Made by a program: the position numbers and the translations under genes | The notes under the pieces: generated by a model | The model's database searches: none | What the model saw: the letters and a program-made list of their open reading frames with translations, nothing else | What the model was told of the DNA's origin: nothing | Part shown: piece after piece, positions 1 through 64,000 of the stretch | Position numbering within the stretch: the stretch's first letter is position 1 | How the letters are laid out: every line of letters starts with the position of its first letter | From: Gemmatimonadota bacterium | Lineage (GTDB): Bacteria > Latescibacterota > UBA2968 | Length of the DNA: 64,000 nt | Assembly: GCA_009838845.1 (NCBI GenBank) | Contig: VXRD01000124.1 | Location: forward strand, 62,001-126,000 | Direction of reading: 5' to 3'

Positions 1-2
1 TC

Positions 3-443
3 GTCCCCTTGATGAAACATCCTGTTGGCATAGATTCTGAGGCGTGGTTGCGTCACTGTGTTGACGCTGCGAATGCGCTGCCGGTGGATGAATCAATAAA
101 GGTTGACATTTTGGACAGGTTGGTGATATTGAGTGGGTTAGAGTATGATCTGGCACTGATCAATCGTATTCTATTACAGGAGGGTCTTATGGATGCTATT
201 ATGCGCGAATCGTCGTTTGCACAATACATTATGAAGCAGGGCATTGAGCGCGGGGAGAGAGACCGCGCTATTGCCGATATCATCGAGGTGCTGGAAATTC
301 GATTCGATCTACCTGAAACAGATCCCTTATCTGCTCGCATTGCCGCTATTGAAGATTTGCAACGCCTCAAGCAGTTGCATCGTACGGCGATTCAGGTGTC
401 CAGTCTTGAGGCATTTCAGCAAATATTAGATGAAGCAGATTAA
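3..443 (+). CDS. Rpn-family (PD-(D/E)XK transposase-like) protein, C-terminal part, cut by window edge
   Basis: The reading frame is open to the left edge, so the protein probably starts outside the window. The residues before the first ATG (V-P-L-M-K) fit the usual continuation of Rpn-type proteins, whose nuclease domain would lie upstream. What is visible is the helical tail typical of that family: a D-x-E-A-W-L segment, an ESSFAQY motif near residue 68, a charged GIERGERDRA stretch and a conserved end (DLQRLKQLH...SSLEAF). No catalytic residues of the nuclease are visible here. Rpn proteins are described as recombination-promoting nucleases; applying that role here is inference. The next gene repeats the same tail, and the stop codon is followed at once by its AAGGAGGT ribosome site. 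Confidence 0.6.
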   Translation, partial: VPLMKHPVGIDSEAWLRHCVDAANALPVDESIKVDILDRLVILSGLEYDLALINRILLQEGLMDAIMRESSFAQYIMKQGIERGERDRAIADIIEVLEIRFDLPETDPLSARIAAIEDLQRLKQLHRTAIQVSSLEAFQQILDEAD

Positions 444-452
444 GGAGGTACA

Positions 453-941
453 ATGCCTGACGCGAAAACACCGCGTCACATCCATACGAATCGGTCAGCT
501 AAGGCTGATTATCTCGCGTGTAAGGAGATCTTGAGCGGATCGAAGAACAGTGCTGAAACCACTTGTATGGATCGGTCAACTAAGGCTGACTTTCTCGCAA
601 TTAGAGCGTTCTTCTGCGGGAGGTTGTACGACGCTGAAACCATTTGTAAAGTACTCGTAGAGGAGGATCTCATGGACCTCGTCTTTGAGTCATCCTTTGT
701 AAAACAACTCATCCAACAAGGCAGAGAGAAAGGCATCCAACAAGTCAGAGAGCAAAGGGAAAGAGGCTACGCCATAAAAAATATTATCACGGTGTTGGAG
801 ATTCGATTTGATCTACACGAATCAGAACACCTATCTGCTCGCCTTGCGACCATCACGGATTTGCAACGTCTCAAGCAGTTGCATCGTGCGGCGATTCAGG
901 TGTCCAGCCTTGAGGCGTTTGAGCAAGCGTTGGATGCGTGA
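453..941 (+). CDS. Truncated paralogue of the Rpn-family tail, with an internal duplication
   Basis: A 162-residue protein with a strong ribosome site (TAAGGAGGTACA then ATG). Its last ~90 residues match the tail of the preceding gene (ESSF, a charged linker, DLQRLKQLH, SSLEAFEQ). The N-terminal ~70 residues hold two related copies of a ~27-residue unit: RSAKADYLACKEILSG and RSTKADFLAIRAFFCG, each followed by an AET-C/I segment. Both resemble the SIKVDILDRLVILSG region of the first protein. No nuclease domain is present, so this is either a remnant or a stand-alone regulatory tail. A factor-independent terminator follows, which suggests the two genes form one transcription unit. Confidence 0.55.
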   Translation: MPDAKTPRHIHTNRSAKADYLACKEILSGSKNSAETTCMDRSTKADFLAIRAFFCGRLYDAETICKVLVEEDLMDLVFESSFVKQLIQQGREKGIQQVREQRERGYAIKNIITVLEIRFDLHESEHLSARLATITDLQRLKQLHRAAIQVSSLEAFEQALDA

Positions 942-988
942 CGCGATTATGTGGAATTATGCACATATCCTTCAAACTATATGAATAA

Positions 989-1019
989 GCTCGGTGGACC
1001 GGTTATCCATCGGGCTTTT
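989..1019 (+). terminator. Rho-independent terminator after the Rpn-like pair
   Basis: A 10-bp stem (GCTCGGTGGA pairing with TCCATCGGGC, two G-U pairs) with a 7-base loop, followed by TTTTGTGTC. It ends the Rpn-like transcription unit and isolates the amidohydrolase operon that begins 20 bases later. Confidence 0.6.
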
Positions 1020-1039
1020 GTGTCTTATAGGACTTCTTT

Positions 1040-1882
1040 ATGATTGTTGATACGCATGTTCACATTTGGGAAATTTCGGATAAGTATCCGGTTGGTCCCA
1101 CTGCGCCGACCTGGAATAGCTATCCGGATGAGTCGGGTACTGCTGAGGAACTTTTGGCCGATATGGATGCCGAAGGGGTGGATTGGACGGTGCTCGTGCA
1201 GACGAGTTGGTCCACATGGGATAATGGTTATATTGCGGATTCGGTGATTCGGTATCCGGATCGGTTTGTCGGGCATGGTCTTGTTGATCCCCAGGATCCC
1301 GATAATGCCGAGCAGGTGCGCTACTGGATCCGGGAGCGCGGTCTGGTTGGGTTCCGTTTACATCCGATGTACTATCCCGATGAAGAGATTCTGCTTACGG
1401 AGCAGAATGGTCCGATGTGGGAAGAGATTGTGGCGCTCGATGCTGTTATTCAGTTTCATTTGCGGCCTGAGGATGCCGATCAGGTCGCTGCGATTGCTCA
1501 GCGGTGTCCGGATACTGTTCTTATCTTAGACCATATGGGGTATCCGCAAATAGATCGTCCGCTTGCTAAATATCAGCCTGTTCTGGATCTGGCGCGTTTT
1601 GACAATGTGTTTTTTAAACTTTCTGATGTGGCTGGGCGTTCGCAAGAAGCTCATCCGTACGAAGATGTGCATCCCTATATTGAGGCGGCGCTGGCGGTTT
1701 TTACTGCTCAGCGTACGGTCTGGGGGACTGGTTATCCCGGGTATCACCGGGTCAAGCACAAGTGGCCCACGCTTGCTGATGAACTGCGTCTTATTCGCGA
1801 GGGGTTGCCCTTTCTGACGGATGGGGATATAGAACGCATTCTGGGCGGGACTGCGGCTGAGATATGGGGTCTGTCGGGATAA
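1040..1882 (+). CDS. Amidohydrolase family 2 (TIM-barrel metal-dependent hydrolase)
   Basis: The N-terminus MIVDTHVHIW carries the HxH metal-binding motif of the amidohydrolase_2 family (length 280, typical). Further His residues expected for the barrel are seen in QFHLRPED (about residue 136) and LILDHMGYP (about residue 161). The family's closing metal ligand, normally Asp in a W-G-S/T-D-Y-P motif, is Gly here (VWGTGYPGYH). The enzyme may therefore use a different metal geometry or act as a lactonase-like variant. Substrate cannot be told. It starts a three-gene operon with an FAD oxidoreductase and a ceramidase-like hydrolase, suggesting small-molecule or amide catabolism. No signal peptide, so cytoplasmic. 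Confidence 0.85.
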   Translation: MIVDTHVHIWEISDKYPVGPTAPTWNSYPDESGTAEELLADMDAEGVDWTVLVQTSWSTWDNGYIADSVIRYPDRFVGHGLVDPQDPDNAEQVRYWIRERGLVGFRLHPMYYPDEEILLTEQNGPMWEEIVALDAVIQFHLRPEDADQVAAIAQRCPDTVLILDHMGYPQIDRPLAKYQPVLDLARFDNVFFKLSDVAGRSQEAHPYEDVHPYIEAALAVFTAQRTVWGTGYPGYHRVKHKWPTLADELRLIREGLPFLTDGDIERILGGTAAEIWGLSG

Positions 1883-1901
1883 TACGGAAAGAGATGAAAA
1901 A

Positions 1902-3035
1902 ATGAGTTATGACGCTATTGTTATCGGCGGTGGTGTTGTCGGGATTTCTGCCGCGTATCATCTGGTGTGCGACGGTGCAAAGACCTTGCTCGTTGATCGG
2001 AGGGATGCGGGGCGCGCTACGGATGCAGGGGCGGGTATTCTTTCGCCCGCGACCAATACCCGCGATCCGGATCCCTGGTTGCGTCTTGCTGCGTTTGCTT
2101 CCGAATATTATCCACAATTGGTGGATAATTTGCAGGTGGAGCAGGATGGGGAAACGGGTTTTGCAACATGTGGGATGATGCTTGTCGCTGTTTCTTATGA
2201 TGAGATAGAGTCTTTTGCTATTGCGCGACAACACATTTTTAATCGCCGGGATCAACGAGGTGAACCGGCTGAGGAAGATCTGTACGAGATTTCCTCGGAT
2301 GAGGCGCGCAGACGCTTTCCCGCTCTGGGAGATGTGCGTGGTGCGATTTATTACCGCGATGCCGCCCGCGTGGATGGTCGGCTTTTGTCGGCTGCTCTGC
2401 ATAGGGCTGCGGAGGCGAAGGGTCTTGCGGTCAAACACGCTGGGGTTGAACAGCTGTTGATCCAGGATAATGCGGTTACTGGTGTTATAACAGATGGAGA
2501 AACGATTTCTGCTGGTAAGGTTGTGATCGCGGGTGGGGCATGGTCGCAGGCGTTTGGCGATCAACTCGGCGTTCATATTCCGGTTGAACCGCAGCGCGGT
2601 CAGATTATTCATTTGGGTCTGGGCGATACGGATACGTCGTCATGGCCTATTATCAGTGCGGTGCGGGGTCACTATATGGTCCCCTGGCCGGATGGCCGCG
2701 TGGTTGTGGGGGCTACGCGGGAGACTGGATCCGGTTTTGAGGCGCGCACGACTGCCGCGGGGGTGCTCGAGGTTCTGGCAGAGGCCCTGCGGGTGGCGCC
2801 GGGTCTGGCGCAGGCAGAGGTTCGGGAGATTCGGGTTGGGCTGCGTCCGTACACGGAGGATCATTTGCCGGTGCTGGGGAGCGTTCCCAATATTCGAAAT
2901 ATTTATCTCGCGACCGGGCACGGTCCCACGGGCTTGCAACTCGGTCCTTATAGCGGGAAACTCATCGCGGATCTGGTTCTGGGGAAAGATCTCGCGACAG
3001 AGATTGATGCGTATCAAATTACACGATTTTTATAG
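1902..3035 (+). CDS. FAD-dependent oxidoreductase, DAO family (glycine/sarcosine oxidase-like)
   Basis: Begins with a textbook dinucleotide-binding motif (AIVIGGGVVGISAAYHL, with an acidic end of the second strand at LVDRRDAG), as in D-amino-acid oxidase/glycine oxidase (ThiO-like) flavoproteins. At the C-terminus the conserved motif LRPYTEDHLPVLG is followed by IYLATGHGPTGLQLGP, which contacts FAD in this family. Length 377 fits. It lies 19 bases after the amidohydrolase and 12 before the ceramidase-like gene. The likely reaction is oxidative deamination of an amino acid or N-methyl amine; the substrate is not readable from sequence. No thiamine genes are nearby, which argues against ThiO itself. 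Confidence 0.85.
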   Translation: MSYDAIVIGGGVVGISAAYHLVCDGAKTLLVDRRDAGRATDAGAGILSPATNTRDPDPWLRLAAFASEYYPQLVDNLQVEQDGETGFATCGMMLVAVSYDEIESFAIARQHIFNRRDQRGEPAEEDLYEISSDEARRRFPALGDVRGAIYYRDAARVDGRLLSAALHRAAEAKGLAVKHAGVEQLLIQDNAVTGVITDGETISAGKVVIAGGAWSQAFGDQLGVHIPVEPQRGQIIHLGLGDTDTSSWPIISAVRGHYMVPWPDGRVVVGATRETGSGFEARTTAAGVLEVLAEALRVAPGLAQAEVREIRVGLRPYTEDHLPVLGSVPNIRNIYLATGHGPTGLQLGPYSGKLIADLVLGKDLATEIDAYQITRFL

Positions 3036-3047
3036 GGAATATATGTT

Positions 3048-4364
3048 ATGTCATCGTCCAATCATACCTATCAAGTCGGCGTTAGCACGGTCGATATTAC
3101 CCCGCCCGTGGGGATTTATCTGGCCGGGTTCGCGGCGCGGCAAGAGCCTTCTACTGAGGTTTATCATCCTTTGAAGGCTACGGCGGTTGCGATAGATGAC
3201 GGCGAGACACCGTTGCTTATTGTCGGTGCCGAGATTCTGGGTTTTTACGAGCGCACCGAAGAGGTACGAAGCAGGATTAACGCGGCTACGGGTATTGATC
3301 CGGCGCATATTATTCTCAATGGTTCGCATACGCATTGCGGTCCCTGTATCCGGGAGATGGACAGGGAGCGGCACGGGGAACTGGACGACGATTATCTCGA
3401 AGATCTTTTTGAAAATGTCGCAGAGTGTGCAAAAACAGCCTGGGAAGATCGGTCTCCTGCGCGTCTTAGTTTTGGTACGGGGAGTTGCGATATCGCGAGG
3501 TCCCGTCGAAAGGCAGATGGAAAGGGCGGTGTGGCGTGGGTGCCCTCTTTGGAAGCGCCTCATGACCACGATGTCCCGGTTATTGCGATTGAATCTCCCG
3601 AGGGCGAGTTGCGGTGTGTTATTTTTTCTTATGCCTGTCATCCTACCAGCCGTAGCGGGACGCTTATTGGGGGGGATTACGTGTGTTTTGCTTACGACCA
3701 TATCGAAACGGTGTATCCCGATGTCGAGACTTGTTTTTTGCAGGGCTGTGCCGGAGATCAGAAGACGAAGCCCGTCGATCCGATGTCAAAAGTTTTTGTT
3801 CAGCGAGAGGTCGATGAGATCCGGGATATTGGTGTCGAATTGGGGGAATCCGTTATCCGTGTACTCGCTTCGCAGAACCTGCGGCACATAAGCGGTCCGA
3901 TTTCTATTGCGCAGACGGTGCTGAATATAGAGACCGAACCCATTGATATGGATCTGGTCAAGTCCAGTCTGAATGCCGGTTCGGACTATGTACGGGCCTG
4001 GGCGCGACATTTGTTCGAGAGCGTTGAAAATAATATTCCGGTTGCGACCAGCTTTCCGTTTGAGATCCAGACTATGCGTTTTGGCGATGCGCTGGCTATT
4101 GTCGGGCTTGCTGCTGAGATGAATGTGGAGCACGGGTTGCGTTTGAAAAGAGAATTGGCGCCTTATTTTGAGAATCTTCTGGTGGCGGCTTATACAAATG
4201 ATATTGTCGGTTATATTCCCGTCAAACGCCAGATTCCAGAAGGGGGCTACGAGGTCTGGTTCAATCAGCAACACTGGAAGCGCACGGGCCCCTTTGTTGA
4301 AGATACAGAAGACCGCATTCACGACGCGGTACACGAGATGCTCGATGTTTTAAAACAGGGATAA
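3048..4364 (+). CDS. Neutral/alkaline ceramidase-like hydrolase
   Basis: The N-terminus (VGVSTVDITPPVG, then YLAGFAARQEPSTEVYHPL) matches the N-terminal domain of neutral/alkaline non-lysosomal ceramidases. Family motifs include NGSHTHCGP (about residues 91-99) and SYACHPTSRS (about 193-202), which supply zinc-binding His residues, and QGCAGDQKTK further on. At 438 residues it is shorter than secreted ceramidases (over 600) and has no signal peptide or C-terminal Ig-like domain, so it is probably a cytoplasmic relative with an unknown amide substrate. Third gene of the operon; its 3' end overlaps by 15 bases the end of the convergent helicase gene. Confidence 0.8.
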   Translation: MSSSNHTYQVGVSTVDITPPVGIYLAGFAARQEPSTEVYHPLKATAVAIDDGETPLLIVGAEILGFYERTEEVRSRINAATGIDPAHIILNGSHTHCGPCIREMDRERHGELDDDYLEDLFENVAECAKTAWEDRSPARLSFGTGSCDIARSRRKADGKGGVAWVPSLEAPHDHDVPVIAIESPEGELRCVIFSYACHPTSRSGTLIGGDYVCFAYDHIETVYPDVETCFLQGCAGDQKTKPVDPMSKVFVQREVDEIRDIGVELGESVIRVLASQNLRHISGPISIAQTVLNIETEPIDMDLVKSSLNAGSDYVRAWARHLFESVENNIPVATSFPFEIQTMRFGDALAIVGLAAEMNVEHGLRLKRELAPYFENLLVAAYTNDIVGYIPVKRQIPEGGYEVWFNQQHWKRTGPFVEDTEDRIHDAVHEMLDVLKQG

Positions 4365-7300
4365 TTGCTCGGCGGGTTTGCGTCTGGTGCGCAGATCGAC
4401 AAAGTCGATCACTTCTTCGGGGATGTCGGCTACAAAGCGCGATATTTTGGGCGCGATGCGTTCGCCAAATCGCCTGCGGCTTCGGGCGCGGGTCAAGATC
4501 ACTTCGTCTTGTCCGCGGGTTATGCCGACGAAAAATAGGCGTTTCTCTTCTTCGATATCCGCATTGGCGTGCGGGATTAATCCTTCCTCAACCCCACAGA
4601 TAAATACCACGGGGAATTCCAGGCCCTTGGACGCATGCAAGGTCATGAGTGTGACGGCTTCGGGCCGCGCAATTTTTCCACGACGCACAAAGTCGCCATC
4701 CTGTCCCAGGGTGATGATGTCCAATAACTCCGCGATGGAATCCACGCCTTGAGCCAATAGGCTCAATCGCTCGAGGTCGATATCGTCTGATGTCGCAAAT
4801 TCTTCTGCCCATTTTGCTATAAGTTCGGAAGGCGATAGGTGAGATGTTTCATCGTGGAAGCGATCTACAGCTTCTATCGCGGCGTCTAATTTTTCCTGTA
4901 CAGCGTCAGATAGTCCGGTGTTTTGAGCATGACGACGCATTGTTGCGCGCGCTTCTCTGCCAGGGTCAAATGTGGGGATGGAGAGGAGGTCGATTATATC
5001 TCTGGTGGTTGGGGCACTGGAAATGTCGTCCTTCAGGACGCACTTAAAAAACGATAGGGCGTGCTGTACCGAAGCCGCGTCCAGATAGCTTTTTTGCCCG
5101 ATGACGCGGTAGGGGATGCCCGCCTGTAAGAAGCACGCTTCCAGGGCGTCTGCCTGGCGTCCGGTGCGGAATAATACGGCGAAGTCGTCCAGGCTGCGTT
5201 TGCCTTCTTCGTTGGCTTGCAATAGGTCTGCGCCGCCGACCATTCGGGAGATTTCTTCTACAATGGCGATGCCTTCGCCGGTTTCGCCGGGTGTGGATAA
5301 GGCTCTCAGTTTAGGACCGTTTTCTCGCACGGGGACGTACGATCGCTCGCCAAGCAGGCTGGATGCTGCGGAGATGATCTGAGGGGTGGAGCGATATGTG
5401 TGCTGCAGGATTACTTCGTTTGATCCGGGATAATCCGCTTTTAATTGTGCAAAATATCCCGCGCTCGCGCCCCGAAAACCGTAGATGGCTTGATCGGGAT
5501 CGCCGATGACGAAGAGGCCCGATCCATCTCCGGCCAGTTTTTGAACCAGTGCGTATTGTACGGCGTTGACGTCTTGAAATTCATCGACGAGTATGTGGGA
5601 AAAACGCGCCTGGACTGTTTGTAAAATGTCACCGGAGAGTACATTGTGGAGGATGAGCAAGATGTCGTCAAAGTCCATGAGGCCATAAGTGGTCAGGCGG
5701 TGTTGATAATTGGTGTAAATGGTTTGGAGTTCGGTGTCGGTGATGTCGGGTATTTCCTGTCCTGTAGCTTTGCATAGCGAGATTTGGGAGAGGGCGTCAT
5801 CGACCGATGTTTCGGTGTCGATGTCGGCTATTGCTTCCTGTAAGACGGTGCGGGCTTCTCCTCGGTCAGCTATTGCGCCCAGCTGTTCGGGGGCGTATTC
5901 TCGCAGGAGGTCTAATGATAGGCGGTGGAATGTGCCCACGCGCATGGGTACGAGTTCTTCTCCTCTGGAGGATAGGGATACGATCCGTTCCCACATTTCA
6001 GTTGCGGCGCGATTGGTGAATGTTACGGCCATTATAGAAGCGGGTGATACACCGCGGTTCTGGATCAGGTCGATTACGCGATGGGTGAGTGCCCGGGTTT
6101 TTCCGGTGCCGGGTCCCGCTGTTACGATGACGGGACCTTTTTCCGTTGTTACGGCTGCTTGCTGGTGGGGGTCGAGAAGTGGGAAGTGTGAAGTGGGAAG
6201 TGTGAAAGAAGAATCTTTGGCTATTGAGTTTTCTGCGCTCTTGTCCAGGCTCGCGTTCTCTGCTTTCTCTTTCGAAGGCTCCTCGGCTGGTATGTGAAAT
6301 AGCGATTCCTGTCCGCTCAGGCGTGCGCGGTCTTCGTCGGAGAAGACTTGAATTTTTCCGTACACGCCGTCGTATCCCGGGTCTATGTGAACTTCCCCTT
6401 CGCGCATGCGTCGAATGCCTTCGGCGATGAGGAAGTCTCCTGTTTTGGCGATTTCTTCGATGGGCAGTTCGCGCAAGATTTTCAATTCTGCTCCGTGTGT
6501 TGATAGCATTTGTTCGTACACGGTTTGTACGCGCTTGCTGGTGGGTCCCACCTGGAGGACTGAGCCGATGATTTCCGGCAGTGGGATCAGGTTTTCAAAG
6601 GGCATCGCCACGTCGGGGCGGTCGCCTTCTGCGCGGTCTGCGAGTTTTTCAACGCGGTGGAGTACACCAACGGTCAATTTGCGGCCGCATACCGGGCAGA
6701 TTTCGTTTGCGTCGAGGGTTTGTACGGGTTTCCAGCATATGTCGCATTTTCTGTGTCCGTCAAAGTGGTATTTGCCTTCTTCGGGATAGAATTCCAGGGT
6801 GCCCGTAAAGCGCGTTGGGTCGCGGTCTTTTAATGCGTCATACATTCCTCGGAATGATAGGTCTGTGTTAAAGCAGGTGGCTTCGCGGGCGAGTTTTTGT
6901 GGGGAGTGGGCGTCTGAATTGGAGACGATTGCGTAGTTGTCCAGCATGGATAGGCGCCAGTTCATCGGCGGGTCGGAAGATAGGCCGGTTTCTACGGCGA
7001 AGATGTGGGGGAGCATGTCTTCAAAACATTCTTCCAGGGTGTCAAACCCGGAACTCGCGCCCAGGACAGCAAAATGAGGGGTCCAGATGTGCGCGGGTAT
7101 GAAGAGTACCTCGTCACAGGCTTCCAGACAGATCTCTACCAGGTCCCGGCTGTCCAGGCCAAGAATGGGGCGTCCGTCGGATTTCAGGTTGCCTATTGCG
7201 CCGAGTCGGGCATTTAATCGCGCCGCAGCGTCAAAACTCGGCATTGTGACGACGTGATGTATTTTTCTGGTTTTGTCGTTCTTTTTGTATATGAGACTGA

Positions 7301-7580
7301 TTTCGACCGAGAGCACAAACCGCATTTGTCCGCGACAGGCTTGTGGCAACTCGGCGTCTATGCCTCGCCTGAGGTCTGAGCGCAACTGATATAGCCCTTC
7401 TTCGGCGGGTTCGAGTTGGTCGCGCAGTTCGTCAAACCATACCGGATGGGTGAAATCTCCGGTGCCCACTACTGTCAGACCTTTAATGAGGCTCCACCGA
7501 TACAGGTTTTCGGGGTTCAGGGTCTTGCTGGTTGCGCGGGCAAAACGCGAGTGCAGGTGTATGTCGGCGATGTATTGCAT
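4350..7580 (-). CDS. Endonuclease Q-like PHP nuclease fused to UvrD/Rep superfamily 1 helicase
   Basis: About 1076 residues. Residues ~1-423 are a PHP-type nuclease like archaeal endonuclease Q: DIHLHSRFARATS near the start, GTGDFTHP (~40-47), a conserved VEISLIY, NSDAHSP (~221-227) and a four-Cys zinc site (CDIC at 279/282, CPVC at 295/298). After a low-complexity linker (~424-468) comes a full UvrD-type helicase: Walker A AGPGTGKT, Walker B VDEFQDVN, QAIYGFRGA and the C-terminal LHASKGLEFPVVF motif. EndoQ cuts DNA 5' of deaminated bases; joining it to a 3'-5' helicase suggests excision repair in one chain. A longer frame reaches 7631, but an intrinsic terminator covers that stretch, so ATG 7580 is chosen. 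Confidence 0.85.
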   Translation of the reverse strand: MQYIADIHLHSRFARATSKTLNPENLYRWSLIKGLTVVGTGDFTHPVWFDELRDQLEPAEEGLYQLRSDLRRGIDAELPQACRGQMRFVLSVEISLIYKKNDKTRKIHHVVTMPSFDAAARLNARLGAIGNLKSDGRPILGLDSRDLVEICLEACDEVLFIPAHIWTPHFAVLGASSGFDTLEECFEDMLPHIFAVETGLSSDPPMNWRLSMLDNYAIVSNSDAHSPQKLAREATCFNTDLSFRGMYDALKDRDPTRFTGTLEFYPEEGKYHFDGHRKCDICWKPVQTLDANEICPVCGRKLTVGVLHRVEKLADRAEGDRPDVAMPFENLIPLPEIIGSVLQVGPTSKRVQTVYEQMLSTHGAELKILRELPIEEIAKTGDFLIAEGIRRMREGEVHIDPGYDGVYGKIQVFSDEDRARLSGQESLFHIPAEEPSKEKAENASLDKSAENSIAKDSSFTLPTSHFPLLDPHQQAAVTTEKGPVIVTAGPGTGKTRALTHRVIDLIQNRGVSPASIMAVTFTNRAATEMWERIVSLSSRGEELVPMRVGTFHRLSLDLLREYAPEQLGAIADRGEARTVLQEAIADIDTETSVDDALSQISLCKATGQEIPDITDTELQTIYTNYQHRLTTYGLMDFDDILLILHNVLSGDILQTVQARFSHILVDEFQDVNAVQYALVQKLAGDGSGLFVIGDPDQAIYGFRGASAGYFAQLKADYPGSNEVILQHTYRSTPQIISAASSLLGERSYVPVRENGPKLRALSTPGETGEGIAIVEEISRMVGGADLLQANEEGKRSLDDFAVLFRTGRQADALEACFLQAGIPYRVIGQKSYLDAASVQHALSFFKCVLKDDISSAPTTRDIIDLLSIPTFDPGREARATMRRHAQNTGLSDAVQEKLDAAIEAVDRFHDETSHLSPSELIAKWAEEFATSDDIDLERLSLLAQGVDSIAELLDIITLGQDGDFVRRGKIARPEAVTLMTLHASKGLEFPVVFICGVEEGLIPHANADIEEEKRLFFVGITRGQDEVILTRARSRRRFGERIAPKISRFVADIPEEVIDFVDLRTRRKPAEQLSLF

Positions 7581-7607
7581 GATACGCTCAAGAAACACCC
7601 TGCAAAG

Positions 7608-7641
7608 AAAAACGTCAATGGGTTTTTCCATTGACGTTTTT
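7608..7641 (-). terminator. Perfect 14-bp hairpin, intrinsic terminator of the sigma-54 activator gene
   Basis: AAAAACGTCAATGG and its exact complement flank a GTTTTT loop. With A-rich and T-rich ends it can terminate in both directions. On the reverse strand it sits just after the sigma-54 activator gene (stop at 7660) and before the nuclease-helicase gene, separating the RiPP locus from the DNA repair gene and fixing the start of the latter. Confidence 0.75.
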
Positions 7642-7659
7642 TTAGTACACCGTGAGGTA

Positions 7660-8682
7660 TTATTTCTGTTTGTAAGATGCCGACTTTAGACCGTATTCGG
7701 ACATGCGCAATTGGAAATACTGTCGGCCAATCCCGCATTGTTGCGCTGCCTGGGTTACATTGCCCTGTGTTCGCTTCAAGGCTCTGTCGAGATACTCCCG
7801 CATAAACCGGCTGTTCGCCAGTTGTCTGGCTTCTTTAAACGGGAGGTCAAATACATCGACCTCGGCTTTGGATCCTCGAATGCGAGGATGCAGATCGGAT
7901 ACGCGGATAATTTTACCTTCGCTCATGACCATCAATCGGGCGACTTCGTGTTGTAGTTCCCGAACATTGCCGGGCCAGGCGTAATGCGACATCCTTTGAA
8001 TTACTTCGGGGGAAAATGCGCGATTGTATTCTTTCATACTTTTGCAAAAATGCGTGATTAAAAGAGGCAAGTCGCTCAGTCGCTTCCGCAAGGGTGGCAA
8101 ATGTAGAGGTACGACAGTTAAGCGGTAATAGAGATCTTCTCGGAAAGTCCCTTTTCGCACCATTTTTTTCAAGTTACAGTGTGTCGCAGTGATCAGGCGC
8201 ACGTTGGACCGGCGCATGGATGCTTCGCCTACGCGGCGAAATTCCTGTTCCTGTACCAGGCGAAGCAATTGCAACTGAAGGTTGGCAGGCAATTCACCCA
8301 CTTCATCGAGGAATAGCGTACCGCCTTGGGCAGATTCAACCAGTCCGATGCGCGTTTGGCTGGCGCCAGTAAAAGCACCTCGAACATGCCCAAATAACTC
8401 GCTGCGCGACATTTCAGAAGAGAGCAGACCGCAGTCAACGGTTACAAATGGTCCCCTGTTGCGGTGGCTAATGCCGTGAACATAACGGGCGAGCAATTCC
8501 TTACCCGTGCCAGTTTCTCCACTGATGTTGACGGGCAATTCGCTATTTGCCACGCGGTACGCGCGCTTTTGCACGTCTAAGAGTGAGGAATGCTGTCCAA
8601 TGAGCGGCCATTTATTGAGGCCGGATTTTTTTGATTGATATATTTCTCCCATCACCAACAATCTGTCGAGACTCCCACCCAA
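7660..8682 (-). CDS. Sigma-54-dependent transcriptional activator (AAA+ and Fis HTH, no sensor domain)
   Basis: A 330-340-residue bacterial enhancer-binding protein made only of the AAA+ core and a DNA-binding tail. Walker A is GETGTGKE, the sigma-54 contact loop is intact (GHVRGAFTGAS), Walker B is GGTLFLDEVGE, followed by the YAWPGNVREL sensor-II region. The C-terminus (GNVTQAAQQCGIGRQYFQLRM) is a Fis-type HTH. There is no receiver, GAF or PAS domain, so activity must be set by expression or a partner. TTG 8682 gives the longest form and ATG 8652 is an alternative start. It lies 87 bases downstream of the radical SAM gene on the same strand and probably belongs to the RiPP locus. Confidence 0.9.
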   Translation of the reverse strand: MGGSLDRLLVMGEIYQSKKSGLNKWPLIGQHSSLLDVQKRAYRVANSELPVNISGETGTGKELLARYVHGISHRNRGPFVTVDCGLLSSEMSRSELFGHVRGAFTGASQTRIGLVESAQGGTLFLDEVGELPANLQLQLLRLVQEQEFRRVGEASMRRSNVRLITATHCNLKKMVRKGTFREDLYYRLTVVPLHLPPLRKRLSDLPLLITHFCKSMKEYNRAFSPEVIQRMSHYAWPGNVRELQHEVARLMVMSEGKIIRVSDLHPRIRGSKAEVDVFDLPFKEARQLANSRFMREYLDRALKRTQGNVTQAAQQCGIGRQYFQLRMSEYGLKSASYKQK

Positions 8683-8769
8683 AGAAACAAAATAAATGGC
8701 ATCTAACAGAGTGTTAATCCCTATTTGGATGCCGTATTGGATACCAGTTTTTCATCAGAACTTCTTTGC

Positions 8770-10200
8770 TTATGATACCACTTCCAGATCATATCGTCGC
8801 TGTAACAAAGACGCATCCGCTTCTGCAATCTCCATACACATCTCCATCGCCAATTCATAGCGATAACGCGTCTGTTCACAAGAAACTGGATTTGGATACA
8901 TTGGGTCACCCGTCGTCGTCCGTGCCTCCCAAAGACATCCGCCACCACACAAGTTGCGCGCCCAGCACGTCTTGCACTCAGGCCGATTATTCACATTGAA
9001 CTGCGCGTCAAAATGCTGTTGCTTTTCGCGATCAATACCCGCAAACACATCACCCATCTTAAACTCGGGCGCGTCGGCCAAACTCGAGCAAAAATAAATC
9101 GACCCATCTGCTGCAATAGCCAGATACTGCTTACCACCCAGACACCCATGACAGGATTTTTGGCGCGTCAACAGTTTTTGAATCCGCGGATCAAACTCTT
9201 CACTCTCTTCACCTTTTAGAATGGCTTTGAGCGCACGGCGGCTTCGCTTGTAAATTTGCTGCTTCAAAACGGGTATGTGTTCTTCCCCAATCGCATAGGG
9301 CGCATCCGGTGAAACAACAGCCGGACCAACAAGCGCGTTATCAGTACCCAGAGAACGCAACGCATCGGCAATCTGATCCTCGTCCATATCATACGCTGTC
9401 ATAACAGCCTGCAAATACACGCGTTCTGGTGCCTCAGCAGTCAATTTCTGTACATTCTTTGCCACAACATCATAAGTACCGGAACCATTGTGAAACTTGC
9501 GAATGCGGTCCTGTGTCTTACGTCCCCCATCCAGGCTGACCTTAATCTGAAAATTTTCATCAACCAAAAATTGTTTCATCTCGTCGGTCAACAACGTGCC
9601 ATTGGTCACAATGCCAAAACCAACCTGCACACCCAACCGCGCTCCCAGGGATTTGGCAAATGGGACAAGCTTCTGCATCAATGGAAAATTCAAAAGTGGC
9701 TCCCCACCAAAAAAATCAATCTGGCACCGCCCAAACACCTGAGCCTCGGTAACAATCCAGCGTATGGCTTGCTCGGCAACGTCTGGTTGCATCAGCATGG
9801 CCTTACCGCCATAATCTCCGCCGTGGGCAAAGCAGTAAGCACATTGAATATTGCACGTATGCGAAACGTGCAAAGACACCTGCAAACGATCTGTCTGCGA
9901 AACCCCACAGGCTGCCATCCCTTCTATGGTCGGCACATTGGATACCAGAGGCAATGCACCATCCGAAATCAAACCCACCTGAGACAGTTCCCCAATGGCC
10001 TCGCCAATCTCTTCTGCCTCGTATTGATCGGCCAACCTCTGGACAACCTGGGCAACAGACAAACCCTCGCAACACGCTAAAATCGCCTCGAAAAGGGTAT
10101 CCAATTCAAAAAACAGACCCGTCTCCACCTGATAGGCAACAGGCTGTTTTTGCTCTTCAGTATGAAAAAGATGCATGTCGCATTTCTGAATGCACAGCAT
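8770..10200 (-). CDS. Radical SAM/SPASM peptide maturase with N-terminal RRE-like domain
   Basis: The radical SAM core has the CNIQCAYC motif (CX3CX2C) that binds the SAM-reducing 4Fe-4S cluster, followed by the DFFGGEPLL and TNGTLL motifs. The C-terminal SPASM region has the usual Cys set (CHGCLGG, FCSS, C-x2-C in CKTCWARNLCGGGC, then a late SCEQ), binding auxiliary Fe-S clusters. Residues ~8-85 look like a PqqD-type RiPP recognition element (beta strands then a winged-helix-like EAEEIGEAIGEL segment). Start ATG 10200 is favoured because AGGGAG lies 8 bases upstream; GTG 10209 is an alternative. It follows a 58-residue peptide gene by 23 bases, so its substrate is very likely that peptide. 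The type of crosslink is not predictable with confidence. Confidence 0.88.
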   Translation of the reverse strand: MLCIQKCDMHLFHTEEQKQPVAYQVETGLFFELDTLFEAILACCEGLSVAQVVQRLADQYEAEEIGEAIGELSQVGLISDGALPLVSNVPTIEGMAACGVSQTDRLQVSLHVSHTCNIQCAYCFAHGGDYGGKAMLMQPDVAEQAIRWIVTEAQVFGRCQIDFFGGEPLLNFPLMQKLVPFAKSLGARLGVQVGFGIVTNGTLLTDEMKQFLVDENFQIKVSLDGGRKTQDRIRKFHNGSGTYDVVAKNVQKLTAEAPERVYLQAVMTAYDMDEDQIADALRSLGTDNALVGPAVVSPDAPYAIGEEHIPVLKQQIYKRSRRALKAILKGEESEEFDPRIQKLLTRQKSCHGCLGGKQYLAIAADGSIYFCSSLADAPEFKMGDVFAGIDREKQQHFDAQFNVNNRPECKTCWARNLCGGGCLWEARTTTGDPMYPNPVSCEQTRYRYELAMEMCMEIAEADASLLQRRYDLEVVS

Positions 10201-10223
10201 GTCAAGCACTCCCTAAAATTAAA

Positions 10224-10400
10224 TCACTCAGCTTGATCAAAATCGTTCCAATCGTCATCATCGGGAAAGGGCAGGGGAGGAACAGATGGCCAACCAGATC
10301 CGCAGCCAACTCCAAAACCGTTCTCAGCCCGATACGTAAGAATGCTACCTTCTTGATCTATTGCTCCGTTGACCAAAGTCAATTTACGTCGTGTTGCCAT
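10224..10400 (-). CDS. Candidate RiPP precursor peptide (58 residues)
   Basis: A very strong ribosome site (AAAGGAGGATAAC then ATG) fixes the start. The N-terminal half (MATRRKLTLVNGAIDQEG...) is leader-like. The C-terminal half is rich in Gly, Pro and aromatic residues with one Cys (GFGVGCGSGWPSVPPLPF), then a run of four Asp followed by WNDF and a short acidic end. This split composition, the small size and the position directly before a radical SAM/SPASM enzyme with an RRE-like domain mark it as the modification substrate. With only one Cys, multi-thioether products are unlikely; aromatic C-C or C-O crosslinks at W37, W51 or F53 are possible (inference). I recognise no named precursor family. 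Confidence 0.75.
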   Translation of the reverse strand: MATRRKLTLVNGAIDQEGSILTYRAENGFGVGCGSGWPSVPPLPFPDDDDWNDFDQAE

Positions 10401-10455
10401 GTTATCCTCCTTTAATGAAAAAAATCTGCGCCATAACGGTTTACCCTTTCCATAT

Positions 10456-10471
10456 TGCAAGATCCGTGCCC
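10456..10471 (-). promoter_or_regulatory. Sigma-54 (-24/-12) promoter of the RiPP operon
   Basis: Read on the reverse strand the element is GGGCACGGATCTTGCA, close to the consensus TGGCACG-N4-TTGCA. The invariant GG and GC are correctly 10 bases apart (GG-N10-GC). The start of transcription would be near 10446, leaving a leader of about 45 bases before the precursor ATG. Two genes for sigma-54 activators lie on either side, which makes the assignment strong. Confidence 0.8.
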
Positions 10472-10487
10472 AAAATCGTCTCAGCAC

Positions 10488-10515
10488 AAAAAAAGCACTT
10501 GAATGTGCTCAAGTG
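10488..10515 (-). terminator. Intrinsic terminator of the giant regulator gene, just upstream of the sigma-54 promoter
   Basis: On the reverse strand CACTTGA-GCACAT-TCAAGTG forms a 7-bp stem with a 6-base loop and is followed by C and seven T. It would stop transcripts of the upstream regulator gene about 17 bases before the sigma-54 promoter, keeping the peptide operon under its own control. Confidence 0.75.
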
Positions 10516-10579
10516 ATTGAAAAGCAAAGAGATAAAATTAAAAAATCATTTATGCTAAATTTGGGAAATTCTGGCGAAA

Positions 10580-10599
10580 GTGCATACAGTTGGATGCAC
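10580..10599. promoter_or_regulatory. Enhancer-like inverted repeat, copy 1
   Basis: The site has the form GTGCAT-N8-ATGCAC with core ACAGTTGG. It lies about 135-155 bases upstream of the predicted sigma-54 start, the distance expected for an enhancer (UAS) bound by a sigma-54 activator. The same sequence recurs twice more nearby. Confidence 0.65.
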
Positions 10600-10660
10600 C
10601 TCTAAATCGCTTATTTAAAGAAAATTAACATAACTATCTGAATTATATAAGGATAGATAG

Positions 10661-10702
10661 GTGCATACAATTGGATGCACTACTGCATACAGTTGGATGC
10701 AC
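10661..10702. promoter_or_regulatory. Enhancer-like inverted repeats, copies 2 and 3
   Basis: Copy 2 (10661-10680) is GTGCAT-N8-ATGCAC with core ACAATTGG. Copy 3 (10683-10702) is CTGCAT-N8-ATGCAC with core ACAGTTGG. Their starts are 22 bases apart, about two DNA turns, suggesting cooperative binding on one face. The intervening 10600-10660 is AT-rich, holds no gene I can support, and could be a bend for loop formation. Confidence 0.65.
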
Positions 10703-10713
10703 CTGTTCAACGT

Positions 10714-13700
10714 CTATTTCAACTCCAAACGATTGATCTTTTTTTGTAGGCCAGCACGCGTTATCCCCAGTTCTTTAGCCGTATGCGTAATATTGCCCTC
10801 GCATTTCTCGAGCGCATCCATAATCAACCGTTTCTCATATTCCCGAACACGATCTCGTAAACGTTTTTGGTATTCGACAGAGGCACCTGACACCGCGTGG
10901 TCGACAGCTTCTGAAAACAAATCGGACGTGATTTCACCACCTTCTTCTGACAATGCTACCGCAAGTCGAACCTTATTTTCCAACTCGCGCACATTGCCCG
11001 GCCAGTCATAACTTGTGAGCGCCCTGATTGCACCCACTGTCAGCCCTCCAACCGACTTGTTTGAATCTTTTTTTGCTTGGGTGAGCAGGTGTTCGGCCAA
11101 TAACGGCACATCTTCAATGCGTTGTCGCAAAGGCGGCATAGCGATCTGAATCCCGTGCAACCGATAATACAAGTCTTCGCGGAAAGAACCTTTTTCAACT
11201 TCCTTTTTTAAGTCCCGATTGGTCGCTGCAATAATGCGCACATCTACTGCGCGATCCTCTGTTTCTCCCACACGCCGCACTTCTCCTTCTTGTAACACCC
11301 GCAACAAACTCCTTTGTAACTGTGGCGAGGCATCAGCGATTTCATCTAAAAAAACCGTACCTCCATTGGCCGCCTCAAAAATCCCCTTATGATCTTCAGT
11401 CGCTCCTGTAAATGCGCCTTTTTTGTACCCAAACAACTCGCTCTGCAACAACTCTGGTGAAAATGCAGCACAATTTTGCGACAAAAATGGCTGGTCTTTG
11501 CGCGTGCTATTGTAGTGTATGGCACGCGCTGCCAATTCTTTGCCCGTACCTGTTTCGCCTTGCACAAGCACGGGTATATCACTTTGTGAAGCGCGTTCGA
11601 TAAGATAGTAGATCGCCTGCATCGCATCACTTTGCCCGACCAGGTCGTCAAGCTGGTACTGCCTTTCGATCTCTTGCTGCAAATATTGCGCTTTTTCTTC
11701 CAATTGTTCGTACATCCTCGCATTGACCAGTGCCATCCCCACCAGATTCGCAAATGCTTGTAAAAACGTCTGGTCTGATTCAAAAAATGCGTTGCCTATG
11801 CCGCGATGATCCACATATAGGGCACCCATCGCACCTTCATTAAGATGGAATACGGGTACGCACAATACAGACCGAATGTGGTAGTCTATTACGCTTTGGT
11901 ACCGATTGAATCTTTCGTCTATCTGGGCGTCAATGCTCAAGATGGGTTCATTTGTCTCAATAACCCGACGAATAATCCCCCGACTCAGTGCTTCTGCATC
12001 ATCTGATTCTACATTGTAGTAGCGTACCGCATCAACCACAAAGCCTTTTTGGGTCTCATTTTTTATCGCAACAAGCACCCGTTCTGCTGGATAAACAGCT
12101 AACAAATTACCCAAAGTTCGATCCAATAATACTTTGACATCGCGCTCTGTGGTCAATTCCCTGCTCACAGCGTAAAGCAAGCGCCAGCGATCAACAGACA
12201 ACGTATCGACTGAAATTTTAGAACTGAATGCGGCATTATTGCCGCGGCCATCTTTGTCGTGAGATAATTGATTTAATAGCACCTGTGTTTTCTCCAAAAA
12301 ATAGGACATTTCCATTTCTCCAAATGCCTGTTTTGCCCCTTCGAGATACTCCGTAGCTCTTGTCATATCATCGCGCTGGAGATAAATCTCCCCTACCATC
12401 AGCAATGCCCGCGCCCAGTGATCGCCTTTGGATTCTCTTCGGCATTCAATCGCCTGCTCAAACGCCTGTTCAGCCTCCGCAATCCGCCCTGCTTTGTCTA
12501 AAGCAGTGCCAATACCACAATACACCAGGGGCAATATGCCTGTGTACATACCCGATGTTTGTTGCACACCTTCACTGGCTTTTTCTGCCCATTCAAGAGC
12601 TACTTCTGTATCTCCCGTCCTTGCAGCAGCCGTTGCCGCAATCGCATAAGCGCGATAGATATAATCTCTTCGCGGTGTTTGCAAAAAACGTTCCACAGAG
12701 GTCTCGGCATATTCCAATGCCTCGGCAAAATCACCGCGTTCCAGAGCCAATTCCCCAAGCCAGAGAAGATTCATTGCTTCCCAGTACACAACGCCTCGCT
12801 TATGCCATTCACCAATGACCTCGTGGCAAACGGCTTCCGCAAGATTGAAATTATTCAGATAAAAATAAACTCTTGGAAGAAAATTGAGTGCCCAAGTGCG
12901 ATGGTGTTCAAACCCAAGTTGCCTAAATGTCTTTACAGCAGTTTCCAAATATCCCTTAGCTGTCTCAAATCGAAATCCCACCAATGCAGCTTGACCTTCT
13001 CTGCCTTGTATAAAAGCCTCATTTTGCGGGTCTCCCAGCATACTACGTTTCTCTATTTCCCGACGCATATATGCAATAGCATCTTTGTGTCGTTCAGACA
13101 CATCACACAAATAAGCCAAACTAACTAACGCCTGAATTTCTCCGTCGATATCACCGAGTTTCTGATAAAGCTGTAATGCCTCCAGCATATATTCTTCTGC
13201 TATTTCTCCTCGTCTATCTAAGCTGTGAATACCACCTTCCCGATTCAAGATACGAGCCTTTAAGTCTTTCCGATCAGCAGGCAATAACGCCTGTGCCTCG
13301 TCTAAAAGTGCCAGTGCGCTATTGTGCTGACTACAATTGCACAACGCATCTGCATAATCACACAAAAAGTCGATGGCATCTGCAGGTGATTCAAAGGCGT
13401 TATCCGCTGTCCAATCCCACACAGCCTCGAACCGTATCCTTGCCTGGCGATACGCTTGTGTCTCCAATGCCTTTTGGCCTGCCCGACGCATATATTTCAC
13501 AGCCTTATCCCGCTCTTCTGCCGCGGCAAAATGATCCGCTAATTCTTCCGTTAAGTCTTCTGCATGTTCCGTCTTTTCCAAAGCATTGCCAATTTCTCGA
13601 TGCAACAACCGCCGCCGCACATCTTGCATACGATCGTAAATTGCCCGCCGACACAATTCCTGCGAAAATCGATATCGATCTTCATCCTTTCTACAAGCTG

Positions 13701-15534
13701 TCAAAAGCCCTTCTGCAATCAAGTCGTCCAATACATCCAGCAATTCTAACTCATCGCCGCGCCAAACCGTAGCCAATAATTCAAAAGGAAAATCACTCAG
13801 AAAAACACAGGCGTATTCCAGCACCCGACGTTGCACCGCAGGCAGCGTAGCTATGCGTCTGTGCAAAACCTCTGAAATATCATCGGACAACAAAGTTTCG
13901 GGAAATTCTCCCCACTGCCAATCGCCGGACCCATTCTGTCGAACCACATCGGCATTCACCAGTGTCCTTACCGCCTCCACGACAAACAGGGGTTGTCCAC
14001 CTGTTTCTCTGAATAGGGATTGTAATGCATCTCGCGGTATGGATATTTCACCCAACATGGACGCCGCTAAATACCCCACTTCTTCACGGGGTAGATTTTT
14101 CAACTGAATCCGGGTCGCTTTAGCAAGTTCATTGCTGTGTATAAAATTCTCAATTTCCGCTGAAAGCGGCACCAGGTTAGGCCATCGACAGGTCAGGCAT
14201 AACAAAAATGGACACGGGTCTGGATCGCGCAACACATACTGCAAAAATTCCAATGTTAATTCATCAAGCCATTGAATATCTTCCAAACACAACACAATGG
14301 GCTGTTTCTGTCGCAGACGTTTTAATAACTGCAACCAGCGCTCCATAACAGAAAACTTGTCCGATTCTGCAGGGTCGGGTAACTCTGCCACCAAATCCAC
14401 CTTCCCTTGAAAAGCATCGACCAACGCACCGTATATTTGTCCACCCTCTTCCTGACTCGCCCCTTTCAAACACAGAAAATCATGGATCAAAGCATCGCCC
14501 AATAGTTCCTCAATAAGTCTCGTTTTTCCCACACCAGACTCACCGGAGATCAGAACCACACGTTGCTCGCCAGCCTGTACATCCTGCAACATCGTGCGCA
14601 ACATCTTCATCTCGGATTCGCGCCCGATAAATTGCGGACGCATCACTTTTCTATGCACATCGCGCTGCTCGTCATCCGGCAGCACAAACCCCGATGATAC
14701 CACACCATTTAACGCCTGCACCAGTTCCTCTGCCGACTGATAGCGATCAACAGGCTCCTTTGCCAGCAATTTCAGCACTATTTGTTGCGTCTGGGCAGGA
14801 ATCTCGACATGGGCTTCACCTATTGGTGGCGGTGACTCTCGAATATGCTTCATAATAACAGATATGGGATTTTGTCCAGAAAAGGGTGGTACGCCCGTGA
14901 GCATCTCATATAGAATCACGCCCAATGAGTATAGATCTGACCGATGATCCACCCACAATCCCTTACCCTGCTCTGGCGACATATATTCTGCCGTGCCAAT
15001 GGCTGTGCCTGTCTGCGTAATGGAAACGCTATGCAGATGCCTGAGTTTTGCCAGTCCCATATCCAGAATCGTGGTCTCAATCCCCTCTTCTGTTTTCAAA
15101 ACCATAATATTGGATGGTTTGAGGTCGCGGTGCACCGCACCCTGCGTGTGGATATAAGCCAATCCCTCGGCAAGTTGTTGTATCAAATCGAAAAAGTGAG
15201 ATGTCCGGAATTGTCCTAACAGCGCCTGATCGGCAATTATTTTTTCCAACGTCTTTCCAGGCAAATACTCCATTGTAAAATAGGGACGCTCTTCGGCAAA
15301 GCCCCAGGTGTATGTGCGGACCAGGCGCGGGTGCTGAAATCTGTTCAACACTTGAAATTCTCTGTGAAAACGGCGGTGCACAGCCTTCTGATCCACCATG
15401 GTATTCAAAATTTTGAGCGCGCACTCCTGGCCTTGCTCCAGGTCTAACACCCGATAGACTTCGCCCATGCCCCCGGTTCCCAGATGCGCCTGGATTTGGT
15501 ATTGGTTGTTGAGAATCGTTCCGTTTTCAAACAT
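10714..15534 (-). CDS. Giant hybrid regulator: Ser/Thr kinase, AAA ATPase, TPR, GAF, sigma-54 AAA+ and Fis HTH
   Basis: About 1606 residues. Order: eukaryote-like kinase (~11-275: glycine loop LGTGGMGEVY, lysine in CALKIL, HRDLKPSN, DMG in place of DFG, GTAEYMSPEQ); FIGRESE and a second ATPase of the AAA_16/NACHT-like signalling type with Walker A GESGVGKT (~331); TPR-like helices (roughly 640-1040); a GAF-like domain (roughly 1120-1270); a complete sigma-54 AAA+ core (GETGTGKE, GAFTGA, GGTVFLDEIAD, YDWPGNVREL); and a Fis HTH (GNITHTAKELGITRAGLQ). ATG 15534 places the kinase at the N-terminus; the frame extends to 15714 without recognisable domain. One chain can thus sense, phosphorylate and activate transcription, most likely of the RiPP promoter next to it. 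Confidence 0.9.
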   Translation of the reverse strand: MFENGTILNNQYQIQAHLGTGGMGEVYRVLDLEQGQECALKILNTMVDQKAVHRRFHREFQVLNRFQHPRLVRTYTWGFAEERPYFTMEYLPGKTLEKIIADQALLGQFRTSHFFDLIQQLAEGLAYIHTQGAVHRDLKPSNIMVLKTEEGIETTILDMGLAKLRHLHSVSITQTGTAIGTAEYMSPEQGKGLWVDHRSDLYSLGVILYEMLTGVPPFSGQNPISVIMKHIRESPPPIGEAHVEIPAQTQQIVLKLLAKEPVDRYQSAEELVQALNGVVSSGFVLPDDEQRDVHRKVMRPQFIGRESEMKMLRTMLQDVQAGEQRVVLISGESGVGKTRLIEELLGDALIHDFLCLKGASQEEGGQIYGALVDAFQGKVDLVAELPDPAESDKFSVMERWLQLLKRLRQKQPIVLCLEDIQWLDELTLEFLQYVLRDPDPCPFLLCLTCRWPNLVPLSAEIENFIHSNELAKATRIQLKNLPREEVGYLAASMLGEISIPRDALQSLFRETGGQPLFVVEAVRTLVNADVVRQNGSGDWQWGEFPETLLSDDISEVLHRRIATLPAVQRRVLEYACVFLSDFPFELLATVWRGDELELLDVLDDLIAEGLLTACRKDEDRYRFSQELCRRAIYDRMQDVRRRLLHREIGNALEKTEHAEDLTEELADHFAAAEERDKAVKYMRRAGQKALETQAYRQARIRFEAVWDWTADNAFESPADAIDFLCDYADALCNCSQHNSALALLDEAQALLPADRKDLKARILNREGGIHSLDRRGEIAEEYMLEALQLYQKLGDIDGEIQALVSLAYLCDVSERHKDAIAYMRREIEKRSMLGDPQNEAFIQGREGQAALVGFRFETAKGYLETAVKTFRQLGFEHHRTWALNFLPRVYFYLNNFNLAEAVCHEVIGEWHKRGVVYWEAMNLLWLGELALERGDFAEALEYAETSVERFLQTPRRDYIYRAYAIAATAAARTGDTEVALEWAEKASEGVQQTSGMYTGILPLVYCGIGTALDKAGRIAEAEQAFEQAIECRRESKGDHWARALLMVGEIYLQRDDMTRATEYLEGAKQAFGEMEMSYFLEKTQVLLNQLSHDKDGRGNNAAFSSKISVDTLSVDRWRLLYAVSRELTTERDVKVLLDRTLGNLLAVYPAERVLVAIKNETQKGFVVDAVRYYNVESDDAEALSRGIIRRVIETNEPILSIDAQIDERFNRYQSVIDYHIRSVLCVPVFHLNEGAMGALYVDHRGIGNAFFESDQTFLQAFANLVGMALVNARMYEQLEEKAQYLQQEIERQYQLDDLVGQSDAMQAIYYLIERASQSDIPVLVQGETGTGKELAARAIHYNSTRKDQPFLSQNCAAFSPELLQSELFGYKKGAFTGATEDHKGIFEAANGGTVFLDEIADASPQLQRSLLRVLQEGEVRRVGETEDRAVDVRIIAATNRDLKKEVEKGSFREDLYYRLHGIQIAMPPLRQRIEDVPLLAEHLLTQAKKDSNKSVGGLTVGAIRALTSYDWPGNVRELENKVRLAVALSEEGGEITSDLFSEAVDHAVSGASVEYQKRLRDRVREYEKRLIMDALEKCEGNITHTAKELGITRAGLQKKINRLELK

Positions 15535-15690
15535 ACACGTTATTTTTTCAGGTATAGGAATACATACGTGTGCAAAATAATGGATACGCCAATACTTCGT
15601 GTCTCTTATTGTCGTAACCCTGGCGGCACGCTGCAAGTTATTAAATGCTATCAACGTGTATAAAAAATTAAAAAATTTATGAGAAAACAA

Positions 15691-15733
15691 ATGCATATAT
15701 GCATAATTATACAAAAATCATGCTTTCTGTCCT
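15691..15733 (-). promoter_or_regulatory. Putative promoter and palindrome in front of the giant regulator
   Basis: On the reverse strand a -10 TATAAT (15706-15711) lies 16 bases after AGGACA (15728-15733, a 4-of-6 match to -35). Directly downstream, over the expected start point, is a perfect 14-base palindrome ATGCATATATGCAT (15691-15704). It contains the same TGCAT/ATGCA half-sites as the three enhancer-like repeats, only spaced closer. This would allow the regulator to control its own gene (inference). The rest of 15535-15798 holds no supported gene. Confidence 0.4.
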
Positions 15734-15798
15734 GCGAGAGTCGAGTTGAGCGCATCGCAATCACTATACCATCCGATTGACTTATCAATCTACTTAAT

Positions 15799-17265
15799 CT
15801 AAATCAGATCCTGTGTGGCATAATACCGTTTGAGCCGAGCCAATAGAAACCATTGCAAAAGAATAAAACAGACAAAAAGAACTGGTGCTTCATAGGTCAA
15901 CATCAAATCGGGATACCAGACGCGCATCAGACTGATAAAACCTGTGATTCCAAAAGCCAAAATTATGCCCAAGATCAGGACAGCCATTCCCCATATCTGT
16001 CGCCGCGTTCTTTGAAATCCATACAGGTCATATTTGACTTGCAACCACTGCAACATCGGTAAAAGAACGACCCACCACCCAAGGACACAGAATATTTCCA
16101 AAGACATATCTCCTTCAGACACAAACCCGACCTTTATACCCGCCAGGATACCCAGAACGCCCAGTACCAGAATAGATGCTACAAAAAAAGAAATATTTTG
16201 TACCAGCAAACTGCTATACCGAATCCACATCCGCTGGGTGCGCGAAAGTGGATAGGCATACCCTCTTTTCAGTGAAATAGGAGGAATGAAAAGATACATA
16301 CAAATGCCGAAAAACACTGCAGTAAATATATCCCCGTCGATCTTGGAGTCCAACTGGTCAAAATAGAAAATCATGTGATAAACTATTTTTGACAGCGTCT
16401 CAAAATCATACGGAGACCGATCCCACAACCCGAACATATGCGTTATACTGTTAAGAAAAAAGAACACCATTGCAAATACTGCAGTAAATGCGGAAAGTGG
16501 CGATCCCCACCTACCCAGACCAGAATTTTCATACTGACCAGCACGCAGCCAGTTGAAGATGCCTGTACCGATGTGATCGAAGTGCCACAATCTGGTATTC
16601 GACTTTCGCCTGTTCATTGCATTCTTTTTCCAAAACTCCCGGGTTTGAGGAAAAAGGGTTAAGCGCAGTGGAAGAACCAGAGAAAATGGCTTACTGCGAA
16701 AAGCGGTCTGGTTAAAGGCGAAATAATGAGTTCCAATTGCGATAGCGAATGCGATGAGAGCCAACCCCAATATTTGTTGCTCTCCAAAAGCGAGTATCTC
16801 TTGCCACAAATAGGCTGATGTCAGCCCCAGGAACACGATAAAGCCACGGCACACGGAAGCCAATCCGGGATTCTGGATACCAAAATTCCAACCCCCTGAA
16901 AGGGCAAATCCGATACAATAGAGGCCCAGATTCAATAGCAAAATCGTTGACCAGGACGTATTGAGAGGTGCATAAGTCAGTGCGACCGTCCACGCTACAA
17001 CGGAAAATAGTCCGACTGTTGCCGACCAGATCAGCAGACGCTTGCGAAAATGCGGCAGGGTCCAGGTGAGCATCCGATACTGGTTCTCGCCTACCATACT
17101 GCCGATAGTCCCGCCCCAAAATTCAAGAAAGAAAAACAAAACGAACACAGAGATCCGATCTGTCTGGGAAGACATCCAGACGTGGGCGAGCAACAGATAT
17201 GCAAAAAATGCGATGATGATGTAAACGGGGCTTCGCAAAAATGTGAAAAACGACAGAACACCCAT
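15799..17265 (-). CDS. Multi-spanning ABC exporter permease (second copy)
   Basis: A 488-residue hydrophobic protein with about ten to twelve predicted membrane spans. It is closely similar along its whole length to the 489-residue permease at 18243-19712 (same N-terminus FFTFLRSPVYIIIA, same C-terminus WFLLARLKRYYATQDLI). It has no ATPase of its own; the DNA just upstream is a scar of an ATPase gene. Probably a half-transporter subunit that pairs with the first copy or with the single remaining ATPase. Substrate unknown; the setting next to RiPP genes suggests peptide export or immunity (inference). I see no conserved short motif beyond hydrophobicity. Confidence 0.7.
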   Translation of the reverse strand: MGVLSFFTFLRSPVYIIIAFFAYLLLAHVWMSSQTDRISVFVLFFFLEFWGGTIGSMVGENQYRMLTWTLPHFRKRLLIWSATVGLFSVVAWTVALTYAPLNTSWSTILLLNLGLYCIGFALSGGWNFGIQNPGLASVCRGFIVFLGLTSAYLWQEILAFGEQQILGLALIAFAIAIGTHYFAFNQTAFRSKPFSLVLPLRLTLFPQTREFWKKNAMNRRKSNTRLWHFDHIGTGIFNWLRAGQYENSGLGRWGSPLSAFTAVFAMVFFFLNSITHMFGLWDRSPYDFETLSKIVYHMIFYFDQLDSKIDGDIFTAVFFGICMYLFIPPISLKRGYAYPLSRTQRMWIRYSSLLVQNISFFVASILVLGVLGILAGIKVGFVSEGDMSLEIFCVLGWWVVLLPMLQWLQVKYDLYGFQRTRRQIWGMAVLILGIILAFGITGFISLMRVWYPDLMLTYEAPVLFVCFILLQWFLLARLKRYYATQDLI

Positions 17266-17395
17266 TATGCGCCCTCCCGTATCAGGATGGGAAATAGCTG
17301 GTCGAGGTTTAGTGCATGATGTGACGAAATCACGGTTGTGTTTTCGTCCTCAGTCAAAAGTGTCATTAGAAATTTCAACAATGTCTCTCGGGTTC
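17266..17395 (-). pseudogene. Scar of a duplicated ABC ATPase gene
   Basis: 17266-17312 is nearly identical to the 3' end of the intact ATPase gene (from 19713 on: GCGCCCTCCCG-ATCAGGATGGG and so on). 17325-17393 matches an internal part of that gene (around 20034-20095, including GTCATTAGAAATTTCAACAA). About 250-300 bases between these parts have been lost. The ATPase-permease pair was therefore duplicated as a unit and the second ATPase decayed, leaving its permease intact. The last residues of the CPBP protein (EVEPERHC) are encoded by this scar. Confidence 0.75.
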
Positions 17396-18214
17396 AACTT
17401 CCGCCTCAAGGTGATCTGTTTCTTCGCGCTTCGCCACCTGATAAAACCACCACAATCCAATCGCGGCCAATAGTACAGCACACACCACCACCCACCACGG
17501 CAGAAAGATCAGAGCCTTTGGATTTTTAAAGCCCGGTATTCCCGATCGTGCTAATGTAATAGCCAGAAAATTGTTCAATGCGTGTCCCAGGATACAAGGC
17601 AATAAAGATCCCGTTTGAATAATCCACCAGGCGAATACAAGCCCCAATATGAAGGCCACGGGAAATTGCGCTGGGTTCAGGTGATATATGCCAAACAAAA
17701 CTGCTGACCAAATTGCGGCCTGATACTTTGACCAATACGCCAATAAACCACCCACAATAATGCCTCTAAAAAGTGCCTCTTCTATGATAGGTGTTTGAAT
17801 CACTGCGCCGTAAAAGGCCAACCAATAAGAGGTTTTTTTGCCGACCAACCCGCGGAGTGTATCCTTCACCACCTCGGGCGTTGGGGCCAAAGACATCATC
17901 ACTTTTCCCAATTCCAGAGAGACGATAAGCAATCCAAGGATAGATACCACAAGTGGCAGTAGCAATTGCCACGAAATGGCTTTTATGGGCATGATATCAG
18001 ACCACGAAGCCCAGGTTCGACCGGTTCGACGCAAAACATAGTGTACGACCAAAACAAAACTCACCAGTGTCACTGGCCAGATAGCATAAGGACTTTTGTG
18101 TAACGGCTGGTCAATAATCGTTCCCAGGATCGCAACCGGTATCCCCAAACCTGCGCTAATCAGGACCAATAATACCAGCAGCCAAATAGACTGCTTTAGA
18201 TTTGGATACGCCAT
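17375..18214 (-). CDS. CPBP-family intramembrane metalloprotease (Abi/Rce1-like)
   Basis: A 279-residue integral membrane protein with about eight spans carrying all three CPBP signatures: EEALFRG (EExxxR, about residue 144), FGIYHLN (FxxxH) and HALNN (HxxxN). In bacteria such proteins act in bacteriocin self-immunity, peptide maturation or protein processing (family knowledge). It sits between the two permease copies. Its C-terminal tail was replaced by sequence from the ATPase scar, so the duplication predates or created the present end. A role as leader protease or immunity protein for the neighbouring RiPP is possible but unproven. Confidence 0.85.
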   Translation of the reverse strand: MAYPNLKQSIWLLVLLVLISAGLGIPVAILGTIIDQPLHKSPYAIWPVTLVSFVLVVHYVLRRTGRTWASWSDIMPIKAISWQLLLPLVVSILGLLIVSLELGKVMMSLAPTPEVVKDTLRGLVGKKTSYWLAFYGAVIQTPIIEEALFRGIIVGGLLAYWSKYQAAIWSAVLFGIYHLNPAQFPVAFILGLVFAWWIIQTGSLLPCILGHALNNFLAITLARSGIPGFKNPKALIFLPWWVVVCAVLLAAIGLWWFYQVAKREETDHLEAEVEPERHC

Positions 18215-18242
18215 CTCTTCTTCCTTGTTGATAAGGTTAAAT

Positions 18243-19712
18243 CTAAATTAGGTCCTGTGTGGCATAATACCGTTTGAGCCGGGCTAACAGGAACCATTGT
18301 AAAAAAATAAAAGAGACAAATAGGATCGGCACTTCATAGGTTAGTGCCAAGTCGGGATATAGATTACGCATCAGAGCGGCAAAACCAGCGATTCCACAAG
18401 CCAAAATCATGCCCAATAACAGGAAAACTATCCTCCATATCCGTCCCCGCGTTCTTTGAAATCCATACAGGTCATATTTGAATTGCCACCACTGTAATAT
18501 CGGTAACAGAACTACCGCCCACCCAAGGACACAAAGTATTCTCAGAGAAATATCCCCTTCAGACACAAACCCGATCTTTGCCCCAGATAGGATGCCCAGA
18601 ACACCCAACACCAGAATAGATGCGGCAATAAAAGAAATATTTTGCACCAGTAAGCCGCAATACTGGGTCCACATCCGCCGGGTGCGAGAAAGCGGATACA
18701 CATACCCTCTTTTTAAGAAAAAAGAGGGAAAAAGCATAAACATATAAATGCCAAAGAATACCGAAAGCGATATCTTCATGGCGATCTCGAAATCTAACTG
18801 TTCAAAATAAAAGATCATGTGATAAATCATTTTCAAGAAGGTCTCAAAATCGTAAGGAGATTGATTTAACAATCCGAAGAATTTCGTCGTCATGCCAAGA
18901 ACAAAGAATACCATTGCCAATGCTGCGCTAAACGCGGAAAAAGGCCATCTCCACCCATCCAGACCAGAATTTTCATACTGACCGGCACGCAGCCAGTTGA
19001 AGATGCCTGTACCGATGTGATCGAGATGCCATACCCTGGTACTCGCCTTTCGCATCATCATTGCATTCTTTTTCCAAATCTCCCGAGTTTGGAGATCAAA
19101 ACCCGAGTAGAATGACCCAGCAAAGAAAGAAAATGGCTTACTGCGAAAAGTTATCTGGCTAAAGGCGAAATAATGAGTTCCAATTGCGATGGCGAAAACG
19201 ACGACAGCCAACCCCAATTTGTGTTGCTCTCCAAAAGCGAGTACCTCTTGCCACATATAGGCTGATGCCAGTCCCAGGAGTGTGAGGGGGACTCGGAACT
19301 TGTAAATCAACCCGGGGCGATTCGTATCTAAACTCCAACCCCCTAAAAAAGTAAATCCAATACAATAAAAGCCCAAATTGACCAGCGAAATCGTTGACCA
19401 GGACGCATTGAGGGGAGCAAACGTCAGCGCAGCCGTCCACACTACAACGGAAAATAGTCCGACAATTATTGACCAGATCATCAGACGCTTGCGAAAATGT
19501 GGCAGGGTCCATGTGAGCATCCGATGCTGGTTCTCTCCTACAATATCGCCGATAATTCCACCGTAAATTTCAATAAAGAAAAATAAAAAGAATACAGAGA
19601 ACCGATGTGCGTGGGAGGCCAACGAGTTTTGGAAGAGAAACCAGCCTACACAAGAGGCGATGATAATGTAAACAGGGCTTCGCAGAAATGTGAAGAACGG
19701 AAGAATACCCAT
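18243..19712 (-). CDS. ABC exporter permease (first copy)
   Basis: A 489-residue membrane protein with about ten to twelve hydrophobic spans. Its start codon overlaps the stop of the ATPase gene by one base (TAATG), which implies translational coupling and a functional pair. It is a close paralogue of the protein at 15799-17265. The family is not one I can name; the arrangement GntR-ATPase-permease is like that of the YtrA-regulated ABC exporters of Firmicutes. Substrate unknown. Confidence 0.75.
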   Translation of the reverse strand: MGILPFFTFLRSPVYIIIASCVGWFLFQNSLASHAHRFSVFFLFFFIEIYGGIIGDIVGENQHRMLTWTLPHFRKRLMIWSIIVGLFSVVVWTAALTFAPLNASWSTISLVNLGFYCIGFTFLGGWSLDTNRPGLIYKFRVPLTLLGLASAYMWQEVLAFGEQHKLGLAVVVFAIAIGTHYFAFSQITFRSKPFSFFAGSFYSGFDLQTREIWKKNAMMMRKASTRVWHLDHIGTGIFNWLRAGQYENSGLDGWRWPFSAFSAALAMVFFVLGMTTKFFGLLNQSPYDFETFLKMIYHMIFYFEQLDFEIAMKISLSVFFGIYMFMLFPSFFLKRGYVYPLSRTRRMWTQYCGLLVQNISFIAASILVLGVLGILSGAKIGFVSEGDISLRILCVLGWAVVLLPILQWWQFKYDLYGFQRTRGRIWRIVFLLLGMILACGIAGFAALMRNLYPDLALTYEVPILFVSFIFLQWFLLARLKRYYATQDLI

Positions 19713-20602
19713 TATGCGCCCTCCCGAATCAGGATGGGAAATAGCTGGTCGAGATTCAGGGACTGACTGGTGATATCAGCTTGATATGTCTGTTTGAATT
19801 GGTCTGCATTGCCCAGTGTCTGATTGACGATCAATTGTGCCTGTACTCCGTTCACTGTTTGCGACAGGATATAAGGTTCAGAAAATTGCTGGGGCAGATT
19901 GTTTCCTGTGACTGTCCACTTCGCGTAGGTCTGGTGCAGATCGTCCAGTGATTTGTCGGCTTTGACCACACCTTCGTCGAGGCATACGACCCAATCTACT
20001 ATTTTCTCGATGTCTCGCAGAATGTGCGAGGAGATCACGATTGTGTTTTGGTCTTCTGCCAAAAGAGTCATTAGAAATTTCAACAATGTCTCCCGGGCAA
20101 TGGGGTCCAGGCCACTGACTGGCTCATCTAAGATCAATAGCTCGGGATGATGACATACTGCGAGAATGATTCCCAATTTTTGCATGTTACCCGAAGACAG
20201 GTTGCCCACGCGTGCGGAGGTTTCCAGTTCGAGTTCGCGCAGCAGATGCGCTTCCAGGTCGCGGTCCCATGTTTCGTAAAATGAGGATACGTAGCGCAGA
20301 TGCTGTTCGACGGTCATCCATTCAAAAAAGCGATTTTCCTGGTGTACCACGCCTATGCGCGAAAGTTCGTTTGCCCCCAATTGATCGCACGCACGTCCCA
20401 GTGTTTTACACGTACCCTCTGTGGGCAAATACAGGCCGATCATGTGCTGGATTAAGGTGGTTTTGCCCCCGCCATTGCGTCCGATCAATCCAATTACGCG
20501 ATGTGTCCCAAGAGAGAGCGTTACGGAGTTGAGCGCTGTGGTGTCACCGAATTTTTTGGTCAGTGATGTGGCTTCAAATACAGATGTCTGGTCATGTGTC
20601 AT
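19712..20602 (-). CDS. ABC transporter ATP-binding protein
   Basis: A 296-residue ABC ATPase with Walker A GRNGGGKTT, signature NLSSGNMQKLG (LSSGN instead of LSGGQ, common in ABC-2 exporters), Walker B LLILDEPVSGLDP and an H-loop in TIVISSHIL. A ~80-residue C-terminal domain follows the ATPase core, as in drug or peptide exporters of the ABC-2 class. It overlaps the GntR gene by 11 bases upstream and the permease by one base downstream, so all three are co-translated. It is the only intact ATPase for two permeases. Confidence 0.92.
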   Translation of the reverse strand: MTHDQTSVFEATSLTKKFGDTTALNSVTLSLGTHRVIGLIGRNGGGKTTLIQHMIGLYLPTEGTCKTLGRACDQLGANELSRIGVVHQENRFFEWMTVEQHLRYVSSFYETWDRDLEAHLLRELELETSARVGNLSSGNMQKLGIILAVCHHPELLILDEPVSGLDPIARETLLKFLMTLLAEDQNTIVISSHILRDIEKIVDWVVCLDEGVVKADKSLDDLHQTYAKWTVTGNNLPQQFSEPYILSQTVNGVQAQLIVNQTLGNADQFKQTYQADITSQSLNLDQLFPILIREGA

Positions 20603-20987
20603 GATTGTCTTCCTCCAGGGTATCTAAGATGGAGTGGAAAAGATCTACGACTTCCGCCCGATCAACCCCCAACTGCCGAACCATTGTTGCCAATTGCGTG
20701 AGTTGTGGTTTGAGTTGTTCCAGTTTTTCAGCGTGTACGGTCTGATCTCGTAAGGGTTTTACGGTTAAAGGTCGTCCGCGCCGCCGCTCGACCAATCCCT
20801 CTGCTTCCAATAAGCTATACGCTTTGCTCACTGTCATTGGATTGAGTCCCAATTGCCCCGATAACGCGCGGGTCGAGGGCAGTTCGTCTCCCGGCGCGAG
20901 CAGCCCGCTGACTACGTGGAATTTCACCTGGTCGATAATCTGGCGAAAAACGGGTATGCCATTATGGTGATCAATGGAGATCAACAT
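20592..20987 (-). CDS. GntR-family regulator, YtrA type
   Basis: A winged-helix domain at the N-terminus (PVFRQIIDQVKFHV, ELPSTRALSGQLGLNPMTVSKAY, VERRRGRPLTV) with only a short ~45-residue C-terminal helical region. This is the architecture of the YtrA subfamily, which represses ABC exporter operons. ATG 20987 is chosen because the domain begins directly after it; the frame reaches 21035 but that part overlaps the operator. Starts an operon with an ABC ATPase and permease and is probably autoregulatory through the palindrome at 21015-21034. Confidence 0.88.
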   Translation of the reverse strand: MLISIDHHNGIPVFRQIIDQVKFHVVSGLLAPGDELPSTRALSGQLGLNPMTVSKAYSLLEAEGLVERRRGRPLTVKPLRDQTVHAEKLEQLKPQLTQLATMVRQLGVDRAEVVDLFHSILDTLEEDNHDT

Positions 20988-21014
20988 GAGGTATTCTCTC
21001 AATAGGTGAATTAC

Positions 21015-21051
21015 TGTATTACTAATATAATACACTTGTTTTAAAATGCAA
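21015..21051 (-). promoter_or_regulatory. GntR/YtrA-type operator overlapping a sigma-70 promoter
   Basis: A perfect inverted repeat TGTATTA-N6-TAATACA at 21015-21034 overlaps a -10 TATATT (21024-21029), which lies 16 bases from a -35 TTGCAT (21046-21051), all on the reverse strand. The regulator gene starts at 20987, so a bound YtrA-like dimer would block its own promoter and so the whole exporter operon. Confidence 0.65.
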
Positions 21052-21065
21052 GTTTTTTTTTGAAA

Positions 21066-21086
21066 CTGTCTTCATTTTGAGGACAG
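21066..21086 (-). terminator. Weak hairpin after the LutB-type gene
   Basis: On the reverse strand CTGTC-c-TC and GA-a-GACAG form an imperfect stem of seven pairs with an AAAAT loop, followed by TTTC. It lies just after the stop of the Fe-S protein gene. The T-run is short, so termination is uncertain. Confidence 0.3.
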
Positions 21087-21094
21087 GATGTGCT

Positions 21095-23221
21095 CTATTC
21101 CAGGAGGCGAAGCAGGTTTAAGGGATGCCAGACTTCGAGTTCGGTTCCTTCTGACAGGTGGATGGCGCACACGCTGCTTTCTGTTACGATGGCTTCTATA
21201 CTGGCTTCGCGGAAGCCTTCGAAGAGAGGTTCTCCAACAGCCTGTGCGAGTTCGTAACCGAGTGGTCCGGCTTTCAGGCCAAATGTTCCCGCCATACCAC
21301 AACAGGTGCCCGTTTCGATGAGGGCGACGTTTGCACCGCGCTGGCGCAAGAATGCCATTGCGTGTTCCCCTGCTCCTAGAGGACGCTGGTGGCAGGGGAT
21401 GTGGAATCCAAATGCGCGTCCGCGTAGAGTATATTGCTCACTATCTTCAATATCGCTTTCGAGTAGAGAGAGGAACTCGAAAAACTCATACGTGTGTTCG
21501 GCGACAGAAACGGCATCGTCTGCTTTATCGAGCAATTTGGGGTATGAAATTTTCAGGCAATACGTTGCTGTGGGTTCTGTTGCAACGACCTCATAGCCCT
21601 GCTGTATATAGGGGAGGAGGAGATCCACGTTTTCGCGTGCAATTTTTTTCGCGTTTTTCAGGTCGCCGTAGCCGATGTAGGGGTATCCACTGCTTTTTTG
21701 CGGGGGGATGATGACTTCGCAACCGAGTGCTTCCAGGCGTTCAATTGCCGCCATTCCCAGGTCGGGGTCGTTGTAATTGGCAAACAGATCTGTAAAAAAG
21801 GCCACTTTGCGAACGGGGTTCGATACGGGAGAAGGCCCGCGTTTTGCGAAGCGTTTTACGAGTGTTTTTCGGCTGAATTTGGGTAGCTGGCGTCGCCGAT
21901 CAATGCCCATCACTTTTTCCATTGCCCATCGCACCAGTCCAATGTCCATCATCCAATTGGATATGGGTGCTGTCAAGCTGCTCATTTTTGCGGCTTTTTC
22001 AGCAGCCATCAGCATTTTGTTGACGCGCGGATGCGGATTGGCTTCGCTGTCGCGGTCTTTTACTCCGGCTATCATCATTGGGATGTCGATTTCTGCGGGG
22101 CATATTTCTTTGCACAATCCACACGAGATACACAGTGGCGCGAAGTCGCCGGCTTTATCCACGCCGTGGACTTCAGCTGTCCAGGGTATGCCAATCGGTC
22201 CGGGGTATATGTATCCAAATGCATGGCCGCCGACTACGCCGTATGTCGGGCAGATATTCATGCAGGCACCGCAGCGGATGCAGTTGAGTGCGTCCGAGAA
22301 TAGGGGATCTTCTTGCATCTTGGTGCGACCATTGTCCAGGATGATGATATGCGATTCTCGCGGTGCGCGTCCCTCGCCCTGCCCCAGAGGTGATCTGCCA
22401 CTCATCCACGTTACATAGGTTGTCGTGTGTTGGCCGACAGCGCTGACCGGATGTGCCAGCATCATTTGCAGCGCATCTTCTACTGTTTCCACTACTTTTT
22501 CGCGGCCCATAATGCAGATGTGTACATCGGGTATGCTCGATACCAGACGGGCATTGCCTTCGTTGGTCTCGATCAGGATTGTGCCCGATTCGGCTACGCC
22601 TACATTTGCGCCTGTCATGCCGATGTCGGCGTTGAGAAAAATTGGTCGCAGGTATTTGCGCACGATTCTCATGATTGCATCCACATCGTTGGGGACGTCC
22701 TCACCTGTTTCTTTTTTAAATATTTCGGCTACTTCAACTGCGGTTTTATGGACAGCGGGAAATACCAGATGGAATGGTTTTTCGTGGACTTTTTGAATAA
22801 TAAGCTCGCCAAGGTCGGTCTCAATTACTTCTAAGCCCGCGTCTTCCATCGGGTGATTGACTTCGATTTCTTCGCTTGTTAGCGATTTTGATTTTGCCAC
22901 GGTCTCGGCGTTTTTCTCTGCTGATAGCTTTAAGATGTAGTCAATCGCAGCAGCACCGTCTTTTGCGAGGAAGACCTTTGCCCCGCGCGATTCGACTTTC
23001 GCGGCAAATTGATTTACCAGGTCGTCCAGCTTGTGCAGGCACCGCACTTTGATGTCGCGGACTTCTTTGCGAAATGCCTCTCCTTGTGGCAAGATATCAA
23101 TTGCAGTGCGTCGGGCATCTCGCGCCCGTTTGACTGCGTTGTAGAGTTGTGTGCGTTTTGGTTTTTCTCGCAGTGCGGTTTCTATTTGTGCATACAGATT
23201 TTCGTATCTTTGGCTTGCCAT
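21095..23221 (-). CDS. LutB/LldF-like LUD-domain Fe-S protein fused to a CCG (GlpC/LutA-like) domain
   Basis: 708 residues. Residues ~60-300 form a LUD domain (GMTGANVGVAESGTI, VSSIPDVHICI). A two-cluster ferredoxin segment follows (CIRCGACMNICP and CISCGLCKEICP). The C-terminal ~250 residues resemble GlpC/LutA CCG domains (FHIPCHQRPLG, GTCCGMAGTFG). The first CCG half has SSG where Cys-Cys-Gly is usual (PPQKSSGYPYIGYGD), so one cysteine-rich motif is lost. In LutABC these parts, as separate proteins, oxidise L-lactate; the fusion may act with a partner dehydrogenase on lactate, glycolate or similar. No LutC is nearby. Last gene of a run that includes pheA and a deacetylase; the start follows AAGGATTCTAC. 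Confidence 0.85.
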   Translation of the reverse strand: MASQRYENLYAQIETALREKPKRTQLYNAVKRARDARRTAIDILPQGEAFRKEVRDIKVRCLHKLDDLVNQFAAKVESRGAKVFLAKDGAAAIDYILKLSAEKNAETVAKSKSLTSEEIEVNHPMEDAGLEVIETDLGELIIQKVHEKPFHLVFPAVHKTAVEVAEIFKKETGEDVPNDVDAIMRIVRKYLRPIFLNADIGMTGANVGVAESGTILIETNEGNARLVSSIPDVHICIMGREKVVETVEDALQMMLAHPVSAVGQHTTTYVTWMSGRSPLGQGEGRAPRESHIIILDNGRTKMQEDPLFSDALNCIRCGACMNICPTYGVVGGHAFGYIYPGPIGIPWTAEVHGVDKAGDFAPLCISCGLCKEICPAEIDIPMMIAGVKDRDSEANPHPRVNKMLMAAEKAAKMSSLTAPISNWMMDIGLVRWAMEKVMGIDRRRQLPKFSRKTLVKRFAKRGPSPVSNPVRKVAFFTDLFANYNDPDLGMAAIERLEALGCEVIIPPQKSSGYPYIGYGDLKNAKKIARENVDLLLPYIQQGYEVVATEPTATYCLKISYPKLLDKADDAVSVAEHTYEFFEFLSLLESDIEDSEQYTLRGRAFGFHIPCHQRPLGAGEHAMAFLRQRGANVALIETGTCCGMAGTFGLKAGPLGYELAQAVGEPLFEGFREASIEAIVTESSVCAIHLSEGTELEVWHPLNLLRLLE

Positions 23222-23252
23222 GTAGAATCCTTAAAAGAAGGTGAGAGGGCTT

Positions 23253-24140
23253 TCACGTTTTACGTTTTTCGTCTTTCCAAACTTTGCCTTCGACCATGTC
23301 CCCTTGTCGATAAGAACCGAGGATTTTTACAAAGGTGGCGATTTCGCGCAGGTGTTCAATGGCGCGGGCACAGGGTTCTTGACGGATATGGCCCTCAAAG
23401 TCGAGTGAGAAGGCGTATTCCCAGGGTTTGCCCGCAAGGGGGCGAGATTCAATTTTGAGCAGATTGAGGTCGCGCAATGCAAATACGCTCAGACTTTTAA
23501 ATAATGCGCCGGGCACATTTTTCATGGCGAATACGATCGATGTTTTTGCGGGCATTTGGATGTCTGGATTTTCAGGTGATAGCGCTTCGGATGTGACGAC
23601 TAAAAATCGCGTGTAGTTTTGATGGTCGTCTTCAATGCCCGCCTGCAAAATTTCCAGATCGTAATCCCAGGCTGCCTGGGCACTCGCTATTGCAGCCGCA
23701 TCGCGTGCGCCCGATGTTTTCAAAGCTTTTACGGCTCCTGCGGTATCGGAGGTCATAACTGTTTCGGCCTGCGATAAAGATGCAGTGAATTGTGTACACT
23801 GAGCCAGGGCAGGTGCTTGCGAATAGATATAGCGGATGTCTTTTAATTTTACGCCTGGATTTACAATCAAGTTGTGTACAATGCGCAATTTTAGTTCGCC
23901 GACGATCTGTAAATGATGGGCTGACAGGTGGTCGTAATTTTCGTGGATGCTGCCTATCAATGAGTTTTCAATGGGTACCATGCCATGCGTACATTCTTCG
24001 TGTTCGACTGCGGCAAACAGGGCTGAGAAATTGCGTTTCGGTACGACTTCGACATCTTTGCCAAAGTACGAGCGCGCGGCCATTTCACTAAATGCACCGG
24101 GTTCACCTTGAAATGCTACAATTTTTTTCGTATTACCCAT
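23253..24140 (-). CDS. pheA: Prephenate dehydratase
   Basis: 295 residues: a catalytic domain with GEPGAFSEMAA at the start, the conserved VPIENSLIGSIHENYDHL region and the TRFLVV motif (Thr-Arg-Phe, needed for catalysis), then a C-terminal ACT domain with KIESRPL, where phenylalanine binds for feedback control. It converts prephenate to phenylpyruvate in phenylalanine synthesis. It is monofunctional, with no chorismate mutase domain. It overlaps the end of the deacetylase gene by 8 bases, indicating co-translation. Confidence 0.95.
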   Translation of the reverse strand: MGNTKKIVAFQGEPGAFSEMAARSYFGKDVEVVPKRNFSALFAAVEHEECTHGMVPIENSLIGSIHENYDHLSAHHLQIVGELKLRIVHNLIVNPGVKLKDIRYIYSQAPALAQCTQFTASLSQAETVMTSDTAGAVKALKTSGARDAAAIASAQAAWDYDLEILQAGIEDDHQNYTRFLVVTSEALSPENPDIQMPAKTSIVFAMKNVPGALFKSLSVFALRDLNLLKIESRPLAGKPWEYAFSLDFEGHIRQEPCARAIEHLREIATFVKILGSYRQGDMVEGKVWKDEKRKT

Positions 24141-25077
24141 TCATTAGTTCCTTTATATGAGATTCGACGCTGCGCGCGAGGCCGGCCAGATCATATCCAC
24201 CTTCAAGGAGAGAGATTAGTCTTCCTGCTGCGTGATCTCGTGCGACAGTCATTACGCGCTTTGTCATTTCGGCAAAACCGGATTCCGTCACTTGAGTGGC
24301 CGATAAGGGATCGGACCGATGCGCGTCAAATCCAGCGGAGATAATGACAAATTGCGGTTTAAATGCGTGCATAGCGGGCAAGAATACGTCGTCGAATATG
24401 CGCAAGTACATTGCGTCATCGCTGCCTGCGGGCACGGGTGCATTTAGTGTGAATCCTTCTCCTGCGCCAATACCGGTTTCGTCAGCCCGTCCCGTGCCGG
24501 GATAATGGGGGTATTGGTGGATGCTAAAGAAGAATACCGAGGGATCGGTTTCCAATATGTGCTGTGTGCCATTGCCGTGATGCACGTCCCAATCTACAAT
24601 TGCCACGCGTTCAAGGGAATATGTTTCTTGTATATATCGCGCGGCGATGACCGCGTTGCTAAATAGACAGAATCCCATTGCGTGATTGCGTTCGGCATGG
24701 TGTCCGGGGGGCCGCACGGCACAAAAAGCCGTGTGTACGCGCGCGGCGATGACCGCGTCAATGGCTTCAAATGTTGCGCCAACAGCGAGTCGGGCTATGT
24801 CAAAAGATAGTGGACAGATTCTGGTGTCAAAATCGTCCATGTACGTGATGCCTTGTGTACATCGAGATTTTACGTTTGCAATATGTTCGGGGGTGTGCGC
24901 TTTTTCCAACCAGGATGTATCGACATGTCGGGGTTCGAGTGTTATGAGGTCTTTTGTCAAGCCCGTTGCGTCCAGATGGGCATGTAGTGTTTGTAAGCGC
25001 TCGGGTCGCTCGGGATGCGCGCCTCCCGTGTCGTGTTTTTGAAAATCGGGATGCTGAACCAGTCCTACTTTGTTCAT
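24133..25077 (-). CDS. Histone deacetylase-family (acetoin utilisation AcuC-like) amidohydrolase
   Basis: 314 residues with the full set of HDAC-superfamily motifs: GAHPERPERL near the N-terminus, RPPGHHAE (two catalytic His), DWDVHHGNGTQ (zinc ligands Asp and His), SIHQYPHYPGTG, and SAGFDAHRSDPL (zinc ligand Asp). Such bacterial proteins remove acetyl groups from lysines of proteins or from polyamines; the true substrate is unknown. Length and motifs are intact. It is followed with overlap by pheA and preceded by the ankyrin gene. Confidence 0.92.
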   Translation of the reverse strand: MNKVGLVQHPDFQKHDTGGAHPERPERLQTLHAHLDATGLTKDLITLEPRHVDTSWLEKAHTPEHIANVKSRCTQGITYMDDFDTRICPLSFDIARLAVGATFEAIDAVIAARVHTAFCAVRPPGHHAERNHAMGFCLFSNAVIAARYIQETYSLERVAIVDWDVHHGNGTQHILETDPSVFFFSIHQYPHYPGTGRADETGIGAGEGFTLNAPVPAGSDDAMYLRIFDDVFLPAMHAFKPQFVIISAGFDAHRSDPLSATQVTESGFAEMTKRVMTVARDHAAGRLISLLEGGYDLAGLARSVESHIKELMNG

Positions 25078-25104
25078 GAGTTGTTTCCCCTCAATGCGAT
25101 GGCA

Positions 25105-25854
25105 TTATAAGTTCGCGGATCGTTTCGCGCCAATTGTCATCAGCCAGTTCGCTACTTGGGTGTGTTTTCTGTCCACGGCTTGATCCAGAGGCGTTTCGCC
25201 AACGGGATTTTTGCGGTTGATATCCGGTTTTTTCTCCAGCAGCCATCTGGCGGTTTCGAGTTGCCCATTGCGGCAGGCCATTCCGAAGGCACTGTCGATA
25301 CAATCTCGCGCAGATCGTGGTTCCGACCATCCGGGCAGGACGCCCGCCGTATCGGTTATATTGCCTTCCTTATCGAAAAATTTCTCAACGAGATCGAGTT
25401 GCCCCGCGCCAGCAGCGATCATCAGGTTGCAGGTTGCCCCGCGCTGGATTAGTTTTATCGCTGCGTTTTGCATGCCGAATATCACGGCTTCCCAGAGCGG
25501 TGTGCCGTTTGCAATATTCCCGCCATCGATGTCGATTTCTGCACCGCTGTCGAGAAGTATTTCAATCATTTCCGCATCGTCGCTGCTGGCTGCCCAATGC
25601 AGGGGTGTTTCGCCAGGGTCGGTTTTTCCCTCGAATTTTGCCCGCGCATTTACATTTGCGCCTGAACGTATCAAAATTTCTGCGGATTCGCGGCCTCTGG
25701 GTCTGTGCGCGGGATAGTCGCAGAGTGTGTGCAGAAGTGTGCGGGGATTGTCCGCTGTGGTTTTATTGACCAGTTGCGGATCTTCTGCTATCAGTCTTTT
25801 CAGGGTATGTACATCGCCGGATTCAACGGCAGCACGCGCCTGTTCAATGCTCAT
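25105..25854 (-). CDS. Ankyrin-repeat protein
   Basis: 249 residues with about five to six ankyrin repeats: ESGDVHTLKRLIAEDPQLV, TLLHTLCDYPAHRPRGRESAEILIRSGANVN, TPLHWAASSDDAEMIEILLDSG, TPLWEAVIFGMQNAAIKLIQRG and the last VGETPLDQAVDRKHTQVANWLM. No signal peptide or other domain, so a cytoplasmic protein-binding role. It lies 14 bases downstream of mnmA and 27 upstream of the deacetylase gene in the same direction. Partner unknown. Confidence 0.88.
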   Translation of the reverse strand: MSIEQARAAVESGDVHTLKRLIAEDPQLVNKTTADNPRTLLHTLCDYPAHRPRGRESAEILIRSGANVNARAKFEGKTDPGETPLHWAASSDDAEMIEILLDSGAEIDIDGGNIANGTPLWEAVIFGMQNAAIKLIQRGATCNLMIAAGAGQLDLVEKFFDKEGNITDTAGVLPGWSEPRSARDCIDSAFGMACRNGQLETARWLLEKKPDINRKNPVGETPLDQAVDRKHTQVANWLMTIGAKRSANL

Positions 25855-25868
25855 TGTGCTCTCCCGTT

Positions 25869-26921
25869 TCAGTGGTCAATTACCGCGCTGCCGAGACAGA
25901 GGTCGCCATCGTAAAATACAGCGAATTGTCCGGGTGCAATGCCGGAATCTTTTTCTGCTATGGTTACGGATAAGCGGTTGTCGTCTGTTGCTTCGATTTC
26001 GCAGTGGATCAGTTCTGGGCCATGACGCAGTTTCAATTGCAGGGCGGTTTTGTCAGGTGGTTCTGCTATCCAATTGGGTTTTGTGGCGACAAATTGGTTC
26101 CGCGATGTGTTCTTGTGCTTCGTGGCGTGGGATACATAGATGATGTTGCGCTCAATATCTTTTTGTACGACGTACCAGGGTCCTCCGCTCAATCCCAAGC
26201 CATACCGCTGTCCGATTGTGTAATAATAGTAGCCCCGATGGGGTCCCAGGATTTGTCCGGTTTCTCTGTCGATAATATCGCCTTTTTTTTCGCCCAGGTG
26301 AAATGCGATAAAATCGGGGTATCTGATTTTGCCCAGGAAACATATTCCCTGGCTGTCTTTTCGCGCTTGATTTGGCAGGTTAAAATCTCGCGCGAGTTGG
26401 CGCACTTCGCTTTTCATCATGTTTCCGATGGGAAATAATGCCCGCGCGACCTGCGATTGATACATGCCGGATAAGAAGTAGGTCTGATCTTTGATGGGGT
26501 CGGGTGCGCGTTTTAGATGATAAGTTCCGTTGCTCTGTGCGATTTGGGCGTAGTGTCCGGTTGCCACTTTTTCATAGCTGCTGTCTATGTGGTCAAAGAA
26601 TGCGCCGAATTTGATCCGCTGGTTGCAAAATATATCTGGGCTGGGTGTGCGTCCAGCGCGCAATTCGTCGAGGGCATAAGATACGACGCGTTCGAGGTAT
26701 TCCGATTGCAGGGAGATTACTTCAAGCGGAACATCGAGTTGATCGCATACGGCACGGACAAATTTCAGGTCGGCTTCCCAGGGACATTCCCCTAAGAAAG
26801 CGAGTTCGTCTTCGAGCCATACTTTTAAGTAAAATGCCGTCAGATCGTGGCCTTCATTTTTTAATATGTTCAAAGCCACCGAACTATCGACACCACCGGA
26901 GATGAGAGCGGCGATTTTCAT
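25869..26921 (-). CDS. mnmA: tRNA-specific 2-thiouridylase MnmA
   Basis: 350 residues with the N-type ATP-pyrophosphatase loop SGGVDSSVAL at the N-terminus, GHYAQI and KDQTYFLSGM (tRNA/ATP binding), and the two catalytic Cys in the usual places (IFCNQRIKFG near 104 and GICFLGK near 202). The C-terminal beta domain ends with APGQFAVFYDGDLCLGSAVI. It puts sulfur on U34 of the tRNAs for Lys, Glu and Gln. It is the upstream member of a run with the ankyrin and deacetylase genes. Confidence 0.95.
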   Translation of the reverse strand: MKIAALISGGVDSSVALNILKNEGHDLTAFYLKVWLEDELAFLGECPWEADLKFVRAVCDQLDVPLEVISLQSEYLERVVSYALDELRAGRTPSPDIFCNQRIKFGAFFDHIDSSYEKVATGHYAQIAQSNGTYHLKRAPDPIKDQTYFLSGMYQSQVARALFPIGNMMKSEVRQLARDFNLPNQARKDSQGICFLGKIRYPDFIAFHLGEKKGDIIDRETGQILGPHRGYYYYTIGQRYGLGLSGGPWYVVQKDIERNIIYVSHATKHKNTSRNQFVATKPNWIAEPPDKTALQLKLRHGPELIHCEIEATDDNRLSVTIAEKDSGIAPGQFAVFYDGDLCLGSAVIDH

Positions 26922-26951
26922 GTTTTTGTCTTTTATAGTGGTTTTAGCTCA

Positions 26952-27779
26952 TCACACCAATGCAGGTCCAGGGATACGATTCCATTCGAGCTCTTCACAA
27001 TCGCCTTCGTAAATGGGCATTAGAGGCGCGATTTTGCGAATAGCTTTTTCAGACCAGTGATCTGGAATCGGGTGCCGGTTCGCCAGGCGGGCGCGCATGC
27101 CGTTGGGCAGTTCGTTGTATATCGGGTGGTACCACAGTGTGATGACTGTCCGCCGCTGATCCGTTTTATTGGCGTGTGCGCTGTGCAATAACCGCGAATC
27201 GCCGATGACCAGGTCGCCAGCACGCACGGGAACATCGCGCTCGTCGGGATACGACTGATAGGCCGGATGGTCCGGATCGGATACGCGCCGCAAATCTTCG
27301 GTGTGTGCTTCGGGAGTTATGTCGTGCAGGGGATGTCGGTTCAAATGCGAGCCTTCGATTAACCTTAAACACCCGTTTTCACGCGAGGTATTTACGAGAT
27401 AGTACATCAAAAATACCTGCTGTGGCAGGGGCTCGTAGCTGATGGGATCATTCCATCCCCACCAATCTTGATGCCAGAATAGGGGTGGGCTGTGCGGGGG
27501 TTTGCTGATTATATAGCCTGATGAAAAGGTGGGGTGATCAAAGCCCATTTCTCTCAGAGCATTGAGTGCCTTGGTCCAGGTGACCAATTCGGCAAAAAAG
27601 TCATCATTGTAAATGCTGATCAGACTTCCCGTTGATTTCTGTGCTTCAAAATACTCGGCATCTTGCGCGTCTAACAGGCAATTGGACACCGCGTTTGTCC
27701 GCTCAACCATTTCAGGGGTGAGCACATTTTCAAATACACAGAATCCATCTTGAATTAACTGTTCGCGTTTGGAAGACAT
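26952..27779 (-). CDS. Phytanoyl-CoA dioxygenase (PhyH) family, Fe(II)/2-oxoglutarate oxygenase
   Basis: 275 residues. The iron-binding facial triad is visible as HQD in PLFWHQDWWGWND (about 117-119) and the distal His in DSRLLHSAHANKTDQRR, with Arg for 2-oxoglutarate just after it. ENGCLRLIEGSHLNRHPLHD is the usual PhyH core. No signal peptide. It is one of three PhyH genes in the window; the substrate cannot be read and may be an alkyl acid, an ectoine-like or a sugar compound. Same strand as the following mnmA with a 30-base gap. Confidence 0.88.
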   Translation of the reverse strand: MSSKREQLIQDGFCVFENVLTPEMVERTNAVSNCLLDAQDAEYFEAQKSTGSLISIYNDDFFAELVTWTKALNALREMGFDHPTFSSGYIISKPPHSPPLFWHQDWWGWNDPISYEPLPQQVFLMYYLVNTSRENGCLRLIEGSHLNRHPLHDITPEAHTEDLRRVSDPDHPAYQSYPDERDVPVRAGDLVIGDSRLLHSAHANKTDQRRTVITLWYHPIYNELPNGMRARLANRHPIPDHWSEKAIRKIAPLMPIYEGDCEELEWNRIPGPALV

Positions 27780-27798
27780 TGTATTCCTTAACGTTCGG

Positions 27799-29160
27799 TC
27801 AGGCTACGCGTTGTAGCATTTCGTTTACCTGGTAGCGCAGTCGGCTGTGTTCATGGTTTTGCATTGCTTTTAGCAATGGCATTACCTGTGCATCGTCAAC
27901 GCGGTCCATGTGTTCCAGGGCTGTTAGTGCGTTGAAGCCGACAAAAGGCTCGGCGTCTTTTAGTGCTGTGAGCAAGTCATCGCGGGCGATTTCGGCAGCT
28001 TTGCTCCAGATGGTCAATGCGCGCGTGGCATTGTGGCGTACCCAGTCGTCGCGGTCTGAGAGTGCGCTGCGAATAGCGGGTAGCGCGTTGAGGGCCGGTA
28101 AGCCAATGTCGCCCAGGGTATCTGCAGCTGTTGCGCGCACCCAGTCGTCCGAGTGTGTCAATGCACGGACGACTGGATCTACCGCGTACCTACCTGTTGC
28201 TGATAGTGCTGCGGGTACTTGTTCTCGAAGTGCTTCATCTGGTCCCAGCAATACGTCCATCAATGTGGGCACTGCGCGGTTGCCCAATCGCCCCAGGGCG
28301 TATGTCGCATCTATCACGACACCTGGATCATCGCTGTTCAGGTTGTGCATCATGTCATCTACGGAGACAGGTGCGTCATCATCCCATTCAGGCAGGGGTT
28401 CACCGCGCATCCAGCGCCACATAAATTCCCATACGTGGGGATGACGCAGTAATACGTCGGATGGATGATCGGGTTCTATCCGATGTGCAAGGGTGTCGAA
28501 ATCGGGATCAAAATCCGATGCGGCCTGCCAACTCGGCGCTGTTGGTTCTTCGGTGCGTTTGAACAAGAATTTCATCATGTACCGATCACGGTTGCTTGTG
28601 TTGCTGGATACGCGATGGAACAAATCAAAATGTACGAGCAATACATCGCCGGGATCGACAACCGCAAATGGGAATTCGTAATCGAACTCATTTTTGGGTT
28701 TCGCGCTGTAATACTGCGTTCCGGGAAGCACGCCAGTGGGTCCCATTTCAATCGGCGTCTGGTGCGGATAACAAATCGCCATTACGGTTCGCGGGCGATG
28801 GTGACGCCGCCACGGTCGACTCCAGCCGGCGAAGCGACGCGTTGAACCGTCCTGGTGAAAATTTCGGCCTTCTGTACCTGCGGTGTTGCGATGGCAATGT
28901 CTGTGGCAGTGCATCACATAAGAATCGCCGAGGAGGCTCGATAGCGCGCCGACCATTGCTTCGTCATCAAAAATTTCGCGCAATCCCGGTGCGGCGTGCA
29001 ATATGTCATTGCCCGGGTTTCCCTCTGCCATGGCTTTTTTTGCATCTGTCAGTATTTGTGCGTGGATATGCGGCGCGACATTTGTTTTGACGACGCAATA
29101 TCCCCGCGCTATGAAATGCAATATCGCCTCGTCGTTTAATAAATGTGATTGTTCAGCCAC
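27799..29160 (-). CDS. PhyH dioxygenase with C-terminal HEAT-repeat domain
   Basis: 453 residues. The first ~220 are a PhyH oxygenase (FHQDGSTRR with the HxD pair, MGPTGVLPGTQYYS, VHFDLFHRVSSN with the distal His). From ~280 to the end are about five HEAT/armadillo-type repeats (VVIDATYALGRLG, LREQVPAALSATG, VRATAADTLGDIG, VRHNATRALTIW). The fusion suggests the oxygenase is docked to a protein partner or acts on a protein. It lies 19 bases upstream of another PhyH gene in the same direction and is divergent from the MR/MLE gene across a 97-base spacer. Confidence 0.88.
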   Translation of the reverse strand: MAEQSHLLNDEAILHFIARGYCVVKTNVAPHIHAQILTDAKKAMAEGNPGNDILHAAPGLREIFDDEAMVGALSSLLGDSYVMHCHRHCHRNTAGTEGRNFHQDGSTRRFAGWSRPWRRHHRPRTVMAICYPHQTPIEMGPTGVLPGTQYYSAKPKNEFDYEFPFAVVDPGDVLLVHFDLFHRVSSNTSNRDRYMMKFLFKRTEEPTAPSWQAASDFDPDFDTLAHRIEPDHPSDVLLRHPHVWEFMWRWMRGEPLPEWDDDAPVSVDDMMHNLNSDDPGVVIDATYALGRLGNRAVPTLMDVLLGPDEALREQVPAALSATGRYAVDPVVRALTHSDDWVRATAADTLGDIGLPALNALPAIRSALSDRDDWVRHNATRALTIWSKAAEIARDDLLTALKDAEPFVGFNALTALEHMDRVDDAQVMPLLKAMQNHEHSRLRYQVNEMLQRVA

Positions 29161-29257
29161 GGCTGCCTCCTGTTAAATTTTTTGTTAGAAATTAGCAGGT
29201 TTCCGTCCTATTTTCATATCTGCCCGTATTTTTTACAATACACCCCAGGAGCCGCAA

Positions 29258-30463
29258 ATGAAAATTACCGATATTACCTGCGATATTCTCTCTACCGCTC
29301 GCCAGCAGGGTGCGACGCGATATGAAGATACCGCAGGATTAAAATTTCCGCAAGTCGCGCCCCAATCCACAGAGACCTTTCCCGGTAGAGCCGATACGCG
29401 ACATCTCTGTGTCTATCCTTCGGGGCGTTCGACAGCGCTTATTCGCGTGCATACAGATAACGGTATTGAGGGCATTGGCGAAGCCCACGCTCCGGCTGCG
29501 CCCCGCGTTGTCAAAACGATTGTGGAAGATTTGTTGAGTCCTGTGCTCATGGGGGAGGATCCGCGCTCAATCGATGTCTTGTGGGAGCGCATGTTTTCGA
29601 CGATGCGCCTGCGCTCTCATACGCAGGGGTTTACGCTGGAGGCGATTGCGGGGATCGATATCGCGCTTTGGGATATACGCGGTAAGTATTACAACGAACC
29701 CATCTGGCGGTTGCTCGGCGGTGCTTATCGCTTGCAAATTCCCGTGTATTCATCGGGGACGCCGGGTCAGACTATTGAATCTCGTTGCGAGGGGATTGAA
29801 AGGGTTCTGGATGAAGGCTTTTCTGTGGTGAAAACGTCCTGTGGACGAGGGACGATAGACGAACAAATGCACGTTGTCAGCGAGATGTCCCGCGCTGTGG
29901 GAGATCGCGGCAAGTTGCTTGTTGATGCGCACGGCGGATTCGATATTAAAGATGCTCTTCGCTTTGTCCGATTGCTCGAAGATCTCGGCAATGTAGAATG
30001 GTTTGAAGATGCTCTGTTGCCCGAAGATCATCAGGGGTATCGGCAGCTGACCCAATCGACTTCTGTTCGAATCGCTGTTGGGGAGACGGACTGCAACCGC
30101 TATGTTGTGCGAGACCGGTTGCTGAACGAGGAATGCGATCTCATTCTGCCGGATGTTTGTCGGGCCGGGGGTATTTCTGAGACGCTGCGTATTGCACAAT
30201 TGGCCGATGTGTTTGGCGTCTCATGGGCGTCTCATGTGAGTACCAGTACTCCCGTTCATCTCATGGCGGGTCTGCATGTCGGCGCGGCGACACCCAATTG
30301 CTTTATTTCTGAATGTCCCAGTGGTTTTGCGCGCGGGCCTTTTGGCAACGGGCTTCTTACAGAACCTTTGTCGCTTGAAAATGGGCATATTACTTTGAGT
30401 GAAAAACCCGGTTTGGGTATTACGCTTAATGAAGATGCTGTTGCTCGGCTGATTTTATCATAA
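29258..30463 (+). CDS. Mandelate racemase/muconate lactonizing enzyme (enolase superfamily)
   Basis: 401 residues. The barrel metal ligands are seen as Asp in LLVDAHGGF, Glu in VEWFEDALLPE and Glu in AVGETDCN; SHVSTSTPVH carries the candidate catalytic His near the end of the barrel. FSVVKTSCGRG is at the place of the usual KxK motif, but only one Lys is present, so the enzyme is more like a His-dependent sugar-acid dehydratase (mandelate racemase subgroup) than an MLE (inference). A ribosome site AGGAG precedes ATG 29258. Its neighbours suggest a sugar-acid step in glycan catabolism. Confidence 0.88.
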   Translation: MKITDITCDILSTARQQGATRYEDTAGLKFPQVAPQSTETFPGRADTRHLCVYPSGRSTALIRVHTDNGIEGIGEAHAPAAPRVVKTIVEDLLSPVLMGEDPRSIDVLWERMFSTMRLRSHTQGFTLEAIAGIDIALWDIRGKYYNEPIWRLLGGAYRLQIPVYSSGTPGQTIESRCEGIERVLDEGFSVVKTSCGRGTIDEQMHVVSEMSRAVGDRGKLLVDAHGGFDIKDALRFVRLLEDLGNVEWFEDALLPEDHQGYRQLTQSTSVRIAVGETDCNRYVVRDRLLNEECDLILPDVCRAGGISETLRIAQLADVFGVSWASHVSTSTPVHLMAGLHVGAATPNCFISECPSGFARGPFGNGLLTEPLSLENGHITLSEKPGLGITLNEDAVARLILS

Positions 30464-30466
30464 ATA

Positions 30467-30497
30467 AAAACTGCCGCGCAATAAGCACGACAGTTTT
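30467..30497. terminator. Bidirectional terminator between convergent genes
   Basis: AAAACTG-c-CG and CG-a-CAGTTTT form a nine-pair stem with one mismatch and an A-run/T-run at its ends. It sits between the end of the forward MR/MLE gene (30463) and the end of the reverse purT gene (30523), so it can serve both. Confidence 0.6.
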
Positions 30498-30522
30498 ATA
30501 CATTACAAACCAGAAGAGTCTC

Positions 30523-31704
30523 TCAGAGCGAGATACTGACCGCCTTTGCTCCCGCTTTTGCCTTTTTGCGCGCTTCTTGCAGTGTTGCGCCTCTCGCGAG
30601 GACGACTCCCATTCGCCGTTCCCCCTGTACTTCGGGTTTGCCAAATAAGCGGATTTCTGTATCGGATTCGGCGAGTGCTGCGCTCAGGTTGCCGAATTGC
30701 ACCTGTTGTGAATGTCCTTCTACCAGGATTACATGCGAAGCCGAGGGACCGTGGTGTTTGATGTTTGGCACTGGCAATCCCAGGATTGCCCGCGCATGCA
30801 GGGCAAATTCAGACAGGTCTTGCGAGATCATGGTTACCATGCCCGTGTCATGTGGGCGGGGTGATACTTCGCTGAAGTAGATGTCGTCGCCTTTTACAAA
30901 TAATTCTACTCCAAATATGCCGCGGCCACCCAGTGCGTCGGTGATGGCCTTGCCCATCCGTTGTGATTCTGCAAGTGCGGCCTCGCTCATTGGTTGTGGT
31001 TGCCACGATTCGTGATAGTCGCCATCTACCTGCCGATGTCCTATTGGCGCGCAAAAACTCGTGCCTCCTTCATAGCGCAGGGTCAATAGCGTAATTTCAT
31101 AATCAAAATCTACAAATCCTTCTACGATGACCGCATCTGCGCCTCCGCGCGCTCCTTCCTGTGCATAGGTCCACGATTTTTCGGCGGTGGCCATGTTTTT
31201 TACGGTGCTTTGTCCCTTGCCCGATGAACTCATGATTGGTTTTATGACACACGGTACGCCGATTTCCCGAACTGCTGCGCGGTATTCTTCTAAATTTGAC
31301 GCAAACCGGTAAGGTGAGGTCTTTAGTCCCAGTTCTTCGGCGGCTAACCGACGGATGCCTTCGCGGTTCATTGTCAGGCGAGCCGCTCTGGCTGTTGGGA
31401 TTACTGTGAATCCTTCGCTTTCCAATTCGATGAGTGTGTCTGTGGCGATTGCCTCAATTTCGGGCACGATTAAGTCGGGCTGTTCTTTTTTTATGACTTT
31501 GCGCAGGGCAGCTCCATCCAGCATGGTAATGACATGCGACCGATGCGCTACTTGCATCGCGGGCGCATTGGCGTAGCGATCTACGGCGATTACTTCAACG
31601 CCATAGCGCTGGAGTTCAATGACAACTTCTTTTCCCAATTCGCCAGAGCCACACATGAGTACTTTGGTTGCGGTGGGTGAAAGCGGTGTTCCAATGATTG
31701 GCAT
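30523..31704 (-). CDS. purT: Formate-dependent phosphoribosylglycinamide formyltransferase PurT
   Basis: 393 residues, ATP-grasp enzyme. Motifs of Pur[11 protein letters not shown] then [12 protein letters not shown] at the N-terminus, [11 protein letters not shown] (ATP-binding loop), [42 protein letters not shown]. It makes formyl-GAR from GAR, formate and ATP in purine synthesis, an alternative to PurN. It follows the DUF433 gene by 13 bases. Confidence 0.95.
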
Positions 31705-31717
31705 ATATTCCTTTCAT

Positions 31718-31912
31718 TCATTTAAAAGCTGCATATTGTAATGCCTCGTGTATGTCTTCTGCCTCTAAATAGGGATATGCCTTGAGTATGGTTTCTTCGG
31801 TTTCGTGAGATGCCAGAAGTCCCAAAAGACGCGACACGGGAAAGCGCATCCCTCGAATACAAGGCTTACCGCCAAATACGTTGGGATCAGTTGTAATACG
31901 TGTAAATTTCAT
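31718..31912 (-). CDS. DUF433 domain protein
   Basis: 64 residues with the DUF433 signature FGGKPCIRGMRFPVSRLLGLLASHETEETILKAYPYLEAEDIHEALQYA in slightly shortened form (helix-turn-helix-like). Such proteins are usually VapB45-type antitoxins next to a DUF5615 PIN-like toxin. No such toxin is found nearby; purT follows 13 bases downstream. It may be a solitary antitoxin relic or a DNA-binding protein. The upstream gap 31913-31980 is AT-rich and likely contains its promoter, though I cannot fix the elements. Confidence 0.85.
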   Translation of the reverse strand: MKFTRITTDPNVFGGKPCIRGMRFPVSRLLGLLASHETEETILKAYPYLEAEDIHEALQYAAFK

Positions 31913-31980
31913 GGCACCTCCGTTTTATCCCTGCTGTGCTCCTACTATTTAATTCATATTAATTCATACAACAGCTATCT

Positions 31981-33018
31981 CTATCCACTTAACACAACTA
32001 TCTCGCGGTCACTGCCCGATAGGGGTAGATCAACATAGGCTGCGTTTTTGTTATGAGAAGCGTGGAAAGCGACAATGGCTTCGAGTGTATGAACGGCTTC
32101 TTCGGGGTTATAAGAAAAGGGGACGCGATCATCCAGATAGGCGACGATTTCCGATACGGCGCGGTCCATTCCCGAATCGCTATCCTTATGGGGCGGCCAC
32201 TGTTCTGTTTCTCCAGTCCAGTATTCAAGTGTGATGCCTTTTGCCTCAATAATTGCTCGTCCCTTATGTCCGTTAATTTCCGTGCGCGGCGGTGCGGTGG
32301 AATAATCGGGTGCGCTCACTGTTACCATTAGTCCATCGTTCATACGCATGACGCCCCATCCTCCGGGATCGCGAAATTCATCGCCGCGACAATCTGGCTT
32401 TCCAGCCAGATCAAGCGTTGCAGAGACTGATTGGACGCGATGCCCGGTGAGCATCAAGAGGGCATCAATCGCATGGGTTCCCACATTGCCCAATCGTCCC
32501 GTCGGCCATTGGAGAGAAGCGGAAATAAGTGTGCCCAGTTTTCCTTCGGCAATTAGCGCGCTGAGCCGGCGATAATTGGGATCAAATCTTCGCTGATGGT
32601 TGAAGACCAATAATCCGTGTTTTTGTGCTTCGAGCATGTGTTGGGCATCTATTGCGGTCGTCGCCGCGGGTTTTTCGCAATAGATGACGGGAATTCCACG
32701 TTCGGCACAGGCTATGGCAATTTCCGCGTGGGTAGGGGTGTAGGTCGCTATGCTGACGATATCGAGTGTTTCGTTGGCGATCATTGTGCGCCAACTCTCA
32801 TAAGTTACAGCACCCGTGCGCGCTTCATAGCGCTCGCGTCGCCCCTGGTCGCGGCTTGATCCGGCCACGAGATCGATGTGCGGATGGTTTTGATACGCAA
32901 AAGTATGCGTGCCGTCCATACTGTCCACGCGCTGACCCAATACATCTCCTGAGACTTGATCTGCTCCGCCGATCATTCCCAGGCCGATTACCGCGGCTCG
33001 GTATGTTTTAGAAGACAT
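31981..33018 (-). CDS. Gfo/Idh/MocA-family oxidoreductase
   Basis: About 345 residues. N-terminal Rossmann motif AAVIGLGMIGGAD, the family motif IYCEKPAATT (about residue 100, Glu-Lys-Pro, with catalytic Lys) and the C-terminal substrate domain with GNVGTHAIDALLML, giving the family's active-site His. ATG 33018 is chosen: AGGAG lies 6-7 bases upstream. The gene begins 2 bases after the alpha/beta hydrolase stop, so the pair is co-translated. NAD(P)-dependent sugar or polyol oxidoreduction is likely; substrate unknown. Confidence 0.9.
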   Translation of the reverse strand: MSSKTYRAAVIGLGMIGGADQVSGDVLGQRVDSMDGTHTFAYQNHPHIDLVAGSSRDQGRRERYEARTGAVTYESWRTMIANETLDIVSIATYTPTHAEIAIACAERGIPVIYCEKPAATTAIDAQHMLEAQKHGLLVFNHQRRFDPNYRRLSALIAEGKLGTLISASLQWPTGRLGNVGTHAIDALLMLTGHRVQSVSATLDLAGKPDCRGDEFRDPGGWGVMRMNDGLMVTVSAPDYSTAPPRTEINGHKGRAIIEAKGITLEYWTGETEQWPPHKDSDSGMDRAVSEIVAYLDDRVPFSYNPEEAVHTLEAIVAFHASHNKNAAYVDLPLSGSDREIVVLSG

Positions 33019-33020
33019 TA

Positions 33021-33743
33021 TTACTCCTGTTTTGCAATCCAATTTATAACGGCCTGTATCATGGCGGGTGTTGCGTCATCGCTGAATACGTGATCTGCAC
33101 CGGGTAGTACTACCAGTTCTTTTGGTTCGTTGGTGTGTTCAAAGATTATCTGGGAGTCTTCAATGGGTACCACGTCGTCCTCTGTGCCGTGTACGAGCAA
33201 CCACGGGATCGAGATTTGAGACGCGCGATCTACGACGGTGTCAATCGCTGTCAGGTCGTCCATATATGCGCTGGATAGCGGGCAATCCGGGTCGTCCCAC
33301 ATGTTGCCTTCATCGGGGGTGACATCTCCAAATTCGCGCTGTGCAAATCCCTTTGTATCTACCATGCCCGCCAACGAGATGAGTTGTTGAATGCGCGTAT
33401 CTGTGCTCGCCCGCAATACTCCGACTGCGCCTCCCATGCTGTGTCCGGCATAACAGATTGTATATCCGTCCAGAACGTCCAGCACGGAACCCAGATCATC
33501 TACTTCTTTTGTTATGGTCGAATCTTCAAATCGGCCTTCTGAATCCCCATTGCCGGCAAAAGAGAAGCGCAGGACGTTGAGCCCTTCGGTCTCCAATGCT
33601 TGTGATAGCGCGACCAAAAATGGCCTGTCTTTGTTGCCGGTTACGCCGTGGCCCAGGACTACGATGTGTTTGCTTTCGGGATTTCCACTGTGAAAAGCAT
33701 AATCGAGTTTTTCGCCGTTTTTATTTCGGATTTCTCCAAACAT
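33021..33743 (-). CDS. Alpha/beta hydrolase (serine esterase type)
   Basis: 240 residues. Nucleophile elbow GHSMGG (CYAGHSMGGAVGV), Asp in VHGTEDDVVP and His in GADHVFS complete the triad; the N-terminal HGVTGNKDRPF shape gives the oxyanion region. No signal peptide. It is co-transcribed with a Gfo/Idh enzyme and, upstream, a fucosidase and sulfatases; a role in removing acyl groups from sugars is plausible but not shown. Confidence 0.9.
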   Translation of the reverse strand: MFGEIRNKNGEKLDYAFHSGNPESKHIVVLGHGVTGNKDRPFLVALSQALETEGLNVLRFSFAGNGDSEGRFEDSTITKEVDDLGSVLDVLDGYTICYAGHSMGGAVGVLRASTDTRIQQLISLAGMVDTKGFAQREFGDVTPDEGNMWDDPDCPLSSAYMDDLTAIDTVVDRASQISIPWLLVHGTEDDVVPIEDSQIIFEHTNEPKELVVLPGADHVFSDDATPAMIQAVINWIAKQE

Positions 33744-33761
33744 GATTTTCTCCAGCTATCT

Positions 33762-35000
33762 TTATTCAGGTGCTTCGTCAAATTCGAGTTTTACTACTAT
33801 TACGGTGTTGGTCAGTTCATTTACTGGCAGGTTTTGCAACCGCAAATAGGGTTTGTGTTCTATGTGATTGGTCGGTACCAGATCCACTGTGAAATCCACA
33901 GGTTTACCTGTGTTTAGTAATGCGGCACTTTTTGGTGCGACGGCAATGGGATCGAGTTTTACGCCGCTTGTTCGCGGGTCGTTTACCAAGTGTACGTAGA
34001 TCACATTGTCCCGTCGCGTCAATAATATATCGCGATTGCGCGTCAGGTGCGACGCGGGTTCTACGTCTTTGACCGCTTCTTCCACGGCGCGATACCATTT
34101 TCCTATGCGTTTCAAGATGCGTTTAGATGTTTCTGGAATCGTTCCGTCGGGTTTGGGGCCTACGTTGAGTAAGTAGTTTGCGTCGCGCGCGAGATACCGA
34201 TCAATGCTCCGTATCAAATGGCGATCTGTATAATAATCCTCATCTACCCGATAGCCCCAGCTTTCAATTCCCACGGACTGACACGCTTCGGTCAGTCGAT
34301 CAAATGACTGCTGGGTATCTATGCCTTGCACATGATCGCGCTCGGGCGTTCCAAAATCACCGGGGTCAAATCCCCGATTGTTGATTACTGCCGCGGGTTG
34401 TAGCGACCGAATCATCGCGTTGATAGATGGATCGAAGTGTTCATCCACGTTCATATCCCACCAGAATGCGTGCAATTTTCCGTAATGGGTACACAATTCC
34501 CATACCTGCGCCTTCAGAAATTCGAGGTATTTCATCAAGTCGGGATCATCTCCAGGCTTGGGTTGGGGCAGTTCGTGATGTCGTCCCTGATTGGGGTAAT
34601 TGGGGTGGTGCCAGTCGGCAATTGAATAATAAAAGCCCAGGGGGAAGTTGCGCTTGTGACACGCATCGGCGAGCATTGCCATCAGGTCTTTTCCGTACGG
34701 CGTATTCATTGTGTTGAATGCCGTGTGCGCTGTATCCCACAAGCAGAATCCATCGTGGTGTTTGGTTGTGACGATGATGTATTGCATCTCGGCTTCTTCT
34801 GCGAGATCTAACCACGCGTCGGGATTGAAGTTTGTGGGATTCCACTGCTCGGCTAATTTCACGTATTCATTTGCGGGCATGCGTCCGCGCCATTGATGCT
34901 GTTCTTGCCATCCGGGGATTGCGTAAATTCCCCAGTGGACGAACATACCAAATCGCTTTTCCAAAAACCAATCGCGTTCATCGCCAAATTGAGTTGCCAT
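33762..35000 (-). CDS. Alpha-L-fucosidase, GH29
   Basis: 412 residues with clear GH29 features: RFGMFVHWGIYAIPGW at the N-terminus, TTKHHDGFCLWDT, KDLMAMLADACHKRNF-type barrel segment, YYSIADWHHPNY and AFWWDMNVDEH, in which the Asp of WWDMN is the expected nucleophile. No signal peptide is visible, so it is probably cytoplasmic and acts on imported oligosaccharides. It lies between the sulfatase and alpha/beta hydrolase genes in a reverse-strand run, which fits breakdown of fucose-containing, often sulfated, glycans. Confidence 0.92.
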   Translation of the reverse strand: MATQFGDERDWFLEKRFGMFVHWGIYAIPGWQEQHQWRGRMPANEYVKLAEQWNPTNFNPDAWLDLAEEAEMQYIIVTTKHHDGFCLWDTAHTAFNTMNTPYGKDLMAMLADACHKRNFPLGFYYSIADWHHPNYPNQGRHHELPQPKPGDDPDLMKYLEFLKAQVWELCTHYGKLHAFWWDMNVDEHFDPSINAMIRSLQPAAVINNRGFDPGDFGTPERDHVQGIDTQQSFDRLTEACQSVGIESWGYRVDEDYYTDRHLIRSIDRYLARDANYLLNVGPKPDGTIPETSKRILKRIGKWYRAVEEAVKDVEPASHLTRNRDILLTRRDNVIYVHLVNDPRTSGVKLDPIAVAPKSAALLNTGKPVDFTVDLVPTNHIEHKPYLRLQNLPVNELTNTVIVVKLEFDEAPE

Positions 35001-35009
35001 TCAATACCT

Positions 35010-36428
35010 CTAATTTCTTCTTCCTGGCCAGTCTCCGGTGACTTCTTCAAATGGCGCGACGGGTTCAAATGCCTCGTCGTAATCCCCACCGTTGTGGCTG
35101 GCTTCGCAGGAGCGGAGCCATTGGCGCAGGGTCTCGCGGGTTTGTCCCATCCGCTCGCGTTGCTCGTTCGCCAAATTGGTCGTTTCTGCGCGGTCTTCAA
35201 TCATGTCAAAACACAGATCTTCACTGCCGTCGCTCGATAAATTGGTCAGGCATTTATAGCGATTGTCGATCATTGAGATGGTCGGCGCGTCAAACATTGA
35301 GTTTTTTCCGCTGTTGAATCGATATGGAATGGGAACGGGACGTTCTGTCATGTTTCCCTCAATCACGGGCAGGAGACTGATGCCGTCAATGGGGCGATTA
35401 TCGGGCATTTCATATCCCATGACCTCGGCGATTGTGGGAAAGTAATCCAGTGTGCTGCACGGCATTTCCACTGTGCGCCCGGGTTCTGCATGACCCGGCC
35501 AGTGCAATAGCGCGGGTACGCCCACGCCGCCGTCAAACAAAGATCGTTTTCGCCCGCGCAATCCGCCTGTTGATCCCCGGCTGCGACCACTTTGACCCGT
35601 GCGGCCTTCTGGCCCGTTGTCCGAACAGAACCAGATCATGGTGTTGTCGGCTACGCCCCATGCTTCCAATGCGTGATATAACCGCCCCACCTGATCGTCT
35701 ATGGCGGTAATACAGCCGTAATAGTGCTGTTCATCTTCGCTGTATTCGGAATACATTGCGCGATATTCCGGTCCGGCAACGACGGGGCTGTGGGGTGCGT
35801 GAAACCAGATTGTCGTAAGGAATTGCTCACCATTTTCAACAGCTTGTTCGATAAATGGTATTGCGCGATCCATCAATACCCGGGAGTCGCATCCTTCCAG
35901 ATTTTCCGTTGCCAGTTTTCCATTTTCGTAGTACGGAGAGGCCCAGGGACGGTCCAAACGCTTTCCGGATCTCTGGTTAATATCTACTGCTGGATCCCAG
36001 GTGGGAACCGCGTATTCCGTGGCAAAAGACGCATCGTAATCCCGCTCCCAGGGTGGGGCGTAATTGCGCGCTGGATTGCGATTGGGTTTGCCCGAATAAT
36101 TCGGGTCCAGGGTTCCCAGATGCCATTTGCCAAAGTGTCCGGTCGCATAGCCGAAGGATTTTAACATTCGCGCCAGTGTTATTTCCTGTGTGGGCAAGTG
36201 TCCGCGATTGGCATGTGTTACGCCATATCGAAAATAATGCCGCCCGGTTAAACACGTGCCCCGCGTTGGGGAACACACTGGTCCTCCCGCATAAAATCGC
36301 GTGAACCGAATCCCATTGCTCGCCAGGCGGTCTAAATTTGGCGTTTTGATCACGTCGTTCCCGTTAAATCCCACATCGCCATATCCCAGGTCGTCGCACA
36401 TCATTAAAATTATGTTGGGGGTGCTCAT
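35010..36428 (-). CDS. Sulfatase (formylglycine-type)
   Basis: 472 residues. The N-terminus NIILMMCDDLGYGDVGFNG has the metal-binding Asp pair. The CSPTRGTCLTG motif near residue 52 contains C-x-P-x-R, where Cys is oxidised to formylglycine. FGKWHLG and WFCSDNGPEGRTG supply the other active-site residues. No signal peptide. The required maturase (FGE or anSME type) is not in the window; the radical SAM protein at 8770 does not look like one. It lies 10 bases upstream of the fucosidase gene. Confidence 0.92.
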   Translation of the reverse strand: MSTPNIILMMCDDLGYGDVGFNGNDVIKTPNLDRLASNGIRFTRFYAGGPVCSPTRGTCLTGRHYFRYGVTHANRGHLPTQEITLARMLKSFGYATGHFGKWHLGTLDPNYSGKPNRNPARNYAPPWERDYDASFATEYAVPTWDPAVDINQRSGKRLDRPWASPYYENGKLATENLEGCDSRVLMDRAIPFIEQAVENGEQFLTTIWFHAPHSPVVAGPEYRAMYSEYSEDEQHYYGCITAIDDQVGRLYHALEAWGVADNTMIWFCSDNGPEGRTGQSGRSRGSTGGLRGRKRSLFDGGVGVPALLHWPGHAEPGRTVEMPCSTLDYFPTIAEVMGYEMPDNRPIDGISLLPVIEGNMTERPVPIPYRFNSGKNSMFDAPTISMIDNRYKCLTNLSSDGSEDLCFDMIEDRAETTNLANEQRERMGQTRETLRQWLRSCEASHNGGDYDEAFEPVAPFEEVTGDWPGRRN

Positions 36429-36431
36429 TTT

Positions 36432-37187
36432 TCAGTCTCCATAAAATTTCACTACGGGTGGAAAATGATCATCTGGCGGCAATGTATCGGGTGCCAATTC
36501 CAGGGGATCTGTGACGACATGTTTTTTGCCGGTGTATTTTGCCGCTGCATCGACGAAAATTATCACGTATCCCACCCGCCAATCATCAGTTTGATTCGGT
36601 CCCGCGGTGTGAAATGTCATTCCGTGATGAAATGTGCAATCTCCCGCTTGAAGAGGATGCGTTACTCTGGTGCGCCACGCGATTTCCGGTGCGAATTCCC
36701 GCCATGCCTCCTGGTTATTTGTCGCCATGTCCGGTACGTCTTTCATTTCGTGCGATCCCTGTACAAATGACATGCATCCCATTTCTACGGGTGTATCCTG
36801 TAGCGCGATCCACGCCGATAGAGCATTGGAATTGCGATCATAGGGCCATTTCACCAGGTCTTGATGGAATGCTGTTGGTACTTCGAGTTCTGGCATTTTT
36901 GCCAAAATGTGATCGTGCCAGATCCGCAATCTTACACCCGCAATTTTCTCTGCGACTGCGGCGACATTCGGGTGTTGTGTCAAGTTTCGCAATACCTCGT
37001 CTTCTCGCCATACGTTCACTTTTTGGTTAAATGGACGGTTTGGATCTTTTGGCATGGCTTCCAGTATATCCAGAGATGCCTGACGAAATTTTGCAACTTC
37101 ATCCGGTGAGATGATCTGCGGGATTTTTATGACGCCATCGCGCCGGTATGTTGCCAGCATTTCATCTGTGATATCTGTTGGTGTCAT
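36432..37187 (-). CDS. Phytanoyl-CoA dioxygenase (PhyH) family
   Basis: 251 residues with an iron-binding HQD in TAFHQDLVKWPYD (about 118-120) and distal His and Arg in FHTAGPNQTDDWRVGY, as in PhyH oxygenases. MGCMSFVQGSHEMKDV is the typical core. It is placed between two sulfatase genes with gaps of only 3 and 17 bases, so it is part of the same operon. This implies an oxidative step on a product of the glycan pathway or on a sulfonate/sulfate ester (inference). Confidence 0.88.
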   Translation of the reverse strand: MTPTDITDEMLATYRRDGVIKIPQIISPDEVAKFRQASLDILEAMPKDPNRPFNQKVNVWREDEVLRNLTQHPNVAAVAEKIAGVRLRIWHDHILAKMPELEVPTAFHQDLVKWPYDRNSNALSAWIALQDTPVEMGCMSFVQGSHEMKDVPDMATNNQEAWREFAPEIAWRTRVTHPLQAGDCTFHHGMTFHTAGPNQTDDWRVGYVIIFVDAAAKYTGKKHVVTDPLELAPDTLPPDDHFPPVVKFYGD

Positions 37188-37204
37188 GGTGTTTTCCTTT
37201 TTAC

Positions 37205-38773
37205 TTATCCACGCTTTGCGAGGATATTATCCCAGGGCTCAATCCCACAACGCTCTGCCCAGGCGTCGTAAATTGCCGAGAGTTCGGATACGACATCGGG
37301 ATTGTCATTTGCCAGATCGCCGAGTTCCGATCTGTCGGCTTCAATATCGTATAGCTCCCAATCGCCCGGGTAGCGCTTGACCAGTTTCCACTTGCCTTTG
37401 CGAACTGCGCCATTGCCTTCGTGTTCCCAGATCAGATATTCTTTGCCGTTGTCCTGGTTATCAAAGATCGGTGTCAGCGATGCACCTTCGAGTGGCAAAA
37501 TCTCGTGTCCATTATAGGTCTCGGGATACTCGGCGCCCGCTATATCGAGACAGGTTGCCATGACATCGGTAAGCTGGCCGGGTTGCTCGCGCAATGTGCC
37601 GTGATCTGTTACATGAGCGGGCCAGTGTACGATAAAGGGCGTTGCAATGCCGCCTTCGTGAACCCAGTGCTTGTACAGGCGAAATGGCGTGTTGGATACA
37701 TTGGCCCAGGGTACGCCGTAGCTCTGGTACGTGGTTTCGTCACCCGGCATGATGTTTGGATCGTTGCCGCGTTGGACTGGCCGTCCATTGCGCGTGGTGG
37801 CCGGTGCAATCGCGCTGCGTCTCATGCCGCCTCCCAGCTCTTCGGCACATCCCCCATTGTCGGCTAAAAATACGATCAGGGTGTTGTCCAGTTGCCCGGT
37901 CTCTTCGAGGGATTGGACGATGCGCCCAATGCCCTGATCCATGCGATCGACTTGTGCGGCATAGACTTCCATGCGCCGCTGCTGCCACGCCTTGTGATCG
38001 GCTTCTTCCCAGGGCACTTGAGAAGAGTCGCGGTCGCTCAATCCCCATCCGGGTTTTAAGATGCCCATTTCGCGCATGCGCGCCAGACGCTCTTCGCGCA
38101 GTTGATCCCATCCCGCGGCAAAACGGTCTTTGTATTTTGCAATATCTTCATCATGCGCGTGCAGGGGCCAATGGGGTGCGGTATATGCGGTATATAAAAA
38201 GAATGGCTGATCTCCGTTTGTCTGCGCGTGTTCGCGGATATAATCCGCTGCCTGATCGCTGATGGCGTCGGTCAAAAAGAAATCCTCTGGAAATTCATCC
38301 ACTGTAATTTGCTCGTTGTCTCGTGTGAGAGTTTGTGGCTTCCAATAATTGGCGGCACCGGTAATGATGCCAAAAAAGCGATCAAATCCGCGCTGACAGG
38401 GCCAACTGTGTTTGGGACCGTCTGCATCTGTATGCCGCGTAATATGCCATTTGCCGCTCATATAGGTCGCATATCCCACGGTCTTGAGTACTTCGGCAAT
38501 GGTTACGCTCTTAAAGTTCAGATCGCCCCGATACCCTTCGTATTCCCGGTCATCCATCATGTGTCCCACACTGGCTTGATGGGGGTGCAATCCCGTGAGC
38601 AGCGATGCCCGCGTAGGGCAGCACCGCGCTGTGTTGTAAAATTGGGTGAATCGCAACCCATTGGCAGCAAGTAGATCTAAATTTGGCGTGTGGATTTCAC
38701 CTCCGTAACATCCAATATCAGAATAGCCCATATCGTCGTTCATAATCAGCAAAATATTTGGTCGCTCTGGCAT
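37205..38773 (-). CDS. Arylsulfatase-like sulfatase (formylglycine-type)
   Basis: 522 residues. NILLIMNDDMGYSDIGCYGGEI at the start, then CCPTRASLLTG with the C-x-P-x-R site for formylglycine (here Cys-Cys-Pro), SGKWHIT and FLADNGGCAEELGGG; matches the arylsulfatase A/choline sulfatase group. At 522 residues it is longer than the neighbouring sulfatase. No signal peptide. First gene of the reverse run 38773-31981. Confidence 0.92.
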   Translation of the reverse strand: MPERPNILLIMNDDMGYSDIGCYGGEIHTPNLDLLAANGLRFTQFYNTARCCPTRASLLTGLHPHQASVGHMMDDREYEGYRGDLNFKSVTIAEVLKTVGYATYMSGKWHITRHTDADGPKHSWPCQRGFDRFFGIITGAANYWKPQTLTRDNEQITVDEFPEDFFLTDAISDQAADYIREHAQTNGDQPFFLYTAYTAPHWPLHAHDEDIAKYKDRFAAGWDQLREERLARMREMGILKPGWGLSDRDSSQVPWEEADHKAWQQRRMEVYAAQVDRMDQGIGRIVQSLEETGQLDNTLIVFLADNGGCAEELGGGMRRSAIAPATTRNGRPVQRGNDPNIMPGDETTYQSYGVPWANVSNTPFRLYKHWVHEGGIATPFIVHWPAHVTDHGTLREQPGQLTDVMATCLDIAGAEYPETYNGHEILPLEGASLTPIFDNQDNGKEYLIWEHEGNGAVRKGKWKLVKRYPGDWELYDIEADRSELGDLANDNPDVVSELSAIYDAWAERCGIEPWDNILAKRG

Positions 38774-38899
38774 TCGGGAACTCCTTATGTGAAGGGATTA
38801 AAAACGATCAGGGGTTCAAAATACAAAATACGAAGTCTTTTCACAATGCCCGCGTGCAGGGGTGAAAATAAAAACTGATTCAGTGACAGAGCGGGGTAC

Positions 38900-38923
38900 A
38901 ACTGGCTGGTGTTCAAGCCAGTT
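38900..38923. other. Hairpin in the 38774-38937 spacer, not a clear terminator
   Basis: AACTGGCT and AGCCAGTT pair perfectly around an 8-base loop. No T-run follows on either strand. It lies 15 bases past the stop of the UbiA-type gene. The 164-base spacer otherwise holds no supported gene; it begins with AT-rich, slightly repetitive sequence near 38815-38840. Confidence 0.35.
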
Positions 38924-38937
38924 CATCGGCTGAGAGG

Positions 38938-39804
38938 TTAGACGTAGAGTATTACACCCAGGGTTAGTAACCACAGGGCGCAGGCGATCAGGAGAGGGAT
39001 ATCGCCTAATACAGTGGAGGTGGGGTTGCCTCCCCCATCTTTTTTGTAGATGAGATAGAGGTAGCGCAACATACCGTAGATCACAAAGGGTATGGTGAGG
39101 TTGAGGTATTTGGTGCCGAGTTTTTCAATGACTTCGGGCGACATGGTGTAAAGTGCGTAGGATACCAGTGCGCCGGCTGTGACGATGGCGATCATCTGGT
39201 CGAGAAATTGTGGGGAATATTCTGCGAGGATGCGGCGGTGGGCGCTGGCATCTCCTTCGAGCAGGGCGAGTTCATGCCGGCGCTTGGCAAAGCCGAGGAA
39301 AAGAGCCAGTAGCATGGTACAGAGGATGAACCAGGAGGAAATGGCGACCTGAATCGCCACTGCACCGCCGATGGCGCGCAGAAGAAATCCCGCGGCAATG
39401 ATCATCACATCGAGTATGACGATGTGTTTGAGGTACAGCGTATAGGCGATGTTCATTACTGCATAGATAAGGAGGACGATGCCAAAATGGGGATGCACAT
39501 AAAATCCCCCGATCAGGGCGGTCAGAGCGAGGAGGACAGCGGCGATGGCGGCGACAGAGACGCGGAGAGCACCCGAAGCTATCGGGCGGTTGCGTTTTAG
39601 AGGATGCTGGTGGTCGTTTTCTTTGTCTCGGATGTCGTTGAAAAGATACGCTGCGCCAGATATGAGGCAAAAACAGAGAAAGGCCAGACTGCCTTGCAGG
39701 AGATCGCTGGGTTCAAAAATGCGTTTGGTAAAAACGAGTGCGGCCAATACAAAGACATTTTTGACCCATTCGCGCGGGCGCATCGCGTGGATGAGTTGGA
39801 GCAT
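38938..39804 (-). CDS. UbiA-family prenyltransferase (decaprenyl-phosphate phosphoribosyltransferase-like)
   Basis: 288 residues, about eight to nine membrane spans. The N-terminus AMRPREWVKNVFVLAALVF and the motif LFNDIRDKENDHQHPLKRNR (NDxxDxExD, binding the diphosphate through Mg2+), with DVMIIAAGFLLRAIGG later, resemble DPPR synthases such as mycobacterial Rv3806c. Those enzymes move 5-phosphoribose to decaprenyl phosphate; whether this one uses PRPP cannot be told. It shares the strand with the next gene upstream, but a terminator lies between. Confidence 0.85.
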   Translation of the reverse strand: MLQLIHAMRPREWVKNVFVLAALVFTKRIFEPSDLLQGSLAFLCFCLISGAAYLFNDIRDKENDHQHPLKRNRPIASGALRVSVAAIAAVLLALTALIGGFYVHPHFGIVLLIYAVMNIAYTLYLKHIVILDVMIIAAGFLLRAIGGAVAIQVAISSWFILCTMLLALFLGFAKRRHELALLEGDASAHRRILAEYSPQFLDQMIAIVTAGALVSYALYTMSPEVIEKLGTKYLNLTIPFVIYGMLRYLYLIYKKDGGGNPTSTVLGDIPLLIACALWLLTLGVILYV

Positions 39805-39820
39805 AATCGTTAGAACAGCG

Positions 39821-39855
39821 AAAAGTGCCCCACCGGTTTATAAGGCGGGGCACTT
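39821..39855 (-). terminator. Intrinsic terminator of the outer-membrane protein gene
   Basis: AAGTGCCCC and GGGGCACTT pair (nine bp, plus two more after one mismatch) around a short loop. Read on the reverse strand the stem ends in TTTT. It lies 18 bases after the stop of the gene at 39873. Confidence 0.7.
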
Positions 39856-39872
39856 GATTGCGAGAGATGGCT

Positions 39873-42800
39873 TTACAATGACAGGCCAAAATAGAATCGC
39901 ATCCCGCTTACTTCTTCGATAATGTCGGGATTGTTGCGGGACGGGACTTCGAGTTTGGTGGGACGGGCAACTATGAAATAGCCGAACATGGGCAAGCGGT
40001 AATGTGAAAACACCTGGAATCGAATTTCGGCGCCGTAGTCGAATAGGAAAGAGTCTTTGAATTTGTCCCACCGCCCACTGTGTACTTCTTCATTTACGTC
40101 AAAAATATCGCCGATGCTGGCGGCATTGGATGTGCCGCCAAACTCAAAGAAGAGCGAGGCGTAAACTTTGTCAAAAAAGAGGGGCGGCAGTTCCGCGCCG
40201 ATGTGCTTAAAGATGGGCAGGGTCAGCGTGGTGCGACCAAAGAGGGCTTTGCCGCCTGCGATTGTGAAATACGGATAGCCGCGCAAGGTGCCCAGACCAC
40301 CGAGATAATAGCGCAGGGGGTAATAGAATACGCCTTCAAATGTGCCGCCTTCTTGTTGTACTTCTTTAACGTAGCTGTCTTTGTAGGCTCCAAAGACCTG
40401 TAGGGCGAGTGTTGAGCGGCCAACGAGCGGGATAAATTCATTGAAGGAGGCGATGTATTCGTTGAATCCCACGTTGACTTTATCGCCCCGGAAAAATGCG
40501 GGTGACAGGTCTTCGCCGATTGCATCCGGGACAAAGTCCTCGTTCAGATCTGGCGTGCGGGCCAGCGAATCTATCACGGTTGCGTTGATGCGCCGATAGC
40601 GGAAGGATAATGCGCGACCGCCCGATGGGTTGATGTAGAGGTCGGTGGCGGGTTTGAGGGTGATGTAGCTCCAACCGCCCATCCATTCGTTACTTTTGAA
40701 GAAGTCGAGTTCTTTGTAGAGAAAATCGTCGAGAAGGGTTTCCTGCGATGCATAGCCCGGACCGGGAATCTGATCGGTGATGTCTTCAACCTCACCTGTC
40801 CCCAAATTGGTCTGAAAGACGCGAGAGCTGTCGTGGAGGACCTGAACGGCGTGCAGGTTTTCAGAATACTTGCGGTAGCCATAGGCCAGACTGAAATAGT
40901 GTCCGCGGCCTACCCCCATTTCGGCGCCTACCGTAAAATCGGAGAATACATCCTTAAAATCGTCTTCTTCTGTGACCGTGAGGTCTAAGTGCTGCGTGAC
41001 ATTGGGGATTAAAACCTGTTGTCCTTCGTCGTTTTGGGTGATCAATGTGCCGGTCAGTGTATCGCGCACGGTTTGGACGGTACCCAAATCCACGATGCTG
41101 TTGATGGTTTGCCTGCTGCCTCCAAAGAAGATGCGGGGGACATAGGTGCTTTGTTCAGATAGAATGGGGGTGAGGCTGTTCTGGTAGTAGAAGGCGAATT
41201 CCGAGTTGAAGTCTTGTTGCCGTCTGAAGTTTTTGCCGATTAGGGCGGTGGTTACAAAAACGTCGCTGCCGAGCAGGTCGCCCCAGGCCCATTGAACACC
41301 CGCGCTGATTTGATCCAGGCCGAATCGGTTGCCGATAAATGTGGGGCCCAGCAATGCGATGGGTGTGATGCCGTAGGAGACGAGGCGCGTGGAATACCTT
41401 CCGATGTCGTGAAGGTCGGTGATGGATTTGCCGGTGTAAATTTCGGCATAGTCTCGCGCAATACCCTCGGGGGGATCAACGGCAACGGCCTCGGATAGGG
41501 GAATGCGGTAGAGGTTGTAGTTCGCTGCATGATACCCCGCGTAGATCACGTCTTTGGCGTCGGGGGAAATCGTGGGCAAAAACGCGCCGCCCACAACATT
41601 GGTCAGTTGCTTTTGTTCTCCGGTGGCCATGTCGTGGGTGTAGAGGTTGAAGATGCCCGTGCGGTCCGAACTGAAGACAAATCCACTGCCATCGGGCAGC
41701 CAGACGGGATCGCGTTCGTCGGCTGTGGAGTGTACGATGGCTTTGAAGTTGGCATTGTTGGCATAGGCGAGGCTGTCGGGAAATGCCTTGAGGCTGTCGG
41801 CTTTTGCCTGCTGGAGGCTGTCGAGTTGTGTGTCAACTTCTTTTTTTTCCAGCGAACGCCGGCCTTTTTTCTTTTCCCAGGTTGTGGCATTCACGTCGAT
41901 GATGGCAATGTCGCGGTCTTCGCCCGTGCGGAATATGCTGAAGAGCAGGTGTTTGCCGTCGGGCGACCATTTTGGGCCAAAATACTGTGTGGCGTCGTTG
42001 TTATTTGTGAGGTACCGCACATCGGTGCCGTCGGTGTTTACAAGGCCGATGTTCGCCGTGCCATCTCTCATGGTTACAAAGGCGATTTGTTTGCCATCGG
42101 GGGAGAGGGTGGGGTCTTTGCCGCGCAGCCCCACGGTGACGCGGGTTTCTTTTTTCGTTTTGATGTCATAGGTGAAGATGTCCCAACGCGCGCCTACGGC
42201 TTTGATGTACATCAGGCTGTCGCCGCTGGCTGTCCAGACAAAGCGATTATCGACGCGGTCGGCTATTTTTGTGACTTTTTTGGTGGTGAGATCCATCACT
42301 TTGAGCTCGGTGATGAAATAGTCGCTGTCGTCGTTGGAGATAAAGCCCAGCTTGTCGCCTTGCGGGGAATAGACCGGGTGATAGTCCAAATTGCCCCTAT
42401 CGACGATCAATTCGCCTTCGCGTTCGCCGGTTTCCTGGACACCGCTTTGAACCGCGCTGTATTGTTCTTCGATATGCGCTTTCCAGTCGCGGTAGAGTTG
42501 TTTGGCCGATACGCCAGTGGCTTTTTTTAGCGAGGAGTTGAAGTTGATAATGGGTCTGTGTTCAAAAATTTGTCGGACAACAGGGGGACCAAAGCGTTCG
42601 CCAATGTAGTTGAGCATGGCATATCCCTGATTATAGACCATTTCGCCGTGGAAATTGCCCTTGCCGCCGAGTTGCCCCATGCTGGGGAGGGAGAGCAGAT
42701 CATTTTCGAGCGCGGCCATGCGCAGGAGCATATCGCGGTGTGTGTCCCAGCGGTCGTCGCCGTATTCGGTGGCTTCGTATTGCGAGATTCCTTCGGCAAA

Positions 42801-43448
42801 ACCCGAGTTGACGGCGAGGTGATACAGGCCAAGTGTAAAGCTGAAATCGGGATTTTCATTGGCGCGAGAGGCGTTGACTATGCCAATTTGGAATGGCAAG
42901 CCCTTATAGGCGGCTTTCAGAGTTACGATATGGGCGAGTTCATGGACAAAAACATTGCGTACCCAGTCACTGGTGCCGCGGATTTCCCAGTCGATGGGGT
43001 TGGTCCAAAAGTGGATGTAATTGGCGCTGTACACGGCAAAGGCATTGCCCAGATAATCCGCCTGATCGTCAACGACGACGTGGATGGGTGCAATGCGATC
43101 GACAAAGGTAGGGTAATGGCGCATGAGATTCGAGAGAACCTCATCGCAGAAATCGGCAATGTGACGGGCGGTTTTTTCGGCTGTAGAGAAGTAGATATTG
43201 AAATATCTGGTGCGGATCATTTGAGCGCCAGCCGTACGCAGTCCCAAAAGCGATGGAAAAAAGCCGTCGGCTGTTTCGGGCTTCCAATAGGTGTAGCTTT
43301 TCTGATCGGGAGACGGACGGTTCAGCGGGGTATTGGCGAGGTCAACCCCAATGGCTTTGGCAGGACCTAAAGAGGGGGGCTGTGCCTGGACGGTGTGGGA
43401 TATGAGGCCGGTGAGGCACAGCAACGTTAATATTTTGAAGACCTTCAC
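39873..43448 (-). CDS. Secreted HELAH metalloprotease-like / TolB beta-propeller / outer-membrane barrel protein
   Basis: 1191 residues. A signal peptide (MKVFKILTLLCLTGL...AQA) is followed by a gluzincin-like domain: HELAH at about 168-172, and FAEGISQYEA about 50 residues later giving the third zinc ligand. Next come five or six PD40/TolB repeats (SPQGDKLGFIS, SPDGKQIAFVTM, SPDGKHLLFSI, LPDGSGFVFSS, SPDAKDVIYAG), and finally ~450 residues of beta strands like the bacterial surface-antigen barrel, ending in RFYFGLSL. It is likely anchored in the outer membrane with the propeller and protease in the periplasm. Peptide- or polymer-related activity is inferred. Confidence 0.82.
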   Translation of the reverse strand: MKVFKILTLLCLTGLISHTVQAQPPSLGPAKAIGVDLANTPLNRPSPDQKSYTYWKPETADGFFPSLLGLRTAGAQMIRTRYFNIYFSTAEKTARHIADFCDEVLSNLMRHYPTFVDRIAPIHVVVDDQADYLGNAFAVYSANYIHFWTNPIDWEIRGTSDWVRNVFVHELAHIVTLKAAYKGLPFQIGIVNASRANENPDFSFTLGLYHLAVNSGFAEGISQYEATEYGDDRWDTHRDMLLRMAALENDLLSLPSMGQLGGKGNFHGEMVYNQGYAMLNYIGERFGPPVVRQIFEHRPIINFNSSLKKATGVSAKQLYRDWKAHIEEQYSAVQSGVQETGEREGELIVDRGNLDYHPVYSPQGDKLGFISNDDSDYFITELKVMDLTTKKVTKIADRVDNRFVWTASGDSLMYIKAVGARWDIFTYDIKTKKETRVTVGLRGKDPTLSPDGKQIAFVTMRDGTANIGLVNTDGTDVRYLTNNNDATQYFGPKWSPDGKHLLFSIFRTGEDRDIAIIDVNATTWEKKKGRRSLEKKEVDTQLDSLQQAKADSLKAFPDSLAYANNANFKAIVHSTADERDPVWLPDGSGFVFSSDRTGIFNLYTHDMATGEQKQLTNVVGGAFLPTISPDAKDVIYAGYHAANYNLYRIPLSEAVAVDPPEGIARDYAEIYTGKSITDLHDIGRYSTRLVSYGITPIALLGPTFIGNRFGLDQISAGVQWAWGDLLGSDVFVTTALIGKNFRRQQDFNSEFAFYYQNSLTPILSEQSTYVPRIFFGGSRQTINSIVDLGTVQTVRDTLTGTLITQNDEGQQVLIPNVTQHLDLTVTEEDDFKDVFSDFTVGAEMGVGRGHYFSLAYGYRKYSENLHAVQVLHDSSRVFQTNLGTGEVEDITDQIPGPGYASQETLLDDFLYKELDFFKSNEWMGGWSYITLKPATDLYINPSGGRALSFRYRRINATVIDSLARTPDLNEDFVPDAIGEDLSPAFFRGDKVNVGFNEYIASFNEFIPLVGRSTLALQVFGAYKDSYVKEVQQEGGTFEGVFYYPLRYYLGGLGTLRGYPYFTIAGGKALFGRTTLTLPIFKHIGAELPPLFFDKVYASLFFEFGGTSNAASIGDIFDVNEEVHSGRWDKFKDSFLFDYGAEIRFQVFSHYRLPMFGYFIVARPTKLEVPSRNNPDIIEEVSGMRFYFGLSL

Positions 43449-43496
43449 TTATGACTCCTTGAGATGGTGGATGGTTTGGCACACGGGTTCTGCGCC

Positions 43497-44447
43497 TTAG
43501 TTGTGCCGCAAGATACAGGCCACGCTGTGACCGGGTTCGATGTCTAAGAGTTCGGGTTTGCGGTGGGCGCAGTCCGGCGTTGCTTCGGGACAGCGCGGAT
43601 GAAATGCACAGCCCGAAGGTATGTTGACCGGGCTGGGAACATCGCCTGTTAAAATGGTGCGCGATCCCCTGACGCGCGGGTCGGGTATGGGGATTGATGA
43701 GAGCAATGCGCGTGTATAGGGATGCTGCGGATTGTCGTAGAGTTCCTGGCTTTCTGCCAGTTCGACAATTTTGCCCAGGTACATGACTGCCACGCGGTTG
43801 GAGATGTGTTTGACCACGCTCAGGTCGTGCGCGATAAAGAGATAGGCGAGGCCGAACTGTGTCTGTAAATCCTGGAGCAAGTTTACAATTTGTGCCTGAA
43901 TCGATACGTCGAGTGCAGACACGGGTTCGTCCGCGACAATGAATTGCGGTTTTACAGCCAATGCGCGGGCAATGCCAATGCGCTGTCGCTGTCCACCGGA
44001 AAATTCGTGCGGATATCGGCGGGCGACGTCAGGAGATAAGCCCACGGTGTTGAGCAGGTCGGCGACTCGATCTTTTGTTTTGTCGCTGTGGATTTTCAGG
44101 GGTTCCGAGAGGATGCCGCCGATGGTGAGACGGGGGTTTAGCGATCCGTAAGGGTCCTGAAAGATGATTTGCATGTGCCGGCGCAGTGTTCGAAGTTGTT
44201 TTTTTCCCAGGGAGAGGATGTCGGTATTTTTGAATCGCACGGTGCCTGATGTTGCATCAATAAGGCGCAAGATAGCGCGTCCCGTTGTGGTTTTTCCGCA
44301 TCCGGATTCGCCGACCAGGCCGAGGGTTTCGCCGGGAGAGATATCGAAGCTCACGTCATCTACTGCTTTGACATGCCCGGCGTTGCGCCCCCAGAGTCCC
44401 TGAGAAATGGGGTAGTATTTTTTTAGTTTTTGAACTTGAAGAAGCAC
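43497..44447 (-). CDS. Oligopeptide/dipeptide ABC transporter ATPase, OppF/DppF type
   Basis: About 317 residues. Walker [13 protein letters not shown], signature [15 protein letters not shown], Walker [15 protein letters not shown], and a C-terminal Opp-type segment with Cys ([15 protein letters not shown]), as in OppF, which may bind Fe-S. Start GTG 44447 is favoured because AAGGCGAG lies in front; the frame extends to 44474 and would overlap the oppD gene by 16 bases. It pairs with the OppD-like gene just upstream. Confidence 0.9.
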
Positions 44448-44458
44448 TATTTCTCGCC

Positions 44459-45421
44459 TTATGCCATCCAACATGCGGTCTGGTGATCGCCGTCAATTGG
44501 TTGCAGTTGCGGTGTGGTTTCCCTGCAAATTGAATCGACTTTTTCACATCGATCTGCAAATCGACATCCCGGTGGAAATCGCGTGGCTTCGGGCACTGTG
44601 CCCGGAATGGTTCTGAGGCGCTTATTCGCGATATCCAGACGGGGTACTGATGCGAGTAAACCCTGCGTGTAAGGATGCCTGGGGTTGTGAAAGATCGCAT
44701 CTGATGGTCCGGTTTCTACAATTTTGCCTGCGTACATGACCGCGACCTGATCGGCGGCTTCGGCAATAATACCCAAATCGTGTGTGATGAGCAGGACGGC
44801 CATGCCGAGTTGTTGTTGCAAGTCGCGCAACAGGTCCAGGATTTGCGCCTGAATAGTGACATCGAGTGCTGTTGTGGGTTCGTCGGCTATCAGCACTTTG
44901 GGATTGCACGAGAGGGCCATGGCGATCATGACGCGCTGGCGTTGTCCGCCCGACAATTGGTGCGGGTATTCGTTTGCGCGTTGCTCGGGATCGGGCAGGC
45001 CCACGAGGTGGAGCATTTCAACTGTTTTTTTTCGCGCTTCTGTTTTTTCTAATCCCTGATGCCGCCTCACGGCTTCATCAATCTGGAACCCACAGGTGTA
45101 AACCGGGTTGAGGCTGGTCATGGGTTCCTGAAAGATCATGGCAATGTCATTGCCGCGTATGTCGCGCATTTCGGTATCCGAAAGGGATACCAGGTCTCGG
45201 TTTTGAAAAAAAATATGCCCACCTTCAATGCGGCCAGGATGAGGTACCAATCGCATGATTGACAGCGAAGTAACACTTTTTCCGCACCCCGATTCACCAA
45301 CAAGGCCGTAAGTTTCGCCCTTGTTGAGTGTGAATGATACACCATCTACCGCCCTCGCTGTTCCGCTGTCTGTGTGAAAATGCGTTTGGAGGTTGTCAAC
45401 TGTCAGCACGGAATTGGGCAT
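44459..45421 (-). CDS. Oligopeptide/dipeptide ABC transporter ATPase, OppD/DppD type
   Basis: 320 residues. Walker [15 protein letters not shown], signature [15 protein letters not shown], Walker [15 protein letters not shown], and the C-terminal [15 protein letters not shown] segment of OppD proteins. It and the OppF-like gene make a heterodimer that drives import of oligopeptides. No OppA, OppB or OppC gene is in the window, so the permease must be encoded elsewhere. It is 85 bases downstream of the membrane protein gene at 45507. Confidence 0.9.
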
Positions 45422-45506
45422 GTAAGATTTTTCTTTGGACTTCTATACAGGTTTGAACGTTCCCGTTTTTTTGCAATGAGTGAATGGACACGCGCTGCTC
45501 CCCAAA

Positions 45507-46238
45507 TCAAAATAGAGGCAATTCGAGCACGAGCCAGTCTTCAAGTAAGAATCCGACGCGCCCAATCAGCAGCGAGAGACGCGCCATGATGGTGTAGCCA
45601 AATGATGCACCGAACGAGATCATGAGGAACCAGATACCGATTTTGGACGCCACGCCCACGGGGCCAGTGTGTTCGACAGAGTAAAAGAAATACACGAGTA
45701 CTGTAACGACACCGACCAGAATAATGAAGAGGTCTAATCCAGCCCAGGTGGCTGTTATGGGTTGCATGGTCGGTTCTAGTTGAGCCAAAACATTGGCCGC
45801 AATGGTGCGCGGAATAGCCAGCCCCGATCCCAGGCCAACCACAAACGCGAATGCGATACGACTGAGCCAGCTAAATTTTGCTGAGGAGAGTTGGGTGAGC
45901 ATAAAGAAACCGAGCAATGTGGGGACAATGAGCCACAAGTTGTTCATGCTTTCGCTGCCGAGTTCGGAGAGGGGATTCACGACATCGACCAAAAGCACGT
46001 TGTACCAGACCTGTGTGAGCGTGTACGCGGCTGCGACTCCTACATAGAGATTTTCGGCAAATTTGAAGAGGGGGTTGTCTTCGTAGAGAAAGCTGTAAAG
46101 CGACAGGGTAATGCCAGCCGCAATAAATATGCCAAAGCCGGCCCAATCCAGAGAGAGCTTGTCTGAGCCAAAGAGGTAAATATTGATGGCGGCAAAGAGG
46201 AACAAGAAGGCAATAAAAATTATATGATCGCGTTTCAC
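45507..46238 (-). CDS. Uncharacterised membrane protein of the GlmL-like cluster (243 aa)
   Basis: About seven or eight hydrophobic spans (DHIIFIAFLFLFAAINIYLF at the start, then AGFGIFIAAGITLSLYSF, LWLIVPTLLGFFML, FIILVGVVTVLVYFF). No known domain recognised. Its start overlaps the stop of the next upstream gene by 4 bases (ATGA-type), so it belongs to the same operon. Near the middle is a conserved-looking YVGVAAAYTLTQVWYNVLL stretch. Probably an inner-membrane partner of the 276- and 218-residue proteins. Confidence 0.7.
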   Translation of the reverse strand: MKRDHIIFIAFLFLFAAINIYLFGSDKLSLDWAGFGIFIAAGITLSLYSFLYEDNPLFKFAENLYVGVAAAYTLTQVWYNVLLVDVVNPLSELGSESMNNLWLIVPTLLGFFMLTQLSSAKFSWLSRIAFAFVVGLGSGLAIPRTIAANVLAQLEPTMQPITATWAGLDLFIILVGVVTVLVYFFYSVEHTGPVGVASKIGIWFLMISFGASFGYTIMARLSLLIGRVGFLLEDWLVLELPLF

Positions 46239-47065
46239 TGGACGCCCCCTTTCTGGCGGCCATAGAGGAAGTACATCACATTGCCCAATATGATGAAGGC
46301 GATGATGATGAGATGAACAAAGGATTGTGCACCCATGCCTGCGGTGGCTTTGTCCGATGTTTCAATCAGGGTTTCATATTCGGCGGCACCGGCCAATCCG
46401 CCCATCATGCCGTTCATTTGGCCCGATTGCAAATAGGGGTATTGATCGGGTGCCATAACAGCAGTACAGCCAATGCCAAATTTGAATTTGTAGCGTTCTT
46501 GCCCGAAAGGTATCCATATCCCATCGGGTGTGTTGCCCGATGCCAGGCAGATCACATAGTCGAAGTCCGCCAATCCCTTTATGTTTTTGGTGACAGGTAA
46601 TTCGGTCGTATCGCTACCTTGCAAATCTTTTTGAAATGCATCGTGAAAGTTTCTGCCCATATTGATGACCAGAGAACCCCCACCCGGTTTATAACCCAGA
46701 TACGTATAATCCTCACCGTATTGTGTGACAAATTCTTTTGATGCGGTATCAAATGCTTCTTGTGCAAGCCCCACAGCAGTTGGCCAGTGAGACATTCCAA
46801 CAACTTTGACATTTTTGCGAAAACAGTGGCGCAAAACTGCAAGGGCCATGGGCTGTACTTCGGGCATGGAGCCGGGACCGTAGTCAAAGGAGATGAGAAT
46901 GGTGCCGTTTTTTGCACTCACTTCTTCGATGGTGTCGTAAATCGCTTTCACATCTTTTGTGATGGGAATAGGCAGGCGCACGGCTGCCAACGATGGAAGG
47001 ATGATGCCGAGCGCGACAAAAATGAAGATGATGCGGCGGTCGATATTGAGCAAAAATTCTTTCAT
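46235..47065 (-). CDS. Uncharacterised bitopic membrane protein of the GlmL-like cluster (276 aa)
   Basis: An N-terminal membrane helix (IFIFVALGIILPSLAAV) and a C-terminal one (FVHLIIIAFIILGNVMYFLYG) flank a ~210-residue soluble domain, probably outside the cytoplasm. The soluble part has an alternating strand-helix look (TILISFDYGPGSMPEVQPMA, KVVGMSHWPTAVGLA, DFDYVICLASGNTPDG) with a Gly-rich MNGMMGGLAGAAEYE before the last helix. No family recognised. It overlaps its neighbours (4 bases downstream, 1 base upstream), so the three membrane genes are co-translated. Confidence 0.7.
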   Translation of the reverse strand: MKEFLLNIDRRIIFIFVALGIILPSLAAVRLPIPITKDVKAIYDTIEEVSAKNGTILISFDYGPGSMPEVQPMALAVLRHCFRKNVKVVGMSHWPTAVGLAQEAFDTASKEFVTQYGEDYTYLGYKPGGGSLVINMGRNFHDAFQKDLQGSDTTELPVTKNIKGLADFDYVICLASGNTPDGIWIPFGQERYKFKFGIGCTAVMAPDQYPYLQSGQMNGMMGGLAGAAEYETLIETSDKATAGMGAQSFVHLIIIAFIILGNVMYFLYGRQKGGVQ

Positions 47066-47721
47066 TATTCACCTCCGCCGAGATAAGAGCGTTCGATGCC
47101 AAAGATGATACGCAATGCCGTGGCGACAGCACCAAGGCTGACGCCGAGCAAGATGCCGCGTTTGGCTGCCAGATTGGGCACATCCATCATCCACTGGGCA
47201 ATTTCGGGAAGTCCATGGTAAATTGACGCGCCAATGGGTACACGGCCGATCATCACGATAATGGCGGATACGAGCAGGATTGCCGCTTCGGGCGTGCGGG
47301 CTCGAAAAGTGCGATAGGCTGCCGAGGCGATGAAAAACGCGAGTATGGAGAACATGGTGGCATCGGCAGGTACCTGGACGTATTTATACATCCAGTCAAA
47401 AGGTCCCGAATTGAGTACCTGTGGCTCGAATGGACCTATACCATCATTGTAGATTGCAAAGAGAGTTGTAATTACAAAACCCACGAATACCAGGAAACTA
47501 TATCCCCATGCAGCTTGCTGGCGTTGAACGCGGTTCCAGTGCAATCGCATCAGGCTATAGATGCCCAATATCATAGCAAAGGCAGCGACAATTCGATCCC
47601 AGGTTGCCAATTCTTGTTCGAGACTTTGAGCACCGCTGTATGGGATATAGAAAACGAGAATGCCAATCATACCCAGGACAAAGGCGATGATTAGCGGAAG
47701 AGTACGTCTTAAAAAAAGCAT
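47065..47721 (-). CDS. Uncharacterised membrane protein of the GlmL-like cluster (218 aa)
   Basis: About six membrane spans (LPLIIAFVLGMIGILVFYIPY at the start; SFLVFVGFVITTLFAIY; ATMFSILAFFIASAAYR; AAILLVSAIIVMIGRV). It has no recognised domain. Its end shares one base with the start of the following 276-residue protein gene. The N-terminus follows AGAGGATTC-like ribosome site sequence. Confidence 0.7.
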   Translation of the reverse strand: MLFLRRTLPLIIAFVLGMIGILVFYIPYSGAQSLEQELATWDRIVAAFAMILGIYSLMRLHWNRVQRQQAAWGYSFLVFVGFVITTLFAIYNDGIGPFEPQVLNSGPFDWMYKYVQVPADATMFSILAFFIASAAYRTFRARTPEAAILLVSAIIVMIGRVPIGASIYHGLPEIAQWMMDVPNLAAKRGILLGVSLGAVATALRIIFGIERSYLGGGE

Positions 47722-47735
47722 GAAAGAATCCTCTG

Positions 47736-48941
47736 CTAATATGCCGTGAAAATATGCGTGAGTGTTTGACTTCCAAGAGTCGCCAGGATCGTGCCCAAAA
47801 TCATGACGATTAAGAGCACTGCTTTGCCGATGTCTTGACCTTTGAGGCTACCCAGCAATTTGGGTTCGCGGGCGAGATACGCGCTCGCTGCATAGAGTTC
47901 TTCGCCCATGAGCGTATAGTCACAGGTGGTAATGAAAAAGGGCAGTTGGGTGTAGGAGTCAGTACCCGCGATTTGGATTGCGCCTATGGAAGCACCTGTT
48001 TCTGCCAGCAAGAGCGATTCTGCGTAGAAATAGCCCATCATGATATTGGTAGCTGGTCTGTCGCGCACCATCATGCCGTCGAGAGCTGCGGCATAGCTGA
48101 ATTGCTCGGTGGCAACCATAAAGACCATGTCCTCTGAGTAGGCATCGGGCCGACCTGCGTTGAGATAGGATTCTTTGACGACCTCCTGACTCACAGCCAT
48201 TACTACGGGATCATTGTTGGCCACGCGCAATTCGGTGTTAAATTCGGCAGTGCGATTTGCCACGCGCGCGAGAACATTGATCGCCGCAATGGTAGAAACA
48301 CTACCCATGGGATGCAATCCGTGTGCAAAAAGCACGGGTTTGCCCATTTCAGTTGCGCGACCGAGGGCTTCGTTAAGGGCTTCGAGACCGGCGATGCGGC
48401 GGATGAAGAGTTCGCGTTTTTGGGCGAGGAAAATGCCGCCTAAAATGATGAGGGAGAAGATCGTGCCGATGATGAAATTATTGGTTTTGAGGAAGTTGAA
48501 TAAATTTTCAGACGCTTCTGCGCTTGCGACTGCAGAGGGAAATGATTCGCCAGAGGGAGATAGGGATATAACCTGTACATAATAGGTTTTGCCGTTTTCG
48601 ATGGCGATCTTTTTAGACGGATCGGTGGGATCAGTATATTCAGCGATTTTGGCAAAGTGCATTTGGGATGTTTCTTCGCCATGCCCAAAAGTGCCTGGAT
48701 CGCTGGATTGCAGGTTGCCCGATGGGTCGATATTGGTTGCGTGATGAAAAGGACCTGTTTCAGTTTCGCTAACTACAATTTTGTACATTGCCCCGTCGGG
48801 GAGTTCCGCGCGATTCCACACAACGGTGATGCTGCCTCCCGAGTCGTTGGGGGTGTCTTCAGCTTTGACACCGGTGGGTTGTTGTGCATACAACTGTGCC
48901 GTGCAGAGTACGAGTGTGATGCAACACAAAAAATATCTCAT
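47736..48941 (-). CDS. FnIII-like domain membrane protein with a DUF6754-like region
   Basis: About 401 residues from ATG 48941, where GGGAG lies in front and a signal-like N-terminus follows (MRYFLCCITLVLCTAQLYAQ). The longer frame upstream would run into the preceding gene. Residues ~25-140 look like a fibronectin type III fold (ITVVWNRAELPDGAMYKIVV, GKTYYVQVISLSPSGESFPS). A membrane helix (FIIGTIFSLIILGGIFLA) leads to a ~200-residue region (FAHGLHPMGSVSTIAAINVLARVA, GASIGAIQIAGTDSYTQLPFF) that I recall as a domain of unknown function of DUF6754 type, ending in a second helix. Function unknown. Confidence 0.65.
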   Translation of the reverse strand: MRYFLCCITLVLCTAQLYAQQPTGVKAEDTPNDSGGSITVVWNRAELPDGAMYKIVVSETETGPFHHATNIDPSGNLQSSDPGTFGHGEETSQMHFAKIAEYTDPTDPSKKIAIENGKTYYVQVISLSPSGESFPSAVASAEASENLFNFLKTNNFIIGTIFSLIILGGIFLAQKRELFIRRIAGLEALNEALGRATEMGKPVLFAHGLHPMGSVSTIAAINVLARVANRTAEFNTELRVANNDPVVMAVSQEVVKESYLNAGRPDAYSEDMVFMVATEQFSYAAALDGMMVRDRPATNIMMGYFYAESLLLAETGASIGAIQIAGTDSYTQLPFFITTCDYTLMGEELYAASAYLAREPKLLGSLKGQDIGKAVLLIVMILGTILATLGSQTLTHIFTAY

Positions 48942-48963
48942 ACGCAATCTCCCGATGGGTCGT

Positions 48964-50082
48964 TTACTCTTGGATGAGTTCGACGTTGGCACGCGGGACA
49001 GTGGCGCGTTCGCCATTGTCAAATTCGACTTCGAGTACGCGCACATGGGTTTCGGATTCGACTGTTTGCAATTCGGGGGGCAGTGCCGTGACTTTGCCCA
49101 CCTGACCAAAATAGGGTGCGCGAATCACGCGCAAGAGTGCGCCTTCGATGAGGCCTGGATTATCGGATTCTTCGGTTTGTTCGTGGATGCTGGATTCTGG
49201 AATGATGATTTCGGGACGCAGAACACCTGCGCGGATCTGGGTGGCGCCCGAGACAGAGGCTTCTTTGCCGTTGTTTTCGCTCAGTATGTCAAAGGTTTTG
49301 TGCGCCATTGAGATGGAGCCAAAGCCTTCGGTGAGGATGACGGTGAGGCCGATATTTTCGGTGCCGGTGATGGCTACGCCGAGGTCGTAACCGAGCAGGT
49401 CGCGCAAGTCGGCGTCGCGGATGCCGCCGCCAATGATGCCAACGGCGCCGATTTCCCGCGCTTTGTCGATCACATCGAGAGTGAGCAAATTGCCGCCTAC
49501 GACGATTGTACCTGCGCACGAGTCGTCGATTTGGTCGGGGGTTAAAATTTGGTCTGGCTCTTTGGAGATGACGTGCAGAGGTCCCCAGGTTTCACCGCCT
49601 ACGCCAAAGATGCCCTGCACAAATGCACCTGTGGTTTCGACAATGACGCCTTCTTCGGGCAGGATTTCAACTATATTGCCATCGATGTATGCCTGTACCT
49701 GAACGGGGCGCGGAGGGGCGCGAAAGATGACCTGTCCAGTGATTTTGGAGATGCTTTCGAGGGTGCCACTAATAGGTGCTTTAACGGTGGTTTTGAACCA
49801 TTTGATGAAGGGGCGGGTTTCGGCAATGGGTTCGCCTACTTCGACGGGGTCGCCTTCTCGTTTGAGCATGTAATTGGGCAATTCTTCTGGTGTGCAACTC
49901 AGGATGTTGACCAGATTGAGGGTGGTGACGTTGCCGGGCAAGTGCGTGTGGGCAACGACCTGATCGCGCGTCACGCTATCGCCTTGTGATACGACGACTT
50001 CACCTTTGAGGGGGAGTTGGCGCTGGCGTTGAAGAAGGGTCTGTGGGGTAACGCGAAGACCGGGTGTGTATGCGTGTGCCAT
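48964..50082 (-). CDS. Barrel-sandwich and KOW-like protein of the GlmL-like cluster (372 aa)
   Basis: Soluble protein. The N-terminal ~130 residues resemble a lipoyl/barrel-sandwich hybrid fold of RnfC type (GEVVVSQGDSVTRDQVVAHT, REGDPVEVGEPIAE, TTVKAPISGTLESIS). The middle (GIFGVGGETWGPLHVI, GTIVVGGNLLTLDVIDKARE, GAVGIIGGGIRDADLRDL) is Gly-rich and possibly nucleotide-binding-like. The C-terminus looks like a KOW/SH3-type barrel (YFGQVGKVTALPPEL, VLEVEFDNGERATVPRANVE). No exact family recognised. It lies 84 bases after the GlmL-like gene and 22 before the FnIII gene. Confidence 0.65.
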   Translation of the reverse strand: MAHAYTPGLRVTPQTLLQRQRQLPLKGEVVVSQGDSVTRDQVVAHTHLPGNVTTLNLVNILSCTPEELPNYMLKREGDPVEVGEPIAETRPFIKWFKTTVKAPISGTLESISKITGQVIFRAPPRPVQVQAYIDGNIVEILPEEGVIVETTGAFVQGIFGVGGETWGPLHVISKEPDQILTPDQIDDSCAGTIVVGGNLLTLDVIDKAREIGAVGIIGGGIRDADLRDLLGYDLGVAITGTENIGLTVILTEGFGSISMAHKTFDILSENNGKEASVSGATQIRAGVLRPEIIIPESSIHEQTEESDNPGLIEGALLRVIRAPYFGQVGKVTALPPELQTVESETHVRVLEVEFDNGERATVPRANVELIQE

Positions 50083-50110
50083 AGAGTAATACCTGGGTTA
50101 CGGATAACGG

Positions 50111-50138
50111 AATATACAATGCGTGGGTTACTTTACAA
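50111..50138 (-). promoter_or_regulatory. Possible sigma-70 promoter inside the GlmL cluster
   Basis: On the reverse strand TTGTAA (50133-50138) and TATATT (50111-50116) are 16 bases apart in the 84-base gap between the GlmL-like gene and the barrel/KOW gene (start 50082). It would allow the lower part of the cluster to be expressed separately. Confidence 0.35.
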
Positions 50139-50166
50139 GAAAATAAATTAAATTACGGCCTTGCTC

Positions 50167-51954
50167 TTACCGGGGGTAGAGGTCGAGGGTCTCGCTCCAC
50201 TGGCTTATCTGATCGGCGCGTTCGGATTGATTTTCGGCAAATACAATGGGGCGCCCGCGTCCGTCGAGGATCAGCCCGGCGGTGCCCCCTTTGACTGTGG
50301 TGTTCAGTTCTCGGCCCGGCCCGGCACCTGCGTCTGTGTTGCGCTCGGGCTGTAAGGTGAGGTGTGCTTCCTGACCTGCTTCGAGCGGGAAATGTAGAAG
50401 ATCGCCAATATTCAGGGTGCCCGATTGGGTTCCGTCGGGAAGGCCGATTTCGTATTGCGCACAGGATGTGCCGATTTTGCCCTGGGCGATGGGTGCGATA
50501 CAGGTGCCGAGGTAAATGAGGCAGTCGCGTTCAAAAACCTGCGTGGCGGCGATTTCGTTGACCGATGAAAGCACGCCGAGGTGTGGCATCATAAAGATGC
50601 TGTCAACGGCGAGGCGCGTGATGCCTTCGGGCTGGAAGGCGTCAATGAGCATAGCGGCTGTTTGCATTCGACGCGGAGCGTGAGATAGAACGCCGCCGCT
50701 TCCGACGAGGAGATCGAGGTCGCGCATTTTGATGAGGCTTTCGCCGCCTTCGGATTGGTCGAATACATCGGACAGGGTGCGCTCTGCCTGTACGCCTTTG
50801 AGACCCACGGCCAGTGCGCGGTGCTGGACAAAGGCCAGGCGCAAGGCTTCGCGGGCAATGGCCTGTTCGACCTGAAGTTCTTCGAGCATTTGCGGAATTG
50901 TGGTGGGGCGGATCATTTTGTTTTTGATGCGGTCTCGCAGGTCGGCTTCGTCGATTTTGAAAGGCACCCAGCGCATGACATCGTTGAGGCCCGCTTCGGC
51001 GAGTACGTTGGATACGCTGTAGGACATGCCGAGATTGGCAGATACCGTGCGGTTGAAGATATCGTCAAAGACGCTGAATACGTCGGTGGTGGCGCCGCCT
51101 ATGTCAACGCCCACGACATTGATATTTTGTTGTTTGGATACGGTTTGCATCATGAGGCCAACTGCGCCGGGCGTGGGCATGATGGGTGCGCCTGTCCAGG
51201 AGATGAGTTTTCGATAGCCCGGTGCTTGCGCCATGACGTGTTCGAGAAAGAGGTCGTGGATCACGTGGCGAGCTGGTCCAAGGTTTTCTTCTTCGAGCGT
51301 GGGGCGGATGTTTTCCGTGATGGTGAGGGCAGTTTTGTCGCCCAGGGTGCGTTCGATTTCCTGCGCGGCATCTTTGTTTCCAGCGTAAATGACGGGCAGT
51401 TGGTATCCCGATCCAAATCGCGGTTTGGGGTCGGCTGCCGAAATGAATTCGGCCAGTTCGACAACGTGCGAAATGGTGCCGCCATCTGTGCCGCCCGAAA
51501 GGAGCACCATATCGGGGCGCAACTGGCGAATGCGTTCGATTTTTTCGTGGGGCTGCCGCCCGTCGTTGGACGCGAGAATGTCCATGACAATTGCGCCTGC
51601 GCCGAGGGCGCAGCGCTGTGCGCTTTCGCCGGTCATGGCCTGAATGACGCCGCCGACCATCATTTGCAGGCCGCCGCCTGCGCTGCTGGTAGAAATGTAG
51701 ATGTCAACCCCGCGATGATCTTCTGCGGGTGTGATGATGGTTTCGCCGTCGAGAATTTGCCTGCCGGAGAGTTCTTCGACTTCTTGAATGGCGTTGAGTA
51801 CGCCGCGCGTGACGTCTTCATAGGGGGCTTCAACTGTGGTAGGTGCTTCGCCTCGATAGGTCTGGCGATAGACATCGCCCTTTTTTTCTATCAAGATGGC
51901 TTTGGTCGTGGTGCTGCCGCAATCGGTAGCGATGATGACGTCGAGTTTATCCAT
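50167..51954 (-). CDS. GlmL/MutL-like ASKHA-fold ATPase
   Basis: About 595 residues from ATG 51954 (MDKLDVIIATDCGSTTTKAI). It has the two phosphate loops of the actin-Hsp70-hexokinase fold (ATDCGSTTTK and VGVDIGGATTDVF), LLSGGTDGG, and other motifs of the GlmL family, named for the methylaspartate (glutamate) mutase accessory protein. A ~30-residue longer frame upstream lies in the preceding gene. No glutamate mutase subunits (GlmE/GlmS) are nearby; its partners are membrane proteins instead, so a classical role in B12-mutase repair is doubtful. Its start overlaps the end of the 52300 gene by 8 bases. This is unrelated to DNA mismatch-repair MutL. Confidence 0.85.
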   Translation of the reverse strand: MDKLDVIIATDCGSTTTKAILIEKKGDVYRQTYRGEAPTTVEAPYEDVTRGVLNAIQEVEELSGRQILDGETIITPAEDHRGVDIYISTSSAGGGLQMMVGGVIQAMTGESAQRCALGAGAIVMDILASNDGRQPHEKIERIRQLRPDMVLLSGGTDGGTISHVVELAEFISAADPKPRFGSGYQLPVIYAGNKDAAQEIERTLGDKTALTITENIRPTLEEENLGPARHVIHDLFLEHVMAQAPGYRKLISWTGAPIMPTPGAVGLMMQTVSKQQNINVVGVDIGGATTDVFSVFDDIFNRTVSANLGMSYSVSNVLAEAGLNDVMRWVPFKIDEADLRDRIKNKMIRPTTIPQMLEELQVEQAIAREALRLAFVQHRALAVGLKGVQAERTLSDVFDQSEGGESLIKMRDLDLLVGSGGVLSHAPRRMQTAAMLIDAFQPEGITRLAVDSIFMMPHLGVLSSVNEIAATQVFERDCLIYLGTCIAPIAQGKIGTSCAQYEIGLPDGTQSGTLNIGDLLHFPLEAGQEAHLTLQPERNTDAGAGPGRELNTTVKGGTAGLILDGRGRPIVFAENQSERADQISQWSETLDLYPR

Positions 51955-52300
51955 GGTTTTTGTTTTCCAGGGTTTCAATATGGCGAATGAGACAGGGAAT
52001 GCTTTCCCGCTTTTCCAGAAAGCGCGTGAAGCGGTCAAACTCGGCTGTTGAGGAGAAGATGATGGATACGAAGGGCGACAAAAAAGTCAAAAGTTGGCTG
52101 CCAATATAGTTAAAGGGTCGCCCGGTTTCAAGTAACATAATAGCTGGCGCTGTGAGTCTGCGCCTCACGATGAAGGCGGCGGCTTTTTCGGCGAGAACTT
52201 CATCGTCTTCAGTGATAGCACTTTCGGGGGGAGAAACGGCAAAGGCATGGGTGCAATAATTTTTAAGTCGGGTCAATAGCGATGTGTTTTTGGACGACAT
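51947..52300 (-). CDS. Uncharacterised small protein before the GlmL-like gene (117 aa)
   Basis: Start ATG 52300 (MSSKNTSLLTRLKNYCTHAF) avoids most of the overlap with the preceding gene; it still overlaps that gene's end by 38 bases in another frame. Features are a conserved-looking helix EKAAAFIVRRRLTAPAIMLL and a hydrophobic stretch FNYIGSQLLTFLSPFVSIIF, so perhaps a peripheral or monotopic membrane protein. I do not recognise a family. The 8-base overlap with the GlmL-like gene suggests a joint role. Confidence 0.6.
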   Translation of the reverse strand: MSSKNTSLLTRLKNYCTHAFAVSPPESAITEDDEVLAEKAAAFIVRRRLTAPAIMLLETGRPFNYIGSQLLTFLSPFVSIIFSSTAEFDRFTRFLEKRESIPCLIRHIETLENKNHG

Positions 52301-52685
52301 GGTAGATCTCAGCGGGGTTTTTCGAGCGCAGGAATTGACCTCGAAATGTGTCGAGGCGATGCGGTTTGGCAAAAGGACTTAAGAAGACGCCGTTGGGATG
52401 GCGTGCGGCGCGGCGAAAATTTGTCCACAAATACTGCCTGCGCATACCGATATGTGAAATGGTAAAACCGCGAGGGTCGATAACATAGCGCGTTGTGAAA
52501 AAATAGCGGGTCATCGCCGCGGTGAGCAATGCGAGTGAAAGAAAGGCGAAAGAGATGCTCTGAAAGCTCACGCCGACAATAAACGCGACGCCCAGGATGA
52601 TGAGCACGAGTAAAACAGATTTTGCCAAAGGCTCTTCGCGCAAGGGATGCGAGGTCCAGGTCTTTGAAGAATCAATACTTGTCAT
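52263..52685 (-). CDS. Small membrane protein with PH-like C-terminal domain
   Basis: 140 residues from ATG 52685 (MTSIDSSKTWTSHPL). Two adjacent membrane helices (KSVLLVLIILGVAFIVGVSF, ISFAFLSLALLTAAMTRYFF) are followed by a ~65-residue domain of bacterial PH type (TRYVIDPRGFTISHIGMRRQ, HRLDTFRGQFLR, and a C-terminal helix). A much longer frame extends upstream but is only a shadow of the lipoate ligase gene, with low-complexity translated sequence. Start overlaps the ligase end by 14 bases. Confidence 0.65.
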   Translation of the reverse strand: MTSIDSSKTWTSHPLREEPLAKSVLLVLIILGVAFIVGVSFQSISFAFLSLALLTAAMTRYFFTTRYVIDPRGFTISHIGMRRQYLWTNFRRAARHPNGVFLSPFAKPHRLDTFRGQFLRSKNPAEIYHVVQKHIAIDPT

Positions 52686-53511
52686 TCCATTCATAGGTTG
52701 CGTATTTCTCGGCGATAAGGCGTTGGGTTTCGGCGATTTCTGTTTCGCTGAGTGAGGCTTCAACAAGTTGGATGTTAAAGGTATTTTGAATGCCTTGCCG
52801 GATGGCTGTGGCCGCTGTGTCGAAATTGATGGGGTATGCGAGAGCTTCAGAGAGCGAGGTGGTGTGGCGGTCGAGTTCGCGTGCAAAACGCTTTTGCAGG
52901 CCTGGTTTGTCGCCGGGCAGAAGGTCGGCGATTTGTTTGTGCTCTGCGCCGAGCAGGAGTGATCCGTGTTGCAAGAGCATTGTACCGATGCGCTGTTGCG
53001 CGCTGCCGATGAGTTTGCGCCCCTTAAATGTGACTTCGTATTGCGCCGTACTGGTAAAACAGGGCGCGGTGAGTTCTTTGCCGCGCGGTGAGGGCTGTGT
53101 TTGGCGACGGGATTCAAAGGTCGCATCGACGCCGAGAGCGCGAATACCCGCCAGGAGGCCTTCGCTGATTTTGCGATAGGCTTCGTTGATATTGCCCCCC
53201 ATCACGGGATTGTCGGCAGGGCAGACAACGCTGTAGGTCAGTTCGTTCCAGTGCAAGACAGCGCGGCCACCGGTGGGACGACGGACAATGTCGATACCGC
53301 GATCGCGAACTTTTTGGGCATCGACTTCGCGGCTGATGCGCTGTGCATATCCAAAGGAGACCGCAGGCGGTTGCCACCCGTAAACGCGAAATGCGGGCCG
53401 AGCACCTGTTGCTATCGAGCGCACGAGGGCTTCATCTACTGCCATATTAAAAAAGGCGTTTCCATGTTGGGTATTCAGGAAACGCCATTTGGGGGGATCG
53501 CATTGTGTCAC
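52672..53511 (-). CDS. Lipoate-protein ligase A family (BPL/LplA/LipB fold)
   Basis: 279 residues. WRFLNTQHGNAFFNMAVDEALV at the N-terminus (in part), the conserved RRPTGGRAVLHWNELTYSVV loop with substrate-binding Arg-Arg and Gly-Gly, and the KGRKLIGSAQQR region with catalytic Lys are typical of LplA-type ligases/octanoyltransferases. Length fits. It starts at GTG 53511, two bases after the rnc stop. A terminator-like structure lies over codons 9-21. It could attach lipoate or octanoate to a carrier protein; the cluster downstream contains a lipoyl-like barrel domain, but without a clear lipoylation site. Confidence 0.88.
   Translation of the reverse strand: MTQCDPPKWRFLNTQHGNAFFNMAVDEALVRSIATGARPAFRVYGWQPPAVSFGYAQRISREVDAQKVRDRGIDIVRRPTGGRAVLHWNELTYSVVCPADNPVMGGNINEAYRKISEGLLAGIRALGVDATFESRRQTQPSPRGKELTAPCFTSTAQYEVTFKGRKLIGSAQQRIGTMLLQHGSLLLGAEHKQIADLLPGDKPGLQKRFARELDRHTTSLSEALAYPINFDTAATAIRQGIQNTFNIQLVEASLSETEIAETQRLIAEKYATYEWNDKY
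53449..53486 (-). terminator. Terminator-like hairpin inside the start of the lipoate ligase gene
   Basis: On the reverse strand GGCGTTTCC pairs exactly with GGAAACGCC (9 bp, 14-base loop) and is followed by six T. It begins 25 bases after the ligase start codon. It may end part of the transcripts of the fab-rnc operon or act as attenuator when translation of the ligase is slow. Confidence 0.6.
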
Positions 53512-53513
53512 GG

Positions 53514-54290
53514 TTAGTGCAGGCCCAGATGTCTGAGCGCGTCTTTTGCGGCCATCTGTTGGGCTTCTTTTTTACTGCGCCCCTGTCCTTCGCCCAATCG
53601 ATCGCCCTGAAGGGTTACTTCAATAAAGAAAATTTTTCGGTGATCTGGACCTTCCTCGGATATGGGCTGATATCGCGGATGGCCCTGTCCCGTACTTTGC
53701 GTGTGTTCGAGAAGCAGGCTTTTGAAGTTGAGATAGTTGCCGTCGGCGAGGATTTCTTCAACATTGGTTAGAATTGTGCGTTCGACAAATGAGCGGGCAG
53801 CTTCAAGCCCACCATCGAGGTAAATCGCACCTAAGAGCGCTTCAAAAGCATCGCCGATAATTGAGGTGCGTTGGCGCCCGCCAGATGAGATTTCTTCTTT
53901 GCTCAAATAGAGATATTCTCCGAGTTGGATTTTGCGGCCTTTTTCGGCCAGGACGACCTTGCTGACGAGCAGAGACTTGATCTGTGTGAGTTCGCCTTCT
54001 CTTTTATTTTTAAACTGATTGTAGAGATGTTCTGTCACAATGAGATCGAGCACGGCATCGCCCAAAAATTCCAGGCGTTCGTTGGAAGCAATGCTGCCTT
54101 CTTGAGTGACGTAAACATGGGACCGGTGTTTAAGGGCTTGTTCGAGTAAAGCGGTATTGGAAAAGGTATAACCGAGTTTGCGTTGGAGTTCTTCCTGGGA
54201 ACGCACTCTGACGCCCGCGGACCAGCGTCTGATTGTTTGTAAGACGGTTCCGAGTCGGATAAAACCGCCCCCTTTCAATTCACGTAGCAT
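53514..54290 (-). CDS. rnc: Ribonuclease III
   Basis: 258 residues. The RNase III signature NERLEFLGDAVLDL (ERLEFLGD with catalytic Glu and Asp) is near residue 70, the second acidic site appears in GDAFEALLGAIYLDGG, and a C-terminal dsRNA-binding domain follows (LLEHTQSTGQGHPRYQ, GRSKKEAQQMAAKDALRHL). It processes rRNA and other double-stranded RNA. It is the usual last gene of the fab operon; the start lies 11 bases downstream of the fabF stop. Confidence 0.95.
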   Translation of the reverse strand: MLRELKGGGFIRLGTVLQTIRRWSAGVRVRSQEELQRKLGYTFSNTALLEQALKHRSHVYVTQEGSIASNERLEFLGDAVLDLIVTEHLYNQFKNKREGELTQIKSLLVSKVVLAEKGRKIQLGEYLYLSKEEISSGGRQRTSIIGDAFEALLGAIYLDGGLEAARSFVERTILTNVEEILADGNYLNFKSLLLEHTQSTGQGHPRYQPISEEGPDHRKIFFIEVTLQGDRLGEGQGRSKKEAQQMAAKDALRHLGLH

Positions 54291-54301
54291 GCATGGTCTC
54301 G

Positions 54302-55552
54302 TTAGTTGCGAAACTTACGCAGGATGAGTACTGCGTTGTGACCCCCGAAGCCAAAGGAGTTGCTGATGGCGATTTCAACGGGTATTTCTCGCGCTTCATT
54401 GGGCACGTAATCGAGGTCGCATTTTGGGTCGGGTGTTTCATAGTTGATCGTGGGCGGTACCACATTGTGGTGAACCGCCAGGGTTGCTGCAATGGTTTCA
54501 ATCGCACCCGAAGCTCCCAGAAGATGTCCGGTCATGGATTTTGTCGAACTGACGGCGAGCTTTTTGGCCCGGTCGCCAAATACGGATTTGATGGCGGCTG
54601 TTTCTGCCGGATCGCCCACAGGTGTTGATGTGCCGTGTGCATTGATATAAGCTACGTCTCCGGGATTGATCTGTGCCTGCCGCATGGCACGGCACATGGC
54701 GCGGGCACCTCCCTCACCGCCAGGTGCCATACCGGTAATGTGATAGGCATCGCCAGTGTAGCCAGTCCCCACTACTTCGGCATAGATAGTGGCGCCCCGT
54801 TGTGTTGCGCGTTCGAGTTCTTCCAGAACAAGTCCACCGGCACCTTCTCCAATTACGAATCCATCTCGGTCTGCGTCAAAGGGGCGGCTGGCTTGCGTTG
54901 GGGCGTCGTTGCGGGTTGAAAGCGTTCGCGCCGCGGCAAATCCTCCGACTGACATTGGGGTAATGGCGGCTTCTGCCCCCCCTGTGATCATGACATCGGC
55001 TTCGTCGTCCCAAATTTCGCGGGCTGCATTGCCAATGGCATGGGCTGCCGAGGCGCAAGCCGTGACGGTGGTATAATTGGGGCCTTTGGCACCGAGGTGA
55101 ATGGATACTTGACCTGCGGACATGTCGGGGATCATCATGGGCACAAAAAGTGGACTGATGCGTCTTGGACCATCTTTGCGATAGGCTTCGTGCTGATCCT
55201 CAAAGGTTTGGATGCCGCCAATACCCGAGCCAAATACAACCCCGATGCGTTCGGCCTGTTCATTATTGATATCGAGACCTGCATTTTCTACGGCCTGAAC
55301 AGATGCTGCAATGGCGTACTGGGTAAAGAGATCCATGCGGCGCTGGCTTCGAGGGTCAATGCCAAAGTGCGCTGGGTCAAAGTTTTTGATTTCGGCGGCA
55401 AACTGCACGCGGAAATCAGTGGCGTCAAATTTTGTTATGGGGCCAACACCTGTTTGTCCATTGCACAATGCTTCCCAATAGCTTTCCGTAGTATTTCCAT
55501 TGGGGGCAAGTGCGCCCATGCCGGTGATGACCACTCTGCGTTGTCTGTTCAC
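54302..55552 (-). CDS. fabF: Beta-ketoacyl-ACP synthase II
   Basis: 416 residues. Catalytic Cys in VTACASAAHAIG (about residue 165), His in NAHGTSTPVGDPAET and His in KSMTGHLLGASG make the C-H-H triad of elongating ketosynthases. N-terminus RRVVITGMGALAPNG is standard. Elongates acyl-ACP with malonyl-ACP. 50 bases downstream of acpP and 11 bases upstream of rnc. Confidence 0.97.
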   Translation of the reverse strand: MNRQRRVVITGMGALAPNGNTTESYWEALCNGQTGVGPITKFDATDFRVQFAAEIKNFDPAHFGIDPRSQRRMDLFTQYAIAASVQAVENAGLDINNEQAERIGVVFGSGIGGIQTFEDQHEAYRKDGPRRISPLFVPMMIPDMSAGQVSIHLGAKGPNYTTVTACASAAHAIGNAAREIWDDEADVMITGGAEAAITPMSVGGFAAARTLSTRNDAPTQASRPFDADRDGFVIGEGAGGLVLEELERATQRGATIYAEVVGTGYTGDAYHITGMAPGGEGGARAMCRAMRQAQINPGDVAYINAHGTSTPVGDPAETAAIKSVFGDRAKKLAVSSTKSMTGHLLGASGAIETIAATLAVHHNVVPPTINYETPDPKCDLDYVPNEAREIPVEIAISNSFGFGGHNAVLILRKFRN

Positions 55553-55602
55553 TAAATGACCTCCTGGAGGCTGGAGATTGGTTCCAGCCTCCAGTTTCCG
55601 AG

Positions 55603-55842
55603 TTAATCCAGACGCTCGTCTAAGTATGCGATGGCATCGCCAACTGTTTCGAGCTTCTCGGCGTCTTCATCGGAAATTTCCATGTCAAATTCTTCTTCGA
55701 AAGCCATGACCAATTCGACTGTGTCGAGCGAGTCTGCGCCCAGATCGTCAATAAAATGGGCGTCGGCATTGACGCTATCGGCATCAACGCCGAGTTGGTC
55801 AACGATCAGGTCAGTAACTTTTTGTTGAATATCATCGGTCAT
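55603..55842 (-). CDS. acpP: Acyl carrier protein
   Basis: 79 residues, very acidic. The phosphopantetheine site is [18 protein letters not shown] (Ser of DSL). Carries growing acyl chains for FabD, FabH, FabG and FabF, all next to it. The order fabG-acpP-fabF is the standard one. Confidence 0.97.
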
Positions 55843-55876
55843 GTGAAGCCCTCCGTGATTAGTGTGTAGTGATTAT

Positions 55877-56623
55877 TTACATCACCATTCCGCCATCGAC
55901 AACGAGAACCTGTCCGGTAATATAGGCCGCGTCATCAGAAGCGAGAAAGGCTGCGGCAGCGGCGACATCTTCGGGACTGCCGAGTTTGCCCAGTGGAATC
56001 TGTGCGATCAACTGTTCTTGTATTTTGTCGTTGAGTTTGGCGGTCATGTCCGTTGGAATAAAACCGGGCGCAATGGCGTTGGCCGTAATATTGCGGCTGG
56101 CCAATTCCCTGGCTACGGATTTGGTCAGGCCAATAAGACCCGATTTGGATGCGGCGTAATTGATCTGCCCTGCATTGCCCAGAAGCCCCACGACCGATGA
56201 GACATTGATGATGCGACCGGCTCGCGCTCTCATCATGGGACGGGTGACGGCTTTGATACAATGGTACGCACCTTTGAGATTGACGTCAAGAACTGCATCC
56301 CACTCGTCTTCTTTCATACGCATCAACAAATTGTCGCGGGCGATACCCGCATTGTTGACGAGCACATCGATTTTGCCCCAGGTGTCGAGGACGGTTTCGA
56401 CAAGGGATTCAACAGATTCGGCATTGGAGACATCGGTCTGTTGTACAAGGGCTTCACGGCCTTGTGCGCGGATTTTTTCGGCCACTGCTTCTGCAGCTTC
56501 TGTGCTTTGGCTGGCACATACGGCGATGTTGGCCCCTTCGCGTGCAAGGCGCAGGGCAATGGCCTCGCCAATGCCGCGGGATCCGCCCGTTACAAGGGCT
56601 GTTTTACCTGCGAGTCGGTTCAT
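55877..56623 (-). CDS. fabG: 3-oxoacyl-ACP reductase
   Basis: 248 residues, SDR fold: TGGSRGIGEAIA (NADPH loop), NNAGIARDNLL, SSVVGLLGNAGQINYAASKSG with the Ser-Tyr-Lys triad, and the FabG-typical end ITGQVLVVDGGMVM. Reduces 3-oxoacyl-ACP. In the run between fabD and acpP. Confidence 0.96.
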   Translation of the reverse strand: MNRLAGKTALVTGGSRGIGEAIALRLAREGANIAVCASQSTEAAEAVAEKIRAQGREALVQQTDVSNAESVESLVETVLDTWGKIDVLVNNAGIARDNLLMRMKEDEWDAVLDVNLKGAYHCIKAVTRPMMRARAGRIINVSSVVGLLGNAGQINYAASKSGLIGLTKSVARELASRNITANAIAPGFIPTDMTAKLNDKIQEQLIAQIPLGKLGSPEDVAAAAAFLASDDAAYITGQVLVVDGGMVM

Positions 56624-56650
56624 GGGATAGTTACCTGTTAGTTGAACACT

Positions 56651-57568
56651 CTAAAGTTGTTCTATAGCTTCCAATGTGCCGGCTTCGTGGACCGGAATAT
56701 TTCGGTCAATTCGGCGCAGGAGTCCCTTGAGCACATTGCCTGGCCCCACTTCGAGGGCTTCGGTCATGCCTTCTGCAATGAGTCGTTGCATGGATTCGGT
56801 CCAGCGAACCGGCGAAATAACTTGCTCGATCAACAGGTCTTTGAGCAGATCTGGATCGCGGGTGGATTCAGCAGTGACATTGGGTATTACGGGAATTTGC
56901 GCTTGAGCAAATGGCACATCGTCGAGCATGTCGGTCAGTGCTGTTACGGCTGGCTGCATCAGGGCCGAGTGAAATGCGCCGCCTACGGGCAGGAGCACGG
57001 CGCGTTTGGCTCCCAGTGCTTTGGCTTTTTCGAGTGCTTCATCAACGGCATTTTCCTCGCCAGATAGGACCACTTGTCCGGGGCAATTGAAATTGGCTGT
57101 TGTAACATGGCCCGAAGAACTGAGGTCAGCGCAAAGACGAATCATTACGTCGTCGTCAAGACCGAGCACTGCAGCCATGGTGCCTGGCCGAATTTTTCCC
57201 GCGACTTGCATGGCATGTCCGCGAACGCTGACGACCCGAAAGCCGTCTTCGACGCGCATGACACCTGCTGCAACGAGGGCGGCGAGTTCTCCGACACTGT
57301 GTCCTGCAACGAGGTCGGGTTGCAGTCCCCGGCTTTTAAGTACTTCAAGAGCGGCAATGCTGTGGGCAAAAATTGCCGGTTGTGTGACTGCGGTTTGTTT
57401 GAGTGACTCGGCAGGACCGCTAAAGCAGAATGATTTGATGTCTATGTCGAGCACATCGTCGGCAAGATCAAAAATTTTGTGCGCTTCTGGTGCGGTCCTG
57501 TACAGATCGTATCCCATGCCAACAAATTGGGAGCCTTGCCCTGGAAATAGGAAAGCTTTTTTTGTCAT
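56651..57568 (-). CDS. fabD: Malonyl-CoA:ACP transacylase
   Basis: 305 residues. FLFPGQGSQFVGMG at the N-terminus, the nucleophile in VAGHSVGELAALVAAGV (GHSVG) and the catalytic His in GGAFHSALMQPA are all present. It loads malonyl groups onto ACP for FabH and FabF. It sits directly behind fabH, with no gap between the stop codon of fabH and its own start. Confidence 0.96.
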   Translation of the reverse strand: MTKKAFLFPGQGSQFVGMGYDLYRTAPEAHKIFDLADDVLDIDIKSFCFSGPAESLKQTAVTQPAIFAHSIAALEVLKSRGLQPDLVAGHSVGELAALVAAGVMRVEDGFRVVSVRGHAMQVAGKIRPGTMAAVLGLDDDVMIRLCADLSSSGHVTTANFNCPGQVVLSGEENAVDEALEKAKALGAKRAVLLPVGGAFHSALMQPAVTALTDMLDDVPFAQAQIPVIPNVTAESTRDPDLLKDLLIEQVISPVRWTESMQRLIAEGMTEALEVGPGNVLKGLLRRIDRNIPVHEAGTLEAIEQL

Positions 57569-58561
57569 TTAATAAGCCCAGGTTAGCAGGGTGCTGCCCC
57601 AGGTATATCCCGCACCGGCACTGGCGAGCAGCACATTGTCACCGCGGCTGAGACGGCCCTGTTCGACTGCTTCAGACAGGCCAATGGGAATAGTGGCAGC
57701 CGAGGTGTTGGCATAGCGGTCGATATTGACTACAACGCGATCTTTGGGTATATCTGTGCGTTTAACACAGGCGTCGATAATGCGCTTGTTGGCCTGATGT
57801 GGCACAAAAAGCGCGATGTCTTTGCCGACAAGGCCGTTGCGTTCGAGGATTTGAGCGGAAACTTCGGCCATCTTGGGAACTGCAAATTTGAAAACTTCGC
57901 GACCATCTTGATAAATATAGTGCATTTTCTTATCAACGGTTTCACGAGAGGCCGGAAGCAGACTGCCGCCAGCGGGTTGTCGCAGATGTTTTACGCCGCT
58001 GCCATCAGAATAGAGAATAAAGTCTTTAAGCCCCAAACCGGGTTCGCCGGGTTCGAGTAAAACCGCGCCCGCGCCATCGCCAAAGAGCACACAGGTCTCG
58101 CGGTCGGTGTAGTCTGTGATGCTGCTCATTTTGTCGGCCCCAATGACGACCACGCGTTTGTGTGCGCCCGTTTCAACAAATTGCCCTCCCACCATTAGGG
58201 CATATAGAAAACCGCTACATGCTGCCGATAGGTCGAAAGCCCAGGCATTTGCGGCACCAATTTGGTCCTGTACCAGACAGGCTGATGACGGAAATACCAT
58301 GTCGGGGGTGATGGTCGCAACGATGATCAAGTCGATATCTCTGGCATCGAGTCCTTTGTTGTGCAGAATGGCTTCCATAGATTTTAGAGCCATAAAAGAT
58401 GTGCCCAACCCCTCGTTGAGGATGCGGCGTTCTTTGATGCCTGTGCGGGAGGTGATCCACTCGTCGGATGTATCGACCATTTTTTCGAGGTCGGCATTGG
58501 TCAGCTTTTGTTCTGGGACGTAGTGCCCCACCCCGCTGATGGTGGCTGTAAGGGGATACAT
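57569..58561 (-). CDS. fabH: Beta-ketoacyl-ACP synthase III
   Basis: About 330 residues. Catalytic Cys in LSAACSGFLYAL, His in VPHQANKRIID and Asn in DRYANTSAATIP. ATG 58561 is chosen; the frame extends to a TTG at 58582 that overlaps the AGGAG ribosome site. Starts fatty-acid chains from acetyl-CoA-type primers and malonyl-ACP. plsX, which normally lies between rpmF and fabH, is absent here (the gap to rpmF is only 44 bases). Confidence 0.95.
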   Translation of the reverse strand: MYPLTATISGVGHYVPEQKLTNADLEKMVDTSDEWITSRTGIKERRILNEGLGTSFMALKSMEAILHNKGLDARDIDLIIVATITPDMVFPSSACLVQDQIGAANAWAFDLSAACSGFLYALMVGGQFVETGAHKRVVVIGADKMSSITDYTDRETCVLFGDGAGAVLLEPGEPGLGLKDFILYSDGSGVKHLRQPAGGSLLPASRETVDKKMHYIYQDGREVFKFAVPKMAEVSAQILERNGLVGKDIALFVPHQANKRIIDACVKRTDIPKDRVVVNIDRYANTSAATIPIGLSEAVEQGRLSRGDNVLLASAGAGYTWGSTLLTWAY

Positions 58562-58605
58562 GATAATTACTCTGCTCCTCAAAGTCTGCGCGGTGTTAGA
58601 CCAAA

Positions 58606-58788
58606 CTAAAAGCCATCGGTTTCAATCACTTCGCGCCCATTGTAATAACCGCAATTTCCACAGACCCGATGGGGTATTTTTTGATACCCGCAGTTGGGGC
58701 ATTCGTTAAAGGTGGGTAAACGCAATTTCCAATTGGCACGGCGTTTACCGGTGCGAGAATTTGAACTTTTTCGTTTGGGGTTGGCCAT
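58606..58788 (-). CDS. rpmF: Ribosomal protein L32
   Basis: 60 residues starting MANPKRKSSNSRTGKRRANW, with the zinc-type Cys set (CPNCGY and CGNCGYY). ATG 58788 is chosen; the frame upstream overlaps yceD and adds no family match. Standard partner of yceD and the fab genes. Confidence 0.95.
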   Translation of the reverse strand: MANPKRKSSNSRTGKRRANWKLRLPTFNECPNCGYQKIPHRVCGNCGYYNGREVIETDGF

Positions 58789-58817
58789 GGTGGTATCCTT
58801 TTTGATTAATGCTCTGT

Positions 58818-59333
58818 TTACTGTTCGCTTTCTTTGAGTGCGCGGAGAGCATCCCAACGCGGGTCAGGGCTCTTTTCACTCTCGTATTCCAGCAATTCGT
58901 GGGGATCTTGCTCATAGCGTTCACAAGGGCCAGAAGGCGATGCAGCGCAGGTTGGGATCATGGGTAGTTCAAGCAAAATATAATCTTTTACGTCATTGCC
59001 AAGGTCTATTTCGCCGGGTTCTTCATTGAGCCAGATCAGCGTTTCGTCATCGTCATCGTCCATCTGGTCGGGACGACCCTTTTGAAAGATGAATGTGTAT
59101 GAGATGACGATGGGAAATTCAATGGGTTCCAGGCACCGCGCGCATTCGGGGCGCACCAGACAGGTGGTTTGCCCTTTGGCCGAGAGCGAGTCGCCGTATT
59201 TGTACACGACGAGACGGGTGTTGATGGCACCTGCAAATTGGGAGTCTTCTTCGGTAATGTGCAGGTCGGCTGGCGTTTCTTCAAACGCAAATTCGGTTTC
59301 GCCTTCCCGTATATCTCTCAGGTCGATTTTCAT
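58818..59333 (-). CDS. yceD: YceD/DUF177 family protein (large ribosomal subunit biogenesis)
   Basis: 171 residues with DUF177 features: FVF-like N-terminal beta region, TTCLVRPECARCLEPIEFP with Cys pairs, acidic middle (QMDDDDDETLI) and the closing region GNDVKDYILLELPMIP...GPCERYEQDPHE. It always precedes rpmF in this type of operon. Linked to 23S rRNA accumulation in other bacteria (family knowledge). Confidence 0.9.
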   Translation of the reverse strand: MKIDLRDIREGETEFAFEETPADLHITEEDSQFAGAINTRLVVYKYGDSLSAKGQTTCLVRPECARCLEPIEFPIVISYTFIFQKGRPDQMDDDDDETLIWLNEEPGEIDLGNDVKDYILLELPMIPTCAASPSGPCERYEQDPHELLEYESEKSPDPRWDALRALKESEQ

Positions 59334-59350
59334 AAGGTAGGTGATCTCTT

Positions 59351-59749
59351 TTACCCAAAAAAGAAAGCCACTTCTTTGGCTGCGTTTTCCAGTGAATCTG
59401 AGGCGTGTACGGCATTGTTTTGAATATTGGTTGCAAAGTCTTTGCGAATGGTGCCTTCTGCGGCTTCTTCGGGATTGGTGCTGCCAATGGCCTCGCGCAA
59501 AAATGCAACGGCATTGTCCCGCTCAAGTGCCACGGGCACACAGGGGCCAGAGGTCATAAAATCGAGCAGGTCGTTGTAAAAAGGCCGTTGGCGATGTACT
59601 GTATAAAATTCGGCGGCCTGTTGGCGCGTGAGGCGAACCATTTCCAGATTTACAATTCGAAAATTTTTTTCTTCGAGACGGCGAATGATTTCACCGATTA
59701 CATTTTGTGCAACAGCGTCGGGTTTGACGATGAGCAGGGTGCGTTCCAT
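59351..59749 (-). CDS. ndk: Nucleoside diphosphate kinase
   Basis: 132 residues. ERTLLIVKPDAVAQNVIG at the N-terminus and the catalytic His in NNAVHASDSLENAAKE (about 115; NxxHxSDS motif) are intact. Equilibrates NTP pools by a phosphohistidine. It is the first gene behind the promoter at 59800-59828 and reads into yceD-rpmF-fab after an 17-base gap. Confidence 0.96.
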   Translation of the reverse strand: MERTLLIVKPDAVAQNVIGEIIRRLEEKNFRIVNLEMVRLTRQQAAEFYTVHRQRPFYNDLLDFMTSGPCVPVALERDNAVAFLREAIGSTNPEEAAEGTIRKDFATNIQNNAVHASDSLENAAKEVAFFFG

Positions 59750-59799
59750 GCATAAAATTCCATGTGAGAAATACGGCTTGTATCGGCTTGAAGATGGAC

Positions 59800-59828
59800 A
59801 AGATAGGAGTTGGGCTTTTTTTTGTCAA
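59800..59828 (-). promoter_or_regulatory. Sigma-70 promoter of the ndk-yceD-rpmF-fab operon
   Basis: On the reverse strand TTGACA (59823-59828), a 17-base spacer and TATCTT (59800-59805). Transcription would start near 59793, about 45 bases before the ndk ATG. Confidence 0.7.
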
Positions 59829-59876
59829 CCCCATTTTTGATAAGGATTTGCGCTTGTGAACTGCGCGAGAAAGAGG

Positions 59877-59905
59877 TTGACATAAGTCCAATGGACTCCT
59901 TTAAT
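59877..59905 (+). promoter_or_regulatory. Sigma-70 promoter of the ether-lipid-like operon
   Basis: TTGACA (59877-59882), a 17-base spacer and TTTAAT (59900-59905) on the forward strand, upstream of ATG 59967. It is divergent from the ndk promoter; the two -35 boxes are about 50 bases apart. Confidence 0.65.
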
Positions 59906-59966
59906 TGGGAAGGTGGTTTTTAGTGCTGTTGCGTTTTAATTTTTTTTGTGGATACCGGGGTCTTTT

Positions 59967-61571
59967 ATGAGTGTTGTTATTCCATTTTTGAACCACAAGG
60001 TTCTTTTTGTTACAGGTGCAACTGGTTTTTTGGCCAAGGGATTGGTGGGAAAAATCCTTTGCCATGCGCCAGATGTTGGGCGCATTTATCTTATGGTGCG
60101 CCCTCAAAGGCGGGGAGGGGGCAAGCCCATTAGTGCCGAAGACCGGCTGCAAAGGGAGATTTTGCAATCCAGTGCTTTTGCGCGATTGCGCGCAAAACTC
60201 GGGGATCGTTTTGACATTGTGATGCGCGAAAAAGTCATTGCGGTGCCGAGCGATTTGACACAAGATCACCTCGGCATGGACGCCGAGACATATACACAGT
60301 TGGCCAGTGAAGTCGATATTGTGATTAACAGCGCAGCCAATGTGGTTTTCGACGCGCCTCTGGATACGGCGCTGATGCAAAATACGCTTGGGGCCAGGCG
60401 CGTTGTCGAATTTGCCAAGGCGTGTCGCGATGCCGTGCTCGTGCATGTTTCAACGGCTTATGTCAATGGACGGCAAAAGCGGATCATTTCTGAAGACGCG
60501 CCCGTGCCCGATCAAACGGTGGCACAACAAATGGGAAATGGTCGCGCGCCCGATTATAGTCTGGATTCGGAAATTGAAGGTATTCTGGCGTATAGCCGCG
60601 AAGTAGAGGCGGCGTCGCGAAGTCCGGAGCGGTTTGCGGAATTTACGCGTTTGCTCGACCGGCAGAACCGGGGCAAGCGCGTTACAGCGCATCGGCGGGA
60701 ACACCAGTTGGAGGCTTTGCGCCAGCGATGGGTGCGAGAACGGATGGTGGCACGCGGGATAAAGCGCGGGCGAGAGTTGGGCTGGCACGACAGTTATTCT
60801 TTTACCAAGGCCATGGGCGAGCAGATGGTTGCCAAGACCCGGGGCGATTTGCCAACTGTGATCGTGCGCCCTTCTATTATTGAGAGCAGTTTGTCCGATC
60901 CAGAACCGGGATGGCTGGAAGGGCTAAAAGTGGCCGATCCACTTATTGTACACTACGGCAAGGGGCGTTTGACGGATTTTCCCGCGCGTCCAGAAGCGGT
61001 TTTAGACGTTATTCCCGTGGATATTATTATCAATGTGATTATCGGTGTTTTGCCTTCCATCCATGAAAATGCCGATTTGAAGGTTTACCATGTGACAACA
61101 AGTGCAAAGAATCCGGTGAAGGTAGGTGAGGTCGTCCAGTATGTGTACGAGTATTTTGTGAACAATCCAATGCGAGACCGCAATGGCAAACCCATTGCGG
61201 TGACGCCGTGGACCTATCCGACGCTGTCACAATTTCGTCGAAAGTTGCGCTATAAGTATTTGTTGCCCCTCAAAATTTTGCAACGGGCACTGAATTTGGT
61301 GCCGCTGGTCAATGTTTCAAAACGCAAACGCCATTTGTCGATTTTGAATGCCACTTTGGAAAATACGCTGTCGCTTACCGATATTTACGGTTCTTATATT
61401 TCTCTGGATTGCGTATTTCAAAACGACAATATGAATCAGTTGTTTGACAGCATGGATGCAGAAGATAGAGAAATTTTTAATTGTGATGTTTCGCGCATCG
61501 ATTGGCCCTCTTACGTAAAAGAGGTTCACATTCCCGGCTTGCAACGCCATGTGCTCAAGACAGGTGTTTAG
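59967..61571 (+). CDS. Fatty acyl-CoA reductase, eukaryote-like (FAR with sterile/FAR_C domain)
   Basis: About 534 residues. N-terminal Rossmann domain of the male-sterility type: VLFVTGATGFLAKGLVGKI, NSAANVVFDAPL, VHVSTAYVNG, and the active-site YSFTKAMGEQM (YxxxK). The C-terminal ~100 residues match the FAR_C domain of animal and plant FARs: YGSYISLDCVFQNDN, then CDVSRIDWPSYVKEVHIPGL. Reduces fatty acyl-CoA (or acyl-ACP) to fatty alcohol with NADPH. An insert with many Arg residues (~190-260) lies between the catalytic parts. The TTG at 59946 is a weaker alternative start. The next gene begins 9 bases after the stop. Confidence 0.88.
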   Translation: MSVVIPFLNHKVLFVTGATGFLAKGLVGKILCHAPDVGRIYLMVRPQRRGGGKPISAEDRLQREILQSSAFARLRAKLGDRFDIVMREKVIAVPSDLTQDHLGMDAETYTQLASEVDIVINSAANVVFDAPLDTALMQNTLGARRVVEFAKACRDAVLVHVSTAYVNGRQKRIISEDAPVPDQTVAQQMGNGRAPDYSLDSEIEGILAYSREVEAASRSPERFAEFTRLLDRQNRGKRVTAHRREHQLEALRQRWVRERMVARGIKRGRELGWHDSYSFTKAMGEQMVAKTRGDLPTVIVRPSIIESSLSDPEPGWLEGLKVADPLIVHYGKGRLTDFPARPEAVLDVIPVDIIINVIIGVLPSIHENADLKVYHVTTSAKNPVKVGEVVQYVYEYFVNNPMRDRNGKPIAVTPWTYPTLSQFRRKLRYKYLLPLKILQRALNLVPLVNVSKRKRHLSILNATLENTLSLTDIYGSYISLDCVFQNDNMNQLFDSMDAEDREIFNCDVSRIDWPSYVKEVHIPGLQRHVLKTGV

Positions 61572-61580
61572 GCTTCTCCC

Positions 61581-63521
61581 ATGACCTCACGCGATAGATC
61601 GGATACTCGCCCATTGCACGAAACACTGCTCGACGATCTGGAGCAGATGTTGGCTATTTATGACCAATCGGTTCAGCTTATGCTCGAAGCGGTGCGTCAC
61701 GATGGCTATTTTGACGATCTCGATCCAGATGCGCTTGTCTGGCCCAAAAGTCAGAGCGGTGCGATGGATATGGAGGCGCTGCTATTTCGCGCACAGCTTG
61801 TGGATGCGATTTTTCAAGGTTTGCCCGAGGTTCGCGATGAGCGTTTGGACGAGGCGTATCGTCCTTTTGCGGAGTTGCTTCCGCAATATCACCTGGGCAG
61901 CCGAATTTATTTGCAACTCAGGCGACAATTTGTCGAGCGAGGCCGCGGGGATGCGAAAGATTTTTTGAGGTTGTATCAATCCCTGTATTTGAAGGCTCTG
62001 GCACAGGCGGAGCTACACGCGCCCGAAGCCGTGGAAGAGGCATTGGCTCAGGTGCATATTACACAAGTGCCAATGTCGCACGCCCGCGCTGTTGCAGAGG
62101 CGCTTGACAATGTGGAGGCGGATGAGGATGCGCACTGGGCCGAGGAGTACAGTTGTGAACGAGATGGCGAGCGGATTGAGGGATCTTTGCGCGATTTGCT
62201 GCAAGATGTGGCACAGCGCACGCTCAATTTGATCGCCGCGGGAGGGTTGCTGTCAACGCGGTATAATTATTTGACGAATTTTGGCTGGTTTGGCGTGTCG
62301 GTGTGGAAGGTTATTGTGGATGCGGAGGTGGCTTTGGCGCAGTTGCGCGACGATGTGGATGCGGATGGGATAGATGATGATGTGCTGGACATCAAGGCGC
62401 TGTTGATTGAATTTTTGCACGCGCATCAGGAAGATCCCACCAGGCTGCGTCCCAGGTTGTATTGGTATGGGCAGGAATATAGTTATTTGACGCGGGATAT
62501 GATTGATTTGTCGGTTAAGCTAATATGCGATGTGAACGCGCAAATCGATCGTGTTGGACAAAGTGTTTCGCGTATGGAAATTCCCGCTTTGCTCGCAGAT
62601 ACGGCACGGGGACGATTTTTGGAATATCCCAATGTCGGACGTCGGGGGCAATTTTCAAAGTTGCAGCGAGGAATGCGTTTTGCCCGGTGGATGGGGACTT
62701 CGCTCAAGATAGGACGTCAAAAAAAGAAATTGTTGGAAAGAGAGGCCGATCCCATCCGTCGCCGCGAAGCCGGATGGCGCACCTGGCTCGATTGGGGACG
62801 TCGCACGCTGGATATTTTTGATATTCGCGTCAACGTTTATATCGATCCCCATTTTGAAGCCATTGTACGAGATTTGGGAGCCGATGCAGAAGATCGGCGT
62901 CTTATCTTTTTGCCAACGCATCAGAGTTTGTTTGACCATCCCGTTTTGTACAAAGTTTTGCAGTCTCGAGAGTTTATGAATGCGATGGGATGGGAAAGAC
63001 CCGAACCTTGTGTGATTCTGGCGCGTACTGGGCTGGCGCGCTCGGGTATCAAAATTGGGTCGAAACAGATCACGCAGTTTGGGATGACGTCTGAGGTTTT
63101 TGATCAGATTCTGGAAAATGTCGATGGCTATGTGATGCTCGAGCGATCCCGTGCTGCGGGCCATACGACACAGCGCGTGGCACAGGCATTGACAGAGCGT
63201 CCGGGCGTTATTTATCCCATGGCGACGACCGCTGCTTTTGCGGTTCAGCAATTTCCGCTTCAACACGGAGTGTTTGCACAATTGCCCCAGGATGTGGTGA
63301 TTGTGCCGATTGCGTACCGCGGGCTTCACGCGCTGTGGCCCAAGTGTCCAAAGGGCAATATCAATATTAATCCGGGGCAGGTCAATGTGTGGGTCTCACC
63401 GCCCATGTTGGGGGAGACGACTTTACTGCCCAAAAGACGGTCGCTGCGGATTCAGTCCGAGGCTGCCGCGCTGTTTCAAGCGGTGCATATTGCGACGTTG
63501 TTGAATCCGGAAGAGTCGTGA
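61581..63521 (+). CDS. Glycerol-phosphate/DHAP acyltransferase-like protein (HX4D family)
   Basis: 646 residues. The acyltransferase domain lies at ~430-620: FLPTHQSLFDHPVLY has the HX4D catalytic motif. The usual FPEGTRS motif III is changed to YPMATTA, with the Glu lost; GVFAQLPQDVVIVPIAY follows as motif IV. The first ~400 residues (rich in acid and Arg residues, largely helical) have no family I recognise. Placed between a fatty acyl reductase and an alkyl-DHAP synthase-like gene, it is the natural candidate for the DHAP acyltransferase (GNPAT role). This is inference from context, since HX4D also fits lyso-phospholipid acyltransferases. Confidence 0.75.
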   Translation: MTSRDRSDTRPLHETLLDDLEQMLAIYDQSVQLMLEAVRHDGYFDDLDPDALVWPKSQSGAMDMEALLFRAQLVDAIFQGLPEVRDERLDEAYRPFAELLPQYHLGSRIYLQLRRQFVERGRGDAKDFLRLYQSLYLKALAQAELHAPEAVEEALAQVHITQVPMSHARAVAEALDNVEADEDAHWAEEYSCERDGERIEGSLRDLLQDVAQRTLNLIAAGGLLSTRYNYLTNFGWFGVSVWKVIVDAEVALAQLRDDVDADGIDDDVLDIKALLIEFLHAHQEDPTRLRPRLYWYGQEYSYLTRDMIDLSVKLICDVNAQIDRVGQSVSRMEIPALLADTARGRFLEYPNVGRRGQFSKLQRGMRFARWMGTSLKIGRQKKKLLEREADPIRRREAGWRTWLDWGRRTLDIFDIRVNVYIDPHFEAIVRDLGADAEDRRLIFLPTHQSLFDHPVLYKVLQSREFMNAMGWERPEPCVILARTGLARSGIKIGSKQITQFGMTSEVFDQILENVDGYVMLERSRAAGHTTQRVAQALTERPGVIYPMATTAAFAVQQFPLQHGVFAQLPQDVVIVPIAYRGLHALWPKCPKGNININPGQVNVWVSPPMLGETTLLPKRRSLRIQSEAAALFQAVHIATLLNPEES

Positions 63522-63584
63522 ATCAACGAATCAACGAATCAACGAATCAACGAATCGGCGAATCAACGAATCAACGAATCAGCG
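63521..63584 (+). repeat. Octanucleotide tandem repeat, 8 units of AATCAACG
   Basis: Eight head-to-tail units of 8 bases; six are AATCAACG, and two differ (AATCGGCG, AATCAGCG). It begins at the last base of the acyltransferase stop codon. A related array in inverted sense follows 36 bases later. Confidence 0.85.
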
Positions 63585-63619
63585 AAGGAGTTAGTAGTGA
63601 TTTTGGGTGGTGGGGCGGG

Positions 63620-63656
63620 ATTCGTCTATTCGTCTATTCGTCTATTCGTCTATTCG
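63620..63656 (+). repeat. Octanucleotide tandem repeat, 4.6 units of ATTCGTCT
   Basis: Four perfect units of ATTCGTCT and a partial fifth. It resembles the reverse complement of the first array (ATTCGTTG) at six of eight positions, so the two could pair into an imperfect hairpin between the acyltransferase and AGPS-like genes. Confidence 0.8.
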
Positions 63657-63674
63657 CACTTTGTGAGGTGTGAA

Positions 63675-64000
63675 ATGAATGAACTGATGGTTGTCGCATT
63701 TTTACTGGTGCTGGTATTTTTGCTCGTTCGAGGGCGTCGCGCTTTTGCCAGTAAAGACCGTTTTTCTGAGGGGGCAGAAGGCGAGCGGTTTGCACACAAG
63801 TGGGGGTATAAGGATACGCGGTTTGAGTTTGACGATGACAGGACCGTGCATGTGACGGGAACGCGGTATCCGTTATGTGGCTATCGGATGCCGTATTTTT
63901 TGCCTTTTGTCGAAGAGGTGCTCGATGTGCCGGTCCGTCCCGAAGATATGGGGCAAGAGGTCGAGCACCGCGATTTGCCCGCGCCCGTGGCAAATGATGA
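63675..64000 (+). CDS. Alkyldihydroxyacetonephosphate synthase-like protein, N-terminus, cut by window edge
   Basis: The first 108 residues. A membrane anchor (MVVAFLLVLVFLLV) is followed by KWGYKDTRFEFDDDRTVHVT and then GTRYPLCGYRMPYFLPFVEEVL. This matches the start of AGPS enzymes, whose human form has WGYNDSKF, then a short polar stretch, TGKRYPLSG and P-F at the same spacing (from memory). The catalytic FAD-binding domain would lie beyond the window. AGPS swaps the acyl group of acyl-DHAP for a fatty alcohol to make an ether bond; FAR and an acyltransferase upstream would supply its substrates. The membrane anchor is unlike the peroxisomal targeting of the human enzyme. Confidence 0.75.
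   Translation, partial: MNELMVVAFLLVLVFLLVRGRRAFASKDRFSEGAEGERFAHKWGYKDTRFEFDDDRTVHVTGTRYPLCGYRMPYFLPFVEEVLDVPVRPEDMGQEVEHRDLPAPVAND

Follow-up and report, generated by a model that had tools for sequence, protein, structure and literature searches.

An operon in Latescibacterota resembling the animal peroxisomal ether-lipid pathway, in a class in which GpsA, PlsX, and PlsY were not found

Introduction

Bacteria are taken to start phospholipid synthesis by acylating G3P made by GpsA, using either PlsX and PlsY or PlsB. In mammals, ether lipids are made by a peroxisomal pathway consisting of FAR1, GNPAT, AGPS, and DHRS7B/PexRAP. A related bacterial system is the MXAN_1676-1675-1674 operon of Myxococcus xanthus, which encodes AGPS, a FAR-GNPAT fusion, and an NAD-epimerase family protein, and which contributes little to the ether lipids of that organism (PMC9131029). 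The anaerobic plasmalogen pathway of Clostridia, encoded by plsA/plsR, reduces finished diacyl lipids and uses neither DHAP nor long-chain alcohols (PMC9702350). Homologues of agps in Latescibacterota have already been published.

Here, we describe an operon found near the end of the window—that is, the whole stretch of 64,000 nucleotides of Latescibacterota DNA that was analysed—encoding a fatty acyl reductase (FAR), an acyltransferase (AT), an alkyl-DHAP synthase (AGPS), and an SDR. An operon of this kind was already known in bacteria, namely that of M. xanthus (PMC9131029).

Gene Organization and Conservation

The genes are arranged in the order FAR-AT-AGPS-SDR (Table 1), and the operon, with at least four genes, extends past the end of the window. 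A sequence-only reading of this DNA had described a three-gene operon like the eukaryotic ether-lipid pathway and a good promoter ahead of it. The three genes are real, but they are not the whole operon; the promoter-like element is close to the consensus by eye, but was not listed in a stricter scan, in which the second base of the −10 box had to be A.

Table 1. Features of the locus, in window numbering.
Feature	Position	Strand	Remark
Promoter-like TTGACA-N17-TTTAAT	59877..59905	+	Ahead of the operon; 11/12 consensus positions by eye
FAR, fatty acyl reductase with NAD_binding_4 and Sterile domains	59967..61571	+	ATG to stop; predicted fatty alcohol supply
AT, divergent long glycerolipid acyltransferase	61581..63521	+	N-terminal part helical, C-terminal part with a PlsC-like fold; putative sn-1 acyltransferase giving acyl-DHAP
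8-bp tandem repeats, GAATCAAC x8.4 and ATTCGTCT x4.6	63520..63656	+	Between AT and AGPS; pair as an imperfect hairpin
AGPS, alkyl-DHAP synthase	63675..64000	+	N-terminal part in window, from ATG; gene ends at 65507 (L002:4676-6508)
SDR gene	65542-66354		Past window, in L002; fourth operon gene, after AGPS
GH3 gene	66303-67406		Past window, in L002; after SDR in this genus
YegS-type lipid kinase gene	67609-68505		Past window, in L002; after the GH3 gene in this genus
fabF, acpP, fabG, fabD, fabH, rpmF, yceD, ndk	54302..59749	-	Divergent neighbours, conserved beside the operon order-wide
rpmF/fabH junction, 23 bp	58583..58605	.	plsX position in sister classes
rpmF	58606-58788	-	
fabH	57569-58582	-	

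Among 64 Latescibacterota genomes (47 of the operon's class and 17 of other classes), AGPS was found in 42, FAR with the Sterile domain in 45, and AT in 46, with all carriers belonging to the one class and the operon being absent from the 17 genomes of the others. The four-gene operon is kept in every family of the window's order (f1 and f2), divergent in both from the run ndk-yceD-rpmF-fabH-fabD-fabG-acpP-fabF, and its conservation across so many species rules out a chance arrangement. The absence of FAR's partner genes from relatives had been named in the sequence-only reading as evidence that would speak against it; both FAR and the acyltransferase were found there. AGPS is not strictly required within the class, since four genomes of one genus (g13) keep AT with no AGPS seen. 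The sister order (f4), which belongs to this class too, mostly carries FAR as part of a protein of ~1400 aa with FAR, AMP-ligase, and PlsC-type domains.

Outside the phylum, a PlsC-type acyltransferase, either alone or fused with FAR, adjoins AGPS at 28 of 57 AGPS loci, and an SDR lies near it at 26, the acyltransferase occupying the slot before AGPS and the SDR that after it. Indeed, one Neomarinimicrobiota locus (L110) contains all four genes in the same order.

FAR

The first gene encodes a protein of 534 aa with an NAD_binding_4 domain (E 3.5e-65) and, as had been proposed from the letters alone, a eukaryote-like C-terminal domain, namely a Sterile domain scoring above its cut-off (E 1e-15). 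Both the GxxGF and YxxxK motifs are present (GATGFLAK starting at residue 17, YSFTK at residue 277), and the best PDB match is a fatty acyl-CoA reductase (7eoz, E 1e-89).

Some other bacteria use FARs with this NAD_binding_4 and Sterile layout to produce wax precursors, and the FAR described here might likewise feed mainly wax esters or storage lipids, with the neighbouring genes not forming one pathway. This reading is very improbable: FAR, acyltransferase, AGPS, and SDR are linked order-wide and in several other phyla, FAR-acyltransferase fusions stand directly before AGPS in other phyla, and a fatty alcohol is a required substrate of AGPS.

AGPS and SDR

The third protein, of which the window contains only the beginning, is complete beyond position 64000 (610 aa), where the FAD_binding_4 domain and the AGPS active-site residues were found, so that the assignment made from its N-terminus survives. 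Both FAD_binding_4 (E 2.1e-39) and FAD-oxidase_C (E 7.4e-38) score above their cut-offs, and the protein shares 42.9% identity over 562 aa with guinea-pig AGPS (E 1.7e-152). It begins with a hydrophobic anchor. The N-terminal motifs WGYxDxxF and TGxRYPLxG, which had been noticed earlier, are real and align with mammalian WGYNDSKF and TGKRYPLSG. Furthermore, R369, Y527, and H564-566 correspond to R419, Y578, and the HHH loop of the guinea-pig enzyme—the positions of R419 and Y578 being taken from the mutant PDB entries 4bc7 and 4bca—and are invariant in 10 members of the class. Generic GlcD models do match the protein at ~170 bits, as would be expected if it were a FAD oxidoreductase of the glycolate/lactate dehydrogenase type that makes no ether lipid, but these scores lie far under the models' cut-offs; against the PDB, AGPS scores 512 bits and the best dehydrogenase ~90, and the AGPS-specific N-terminal region and HHH loop are conserved. 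A GlcD-type dehydrogenase was rejected on these scores, and the generic oxidoreductase is largely refuted and barely credible. Thus, the third gene is, by identity, an alkyl-DHAP synthase, predicted to exchange an acyl for an alkyl group.

The adjoining SDR is of the classical type, with the TGxxxGxG and YxxxK motifs (TGASSGLG from residue 10 and YGASK from residue 153), and is predicted to be an alkyl/acyl-DHAP reductase of the PexRAP type, presumably working in the reducing direction.

In a tree of AGPS proteins, the animal and Dictyostelium rows lie on very long branches, and we draw no conclusion as to whether the gene passed from bacteria to eukaryotes or the reverse.

The Acyltransferase

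AT (646 aa) had been described as an HX4D acyltransferase and as the counterpart of GNPAT. The motif is indeed present at H447, but in the family alignment only its histidine is invariant, the aspartate being replaced by glutamate in 7 of 34 members. The canonical EGTR block is absent, the aligned positions of block III reading YPMATT/GTT. PDB sequence searches with the protein and with the 34-member profile retrieved nothing relevant, PF01553 gave weak matches in 20 of the 34 members (best E 1.3e-4), and the PlsB-type GPAT_C domain (PF19277) was found in none of the 64 phylum genomes, the E. coli control being positive. Membership of the GNPAT family was therefore rejected. Viral contigs searched for AT gave no match.

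A structural model (pLDDT 85, pTM 0.89) was matched best by Foldseek to Thermotoga maritima PlsC (5kym, E 1.2e-4, probability 1.00), and hhalign of the AT profile against PlsC/GNPAT-type enzymes gave probability 92 and E 5e-7. AT belongs to the PlsC-like superfamily, in which only the modelled fold and profile-profile comparison place it. Because the EGTR block is missing and several relatives have HX4E in place of HX4D, its substrate is uncertain, DHAP being the predicted acceptor.

Absence of the Canonical Phospholipid Start

Within the 47 class genomes, PlsY and GpsA were each found in none, and PlsX in none above cut-off, vs 12, 12, and 15, respectively, of the 17 genomes of other classes, with controls positive in each case. 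Four genomes of the class (G037, G038, G049, and G050) each consist of one contig, so the absences are not due to assembly gaps. In sister classes, plsX sits between yceD and fabH; in the window, it is absent between rpmF and fabH, ~1.2 kb from the operon. The genome itself contains one Pfam acyltransferase, a 222-aa PlsC encoded beside cmk and rpsA. The losses divide one clade from the others, and hence probably represent a single evolutionary switch rather than many independent events. The class-wide absence of the usual genes suggests that the ether route replaced them. The idea that bacteria with AGPS generally lose PlsX/PlsY was rejected, since PlsY is present in 27 of the 42 genomes with AGPS that were searched, which come almost entirely from other phyla.

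When E. coli PgsA, GlpD, and GlpK were combined in one query, almost every genome of the order showed a GlpK, 53% identical to that of E. coli, and most showed GlpD-like proteins; a complete lack of G3P is therefore not claimed. Since GlpK is so widespread, AT could acylate glycerol-derived G3P as a substitute for PlsB/PlsY, with ester phospholipids starting there and alkyl ethers forming a side branch. The retention of AT in genomes without AGPS, the keeping of PlsY by many AGPS bacteria of other phyla, and the small contribution of AGPS to M. xanthus ether lipids (PMC9131029) are consistent with this alternative. However, GpsA, by which G3P could be made from DHAP, is missing class-wide; in several single-contig or near-complete f4 genomes, no GpsA was seen and no GlpK-like match exceeded ~30% identity; the block-III arginine that G3P acyltransferases use is missing from AT; and the AT gene directly precedes AGPS within one operon. 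We consider a side branch unlikely.

Proposed Pathway and Significance

The operon is a bacterial counterpart of the ether-lipid pathway of animal peroxisomes, and it probably provides the principal entry into the membrane phospholipids of the class. FAR would convert fatty acyl thioesters into fatty alcohols, AT would place an acyl chain on DHAP, AGPS would exchange this chain for a fatty alcohol to give 1-alkyl-DHAP, the SDR would reduce the ketone to give 1-alkyl-G3P, and the genome's single PlsC would add the sn-2 acyl chain. DHAP, not G3P, would be the main entry to membrane lipids, leading to 1-O-alkyl-2-acyl phospholipids; the class has lost the usual G3P start (GpsA, PlsX, and PlsY, with PlsB absent). 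From the genes we infer what the enzymes do, that AT accepts DHAP, which way the SDR runs, and that alkyl ethers make up the bulk of the membrane lipid. More tentatively, the class may have given up the G3P start altogether, with the backbone entering as DHAP, the first chain ether-linked by AGPS, the stereocentre set at the lipid stage by the SDR instead of by GpsA, and the membranes largely 1-O-alkyl-2-acyl.

A dedicated bacterial route to ether lipids, as the sequence-only reading had envisaged, is thus supported by a full AGPS with its active-site residues and by partner genes kept in relatives. That reading had also spoken of a plasmalogen-precursor pathway; the genes point to alkyl ethers, but nothing points to plasmalogens, and the CarF/PEDS1-type desaturase (Lipid_desat, PF10520) was detected in none of the 64 genomes, with no control genome matched either.

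If the proposal is true, a class without GpsA, PlsX/PlsY, and PlsB is an exception to the rule that bacteria start from G3P, and shows one pathway completely replaced by another in nature, beside the cluster for fatty-acid synthesis. The origin of the eukaryotic ether-lipid enzymes would then also have to be seen in this light. For the uncultured Latescibacterota, a directly testable prediction is that 1-O-alkyl glycerols dominate the lipids.

Comparison with Known Systems

The plsA/plsR pathway of Clostridia also yields bacterial ether lipids. The layout of M. xanthus ElbD, with FAR1-like, ACS, ACP, and AGPAT-like domains, is matched by the long f4 protein, unlike the FAR of the window's order, which is a stand-alone gene within the AGPS operon. 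MXAN_1676-1674 is likewise a bacterial operon with AGPS, FAR, and acyltransferase (PMC9131029), but in Latescibacterota FAR and AT are separate rather than fused, the acyltransferase family is different, the operon continues with an SDR, and the class lacks the canonical G3P route.

All four steps of the mammalian pathway can be assigned one to one to the operon, with AGPS 43% identical and its active site kept, and with FAR sharing the NAD_binding_4 and Sterile domains. The differences are that the genes form a bacterial operon without a peroxisome, that AT is not GNPAT by sequence and lacks GPAT_C, and that a PEDS1-type desaturase was not found in the 64 genomes searched, the control being silent. 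Finally, since GpsA, PlsX, and PlsY are absent, the bacterial pathway is probably the principal route rather than a side branch.

Genes and encoded proteins of the operon

The genes for the fatty acyl reductase (FAR), the divergent acyltransferase (AT), the alkyl-DHAP synthase (AGPS) and the reductase (SDR) constitute a real operon that is strongly conserved. The sequence-only reading, which had proposed a three-gene ether-lipid operon from the part inside the window, is upheld by the analysis and extended by a fourth gene. A GH3-type (NagZ-like) gene, which in this genus overlaps the end of the SDR gene, and then a YegS-type lipid kinase gene follow. Upstream of FAR, a promoter-like box (TTGACA-N17-TTTAAT) was read by eye and is not listed by a stricter promoter scan.

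Features of the operon and its surroundings, in window positions (window, G000:C124:62001-126000, in the own genome; the contig extends past the window end; locus L002 = C124:121000-140999, window position = L002 position + 58999)
Feature	Position	Strand	Remarks
MutL family protein (Pfam PF13941)	50167-52038		E 1.8e-126
fabH-rpmF gap	58583-58605		plsX gone
rpmF	58606-58788		fabH starts 23 bp beyond
Promoter-like box	59877-59905
FAR	59967-61571	+	534 aa
AT	61581-63521	+	646 aa; 9 bp downstream of FAR
8-bp tandem repeats	63520-63656		between AT and AGPS; strong imperfect hairpin (RNA z-score -3.7)
AGPS	63675-65507	+	610 aa; crosses window end
SDR	65542-66354	+	270 aa; 34 bp downstream of AGPS; beyond window
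GH3-type and YegS-type kinase genes	66303-68505 (L002:7304-9506)		downstream of SDR; beyond window

Among genus members, the AT-AGPS and AGPS-SDR gaps vary from tens of bases to ~1.8 kb, as if they were sites of sequence insertion. In one member (G029:C339:54846-58587), AT and AGPS are each broken by a frameshift or stop, reflecting either assembly error or decay.

FAR carries NAD_binding_4 and Sterile domains, both above cut-off; it also contains the motifs GATGFLAK and YSFTK, and matches a fatty acyl-CoA reductase in the PDB (E 1e-89). The identity of the third gene, proposed from its N-terminus, was confirmed by reading the full protein past the window, which revealed FAD_binding_4 (E 2.1e-39) and FAD-oxidase_C (E 7.4e-38) domains. 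Searched against the PDB, the protein is closest to guinea-pig alkyl-DHAP synthase (E 1.7e-152; 42.9% identity, 562 residues aligned), followed by Dictyostelium AGPS (2e-89), with the nearest dehydrogenases at ~1e-24. Residues R369 and Y527 align with guinea-pig R419 and Y578, mutated in PDB entries 4bc7 (R419H) and 4bca (Y578F), and are, together with the HHH loop (564-566) and T259, invariant in an alignment of ten class members. The N-terminal stretch MNELMVVAFLLVLVFLLVR resembles a membrane anchor.

The least secure member of the pathway assignment is AT. The Pfam Acyltransferase profile matches it at only E 0.054, and matches 20 of 34 relatives (best E 1.3e-4). The HX4D motif noted earlier is present in the window's AT and its His is invariant in the family, but the Asp is Glu in 7 of the 34 relatives and the block corresponding to EGTR reads YPMATT or GTT. 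In an AlphaFold2 model built with 34 class sequences (pLDDT 85.1, pTM 0.89), the N-terminal part is long and helical, and the C-terminal domain is most similar, among PDB structures, to Thermotoga maritima PlsC (E 1.2e-4, probability 1.00); profile-profile comparison relates the same region to PlsC/GNPAT-type enzymes (probability 92, E 5e-7). Since the predicted fold and profile match are PlsC-like, while the Pfam match is weak and a canonical EGTR is missing, AT belongs to the glycerolipid acyltransferase superfamily, outside the GNPAT and PlsB families.

Conservation within the phylum

FAR and its partner genes are present in relatives: FAR-Sterile, AT, and AGPS matches occur in 45, 46, and 42 of the 64 phylum genomes, respectively, all confined to one class (families f1-f4, 47 genomes), with 0/17 in other classes. 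Named relatives, with AGPS up to 96% identical, are MAGs of Candidatus Latescibacterota and others labelled Gemmatimonadota. In families f1 and f2, fabF-acpP-fabG-fabD-fabH-rpmF-yceD-ndk lies divergent from FAR-AT-AGPS-SDR in every sufficiently long contig, and the YegS-type kinase gene lies near SDR. The sister order (f4) retains AGPS and SDR as a pair, AT is located separately, elsewhere in the genome, and the kinase gene adjoins that for FAR or the ElbD-like protein. The YegS-type kinase encoded downstream of SDR in the window's genus may act in the pathway as an alkylglycerol or diacylglycerol kinase. In most f4 genomes, FAR forms the N-terminal portion of a ~1400-aa protein that also contains AMP-ligase and PlsC-type domains (L053:7836-12032, L054:6100-10323, L057:6114-10343, and L058:5864-10087), the same layout as that of Myxococcus xanthus ElbD (PMC9131029).

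In four genomes of genus g13, AT was found and AGPS was not, among the 64 phylum genomes searched. Another g13 genome (G054; L051:8297-10060) and one f3 genome (G018; L050:7902-9674) carry a different AGPS, which groups in the tree with a Myxococcota sequence near animal AGPS and is followed by a different SDR. In G018 this AGPS lies inside the same operon, apparently exchanged in place. These exceptions indicate that reshuffling of the ether-lipid system has taken place inside the class.

Absence of the canonical phospholipid-start genes

With positive controls, PlsY (PF02660) and GpsA (PF07479) were each found in 0/47 genomes of the operon class and 12/17 of other classes, and PlsX (PF02504) in 0/47 above cut-off (one sub-threshold match of 25 bits) and 15/17; PlsB-type GPAT_C was found in 0/64 phylum genomes. 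Fisher tests of the class contrast gave p < 1e-8 for each of PlsY, PlsX, and GpsA, but because the genomes share ancestry, the pattern probably reflects a single switch at the class base. Four genomes of the operon class are single contigs. Sister classes have yceD-plsX-fabH; in the window, plsX is gone from an otherwise canonical yceD-rpmF-plsX-fabH-fabD-fabG-acpP-fabF cluster, and the slot is too short for it in every order member whose contig covers the rpmF-fabH junction. The single Pfam acyltransferase of the own genome is PlsC, flanked by cmk and rpsA. Thus, the canonical bacterial phospholipid start appears to have been replaced across the class.

In the most likely order of steps, FAR would convert an acyl thioester into a fatty alcohol, AT would convert DHAP into acyl-DHAP, AGPS would combine acyl-DHAP with the alcohol to give alkyl-DHAP, and SDR would reduce this to 1-alkyl-G3P, with PlsC and then the usual head-group steps to follow. 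Because the canonical start genes are missing, this ether route would be the main or only phospholipid start. Nearly all genomes of the window's order also encode a glycerol kinase, GlpK, 53% identical to that of E. coli, so that G3P from glycerol could be usable and AT could in principle take G3P; entry through DHAP is nonetheless preferred.

AGPS loci in other phyla

Homologues of AGPS occur widely (at least 548 matches); the best 80 include Chloroflexota, Neomarinimicrobiota, Acidobacteriota, Cyanobacteria, and further phyla. Among 57 AGPS loci outside the phylum, a PlsC-type acyltransferase adjoins AGPS, alone or fused behind FAR, in 28, and 26 carry SDR. At one Neomarinimicrobiota locus (L110), the genes for FAR, an acyltransferase, AGPS, and SDR follow one another precisely as in the operon described here, and the acyltransferase is, in contrast to the window's AT, canonical (HX4D/EGTRS). 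This conservation of slots across phyla gives the strongest evidence for the assignment of the divergent AT as the pathway acyltransferase and of SDR as the alkyl-DHAP reductase.

Of 42 AGPS-bearing genomes searched, nearly all from other phyla, 27 have PlsY. Its loss is therefore not general among AGPS bacteria, and the replacement is peculiar to this class and possibly a small number of others. PlsY was not found in 14 of 40 AGPS-bearing genomes of other phyla (G064-G103; loci between L092 and L148), among them Planctomycetota, Acidobacteriota, Neomarinimicrobiota, Actinomycetota, and others; these may represent takeover by the ether route, incomplete MAGs, or use of another acyltransferase.

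Relation to known systems

No report of the four-gene operon, the divergent acyltransferase, or the class-wide absence of gpsA, plsX, and plsY was found in the literature searched, which covers few subscription journals. The M. xanthus AGPS/FAR-GNPAT operon and ElbD have been described (PMC9131029), and a 2025 Black Sea survey detected agps and elbD homologues in 67 and 50, respectively, of 92 Latescibacterota MAGs (PMC11868695). Overall, the locus is a form of the already known AGPS-type ether-lipid synthesis; what makes it unusual is the apparent class-wide replacement of the canonical phospholipid start.
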